From an uncultured Bacteroides sp. (lineage in GTDB: Bacteria; Bacteroidota; Bacteroidia; Bacteroidales; Bacteroidaceae), in contig CAJJYX010000040.1 of assembly GCA_905197435.1 (NCBI GenBank), forward strand, positions 1-20,079: a stretch of DNA of 20,079 nucleotides, written 5' to 3'. Positions within the stretch are counted from its first letter, which is position 1. Every line of letters starts with the position of its first letter. A program made the translations under genes and the position numbers. Below the pieces are notes generated by a model that was given only the letters and a program-made list of their open reading frames with translations, did not search any database and was not told where the DNA came from. This document shows, one piece after another, positions 1-20,079 of this stretch.

Positions 1-24
1 TAAATCATTAATACAAAAAGAAGT

Positions 25-1197
25 ATGGAAAAGACTTGGAGATGGTTTGGCAAGAAAGACAAAATAACGCTTGACATGCTGCGGCAAATCGGTGTGGAAG
101 GTATCGTTACCGCCTTGCACGATGTGCCCAACGGCGAAATATGGACAGAAGAGGCAATCAATGATTTGAAGCAATACATTGAGTCCTACGGCCTGCGCTG
201 GTCGGTTGTAGAGAGCCTGCCCGTATGCGAAGCCATTAAATATGCCGGACCGGAACGCGACAAGTTGATAGAAAACTATAAAGTCAGTCTCGCCAATCTG
301 GGTAAATGCGGCGTCAAGACCGTATGCTACAACTTCATGCCCGTCATCGACTGGATACGTACGGACTTGCAGCATCCATGGGCGGACGGCACCTCATCGC
401 TCTACTTCGACCGGGTGCGTTTTGCCTATTTCGACCTCCGCATCCTCCAACGTGAAGGAGCGGAAAAAGACTATTCCCCGGAAGAGCTCGCCAAAGTGGA
501 GGAACTGGACAAAACCATTACCGAAGCCGAGAAGGAAAGCCTCATCGACACGATCATCGTAAAGACACAGGGATTCGTCAACGGCAACATCAAAGAGGGC
601 GACAAGAACCCAGTGAACATCTTCAAGAACCTGCTGGCCCTGTACAAAGGCATAGACCGAGACGCACTCCGCGAAAACATGCGGTATTTCCTTGCCGCAA
701 TCATGCCGGTGTGCGAGGAATACGGAGTGAACATGTGCGTACATCCCGATGATCCTCCTTTCCAGGTATTAGGGCTGCCGCGCATCGTCACCAACGAAGA
801 GGACATCGCCTGGTTCCTGAATGCGGTGGACAATCCGCACAACGGACTGACTTTCTGTGCCGGCTCGCTCAGTGCAGGGGAGCACAACGACACTCGTGAA
901 CTTGCCCGGAAGTTTGCATCGCGCACCCACTTCGTGCATCTGCGCAGCACCGCAGCCATGCCGGGCGGAAACTTCATAGAAAGCTCACACCTGTCAGGAC
1001 GCGGACATCTCATCGACCTCATCCGCATCTTCGAGAAAGAAAACCCGGCCCTGCCGATGCGCGTAGACCATGGACGGATGATGCTGGGCGACGAGAACAA
1101 GGGATACAACCCCGGCTACTCATTCCATGGCCGCATGCTGGCACTGGCACAGGTGGAAGGAATGATGGCAGTGGTACAGGATGAAATGAAAGGATAA
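25..1197 (+). CDS. uxuA: Mannonate dehydratase UxuA
   Basis: UxuA removes water from D-mannonate to give 2-keto-3-deoxy-D-gluconate in cytoplasmic glucuronate breakdown. The 390-residue product has the expected family length and a TIM-barrel-like layout. Residues seen in the sequence that fit the family metal site are H240 (in CVHPDDPP), C278 (in TFCAGS), H305 (in FVHLRS) and D348 (in RVDHGR). The start ATG at 25 gives the conserved N-terminal MEKTWRWFG, so it is kept. The next gene begins 28 bases downstream with no terminator between them, so the two form an operon. The promoter lies left of the window or in its first 24 bases, where I see no clear box. No oddity in the frame. Confidence 0.96.
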   Translation: MEKTWRWFGKKDKITLDMLRQIGVEGIVTALHDVPNGEIWTEEAINDLKQYIESYGLRWSVVESLPVCEAIKYAGPERDKLIENYKVSLANLGKCGVKTVCYNFMPVIDWIRTDLQHPWADGTSSLYFDRVRFAYFDLRILQREGAEKDYSPEELAKVEELDKTITEAEKESLIDTIIVKTQGFVNGNIKEGDKNPVNIFKNLLALYKGIDRDALRENMRYFLAAIMPVCEEYGVNMCVHPDDPPFQVLGLPRIVTNEEDIAWFLNAVDNPHNGLTFCAGSLSAGEHNDTRELARKFASRTHFVHLRSTAAMPGGNFIESSHLSGRGHLIDLIRIFEKENPALPMRVDHGRMMLGDENKGYNPGYSFHGRMLALAQVEGMMAVVQDEMKG

Positions 1198-1225
1198 AAC
1201 TCTAAATAAAAAAAGAAAAAAGATT

Positions 1226-2041
1226 ATGAACGAACAATTCAGTATTGCAGGTAAAGTGGCAGTCATCACCGGTGCAGGTGGTGTTTTGGGTGGCAGCATT
1301 GCCAAATGTTTTATGCAACAAGGCGCCAAAGTTGTGGCAGGGGACATCCGTCAGGAACAGCTGGACAAGCGTGTAGAAGAGTTGAAGACATACGGCGAGG
1401 ACGTAATCGGCATTGTGGGTAACGTGCTGGACATCGCCAGCCTTGAGAAACTTGCCGACGACATTGTGGCAAAGTGGGGACGCATTGACATCCTGCTCAA
1501 CATTGCCGGTGGCAATATGCCGGGTGCTACGCTAGCTCCCGACCAGAACTTCTTCGACATGGACGTTACCTGCTGGGAGAAAGTGACTAATCTAAACATG
1601 AACGGAACCGTTTATCCGTCTTTGGTATTCAGCAAGGTCATGGCAAAACAGGGTAAAGGGTGCATTGTCAACGTATCTTCCATGGCTGCTTACAGCGCCA
1701 TTACGCGCGTTCCGGGTTACTCGGCAGCCAAAACAGCCGTTGCCAACTTCACCCAATGGCTGGCAAGCGAACTGGCTCTGAAATATGGAGACGGCATCCG
1801 CGTCAACGCCATTGCTCCCGGTTTCTTCATCGGCGACCAGAACCGCGCCGTACTCATCAACCCCGACGGCTCACTGACCGACCGCAGCAAGAAAGTATTG
1901 GCAAAGACTCCGATGAAACGTTTCGGCGACATCAACGAGCTGAACGGCGCCGTACAGTTCCTGTGCAGCGATGCCGCCAGCTTCGTCACAGGCGCACTGC
2001 TCCCCATTGACGGCGGCTTCAGCGCATTCAGCGGCGTGTAA
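1226..2041 (+). CDS. SDR-family D-mannonate oxidoreductase (fructuronate reductase)
   Basis: This is a 271-residue classical short-chain dehydrogenase/reductase. Visible motifs are the nucleotide-binding glycine stretch TGAGGVLGG at 15-23, D40 at the end of beta-2 (favours NAD over NADP), N-I-A-G at 92-95, the catalytic Ser at 151-152 and the Y165-x3-K169 pair. The glycine motif has Val where the usual TGxxxGxG has its third Gly; I recall TGxxGVLG as characteristic of SDR mannonate reductases. Position directly after uxuA supports interconversion of D-fructuronate and D-mannonate, the step before UxuA. It is not homologous to the E. coli long-chain UxuB, so I give no symbol. Related sugar-acid substrates cannot be excluded from sequence alone. 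Confidence 0.88.
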   Translation: MNEQFSIAGKVAVITGAGGVLGGSIAKCFMQQGAKVVAGDIRQEQLDKRVEELKTYGEDVIGIVGNVLDIASLEKLADDIVAKWGRIDILLNIAGGNMPGATLAPDQNFFDMDVTCWEKVTNLNMNGTVYPSLVFSKVMAKQGKGCIVNVSSMAAYSAITRVPGYSAAKTAVANFTQWLASELALKYGDGIRVNAIAPGFFIGDQNRAVLINPDGSLTDRSKKVLAKTPMKRFGDINELNGAVQFLCSDAASFVTGALLPIDGGFSAFSGV

Positions 2042-2064
2042 GCAGAAAGTTTAAATAAGGTTGT

Positions 2065-2114
2065 GAAGCATAACAGCATAAGGCAAAGCCTATGTTGTTA
2101 TGCTTCATTTTTTT
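2065..2114 (+). terminator. Rho-independent terminator of the uxuA-SDR operon
   Basis: An 11-bp perfect stem pairs 2065-2075 (GAAGCATAACA) with 2096-2106 (TGTTATGCTTC). An inner GGC/GCC stem around an AAA loop continues it, with small mismatches. Seven T residues follow at 2108-2114. It separates the hexuronate operon from the TonB receptor operon. Confidence 0.9.
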
Positions 2115-2142
2115 CATGGCTAAATGTCTTTTTAGGATTCGT

Positions 2143-2208
2143 GTAACAGAACCTTAACACTTTTGAAAGCGTAATGTATACGCCGCGTATCAGCCGCGTA
2201 ACATTCTC
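2143..2208 (+). promoter_or_regulatory. In-phase 11-bp direct-repeat array, candidate PhoB/PhoP-type operator
   Basis: Six consecutive 11-bp steps begin at 2143, 2154, 2165, 2176, 2187 and 2198. Their first six bases are GTAACA, TTAACA, GAAAGC, GTATAC, GTATCA and GTAACA, so five of six fit a loose KTAWMM core and one (2165) is degenerate. The fourth and fifth steps also share the tail GCCGC. An 11-bp spacing of direct half-sites is the geometry of OmpR/PhoB-family response regulators: E. coli Pho box 7-4-7, Bacillus PhoP TTAACA repeats with about 5-bp gaps. The last step ends five bases before a -7-like box at 2213. The regulator's identity is inference. Confidence 0.55.
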
Positions 2209-2212
2209 TCCT

Positions 2213-2220
2213 CATCTTTG
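2213..2220 (+). promoter_or_regulatory. Candidate Bacteroidetes -7 box of the TonB receptor operon
   Basis: CATCTTTG followed by C matches the Bacteroidetes -7 consensus TAnnTTTG except at the first base. No TTTG-like -33 box sits at the expected distance; that position is occupied by the 11-bp repeat array, as would be expected for an activator-dependent promoter. It lies about 28 bases before the proposed start at 2249. Confidence 0.4.
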
Positions 2221-2248
2221 CAGCGAATTAAAAAACGTACAAGAAAAA

Positions 2249-4954
2249 ATGAGTATGAAGTTAGACTTGGGAAAGATTTTCTTCCTTATTTTATTCCTCA
2301 CACTTTCCGTCATGGCTGCCATGGCGGGAACACTCAAAGGGACAGTCATCGACCGGCAGACCAAAGAACCGTTGACGGGAGCCACCGTGCAAGTGAACGG
2401 GACCATGCAAGGTGCCGTGGCCGACTTGGATGGCAACTATACACTGGAACTGAAGGACGGAATCTATACCCTCACCGTCCGTTACATCGGCTACAAAGAC
2501 ATCACAATGAATTCCGTAAAGATAAAGGGCGAAACAGTACTGAACTTCGACATGGAGCCCGACACACAAACCTTGGGTGAAGTGCAAGTCACCGCCAAGA
2601 AGAACCTTGAAAGCGAACGCGCCCTGCAGATGGAACGGCAGAAAGCAACCCTCGCCATCGAGAACCTCGGCTCCAAAGAGATGAACATCAAAGGCATCGG
2701 CAATGTGGAAGAAGGAGTAAAGAAAATAACAGGCATCTCCATTGCCAGCGCCGGGCAACTTATCGTCCGCGGGCTGGGCGACCGATACAGCACCACCACC
2801 CTGAACGGCCTGCCCATCGCCTCTCCCAATCCGGACAACAAACTGATTCCGCTCGACCTCTTCCCCTCCTCCACCGTGCAGAACATCACCGTCAGCAAGG
2901 TGTATGACGCCAGCGCCTTTGCCGATTACAGCGGCGCCCATATCGACATCAACACCAAAGAGAACATCACGGAAGACTTCTTCAACATCAGCCTCAATAC
3001 CGGTGGCAAGTTCAACACTTTGGGGAAAGACCGATACCAGATGGATCGCGACGGTTCACTTTTCCGAACTCCCTCGCTGGACCCATCGGCACTCAGCATG
3101 AACCTGGCGGAATTCGACGAGTACGTCAAGACACGGAATATCTTCAACACCTCGTTTGCCGTAGAAAAGAAAAGCCCAATACCCGAACTTGGAGGGAACC
3201 TTGGCTTCGGAAAGAACTTCGGCATCGGTAGCCAGACCCTCAGCCTGCTGGCTTCCGTCAGCGCCAACAACGGATACCAGAATATGGACGACGCTTTCTA
3301 CCGCACCCTCGAAGCCACGGGCAACGTGCAAGACGATTTCACCTACGACAGCTATGCCAATGAACTGAAGCTCGCCGCACTGGGCTACCTGGGATATACC
3401 TTGCGCCGGAGTGACCGCATCGGCTATACCTTCTTCTACGCCCGCAACGCCATCGACACTTACCAGCGGCGCGAAGGCGCCGATGCCGAAGGACACGAGC
3501 TCATCGGCAGCAACAATATCACCCACATCTACACACTGCAAAACCACCAGATAAACGGGCTGCACAACTTCGGAACAGACGATGCGTGGCAGTTGGCATG
3601 GGGAGGTTCTTACAGCAAAACCGGCAGTGAAGAGCCCGACCGCCGCCAAGTGATGTTCCTCAAAGGTGACGACGGCAGCCTCAGCCTCTTCAAATTGAAC
3701 CGCCAGGAAACCATGCGCTACTTCGGCGAGCTCAATGAGGAAGAATGGAACGCCAACCTCTCCCTGAAGTGGCAGTGGAACGAAAACAACTTCGTCCGCC
3801 TGGGCTTCAACTACAAGGACAAGAACCGCGACTACATGGGCACCCGCTTCTACTACAACATCAACAAGCTGAAACCCACCATCACCGACATCTACGATAC
3901 AAACGGCTTTCTGAACCAAGAGAACATTGCCAACGGCACCATCGTCCTGGAACGCAAAATGCAGCCCAAAGACAGTTACCTTGCCGGCAACGAAATCTAC
4001 TCAGGATATCTGCTGACCGACTTCTATCCCATACCCGCACTGCTGGTAAATCTCGGCGTGCGCTACGAGACAAGCAAGCAGTGGGTGAAATATGCCACAG
4101 ACGGCGGCGAGCGGTATGCAGAACGGCGCGACCTGAACAAGAACGACCTCTTTCCCGCCATCAACCTGAAGTACGCAGTCAACCAAGAGAACAGCCTGCG
4201 CTTCTCCGCTTCGCGTACAGTTACCCGACCGTCATTCATCGAGATGGCACCGTTCCTCTACGAGGAGTCCTACGGGTCGGCACAAATCAGAGGTAACGAA
4301 GACTTGCAGAACGGATATAACTTCAACTTCGACCTCCGCTACGAACTCTTCAAGAAGAACGGCGACATGCTCTCCGTAACGGGCTACTTCAAGTATCTGG
4401 ACAACCCCATCGAACGCATCCAACGGCTGAAAGGAGGTGCCACGGAGCACTCTTTCCAGAATGCCGACAACGGCATGGCAGGCGGTGTGGAGGTGGAATT
4501 CCGCAAACAGCTCATCAGAGACTTGCGGCTGGGAGCCAACGCCAGTTACATGTACACCAACGTGAAGCTGCCCCAAGGAGGCGCCTACACCAACAAGGAA
4601 CGTTCCCTGCAAGGCGCATCACCCATTCTGATGAACGCCGACCTCACCTACTCCCCGCGTTTCGGCGAAGACAGGCAACTCAACCTTGCCCTGCTCTACA
4701 ACCTGCAAGGCAGCCGTATCCATGCAGTAGGCGTATCGGGACTGGGCGACGTGAAACAACAAACCCTGCACACGCTGAACTTCAGTGCCGGTTATAGCCT
4801 GAACAAGCACTTCAGCCTGAAGCTGCAAGTGAACGACCTGCTGAACCGCGATGTCATCTTCAAGCAAGACATTCCCACCACGGGACAGGAAATGGAAGTG
4901 GAGCGTTACCGGAAAGGGACGGGCTTTGAGGTAGGGATAAGCTATAGCCTATAA
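2249..4954 (+). CDS. TonB-dependent outer-membrane receptor with carboxypeptidase-regulatory-like N-domain
   Basis: A 901-residue outer-membrane active transporter. Order of parts: signal peptide about 1-26 (hydrophobic FFLILFLTLSVMAAMA), a CarboxypepD_reg-like beta-sandwich about 28-105 (GTVIDRQTKEPLTGATV), a plug about 111-240 with VRGLGDRYSTTTLNG at 173-187, then a 22-strand-type barrel to the C-terminus, which ends in alternating hydrophobic residues (FEVGISYSL). The frame is open from 2174, but I chose ATG 2249 because it puts the signal peptide at the N-terminus and leaves the operator and -7 box outside the gene. ATG 2255 is an equal alternative. No SusD partner follows; instead a beta-helix lipoprotein starts 75 bases downstream. 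The substrate is unknown. The 11-bp array upstream hints at phosphate or another two-component signal. Confidence 0.93.
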   Translation: MSMKLDLGKIFFLILFLTLSVMAAMAGTLKGTVIDRQTKEPLTGATVQVNGTMQGAVADLDGNYTLELKDGIYTLTVRYIGYKDITMNSVKIKGETVLNFDMEPDTQTLGEVQVTAKKNLESERALQMERQKATLAIENLGSKEMNIKGIGNVEEGVKKITGISIASAGQLIVRGLGDRYSTTTLNGLPIASPNPDNKLIPLDLFPSSTVQNITVSKVYDASAFADYSGAHIDINTKENITEDFFNISLNTGGKFNTLGKDRYQMDRDGSLFRTPSLDPSALSMNLAEFDEYVKTRNIFNTSFAVEKKSPIPELGGNLGFGKNFGIGSQTLSLLASVSANNGYQNMDDAFYRTLEATGNVQDDFTYDSYANELKLAALGYLGYTLRRSDRIGYTFFYARNAIDTYQRREGADAEGHELIGSNNITHIYTLQNHQINGLHNFGTDDAWQLAWGGSYSKTGSEEPDRRQVMFLKGDDGSLSLFKLNRQETMRYFGELNEEEWNANLSLKWQWNENNFVRLGFNYKDKNRDYMGTRFYYNINKLKPTITDIYDTNGFLNQENIANGTIVLERKMQPKDSYLAGNEIYSGYLLTDFYPIPALLVNLGVRYETSKQWVKYATDGGERYAERRDLNKNDLFPAINLKYAVNQENSLRFSASRTVTRPSFIEMAPFLYEESYGSAQIRGNEDLQNGYNFNFDLRYELFKKNGDMLSVTGYFKYLDNPIERIQRLKGGATEHSFQNADNGMAGGVEVEFRKQLIRDLRLGANASYMYTNVKLPQGGAYTNKERSLQGASPILMNADLTYSPRFGEDRQLNLALLYNLQGSRIHAVGVSGLGDVKQQTLHTLNFSAGYSLNKHFSLKLQVNDLLNRDVIFKQDIPTTGQEMEVERYRKGTGFEVGISYSL

Positions 4955-4973
4955 AGATATCAATCAAGAGAAC

Positions 4974-4992
4974 CTATCTGGATGACAGATAG
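4974..4992 (+). other. Small intergenic hairpin inside the receptor-lipoprotein operon
   Basis: CTATCTG (4974-4980) and CAGATAG (4986-4992) form a perfect 7-bp stem with a GATGA loop. There is no T-run after it, so it is more likely an mRNA-stability or processing element than a terminator. This is inference. Confidence 0.4.
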
Positions 4993-5029
4993 ATGAATCG
5001 AATATAATAACTAAAAAACAATTGAAGCA

Positions 5030-6202
5030 ATGAAAGCAATGAAATGCAAATTTTACTCTCTGGCCCTTGTAGCCGGAATGTCTGTCCTCACCGCTTGCAG
5101 CAACGACAACAACAATGGTGACAACAACGGCAATGGAAATGAAATCAAGAACGGTACGACACTGAAAGGTACCATCACCTCCGACGTGACGTTGGCCGCA
5201 GGCAACACCTACAAATTGAGCGGTGAATACATCGTAGAGGATGGTGCCACGCTGAATATCGAAGCCGGCGTGAAGATTATATCCATCTATGACGACATCG
5301 TGGACTATATCCTTGTGAAGCAAGGCGGCAAAATTAATGCTGTCGGCACAGCTTCCGCCCCCATCGTCATGACTTCCGAAAAGGAAGAGCCGGGAGCATG
5401 GGGCGGCATCCATATCTGCGGAAAGGCCCACACCAATGCCGAAGGCGGAAAGGGTAGTTCCGAGATAGGCGGTGCCACCTACGGAGGCAACGACGAAGCC
5501 GACAACTCGGGTACATTGAAATATGTACGCGTGGAATATAGCGGTTATGCCTTCGACAGCGAACACGAAGCCAACGGCATCACCTTCTACGGCGTGGGCA
5601 ACGGCACCACCGTAGAGTATTGCCAGGCCTACAAAGGTTCCGATGACGGTTTCGAGTTCTTCGGAGGCTCCGTAAACGTCAGCAACCTGGTATCCGTAAG
5701 CTGTAGCGACGATTCATTCGACTGGACCGAGGGCTGGAACGGCACCGCCACCAACCTCGTCGCCTATCAGGAAGCCGAAGCGACCTTAGGCTACGACTGC
5801 GACTGCCTCATCGAAGCCGACAACAACGAAAACAACTATGCGGCCACCCCGATAGCCCACCCGGTACTGAAGAACCTTATCCTTGTGGGCAACAACTCCG
5901 CTGCCGGCAACCGCGGCATCCGTCTGCGCCGTGGCACCCAGGTAGAGATAGACGGCGCCAAAGTATGCGGCAAGAAGAACGCCGTCACACTGGAAAGCGA
6001 AGAGACCGAGAACGCCCTGCTGGCTGGTACTTCCAAGCTTGCCAACATGACCGTAAACTCTGAACTGAAGAGTGAAAAGAGCATCTATACCAACGACAAC
6101 TTCGTGGCTGCCGGAAACACCATCGACACCAACCTAAAGTACACTTCATTTGACGACATCAAAGCCGAATGTGAATGGATGGCCGGTAACTGGGTGAAAT
6201 AA
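5030..6202 (+). CDS. Beta-helix surface lipoprotein paired with the TonB receptor
   Basis: A 390-residue predicted lipoprotein. The signal peptide ends in the lipobox LTAC with the lipidated Cys at 23, followed by a flexible Asn/Asp/Gly-rich linker to about residue 40. The start of that linker is acidic enough that it may act as a Bacteroidetes surface-export signal, though it is not a perfect match. The rest is short beta-strand turns with repeated Asn, Asp and Gly (for example SDDGFEFFGGSVNVSN and CSDDSFDWTEGWNG), which reads as a right-handed parallel beta-helix. Several acidic clusters could bind metal ions. It follows the TonB receptor on the same strand and is ended by a terminator, so it probably takes SusD's place as a substrate-binding partner. 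Ligand unknown. An in-frame ATG at 5039 is an alternative start. Confidence 0.8.
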   Translation: MKAMKCKFYSLALVAGMSVLTACSNDNNNGDNNGNGNEIKNGTTLKGTITSDVTLAAGNTYKLSGEYIVEDGATLNIEAGVKIISIYDDIVDYILVKQGGKINAVGTASAPIVMTSEKEEPGAWGGIHICGKAHTNAEGGKGSSEIGGATYGGNDEADNSGTLKYVRVEYSGYAFDSEHEANGITFYGVGNGTTVEYCQAYKGSDDGFEFFGGSVNVSNLVSVSCSDDSFDWTEGWNGTATNLVAYQEAEATLGYDCDCLIEADNNENNYAATPIAHPVLKNLILVGNNSAAGNRGIRLRRGTQVEIDGAKVCGKKNAVTLESEETENALLAGTSKLANMTVNSELKSEKSIYTNDNFVAAGNTIDTNLKYTSFDDIKAECEWMAGNWVK

Positions 6203-6238
6203 TCCATCCACTACCTATAGGGAAATACGGGACTCGGC

Positions 6239-6256
6239 AACGGGTTCCGTTTTTTT
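6239..6256 (+). terminator. Terminator after the beta-helix lipoprotein gene
   Basis: AACGG (6239-6243) pairs with CCGTT (6247-6251) around a three-base loop, and the T-tract runs through 6250-6256. The stem is short but well placed, 37 bases after the stop codon. Confidence 0.65.
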
Positions 6257-6310
6257 CTGTGCACTGCCGAAACACCAGGTTATAGTTTCTGTGTACCGGA
6301 GAAGGCAGAG

Positions 6311-6388
6311 TTCCCCGGTGCCAAAAGGAGTGTTCCCCGGTGTCGAGCCACTTGCTCCCCGGTGCCGAACCCCTTGCTTCCCGGTGCC
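6311..6388. repeat. Four imperfect copies of a 22-bp GC-rich repeat
   Basis: The core TTCCCCGGTGCC recurs at 6311, 6333 (ending TC), 6355 (starting CT) and 6378 (one C shorter). The inner CCGGTG lies at 6315, 6337, 6359 and 6381, exactly 22 bases apart. The ten bases between cores vary. The block fills the gap between the convergent lipoprotein and MscS genes. Function unknown; too short, too few and too irregular for a CRISPR array. Confidence 0.8.
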
Positions 6389-6403
6389 GGAGAAATAGCC
6401 CGT

Positions 6404-7690
6404 TCAAAAGGCATCTGGAATGGGGTGCTCTTCCCCAAATGCCCTTTGGAAATCTTTGCCCGACGGTGATTGGAACACCTGCAAATCGAATTCGGGGATG
6501 ATGGCCAGCACATGGTCGAACACATCGGCCTGCACCCCTTCATAGGGCACCCAGTCTTTTTGGGCACAGAAGAAGTAAAGCTCCATCGGGATGCCGTGAT
6601 CCGTAGGCTGGAGCTGGCGCACCATGCAGGTCATCTCCTTGTTTACGTCGGGAAGGCTCTTCAGATAAGCAGTCAGGTAGGCACGGAACACACCCAGGTT
6701 GGTCTGGCGGCGTCCGTTGACAAGAATGGAGTTATCAATGCCATTCTCCGCATTGTATTTTTCAATCACTTCCTCGGTATGCTCCACATAATCTTTCAAC
6801 AGACGGATTCTGCGATATTTCGCCAGCATCTCCGGCGTGCAGAAACGGACACTGGTCATGTCGATATTGATACTGCGCTTCACACGCCGCCCACCACTCT
6901 CGCGCATGCCGCGCCAGTTCTGGAAAGAGTCGCTGACAAGCAGATAGGGAGGAATGGTGGTGATGGTATTGTCCCAGTTGCGCACCTTCACGGTGTTCAG
7001 TGTCACTTCTATCACCGTACCGTCGGCACCATACTTGGGCATTGCAATCCAGTCGCCCACCTTCAGCATATCGTTGGCCGAAAGCTGCACACCGGAGACA
7101 AAGCCCATGATGGAATCCTTGAACACCAGCATCAGGATGGCTGCCGAGGCGCCCAACCCGGCAAGCAGGGAGAGCGGGTCCCGACCTATCAGCTCGCCCA
7201 CCACAACAATGCCTCCCACCAGCCACAGGATGACCTGCATGGTCTGCAACATCCCCTTCAAAGGGCGGTCGCGGAACTGCTCCTTCTCGCTGTACACGCT
7301 ATAAACAGCCTTCAGGAAAGAGTTGATGAAACTCAAGAAAGTAATGATGATGTAAATGAGGCAGATGCGACGAATGAATTCCATCGTGGAGGAACCGGAT
7401 TCGACAAACGCCAACGGGGCAAATATATAGATGATGACGGGAGCCACCATGCGGCTGAGGTGCACCATCACCTTACGGTCGAATACAATGTCGTCCCAAG
7501 TAGCCTTGGTCTTCTTCACCAATTGCGCCACTGCCCTCAACAGAATATTCCGGCACAGGGCATCGGCCAGGAAAGCCACGGCAAGTATCAGTGCAAAGGC
7601 AATGAACTGGTCGAGCATGTCGGCCCGGGAAGGGGATATGCCCCAGGAAATCAAAAGTTCGTCTATCTTCTTCAATATCTCCATAATCAT
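6404..7690 (-). CDS. YbdG-like MscS-family mechanosensitive channel
   Basis: A 428-residue inner-membrane protein of the size of E. coli YbdG (small-conductance mechanosensitive channel). Membrane segments are visible at about 28-50, 80-96, 108-128 and 151-168. The pore helix and MscS beta-domain follow: LLAGLGASAAILMLVFKDS (175-193), then VGDWI (211-215), the Gly/Asp turn GADGTVIEV and the NTITTIPPYLLV segment at 241-252. A long soluble C-terminal domain completes it. The start ATG at 7690 is followed by a second in-frame ATG at 7684. It begins 21 bases after the DUF4435 stop, so it is probably the last gene of that operon. Normal role: protection against osmotic downshift. Whether it works with the two upstream genes is unknown. 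Confidence 0.9.
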   Translation of the reverse strand: MIMEILKKIDELLISWGISPSRADMLDQFIAFALILAVAFLADALCRNILLRAVAQLVKKTKATWDDIVFDRKVMVHLSRMVAPVIIYIFAPLAFVESGSSTMEFIRRICLIYIIITFLSFINSFLKAVYSVYSEKEQFRDRPLKGMLQTMQVILWLVGGIVVVGELIGRDPLSLLAGLGASAAILMLVFKDSIMGFVSGVQLSANDMLKVGDWIAMPKYGADGTVIEVTLNTVKVRNWDNTITTIPPYLLVSDSFQNWRGMRESGGRRVKRSINIDMTSVRFCTPEMLAKYRRIRLLKDYVEHTEEVIEKYNAENGIDNSILVNGRRQTNLGVFRAYLTAYLKSLPDVNKEMTCMVRQLQPTDHGIPMELYFFCAQKDWVPYEGVQADVFDHVLAIIPEFDLQVFQSPSGKDFQRAFGEEHPIPDAF

Positions 7691-7711
7691 CTGTTTATCA
7701 TAACGTCAATC

Positions 7712-8725
7712 TTATCTGCGTGACTGTTCCTCCCGCTCGAGGAACTCCCTGATGTCTTCTTTCAACCACTGGTAAAGATAAAGGTTCTTGTAGCCGCTGT
7801 TTTTTTTCAACATCACGGATACATTGACCTGGCTGTTCTCATACCCCGTCAGCTCGTTGCGGAACTGTTCGTCATGCTCGGCCAGGCGCTTTATCTCCTG
7901 CTCGCGTTCACGACGCAGCACCGTACATACCGGGATAAGGATTTTCAGCACTACACAATCCATGATATGGTGTCCTTGGATATAAAGATAGGTATTGTCC
8001 GGAGTCAGTCCCAAACGTTCCAACTCCGTGCCCAGCTGCTCCACCCGGTCGATGTAATGCGGAAAACGGGCTTGTAGTTCGGACAACTTAGCCGACACCG
8101 TCTTTTGCATTTCGTCCAGGCTGCGATAGGGATGCCGCAGGTTTATCTCGTGCAGACGCACACAGGCATTGAAGTCATACATCGGGAAGGTGTGCGTGTC
8201 GTGCTGGCGGTAGAACCAGACATTCCACAGAAACAACGGATAGGCTATCTGCGAATAACGCTTCAGAAAAGCGGGGAAGTCCAGGATGTGGCGGTCGTTC
8301 AGCGTGGCCTGCACACAGACTTCATGCAGACTGTCGGCAAAGCAGTGGAAGTTTTCGATGGCATAGCCGTAAGTCTGGAAGATATAGGGGTTCTTGTTTA
8401 TCTTATGCGATACTTTGGTAGCACCTTGAAGCAGGAAGTCGTAGTCGCTGTCCACACACGCTATCAGGCTGCGCCCCAGTTCTGCCGTATTCAGCGTGTT
8501 CATCAGCACCATTTTCTTTCCCTTGGCCAGAGAAGTGGTGGAGGGAAGCATCACCTGGAAATAGCGTTCCTCAGTCTCGAACTCGGACAGCAATGTCCGC
8601 CAGAAAGCGATGTCGTCATAGCTCTCCACATACGCCACTATGCGCCTGCGTGCTTTCTTGGGAGACAACTTGCGAGCAGCATCCAGATAAGCAGAAGTCA
8701 GGTTATGTCTTAAAGAAGTTGCCAT
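7712..8725 (-). CDS. DUF4435 (TOPRIM-like) protein, AriB-like partner of the ATPase
   Basis: A 337-residue cytoplasmic protein. Acidic motifs typical of TOPRIM folds are visible: E34 in YVESYDD and the pair D92/D94 in CVDSDYD, followed by YAIENFHCF at 121-129. These fit DUF4435, the domain of AriB, the toxin nuclease of the PARIS anti-phage system. I start at ATG 8725, whose A is the last base of the ATPase stop codon (TGATG), rather than the TTG three bases earlier; this one-base overlap implies translational coupling. Residues 165-175 are aromatic-rich (WNVWFY). Family assignment rests on motif recall, not on a search, and nuclease activity is inference. Confidence 0.75.
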   Translation of the reverse strand: MATSLRHNLTSAYLDAARKLSPKKARRRIVAYVESYDDIAFWRTLLSEFETEERYFQVMLPSTTSLAKGKKMVLMNTLNTAELGRSLIACVDSDYDFLLQGATKVSHKINKNPYIFQTYGYAIENFHCFADSLHEVCVQATLNDRHILDFPAFLKRYSQIAYPLFLWNVWFYRQHDTHTFPMYDFNACVRLHEINLRHPYRSLDEMQKTVSAKLSELQARFPHYIDRVEQLGTELERLGLTPDNTYLYIQGHHIMDCVVLKILIPVCTVLRREREQEIKRLAEHDEQFRNELTGYENSQVNVSVMLKKNSGYKNLYLYQWLKEDIREFLEREEQSRR

Positions 8726-9552
8726 CAATCACTAACCGCTGTTGAAATATCGCTCACCTCTGTCACGGCATCCAGCCAGCCTTCCATAATGACGGCAGGC
8801 GAATGGGTGGTAAGGATAAGCTGTATATTGGGATTCAGGTCGCGTATCATGCCGATAAGTTTCTGTTGCCATTCGATGTGCAAGGAAGCTTCCGGCTCGT
8901 CCATAAAGAGCACGCAATGGTCATCATCGCGCACCAGTACAGTCAGCAGAATGACCAGCATCTGCTTCTCACCCGAAGACAGCTTGTAGGGCAACAGGCG
9001 TTCACCGTTCTGATAGAAAACGATGTCGTTGCTTTTGCGGTCTATCTTCTTGCCGGTATAGCTGAAAAGTTCGTCAATCATATCCTGGAACTTCCTCTTG
9101 GGCAAAGAAAGGGAGGAAGCCAGGCTGCGCTGCCCTTCATCACCGCTGAGCAGTTCTATCATCTTGTTGCCTATGTTCACCTGATAGTCCAGATAACGGC
9201 GTTGGAGCAGATAGAGCTGCCAGTCCAATTCCGACTTCACATTGGCATCGGCCATGCGCGCCGTAAAGTCTCCCATGATGAGGGGGCGGTCGTAGCTGCG
9301 GATTACGTCGTAGGGAATAAAGGTGGCTGAGGGATTATCGAAGTAAACATGCACGCCATTCTTCTCGTCGTTTTTCACTTCGCCCGATGTCTGCTCCAGA
9401 TAGTTGACCGAACGGTTCAGGATAGTGGTCTTCCCCACTCCATTGATGCCGGAAAGTATATTGACGTCGGGACGCAGGTCCCAGGCAATATCGTACCGAT
9501 GCCACAGTCCGTGTATCTCGATACGTTTGATGTAATTGGCTTGTACTTCCAT
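8725..9552 (-). CDS. ABC-type AAA ATPase, AriA/OLD-like
   Basis: A compact 275-residue ATPase of the SMC/RecF/OLD type. Walker A is GINGVGKT at 35-42, the ABC signature LSSGEKQ at 191-197, Walker B VLFMDEPE at 214-221 and the H-loop TTHSP with H250. The region between Walker A and the signature is short, so there is no long coiled coil, and it is smaller than typical AriA. It is the first gene of the minus-strand operon and overlaps the DUF4435 gene by one base. A perfect -7 box lies upstream. Pairs of this kind act as sensor ATPase plus nuclease in defence; here that role is inferred. Confidence is high for the ATPase fold, moderate for the system. Confidence 0.88.
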   Translation of the reverse strand: MEVQANYIKRIEIHGLWHRYDIAWDLRPDVNILSGINGVGKTTILNRSVNYLEQTSGEVKNDEKNGVHVYFDNPSATFIPYDVIRSYDRPLIMGDFTARMADANVKSELDWQLYLLQRRYLDYQVNIGNKMIELLSGDEGQRSLASSLSLPKRKFQDMIDELFSYTGKKIDRKSNDIVFYQNGERLLPYKLSSGEKQMLVILLTVLVRDDDHCVLFMDEPEASLHIEWQQKLIGMIRDLNPNIQLILTTHSPAVIMEGWLDAVTEVSDISTAVSD

Positions 9553-9574
9553 GGTTTCTTGCTTTAATCAGAAG

Positions 9575-9582
9575 CAAATATA
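9575..9582 (-). promoter_or_regulatory. -7 box for the ATPase-DUF4435-MscS operon
   Basis: On the minus strand these bases read TATATTTG, an exact match to the Bacteroidetes -7 consensus TAnnTTTG. It lies 22 bases before the ATPase start codon, giving a short leader. I do not see a clear -33 TTTG at the expected distance. Confidence 0.5.
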
Positions 9583-9662
9583 CACGATAATCTCTTATTT
9601 CTGTTCCCCATGAGTCAGAAAAATCATATAATGAAAGATTTTCTCTTTTCAAAAAATAGTTG

Positions 9663-9670
9663 TTCTTTTG
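9663..9670 (+). promoter_or_regulatory. Candidate -7 box of the EamA transporter gene
   Basis: TTCTTTTG followed by C matches TAnnTTTG except at the second base and lies 22 bases before the chosen start at 9693. It sits back-to-back with the divergent promoter of the ATPase operon. Confidence 0.4.
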
Positions 9671-9692
9671 CACCCGCAAAAAACAAGAAAGT

Positions 9693-10604
9693 ATGAATAA
9701 GAACATTCAAGGGCATCTGTTCGCCCTGACCGCAAACATTTTATGGGGGTTGATGGCACCTGTAGGCAAGTCGGCCCTGGTGGAATTTTCTGCATTGTCG
9801 GTAACCACATTCCGCATGGTGGGCGCAGCAGCCTGCTTCTGGCTCTTCTCCTTGTTCTGCAAGCGCGAACAGGTGGACCACCGCGACATGCTGAAAATAT
9901 TCTTCGCAGCACTCTTCGCTCTGGTATTCAACCAAGGAGTCTATATCTTCGGGCTCTCCATGACTTCGCCCATCGACGCTTCCATCGTTACGACCACGTT
10001 GCCCATCGTCACCATGATAGTGGCTGCGCTCTATCTGAAAGAACCGGTTACCAACAAGAAGGTGCTGGGCATCTTCATAGGAGCCATGGGAGCCTTTATA
10101 CTTATCATGAGCAGCCAGACCACCGACAATAACAACGGCAGTATCATCGGCGACTTGCTTTGCCTGGTGGCTCAAATCAGTTTCTCCATCTATCTGACCG
10201 TATTCAAAGGGCTGTCACAGAAATACTCGCCCATCACCCTGAACAAATGGATGTTTGTCTACGCCTCCATGTGCTACATACCTTTCTCATACCACGATGT
10301 GGCAGCCATACAATGGAGTGGAATATCTACAGCCGCTTTATTGCAAGTGGGATACGTGGTTGTGGGAGGAAGTTTCATTGCCTATATTTGCATAATGAAT
10401 GCACAGAGACTGCTGCGTCCTACCGTAGTGAGCATGTACAACTATATGCAGCCCATTGTAGCCTCAACCGTTGCCATTGTTTTAGGAATGGGAATATTCA
10501 ATCTGGAAAAGGGGATAGCCATAGCCCTGGTATTCTTAGGAGTGTACATCGTGACCCAAAGCAAATCCCGCAAAGACCTCGAGAAGGAAGGGAAAGCTGT
10601 ATAA
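9693..10604 (+). CDS. EamA/DMT-family transporter
   Basis: A 303-residue inner-membrane protein of the drug/metabolite transporter superfamily, with about ten hydrophobic helices in two EamA halves. The first half begins with FALTANILWGLMAPVGKSAL and the second with GDLLCLVAQISFSIYLTVFKG; each half ends near the family's Glu-Pro type motif, seen as LYLKEPVT in the first. The frame is open from 9660, but the ATG at 9693 gives the usual N-terminus and leaves the -7 box outside. It is a single-gene unit, convergent with the Crp/Fnr gene. A 6-bp hairpin (10595-10600 with 10608-10613) overlaps the stop codon but lacks a T-run. Substrate unknown; export of amino acids or metabolites is usual for the family. 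Confidence 0.9.
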   Translation: MNKNIQGHLFALTANILWGLMAPVGKSALVEFSALSVTTFRMVGAAACFWLFSLFCKREQVDHRDMLKIFFAALFALVFNQGVYIFGLSMTSPIDASIVTTTLPIVTMIVAALYLKEPVTNKKVLGIFIGAMGAFILIMSSQTTDNNNGSIIGDLLCLVAQISFSIYLTVFKGLSQKYSPITLNKWMFVYASMCYIPFSYHDVAAIQWSGISTAALLQVGYVVVGGSFIAYICIMNAQRLLRPTVVSMYNYMQPIVASTVAIVLGMGIFNLEKGIAIALVFLGVYIVTQSKSRKDLEKEGKAV

Positions 10605-10619
10605 AACACAGCTGTTCTG

Positions 10620-11204
10620 TCAAAGCACCCCGGCACGCACCCGGCTCAAGGATTCGGGAGTCATCAGCAGATAGGATGCGATGTGGTTGACTGAAGCACG
10701 TTTGGCCACCTCCGGATAGTCCCTGACGAAGCGTGCATACCGCTCGCGTGAAGTTTCAAAACGCCAAGAGTCGGCTTTATATTGAGAAAGTATCAGAGAG
10801 CCCTCCAACAGACGACGAAGAAGACGAGCTATATGCAGATAGTGTTCGGAAAGTTCGACCAATCCTGAATACGGAATGCTCCAGATGACACCTTCCTCCA
10901 GGGATTCCAGTTGAAGGTTACTGCGGCGTCCGGTAAAAAGGCTGACGATGCACATGGCTCCGTCACCATCACAGGCAAAGTTTTCGGTAATGTCACGTCC
11001 TTCCTTGAAATAGAACTGGCGAAGCAGGCCTTTCTCTACAAAAACGACATCCCTGGCTATATCTCTCTCACCAATCAGCAACTCCCCTTTGTGTACCTCA
11101 TGGCGCACAAACAAGCCGGCAATAAGTTCCAGCTCCTCAAGAGGGAGTTCATGAAGGCGGCGGGTAAACCGCCGCGCCACTTCCATGTTGTTTTCCTTAG
11201 TCAT
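10620..11204 (-). CDS. Crp/Fnr-family transcriptional regulator
   Basis: A 194-residue regulator. An N-terminal cyclic-nucleotide-binding-like beta-roll spans about 25-120 (HKGELLIGERD at 38-48, VFVEKGLLRQFYFKEG at 54-69). A dimerisation helix follows to about 145, then ERYARFVRDYPE at 154-165 and a short C-terminal helix-turn-helix, SVNHIASYLLMTPESLSRVR at 171-190. This is the compact Crp/Fnr form common in Bacteroidetes. The Arg/Ser pair needed for cAMP is not evident, and I see no Cys cluster for an Fe-S centre, so the signal is unknown. It starts 24 bases after the meaB stop on the same strand and may be cotranscribed with it. An in-frame ATG at 11186 is an alternative start. Confidence 0.88.
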   Translation of the reverse strand: MTKENNMEVARRFTRRLHELPLEELELIAGLFVRHEVHKGELLIGERDIARDVVFVEKGLLRQFYFKEGRDITENFACDGDGAMCIVSLFTGRRSNLQLESLEEGVIWSIPYSGLVELSEHYLHIARLLRRLLEGSLILSQYKADSWRFETSRERYARFVRDYPEVAKRASVNHIASYLLMTPESLSRVRAGVL

Positions 11205-11228
11205 AGATAGAGAGAGGGATATCCGTCT

Positions 11229-12332
11229 TTATTTCTTCAATTCTGCAAAATAGGTGTCGAGCAAGTTCTTGGCAGCCACGAAAGAAGTCAGGTTACCTTG
11301 CAGCACTTGTTTTTCCTTATCGCCCAACATTGCTTCAATCTGCGGATTGTGGTAGAAGCTGTCACGAAGTTGCTCGTTGATGGTTTCATACATCCAATAC
11401 TTACTCTGCTCGTTGCGGCGGTATTCAAAGTAGCCGTTGTCTTTCACAAAGTCAATGTATTTGTAGACCATGTCCCACACTTCCTTCACACCAAGGTTAT
11501 AGAATCCTGAATAAGTCAGTACTTGGGGAGTCCAGCCACTCTCTGGAGCCGGAAAAAGGTGCAGTGCGTTACGGAACTGCGTTGCCGCCAGTTTAGCCCG
11601 TTCCAGATTGTCGCCATCGGCCTTATTGATGACAATGCCATCGGCCATTTCCATGATGCCGCGCTTGATGCCTTGCAACTCATCGCCCGTACCTGCCAGC
11701 TGTATAAGCAGGAAGAAGTCTACCATGGAATGTACGGCAGTCTCGCTCTGACCCACCCCTACCGTCTCTACAAATATCTTGTCGAAACCGGCAGCCTCAC
11801 AAAGCACAATCGTTTCACGTGTCTTACGTGCCACGCCACCCAACGAACCGGCAGAAGGGCTGGGACGTATAAAGGACTTGGGATGAACGGAAAGCTTCTC
11901 CATACGTGTCTTATCACCAAGAATACTGCCTTTGCTACGTTCGCTGCTCGGGTCAATGGCAAGGACGGCCAACTTGCCGCCGTGTTCCTCCAGCACATGC
12001 AAGCCGAACACGTCAATGGAAGTACTTTTACCGGCTCCGGGCACCCCACTGATACCAACACGGATAGAGTTACCCGAATAAGGCAAACATTTCTCTATCA
12101 CCTCCTGCGCCACGGTCTGATGTTCCGGCTTCACGCTCTCCACCAGCGTCACCGCTTGGCTGAGTATCGTAACATCACCTTTCACTATGCCTTCCACATA
12201 GTCTGACACAGAAAGCGCACGCTTCTTCCGCTTGGGAAGATTCTTCAGATAAGGATTGACCGATGAAGGCTGCTCAATGCCTGCGTTGACAACCAAGCCT
12301 TTGTATGCTTCATTATTTTCGGGATGTTCCAT
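11229..12332 (-). CDS. meaB: Methylmalonyl-CoA mutase-associated GTPase MeaB
   Basis: A 367-residue G3E-type P-loop GTPase that protects and reloads adenosylcobalamin on methylmalonyl-CoA mutase, which makes propionate from succinate in Bacteroides. Motifs: Walker A GVPGAGKS at 96-103, AIDPSS at 125-130, GDKTRM at 139-144, the switch-like ETVGVGQSE at 189-197 and the guanine-specificity NKAD at 236-239. Length matches MeaB/ArgK/YgfD. The mutase subunits are not in this window, so the GTPase is encoded apart from its client. Upstream lies a 56-base gap containing a heptad repeat, then the DUF1573 gene; downstream the Crp/Fnr gene follows closely. Confidence 0.96.
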   Translation of the reverse strand: MEHPENNEAYKGLVVNAGIEQPSSVNPYLKNLPKRKKRALSVSDYVEGIVKGDVTILSQAVTLVESVKPEHQTVAQEVIEKCLPYSGNSIRVGISGVPGAGKSTSIDVFGLHVLEEHGGKLAVLAIDPSSERSKGSILGDKTRMEKLSVHPKSFIRPSPSAGSLGGVARKTRETIVLCEAAGFDKIFVETVGVGQSETAVHSMVDFFLLIQLAGTGDELQGIKRGIMEMADGIVINKADGDNLERAKLAATQFRNALHLFPAPESGWTPQVLTYSGFYNLGVKEVWDMVYKYIDFVKDNGYFEYRRNEQSKYWMYETINEQLRDSFYHNPQIEAMLGDKEKQVLQGNLTSFVAAKNLLDTYFAELKK

Positions 12333-12337
12333 GGTTA

Positions 12338-12373
12338 GTTATGGGTTATGAGTTGTGAGTAAATAAGTTATGA
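12338..12373 (-). repeat. Short heptad repeat in front of meaB
   Basis: On the plus strand the units are GTTATGG (12338), GTTATGA (12345), GTTGTGA (12352), the degenerate GTAAATA (12359) and GTTATGA shifted by one base (12367). On the coding strand these read as TCATAAC-like heptads. They fill most of the 56-base meaB leader. Function unknown; such A/T-rich short tandem repeats are prone to length change. Confidence 0.6.
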
Positions 12374-12388
12374 AAGCCCTTAAACCTC

Positions 12389-13462
12389 TTATTGTTTCGC
12401 TTTAATATTGATTTCCACTTTCGGTTGCATCGGGTCATTGGTAATCATCAGCAAGCGCAGATGGCGGCGTTTCTTGCCTATATTATTCTTTACTACCGTT
12501 ACCCGCAGGCGAGTGCTCTCACCCGGTTGCAGCACACTCTTCTTGAGATTAGCCCCCACTGCCGGATGAAATACCTGAAGCTTGTTTATCTGCAAAGGAG
12601 AACGCCCGGTATTGGTAATGGTAATGTCCTGACGCGCTTTTGACTTCTTGGCCAATATCGCACTCATGTCAATATCTTTGGTGGAAAGACTGATAGCCGG
12701 GGCATTCGCCTTTTCCGTCTCTGTCATTCCTGAGAAATCCGGCAAAAGAATGGCCGAAACGGGAATCTCGTTTTCGTCACCTACCTTGTCGCCTGAGAAA
12801 CGGGAAAGGTAGACAGACGTCTGTGTCAATCCAAGATCGGTCAGCCTTTCCGAATTCAATGTAAGCGTAATGATTCCTTTTTCTCCCTTTTGCAGCACAT
12901 TGGGCTCGACTTTTGTCTGCAGGTAGGGCGGCAGATGCATCAGCACCGGTTCGTATGGGCGTTCGGAAAGATTAACCACACCGATATGTATTACCGGCTG
13001 CTCACCATGCTGGACATCGGGAAAGTCGAGACTGTTCTTGTCAATGCGTATCTGCCCGATGAGATAAGGATGGGTCTTAGTGAAATCCTTGATTTCCTGA
13101 ACAACCTCACCGTTGAATTTCAGATAAACCAAATTGGGCTGCGCGTTACTGTAAATGGCCACAGACTTCTGGAAATGTCCCAATGCCTTGGCATCAAAAG
13201 TTACATTCACCGTTCCTTTCGCTCCTGGGGCAATAGGTGTTTCAGTCCATTGGGCTACAGAGCAGGCACAATCCGGTTCGACCTCTGTAAGCACCAAGGG
13301 CCGGTCGCCCGTATTGGTGATGGTATACTGCACGGTGACGGGATGTTTCCATTCTATCTGACCGAAACTGTGCATCTCTGTATTTGAAGTAAAACGTGGT
13401 TGTGCCACGGCAACCACTACCGTGGCAACAAATACATATAAAGTTATCAATATCCGCTTCAT
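12389..13462 (-). CDS. DUF1573-domain exported protein
   Basis: A 357-residue secreted protein, probably periplasmic. The signal peptide is MKRILITLYV followed by a hydrophobic stretch ending AVAVAQ near residue 21; there is no lipobox. The first immunoglobulin-like (ASH/MSP type) domain at about 22-120 is DUF1573, with the characteristic ITNTGDRPLVL at 48-58 and DCAC at 64-67. Two further beta-sandwich units follow: about 145-245 (FPDVQHGEQPVIHIGVVN) and 265-357 (DITITNTGRSPLQINKLQV). It looks like a scaffold with no visible enzyme motif. It has its own -7 box and lies 56 bases before meaB. Molecular role unknown. Confidence 0.85.
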   Translation of the reverse strand: MKRILITLYVFVATVVVAVAQPRFTSNTEMHSFGQIEWKHPVTVQYTITNTGDRPLVLTEVEPDCACSVAQWTETPIAPGAKGTVNVTFDAKALGHFQKSVAIYSNAQPNLVYLKFNGEVVQEIKDFTKTHPYLIGQIRIDKNSLDFPDVQHGEQPVIHIGVVNLSERPYEPVLMHLPPYLQTKVEPNVLQKGEKGIITLTLNSERLTDLGLTQTSVYLSRFSGDKVGDENEIPVSAILLPDFSGMTETEKANAPAISLSTKDIDMSAILAKKSKARQDITITNTGRSPLQINKLQVFHPAVGANLKKSVLQPGESTRLRVTVVKNNIGKKRRHLRLLMITNDPMQPKVEINIKAKQ

Positions 13463-13518
13463 CTGTTTTTAAATATCAGAGTTTCTTATTCTGCTGTTCT
13501 CATCCAATATTAGCTGGA

Positions 13519-13526
13519 CAAAAATA
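13519..13526 (-). promoter_or_regulatory. -7 box of the DUF1573 gene
   Basis: The minus strand reads TATTTTTG here, an exact TAnnTTTG match, 56 bases before the DUF1573 start codon and just downstream of the large hairpin that ends the preceding gene. A -33 element is not clear. Confidence 0.45.
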
Positions 13527-13554
13527 AGAGTTTTCAATGAGAGTTCCTAAAATA

Positions 13555-13625
13555 GAAGAACGCAAATTGCAGAAACGCCGGAAATCTTCCTTTTAAAAGA
13601 TTTCTCTCTGCAATTTGCGTTCTTC
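13555..13625 (-). terminator. Large nested hairpin terminator after the alpha-2-macroglobulin gene
   Basis: A perfect 19-bp inverted repeat pairs 13555-13573 with 13607-13625. A second perfect 8-bp stem lies inside (13581-13588 with 13597-13604, 8-base loop), with an uneven internal bulge of 7 and 2 bases. On the minus strand the stem is followed by only TATTTTAG, a weak T-run. It starts 13 bases after the stop codon at 13639. Confidence 0.75.
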
Positions 13626-13638
13626 CAGAATACTTCCG

Positions 13639-16600
13639 TTACTTTATGACTATTGTCCCTCCCGCCGAATGTGAGGCATATTCCGGAGCATAAGCACATT
13701 GTATAGTGGCCAACCCGGTTTCATAAGTTCCGCTACGGGCTATACGGTAACTGTGCTCCAATATATAAACGCCTTTACCCAAATGGTCGAAGAAGAAATT
13801 GGCTGCGGCATCCTCCACCTCCGCATAATAACCGAAGCCATTGTTCCAACGATAGCCGGACAGCGCTCCTATAGGTTCAAAGCAAGCTCCACGTTGGTCT
13901 TTCAATTGGACAAAGTCCATGGCACGGTCCAGCCGGATAGTCAGACGGGCAACTATTTTATCGCCGACAGACAACCGGGCCCCTTCAGCAACCGGCTGCA
14001 AAGACTTGCTACCGTCAGCCGATACTCGCTCCACATAGAGCTTCTTCTCCACATTCAATTCACCGCCCTGCTGCTTTACATCAGATATGGGCGACAGGTA
14101 TTGGGCATAAACGGCTCCCCATGCAATGCCGGCATCCCGCTTCTCTACAGTGACTGATTTAGCTTTCAGCTCCGGACTGCCCTGGGTAAAGGTTTCCTTG
14201 ACATAGCCCAAACCCGGAACCGCGGTCTTTGCAGGTGACACTGTTTCCAGAATTTCACCGCCTAAAGTGATACGTACATCACCACGGCTTTCCAGCAAAT
14301 TAGCACCTTGGCAAAGCAGTGCATAAACTGCATCGGCTGTAGCAACCGGAGAATTCCAACTGGTGGCCTGCTTCTGTTTCAGCAGCCAAAGCTTCATTTC
14401 CTCCACCAAAGCGTCGTTGCCACCTGCCATACGCAAAGCTTCCATTACTTCCACATGGGCAGGGACAGGCAACATACCCCAACTGTACGGATTGGCATGG
14501 AAAGCAAAATATGCACCCATCTCATCCGTCTGCACCAGATGTTCTTTGAGGGAAGCAATGAATTCATTCGCTTCGGTTATCCGTCCTGCCGCCTTTAGAA
14601 TGATGGCAGACTGCGCTTTGCTGCTCATTGTTCCATTTTCAAGGTTAGCAGCCACTTTCGAAAGGAAATAGCGGTAAGCAGCCTGGTTCTCAGCAGGCAC
14701 TTTTTCGCCACTGAGAGCAATCAGGTACAGATACGTCATAGCCGCTTCCGAGTTGCCAACAATTCTGGCACCGTTTTTCTCGGATTTACGGATATTACGA
14801 TACTCTTCCAAAGCCTGCCGGTTCAAATAGCCGAAAGCTTTCTGTCGCACGGCGGCAACTTCTTCAGGCAGTTCATTCTTCGTCAGCAAAGGAAGACGAA
14901 CAAGCAATTCTGTAATATAGCCGGTTATATGGCGGCTGCCGGACATCCCTTTATACCAGCTCCATCCTCCGTCTTCACCTTGCAATTCTTTCAATTTGGT
15001 AAAGGCGGAAAGATTACGGCTATTCAGTTGATTGATGTCAAACAGTGTGCCAATACGTGCTTGCTGTTCGGCTTCGGTAGTAGCTTCCAGTACCCAGGGG
15101 GACTCGCTAAGCAAGATATTCTTCACATCCTGGTTCTTCTCCAACCGGCTAAGGAAAGTTTCCTTTGTTCCACCGACAGCCTTCCAGCTATCGAACACGG
15201 CTTTGATACGAGGCTGGCTGTTGGCAATAAAGCCGGCCAAACTGTTGGCATACCAGGCTGTTGCCCAAGATATAGCATTGTCATTGACAGGCAAGCTCAA
15301 TACCGGCAAGGCCTGTACGGCATACCACGCCGGATTTCCGGTAAATTCCACTGTCAGACGACGGTCTGTCGCCGTACGGCTGTTGCGATTGAAAAGGCTG
15401 TCCAATGAGAACGTACGGATTTCCTCGCCACGGATAGGCATGGCAAGCGTTTCCGTGATATATTCCTTGTTACTCAATACAGGCAATAGATGCTGCTCGC
15501 CATCGCTGAACGCACCTCCATCGGCAACCATACGGACACCCAGCAAATCATAACGGTCGGACACCTCAAAATGGAAGTTGAGGGCAACGCTTCTTCCCGC
15601 CTCCACTGAAAATTTCTGCCGTTGGGTGGAAATGACCTTCTCCGTCATGGGATCGAACAAAGTGAATACAGCAGCCCCTTTCACAACTTTATCCGTCAGA
15701 TTGGCAATCGTGCCGGCTATCTGTGTTTTGTCCCCAACACGGACAAAACGAGGCATATTAGGAGTCAGCATAAACTCTTTGGCGGTAACGACAGAAGCAT
15801 CCAACATCCCCGTCAGCATATCCTTGGTATGTGAGTAACCCCGGAAGTTCCAGCGGGTCAGGCTTTGCGGCATCATAAAGGAGAATGCAATCTCTCCTTG
15901 TTCATTGGTATGCAGTTGAGGGTAGAAGAAAGCTGTTTCGGCAAAGTTGGTACGAAGGCTCGCATCGGGTTGCAGTACTTGTTCTCCAACAGGCATAGCC
16001 TCTTCTTCAAAAGCCGCATCGGCTGCCATAGCGTATTCTTGTGATTCAACAGCTTTTCCGGCTTTTCGAGAAGCAAGCATCGGTTCACTTACACCACGTA
16101 TCCGCAACCCTCCAGTTACTGAATTATTCCGGGTATTCCCATACCCCACCACAGTTGCTTCCTCCAAAAGCGCCTCATCTTCTACCATTACTATCCGCAT
16201 CACTCCATCCATATAAGGAGAACAGAAATAATCGAACGACCATGCCGGAACCCTCCAAGCCTTCAACGGGAAATAAATGGAGGAATAATTGTTTCTGTAA
16301 CTGCTTGCATTACGGAATGCACCATATAGATTATCCGGATAGAAAACCCGCAGCAACTGATTGCGGCTATAAATCTTATCCAATGAGGCATCATACATCG
16401 TTGCCAACATCTCGGCTGCAGCAGGTATGCCGTTGGGAGTCTTTATAACAAGTTTCCACTCTTCCTCCTGTCCGGGACGCAAACGGTCACGGAATACTTC
16501 CCATTTCATACTGAGGGTACGTTCCGGCTGCCGTTTTTTCAGATAAACCTGATGGCTGTACATTTCACCGTCTTTCACAAAATTGAAAAGCAGGGTAACT

Positions 16601-19515
16601 CCTTTGCCATACGCTTCTTTATAAGGATATTCCATGCGGATGATTGTATCATTCAACTGCAACACACGACTTTCAATGCGCTTCCTGTCACAGAAGACAT
16701 CCATAAGCACATAAGTATCTCTATGGGAAGTACCCAACAAGAAAGCAGCAGGATGCTGCGCATCAAATTCGTCATTTTCCTTATAGTAGAAGAAGTCCGT
16801 AAATGCTGCCGGGCGTTTGTCACTCTTTGAAAAGAGCACGAAATTGTCACTGCCATATTCCCCATTATTCTCTTCACATTCCAAACTGTCGCGTACGGAA
16901 AGTTTCAAACGATAACTGCCCGAAGGAAGCCTATTCCAAGTCGAGAAATCCTGGAGCCGATTGGCAGTGAATGTGCCCTCCAATGCCACATCACCAAAAG
17001 ACTGGGAGTCTCCTGCATTCTTCGCCCCGTCTGGTTCTGCAAATGGATAAAGGCAATAGGAGCCTTCAATGTTCTGAGGGACATCCATTATATTATTCAC
17101 TCCAAAAGTAAAAAACATGCTGTCTTCCTTGCAGATATACCGGGGGAGGCGGACATCAAAGGAATAAGCCTTAGGACCTGCCAACAGATTATATGAGGCA
17201 GTCTGTGTTTCACCGGCCTCATCCGTTACCACAGCCTCCACATGATAGGTATACACGCTCCCATATTTGTCTGTATCTCCGTCCGGTGCATCCAAAGTCA
17301 AGGGAATAGCAAAATCACCGTTGACATCCAATTGTATGGTATCGGACAATAACGGTTTGTCCGCATTATTCCAATAGTCAAACCTCGGATTCTGACGGGT
17401 CACAGTATAGGTCAGCGGTACATCCTGCACCGTCATTCCATTAAAAGCTTTGACATTTCCTTTCAATACCACCTTTTCGCCTAATCGATATGCTTCCGAG
17501 ACGGGAGTAAAGGTTATTTCGAAAGTAGGCCGCTTGTATTCTTCCACTCTGAAAGTTACGGTGGATTGAGGGTCTTTGGTTTGTATGCTGAACATCCCAT
17601 TCAGACAAGCTGCCGGAAGCACAAATTCGGTAGTAAAAGAGCCGAAATCATTTGTCTGTACCTTCCTGGTGGCAAGTTCCTTACGGTTAACATCCAACAA
17701 AGCAAGCTCATAGTCAATCCCTTGCAACACATGGGCACTATCATTGTTCTGTATGTAAGCTATCCCTTTTACATGAACGGTCTGTCCCGGGCGATAGAGT
17801 GATCGGTCTGTCAGCAAAGCCATCTGCTTCCAATCGGTATCCTTGATACCAGCATAAGAGCGATTCATGTAAATGTGCTGCGGCATCATGGCAGTGTCCT
17901 TGCCTTTACGTGCCACATAACTCCGGATTCCGTCTTGCCAAGGCAATAGAGCCTTTCCACCGGCATCAGTCAACACCTCTGCCATCACTTTCCGGTTCTT
18001 CTCATCATAAGAAGAGTAGAAACTCACCTTGGCATCAGCAATCGGTTGTCCACTTCGAGCATCCAATGTGGTCACTTCCATGCGGTTGTCTCCCAAGTTC
18101 AATGTCAACACCTTAAAGCGGGTAGATACCAAGAATTCGTCGTCTGTACGGGCGGTTGCGGCATCCGGCACTACCTGGACAATATAGACTCCCGTCTCCT
18201 GAGGTATCACAAACTTGAATACCGTATCAGAGGAGAGATAAGGGACATCTTCCGGCAATTTGTCTTTACCCGGCAACGGCTGCAAATCGAAGTGAGTGGA
18301 AGAAAGTTTCCGAGCAAACTTTTTATAAGTATCCTTATTTATGCCATGATCCATCCAAGGGACTTCACTTAAAGTAGTGGCATATAAGTTGAGAGTAAAC
18401 CCTTTCAAATTACAGTACTGCAATCTCATGTCCACCGAATCACCGGGATAACCGCTTCCATTCATTGTCAGAGTAAATTCAGGCTGCAAGATCTGTTCAC
18501 GGATATTTCTCAATTCATTGATGCGCTTGTACGCAGGATAGCGTTTCAAACCTTCTGCACAGACCTTCAACGCCTCACCGGCACGCATCGGCTCTGAACG
18601 ACGCAAATAGTCGGCTTTATGTATGTAAACCTCTGCACAAATCTCACGTGCACCATATTCCTTTATCAGTTTATCCAAAACTTCAAGATATTCCCGATTA
18701 GCCTTTTCCCGGCGCATCCGGAAAGTAGGATAAGGCTGCCGGCTGATGCCGTCGGCCAACTTCCAACTCCAATAATCAAGCGAACAGAGCAACAGGGCAT
18801 TTTCCGAACCGGCACGATGACGATAAGCATTCATCATATCCTGATAAACCCTCTCGATACGGGCTTGCACCAAAGAATCCACGTTGAAACCATCAAGCTG
18901 CCGATAAGTGTCAATGGCACGGCTCACCAACAGATGGTACATATCGTGCCCATAGAATCGGCTGCCGTCTTCCAACACCACAAAAGGCACATATTTTTCG
19001 GCGGATGTATCGAGCAGACGGATAGAATCTTGTAAAGATGCACGGATATACCCGTCTATCTTGTCCACAAACTGGCTGATGCTCCACTCACGGACATCTT
19101 CCGGAACCTCATCGACATCCAGCAAGGTACGCGACAACAAGGTACGACGGTCCTTTTGCATCAGCTCGGCATATTCACGCGCCAGCAAAGAATGCAAAAT
19201 GGCCTTGCTCACCGGTTCCTTCTCTGATTGTGCCCAGGATTCCATATACTTCAGGCCGGAATAAAGACTATCCGGAGTCAGCTCCTCCTGATAAGTTTCC
19301 CTACAGATGTATGCTTTCAACATCTGCGGGGCATTCTGCTCCTGCCTGCCTTTCCGGTAGATTTCATCGGCCAGCTTTATCACTGTCTTGGGCAGGCTTT
19401 TCTTTTGAGCCTGTTCTACCTGCTTCCATAATTTGTCATACGTCTGCGCATGCAATGCCAACGCTCCGAATGTAACCAGCAGCAATATGCTACAAATTCT
19501 TTGAATTGCTTTCAT
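13639..19515 (-). CDS. Bacterial alpha-2-macroglobulin-like (MG2) protein
   Basis: A 1958-residue exported protein. Signal peptide 1-23 ends ALALHAQ with no lipobox. A helical, TPR-like N-terminal part spans about 24-330. Then come macroglobulin-type beta-sandwich domains, including the MG2 signature DRSLYRPGQTVHVKG near 570, and the A2M segment AFFYPQLHTNEQGEIAFSF near 1190. The thioester position, expected as CxEQ, is replaced by SLPVNDNAISWATAW near 1405, so covalent trapping is unlikely. Near 1119-1135 it carries EEATVVGYGNTRNNSVTGG, which resembles the start of a SusC plug. Family role: envelope protease inhibitor or defence; for this member the role is inferred. It is monocistronic: a promoter lies upstream and terminators lie on both sides. 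Confidence 0.92.
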   Translation of the reverse strand: MKAIQRICSILLLVTFGALALHAQTYDKLWKQVEQAQKKSLPKTVIKLADEIYRKGRQEQNAPQMLKAYICRETYQEELTPDSLYSGLKYMESWAQSEKEPVSKAILHSLLAREYAELMQKDRRTLLSRTLLDVDEVPEDVREWSISQFVDKIDGYIRASLQDSIRLLDTSAEKYVPFVVLEDGSRFYGHDMYHLLVSRAIDTYRQLDGFNVDSLVQARIERVYQDMMNAYRHRAGSENALLLCSLDYWSWKLADGISRQPYPTFRMRREKANREYLEVLDKLIKEYGAREICAEVYIHKADYLRRSEPMRAGEALKVCAEGLKRYPAYKRINELRNIREQILQPEFTLTMNGSGYPGDSVDMRLQYCNLKGFTLNLYATTLSEVPWMDHGINKDTYKKFARKLSSTHFDLQPLPGKDKLPEDVPYLSSDTVFKFVIPQETGVYIVQVVPDAATARTDDEFLVSTRFKVLTLNLGDNRMEVTTLDARSGQPIADAKVSFYSSYDEKNRKVMAEVLTDAGGKALLPWQDGIRSYVARKGKDTAMMPQHIYMNRSYAGIKDTDWKQMALLTDRSLYRPGQTVHVKGIAYIQNNDSAHVLQGIDYELALLDVNRKELATRKVQTNDFGSFTTEFVLPAACLNGMFSIQTKDPQSTVTFRVEEYKRPTFEITFTPVSEAYRLGEKVVLKGNVKAFNGMTVQDVPLTYTVTRQNPRFDYWNNADKPLLSDTIQLDVNGDFAIPLTLDAPDGDTDKYGSVYTYHVEAVVTDEAGETQTASYNLLAGPKAYSFDVRLPRYICKEDSMFFTFGVNNIMDVPQNIEGSYCLYPFAEPDGAKNAGDSQSFGDVALEGTFTANRLQDFSTWNRLPSGSYRLKLSVRDSLECEENNGEYGSDNFVLFSKSDKRPAAFTDFFYYKENDEFDAQHPAAFLLGTSHRDTYVLMDVFCDRKRIESRVLQLNDTIIRMEYPYKEAYGKGVTLLFNFVKDGEMYSHQVYLKKRQPERTLSMKWEVFRDRLRPGQEEEWKLVIKTPNGIPAAAEMLATMYDASLDKIYSRNQLLRVFYPDNLYGAFRNASSYRNNYSSIYFPLKAWRVPAWSFDYFCSPYMDGVMRIVMVEDEALLEEATVVGYGNTRNNSVTGGLRIRGVSEPMLASRKAGKAVESQEYAMAADAAFEEEAMPVGEQVLQPDASLRTNFAETAFFYPQLHTNEQGEIAFSFMMPQSLTRWNFRGYSHTKDMLTGMLDASVVTAKEFMLTPNMPRFVRVGDKTQIAGTIANLTDKVVKGAAVFTLFDPMTEKVISTQRQKFSVEAGRSVALNFHFEVSDRYDLLGVRMVADGGAFSDGEQHLLPVLSNKEYITETLAMPIRGEEIRTFSLDSLFNRNSRTATDRRLTVEFTGNPAWYAVQALPVLSLPVNDNAISWATAWYANSLAGFIANSQPRIKAVFDSWKAVGGTKETFLSRLEKNQDVKNILLSESPWVLEATTEAEQQARIGTLFDINQLNSRNLSAFTKLKELQGEDGGWSWYKGMSGSRHITGYITELLVRLPLLTKNELPEEVAAVRQKAFGYLNRQALEEYRNIRKSEKNGARIVGNSEAAMTYLYLIALSGEKVPAENQAAYRYFLSKVAANLENGTMSSKAQSAIILKAAGRITEANEFIASLKEHLVQTDEMGAYFAFHANPYSWGMLPVPAHVEVMEALRMAGGNDALVEEMKLWLLKQKQATSWNSPVATADAVYALLCQGANLLESRGDVRITLGGEILETVSPAKTAVPGLGYVKETFTQGSPELKAKSVTVEKRDAGIAWGAVYAQYLSPISDVKQQGGELNVEKKLYVERVSADGSKSLQPVAEGARLSVGDKIVARLTIRLDRAMDFVQLKDQRGACFEPIGALSGYRWNNGFGYYAEVEDAAANFFFDHLGKGVYILEHSYRIARSGTYETGLATIQCAYAPEYASHSAGGTIVIK

Positions 19516-19572
19516 TGATTATTCGTTTGTTAGTTTTTGTATTAACAACAAAGGAAGTGAATAAAGTTTAAA

Positions 19573-19580
19573 CAAATGTA
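19573..19580 (-). promoter_or_regulatory. -7 box of the alpha-2-macroglobulin gene
   Basis: The minus strand reads TACATTTG, an exact match to TAnnTTTG, followed by T. It lies 57 bases before the start codon at 19515 and just after the terminator of the upstream peptide cluster. T-rich sequence sits about 19 bases further upstream, with no exact -33 TTTG. Confidence 0.55.
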
Positions 19581-19617
19581 CTTTTGGATATAAAAAATCT
19601 TATTCCACGCCTATAAA

Positions 19618-19656
19618 AAGGCAAGGGATATGTTTTGAAAACATATCCCTTGCCTT
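19618..19656 (-). terminator. Strong terminator of the micro-peptide cluster
   Basis: A perfect 19-bp stem pairs 19618-19636 with 19638-19656 around a single central base (effectively a four-base loop). On the minus strand the stem runs straight into GCCTTTTTATAGG, a T-tract. It starts 21 bases after the stop of the 31-codon ORF, so it ends transcription of the small ORFs before the next promoter. Confidence 0.88.
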
Positions 19657-19676
19657 ATACTTAAATGTCAGTGTGC

Positions 19677-19772
19677 TCACATTTGGAGGCTATAATATTT
19701 CATTGCCTCCATCCAATTCTTACCAGCTGCGGTAAGAATGCGCTTAAATGAATTTGCAATCTTCTTTTTCAT
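19677..19772 (-). CDS. Micro-peptide 1 of a tandem paralogous cluster (31 aa)
   Basis: An ATG-started 31-codon ORF ending in TGA. The peptide starts MKKKIANSFKRILTAAGKN and ends MEAMKYYSLQM. It is basic at the N-terminus and would form an amphipathic helix. It shares the pattern M-K-x-K-I-x-x-S-x-[KR]-R-I-L-x3-G-[KR]-N with the next ORF upstream, which argues that it is translated. A leader of 24 bases (19773-19796) nearly identical to that of micro-peptide 2 precedes it, and a strong terminator follows. No double-glycine leader, no Cys, no signal peptide. Function unknown: peptide signal, leaderless bacteriocin, small membrane-active toxin or regulatory leader are all possible. Confidence 0.65.
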   Translation of the reverse strand: MKKKIANSFKRILTAAGKNWMEAMKYYSLQM

Positions 19773-19796
19773 AATCTTAAAATTAGACTAATACCT
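19773..19796 (-). promoter_or_regulatory. Conserved leader before micro-peptide 1
   Basis: The minus strand begins AGGTATTAGT and ends TTTTAAGATT directly before the ATG. It matches the leader before micro-peptide 2 at most positions, with one base fewer. It may be a shared translation-start or RNA element that was duplicated with the gene. Confidence 0.55.
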
Positions 19797-19837
19797 AAAC
19801 TGAAGTTTGACCTGAAACCGGCCAGACTCTTACATTT

Positions 19838-19930
19838 TTACTTTTTCAGGGTGTAGCCCATTGACAGCGCTTCGTTCCTGCCGACTTCAGCGAGAATGCG
19901 CCTTACTGATTTCATAATCTTTTCTTTCAT
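19838..19930 (-). CDS. Micro-peptide 2 of the cluster (30 aa)
   Basis: A 30-codon ORF, ATG to TAA. The peptide begins MKEKIMKSVRRILAEVGRN and ends ALSMGYTLKK. It aligns without gaps over its first 19 residues with micro-peptide 1, with conservative changes (K/R, V/F), while the DNA differs; that is the pattern of selection on protein sequence. I use ATG 19930 rather than the in-frame ATG at 19915 because the conserved leader abuts it. No export signal and no modification motif that I recognise. The gap to micro-peptide 1 is 65 bases with no terminator. Function unknown. Confidence 0.65.
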   Translation of the reverse strand: MKEKIMKSVRRILAEVGRNEALSMGYTLKK

Positions 19931-19955
19931 AACCTTAAATTTTAAACTAATACCT
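19931..19955 (-). promoter_or_regulatory. Conserved leader before micro-peptide 2
   Basis: The minus strand begins AGGTATTAGT and ends AATTTAAGGTT directly before the ATG at 19930. It is the duplicate of the leader at 19773-19796. The AGG is too far from the ATG (about 22 bases) to act as a Shine-Dalgarno sequence. Confidence 0.55.
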
Positions 19956-19991
19956 GAAAACTAAAATCCAATACTTCAACAAAAGGGGGAG

Positions 19992-20006
19992 AATGCTTAA
20001 AGCATT
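19992..20006 (-). other. Small palindrome over the micro-peptide 3 stop codon
   Basis: AATGCTT (19992-19998) and AAGCATT (20000-20006) are a perfect 7-bp inverted repeat around one base. On the minus strand it is followed by CTCCCCCTTTTG, so it is at best a weak terminator or attenuator between micro-peptides 3 and 2. Confidence 0.4.
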
Positions 20007-20071
20007 ACATAACCCCAAATGTTCTTATCGGCTTCACCGACATGCTTAAAAAAACTCTTTAACATTTTCAT
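19997..20071 (-). CDS. Micro-peptide 3 of the cluster (24 aa)
   Basis: A 24-codon ORF, ATG to TAA, beginning MKMLKSFFKHVGEADKN and ending IWGYVML. It is shorter and more diverged than the other two, but keeps a K-S-F/V core, a Gly-containing middle, [KR]-N and a closing G-Y-x-(x)-L like the GYTL of micro-peptide 2. Its stop codon lies in a short palindrome (19992-20006). Only eight bases upstream are visible, so its leader and promoter cannot be judged, and further copies may lie beyond the window. Of the three this is the least certain to be coding. Confidence 0.5.
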   Translation of the reverse strand: MKMLKSFFKHVGEADKNIWGYVML

Positions 20072-20079
20072 TTTGTTAT

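What the first reader, a model, noticed from the sequence alone, without database searches (positions are those of the whole stretch)
19677..20071. Tandem cluster of three paralogous 24-31 residue peptides, too short for standard gene calling
Three ATG-to-stop ORFs lie in a row on the minus strand. The first two share M-K-x-K-I-x-x-S-x-[KR]-R-I-L-x3-G-[KR]-N, and the third keeps a reduced form of it. All are basic and helix-prone and end with an aromatic/Leu tail (KYYSLQM, GYTLKK, GYVML). Similarity is at protein level with diverged DNA, and the cluster has its own strong terminator, so this looks like an expressed, expanding peptide family and not chance ORFs. The N-terminal part is conserved and the C-terminal part variable, a leader/core-like layout. 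Candidate roles: secreted signal, leaderless bacteriocin, type-I-like toxin or regulatory peptide. I do not recognise the family.
Basis: partly seen in the sequence, partly recalled or inferred. Interest (0 to 1): 0.78.

Follow-up and report, generated by a model that had tools for sequence, protein, structure and literature searches.

The report
Bacteroides carbon-limitation micropeptide operon
Three tiny proteins of about 24 to 31 amino acids, usually missed by gene finding, are encoded in one short operon found in many species of the gut genus Bacteroides, and its control region carries the binding site of the cell's carbon-shortage regulator, so they are probably real working parts of how these bacteria cope when sugar runs out.

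Summary
The three ORFs are real and where reported. They belong to a micropeptide family of the genus Bacteroides: 86 of 158 genus genomes match the A/B profile at E<=0.01 and 70 of 158 the C profile at E<1e-5. Three paralogue classes keep the order C-B-A, and 85 of 104 arrays lie near pepD and/or an alpha-2-macroglobulin gene. Selection keeps the proteins (pN/pS 0.28, 0.17, 0.19). Relatives share a control region: a TTGAN6TCAA box near -79, the published Cur/BT4338 palindrome near -60 and a Bacteroides -7 box. The strict Cur core occurs in 82 of 102 arrays against 1 of 520 control genes. The first ORF carries GGAGG in 54 of 104 arrays against 5 of 601 long ORFs, although Bacteroidia ribosomes hide the anti-SD. 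The peptides are predicted amphipathic helices, mostly cationic; orthologue C-terminal halves are the better conserved in A and B, against a leader/core precursor. The representatives tested match no Pfam, NCBIfam, PADLOC or Rfam family. Best reading: effector micropeptides of the Cur starvation programme. Translation, Cur action and target are inferred.

The parts
19997..20071 (-). ORF C, MKMLKSFFKHVGEADKNIWGYVML, first cistron, class with W-G-Y near the C-terminus
   Evidence: class C profile A3: 70 of 158 genus genomes at E<1e-5; pN/pS 0.28
20072..20079 (-). 3' end of the leader of ORF C (ATAACAAA). The GGAGG, promoter and operators lie beyond the window edge and are inferred from relatives L001, L003, L151
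   Evidence: these relatives have AGGAGGATAACAAAATG
19931..19969 (-). AT-rich leader of ORF B with TTTTCAGGTATTAGTTTAAAATTTAAGGTT, a repeated leader element without SD
   Evidence: similar elements precede B and A in the relatives aligned
19838..19930 (-). ORF B, MKEKIMKSVRRILAEVGRNEALSMGYTLKK, class G-R-N-E..G-Y
   Evidence: pN/pS 0.17
19773..19809 (-). AT-rich leader of ORF A (contains TTTAGGTATTAGTCTAATTTTAAGATT)
19677..19772 (-). ORF A, MKKKIANSFKRILTAAGKNWMEAMKYYSLQM, class G-K-N-W-M-E-A-M-R-Y-Y
   Evidence: pN/pS 0.19; AlphaFold2 helix 2-30, pLDDT 90.5 from the single sequence
19612..19656 (-). intrinsic-terminator-like hairpin, 18-bp stem (19618-19656) followed by UUUAUA
   Evidence: -27.7 kcal/mol, z -7.58; a hairpin at the same place with changed bases in most of 10 aligned relatives; not called by the simple scan

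Best explanation
The ORFs form a single short operon encoding up to three paralogous amphipathic micropeptides (C-B-A). It is transcribed from its own Bacteroides-type promoter, activated on carbon limitation by the CRP-family regulator Cur (BT4338) at a palindrome centred near -60, together with a second CRP/FNR-like factor at a TTGAN6TCAA box near -79. Transcription ends at the hairpin behind ORF A. The first cistron is initiated at a GGAGG SD that is rare in these genomes, the later ones at AT-rich leaders. The peptides are kept as proteins. The most likely mode of action is that the N-terminal amphipathic helix docks on a membrane or protein surface, while the conserved C-terminal epitope (WGY / GRNExxxxGY / GKNWMEAMRYY) engages a dedicated partner to adjust starvation metabolism. 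Shown: the ORFs, their conservation, selection and order, and in relatives the operator motifs and GGAGG; the hairpin is predicted. Inferred: activation by Cur, translation in vivo, membrane or partner binding, and the role in carbon limitation.
For: Family. Selection: pN/pS 0.28 (C, 235 pairs), 0.17 (B, 243) and 0.19 (A, 99) within 11 hand-made clades holding 76 of the 104 loci (which corrects two labels); few indels inside ORFs (gapped fraction 0 to 0.041 in four clades). Conserved unit and place: order never reversed, 85 of 104 near pepD and/or A2M. Operators: strict TGTTNTANAACA in 82 of 102 arrays against 1 of 520 control genes, TTGAN6TCAA 95 of 102 against 8 of 520, composite 79 of 102 against 0 of 520. 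Of 89 arrays with TTGA box plus -7 motif, TTGA centre at -79 in 77 and -78 in 10; Cur-like palindrome (TGCT allowed) in 77, at -60 in 69 and -59 in 8. The Cur consensus was published independently (PMC3878776 and PMC6989115, passages). SD: GGAGG 54 of 104 first ORFs, 2 of 98 later ORFs, 5 of 601 long ORFs. Amphipathicity: mean helical-moment z of 2.79 (C), 2.35 (B), 2.38 (A) against shuffles; helix model.
Against: No RNA-seq, Ribo-seq or proteomic data could be read here. The window itself does not contain the promoter. The leader in four clades and the C-B spacer in three of four are about as conserved as the ORFs, so RNA-level function is possible. 66 of 158 genus genomes have no convincing member (union, counted by hand; many are small, perhaps incomplete genomes), so the peptides are not universal. 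L003 has a broken C ORF. In two small clades pN/pS of B reaches 0.45 and a third 0.54, on three pairs each. In genome G005 the A2M locus (L005) has no array; its array lies elsewhere. No partner or membrane data exist. The TTGA-box factor is unknown.
Confidence: 0.5

Rival explanations
1. The transcript acts mainly as a regulatory or dual-function small RNA of the Cur regulon, like MasB, and the peptides are minor or co-functional.
For: Short unit with its own hairpin; leader conserved in four clades and C-B spacer in three of four; Cur is known to drive an sRNA, MasB (PMC10994844, passages). Whether the array overlaps any annotated BTnc RNA could not be checked.
Against: pN/pS of about 0.2-0.3 and few indels in the ORFs; a consensus fold of 10 of the 104 arrays has little covariation (-1.72 of -26.15 kcal/mol); no Rfam family in the window or ten loci; MasB is described as about 100 nt and narrowly conserved.
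Confidence: 0.15
2. Membrane-active peptides: a type-I-like toxin, a leaderless bacteriocin or antimicrobial peptides.
For: Mostly cationic amphipathic helices, mean net charge +4.0 (C), +3.3 (B) and +5.0 (A); class B of one clade is fairly hydrophobic, 3 of 60 distinct B peptides exceeding 1.6 over 15 residues.
Against: No conserved immunity, export or maturation neighbour (many neighbours not identified); no PADLOC match for the three window peptides; no peptide exceeds 1.6 over 19 residues and no A or C peptide exceeds 1.0 over 15; recurring locus, fixed order, conserved C-terminal epitopes. No antisense RNA search was made.
Confidence: 0.12
3. Secreted signalling peptides or pheromones released under starvation.
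For: Several paralogues, short, conserved C-termini, regulated promoter.
Against: No conserved transporter or receptor neighbour (neighbours only partly identified); conservation extends across species, unlike typical self/non-self pheromones (recalled). Signal peptides were not tested with a dedicated tool.
Confidence: 0.07
4. uORFs or leader peptides that attenuate the downstream alpha-2-macroglobulin gene.
For: A2M is among the two nearest downstream genes in 62 of 104 arrays.
Against: A hairpin separates them in the window. 19 of 104 arrays have neither pepD nor A2M as near neighbour, other genes lie in between in several loci, and arrays keep at least the TTGA box without A2M (for example L045 both boxes, L197 the TTGA box).
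Confidence: 0.03
5. Chance ORFs.
For: Short length.
Against: Homologues in more than half of the genus genomes searched and purifying selection.
Confidence: 0.01

Closest known systems
E. coli carbon-regulon small proteins AzuC, SgrT, SpfP (all recalled; a paper search for AzuC with three other terms gave 0 hits)
   Same: Short proteins from short transcripts under carbon-source control; AzuC is amphipathic and membrane-associated (recalled).
   Different: No sequence relation was tested; single ORFs on sRNAs, not a three-paralogue operon; different phylum, different promoter, no SD anomaly.
Cur (BT4338) regulon of Bacteroides, e.g. fusA2 and the MasB sRNA
   Same: Same published operator core TATGTTnTAnAACATA upstream.
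   Different: Adds a fixed TTGAN6TCAA box near -79; the composite matched 11 arrays and 3 other places in 12 genomes, and a looser pattern also found one other small protein gene. No member named in the passages I saw is a micropeptide operon.
rpsU/bS21 SD switch of Flavobacteriales (PMC9976891, passages)
   Same: A rare strong SD in a lineage whose ribosomes occlude the anti-SD.
   Different: That paper says no Bacteroidales meet the rpsU criteria; here the SD is GGAGG only, not shown to be an extended SD, and precedes a micropeptide ORF.
Small-protein families of human microbiomes (Sberro 2019, seen only as a reference cited in PMC7366714)
   Same: Conserved short ORFs in gut bacteria; this family could be among them.
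   Different: Membership could not be checked; its tables were not available.

Membership tests
Cur (BT4338) regulon | Palindrome TATGTTnTAnAACATA upstream | tested here: met
   Core TGTTNTANAACA in 82 of 102 arrays of relatives against 1 of 520 controls; not visible in the window, whose edge cuts off the promoter
Cur (BT4338) regulon | Binding and Cur-dependent expression under carbon limitation | not testable with these tools
   ChIP-seq and RNA-seq tables are supplementary files with a zero look-up cap
Type I toxin | Hydrophobic transmembrane peptide | tested here: inconclusive
   A and C: none above 1.0 over 15 residues. B: 10 of 60 distinct peptides above 1.0 and 3 above 1.6 over 15 residues, none above 1.6 over 19
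Type I toxin | Overlapping or divergent antisense antitoxin RNA | not tested
   No antisense search was made
RiPP or bacteriocin with leader/core | Conserved leader, variable core among orthologues | tested here: not met
   Information N-half against C-half: C 2.66/2.73, B 2.35/2.88, A 2.67/3.44 bits
RiPP or bacteriocin with leader/core | Adjacent maturase, transporter or immunity gene | tested here: inconclusive
   pepD and A2M flank 47 of 104 arrays and no such gene was seen as a conserved neighbour, but neighbours unlike the reference genes were not identified
Known protein family | Match in Pfam, NCBIfam, PADLOC or PHROGs | tested here: not met
   Three window peptides: Pfam, NCBIfam and PADLOC none; three relatives: NCBIfam none; 13 members: PHROGs best E 0.032, not convincing
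Known RNA family | Rfam gathering-score match | tested here: not met
   Window and ten loci, 0 matches

The most novel reading that the evidence does not exclude
A dedicated starvation micropeptide operon read by a translational switch. Cur and a second CRP/FNR factor turn it on in carbon limitation, and its first cistron, led by a GGAGG that ordinary Bacteroides ribosomes would not see, is translated preferentially by a changed ribosome pool (for example bS21-poor or EF-G2-loaded), so that three amphipathic peptides are made only in starving cells.
Probability: 0.12. Interest if true: 0.88.

Novelty: new variant of a known kind. Interest (0 to 1): 0.7.

Why it matters
Cur is needed for B. thetaiotaomicron to colonise the gut, partly independently of fusA2 (PMC6989115, passages), so Cur-controlled effectors of unknown kind are wanted. 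A recurrent micropeptide operon with a highly conserved Cur-type control region, usually missed by gene calling, gives an immediately testable set. The GGAGG in front of its first ORF also gives a natural test of whether Bacteroides ribosomes ever use SD pairing.

Tried and rejected
Window genome search: none held. Pfam, NCBIfam, PADLOC and PHROGs: none convincing. Rfam: none. Paper search for six core peptide strings: 0 papers. Paper search for Bacteroides + small proteins + carbon limitation + Cur: 0 papers. MasB as the same locus: its place is not stated in the passages seen; the description (about 100 nt, narrowly conserved) does not fit; left open. Structured ncRNA: a consensus fold of 10 arrays gave little covariation. 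The composite operator outside Bacteroides: 1 of 295 Bacteroidales genomes at up to 2 mismatches, G001 itself. A filtered dN/dS was replaced by an unfiltered within-clade one, because the 60% identity filter favours low pN; one search then corrected two labels (the broken C frame of L003 dropped, one L204 peptide moved from A to B). The clades were grouped by eye, not by a tree, and leave out 28 of 104 loci. The same two wrong labels remain, and some trimmed starts count as separate peptides. The 104 loci were chosen from profile hits; hits at G871:C45 and G805:C1:1928902 were not fetched, and G762 (five hits, best E 6.3e-4) was not looked at. L002 and L005 (A2M loci without an array in the stretch held) are not among the 104. 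L230 is probably a false positive and L229 has no boxes; both stay in the counts, as does the window, whose leader is cut. Box patterns were chosen after looking at the sequences, except the Cur core, which is published. The SD and operator controls use the first ATG of long ORFs, so some starts may be wrong. Genomes are related, so counts are not independent.

Full report
What is there. The window ends in a run of three minus-strand ORFs: A at 19677-19772, B at 19838-19930 and C at 19997-20071. By strand, C is first. An 18-bp hairpin follows A (19618-19656), and a 1958-aa alpha-2-macroglobulin-like protein lies beyond it (13639-19515; Pfam A2M, MG2, bMG10). The closest of five loci found with the first 699 residues of that protein are from Bacteroides muris and B. 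rodentium (85% identity each). The window stops 8 bases before ORF C, so the promoter is not in it, and everything said about the promoter comes from relatives.

Is it more than chance? Yes. In B. muris (L001) C and A are present and B is missing. In B. rodentium (L003) B and A are intact and C is frame-broken. In a Bacteroides MAG (L004) only A is intact. Profiles made from these peptides were searched in whole genomes. In a sample of 399 genomes of the family, 17 matched the A/B profile at E<=0.01; of the three weakest, G056 has a convincing C+B pair, while G335 and G127 show no such ORF. In the genus, 86 of 158 matched the A/B profile at E<=0.01. 78 of 158 matched the C profile at E<=0.1, of which 70 are below 1e-5, one of them (G003) the broken frame. 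The union is 92 of 158, counted by hand from the two lists. In order-level samples hits were rare: 18 of 393 for A/B at E<=0.05, of which besides G001 only G508 is clearly convincing, and 8 of 295 for C at E<=0.1, with G001 and G018 convincing.

Anatomy of the family. 104 loci were scanned for ORFs matching the profiles. Three classes appear: C with W-G-Y, B with G-R-N-E and G-Y, and A with G-K-N-W-M-E-A-M-R-Y-Y. The array compositions are CB 42, CBA 16, B 10, C 9, CA 8, A 8, BA 7 and four others once each, of 104 (two labels are wrong, see Tried and rejected). The order C before B before A is not reversed in any array. Among the two nearest genes on each side, pepD lies upstream in 70 and A2M downstream in 62, both in 47, at least one in 85 of 104; 19 arrays have neither. 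In genome G005 the A2M locus has no array beside it and the array lies elsewhere. In L050 and L060 class B sits directly behind the leader type otherwise used by C, as expected from recombination between the repeated leaders. The picture is a three-gene array with repeated losses and some extra copies elsewhere, not an ongoing expansion.

Are the peptides translated? Within 11 hand-made clades (76 of 104 loci), without an identity filter, pN/pS is 0.28 for C, 0.17 for B and 0.19 for A over 235, 243 and 99 pairs, which are not independent; single clades range from 0 to 0.54. ORFs carry few indels, with gapped fraction 0 to 0.041, while spacers reach 0.107 and the 3' flank 0.24 (four clades). 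Against a purely coding reading, the leader in all four clades and the C-B spacer in three of four are about as conserved as the ORFs. Public protein predictions contain relatives of A (8 hits) and B (59 hits); two carry a name, 'hypothetical protein' and 'hypothetical protein [Bacteroides ovatus]', and none a Pfam domain.

The control region. In 330 bp before the first ORF, TTGAN6TCAA occurs in 95 of 102 arrays against 8 of 520 control long ORFs. The strict palindrome TGTTNTANAACA occurs in 82 against 1, and both in tandem (TGCT allowed) in 79 against 0. The palindrome is the core of the published consensus wwwTATGTTnTAnAACATAwww of BT4338/Cur (PMC3878776, passages; PMC6989115, passages). Of 89 arrays with a TTGA-box-to-(-7 motif) pair, the TTGA box is centred at -79 in 77 and -78 in 10. 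The Cur-like palindrome was found in 77 of them, at -60 in 69 and -59 in 8, and a copy at +3 in 52 (the TSS is inferred from the TAnnTTTG box, not measured). In 12 whole genomes the composite has 14 matches at up to one mismatch: 11 are arrays, one per genome, G018 has none, and 3 others look like chance. A looser box-plus-promoter pattern in 5 genomes gave 15 matches. Seven are peptide loci. Four lead to one orthologous 117-118-aa protein starting MKRLGLTL, by eye probably exported. One in G018 resembles that promoter without a gene being shown, one in G018 leads to a further basic 29-aa ORF, and two are unexplained. TTGATN4ATCAA is the FNR-type box as I recall it; its Bacteroides binder is not known to me.

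The leader. GGAGG lies within 18 nt of the start in 54 of 104 first ORFs, 2 of 98 later ORFs and 5 of 601 long ORFs. The leader AGGAGGATAACANRATG has, in 10 genomes at up to one mismatch, 13 matches, 10 of them arrays. Bacteroidia ribosomes sequester the anti-SD and strong SDs are rare; for Bacteroidales the paper names rpsR and says none meet the rpsU autoregulation criteria (PMC9976891, passages). Whether this SD works is unknown. Some clades keep only AGGATAACAA, so the element may have another role.

The peptides. All classes have amphipathic N-termini: mean helical-moment z of 2.79 for C, 2.35 for B and 2.38 for A against shuffles, mean net charge +4.0, +3.3 and +5.0. Hydropathy over 15 residues stays below 1.0 in all distinct A and C peptides; 10 of 60 distinct B peptides exceed 1.0 and 3 exceed 1.6, the highest being of one clade with MKKLFVYLI-type N-termini; over 19 residues none exceeds 1.6. 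AlphaFold2 gives one helix for A (residues 2-30, pLDDT 90.5, single sequence) and a less certain helix for a C peptide (2-26, pLDDT 69.4, 8 sequences). Information is higher in the C-terminal half for A (3.44 against 2.67 bits) and B (2.88 against 2.35) and about equal for C. That pattern suggests a specific partner for the tail and argues against a leader with a variable core.

How it most likely works. When sugars run out, Cur binds at about -60 and, with a factor at the TTGA box, activates the short operon. The peptides are made, lie with their helix on a membrane or protein surface, and contact a partner by the conserved tail to adjust starvation physiology. The operator motifs, ORFs and selection are shown; helix propensity is predicted. 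Cur action, translation, location, partner and physiological role are inferred. The design resembles the carbon-regulon small proteins of E. coli such as AzuC and SgrT (recalled), but no membership in a known family is claimed.

Novelty. The representatives tested have no match in Pfam, NCBIfam, PADLOC or Rfam and only weak PHROGs scores, and no held paper contains any of six core strings. The held library excludes most subscription papers, and supplementary tables could not be opened, so prior listing among bulk small-protein predictions or BTnc transcripts is possible.

Noticed in passing
window 7712-9552, minus strand: Adjacent AAA ATPase and DUF4435 genes match PADLOC AriA (7.5e-59) and AriB (1.3e-68): a PARIS-like anti-phage pair (system name recalled).
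   Followed up: partly
L264, L260, L261, L268 around base 1500: A 117-118-aa, by eye probably exported protein (MKRLGLTL...) has a TTGA box, a Cur-like palindrome (with differences) and a -7 box like the peptide arrays, in 4 of 5 genomes searched; the L261 protein has no confident Pfam or NCBIfam match.
   Followed up: partly
L271 minus strand, about base 1674: The same box-and-promoter pattern in genome G018 leads to a 29-aa basic ORF (MKEVKSLLRTIRKNLEWSAKAMYGQYDRR), possibly a further divergent family member.
   Followed up: no
L003 5472-5545: ORF C of B. rodentium is frame-broken while B and A are intact; could be real decay or an assembly error.
   Followed up: no
leaders of arrays and of L261/L264/L269: A leader element like TTTTTAGGTATTAG / AGGATAACAA occurs one to several times before the start codon, also in the 117-aa gene's leader; its role is unknown.
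   Followed up: no
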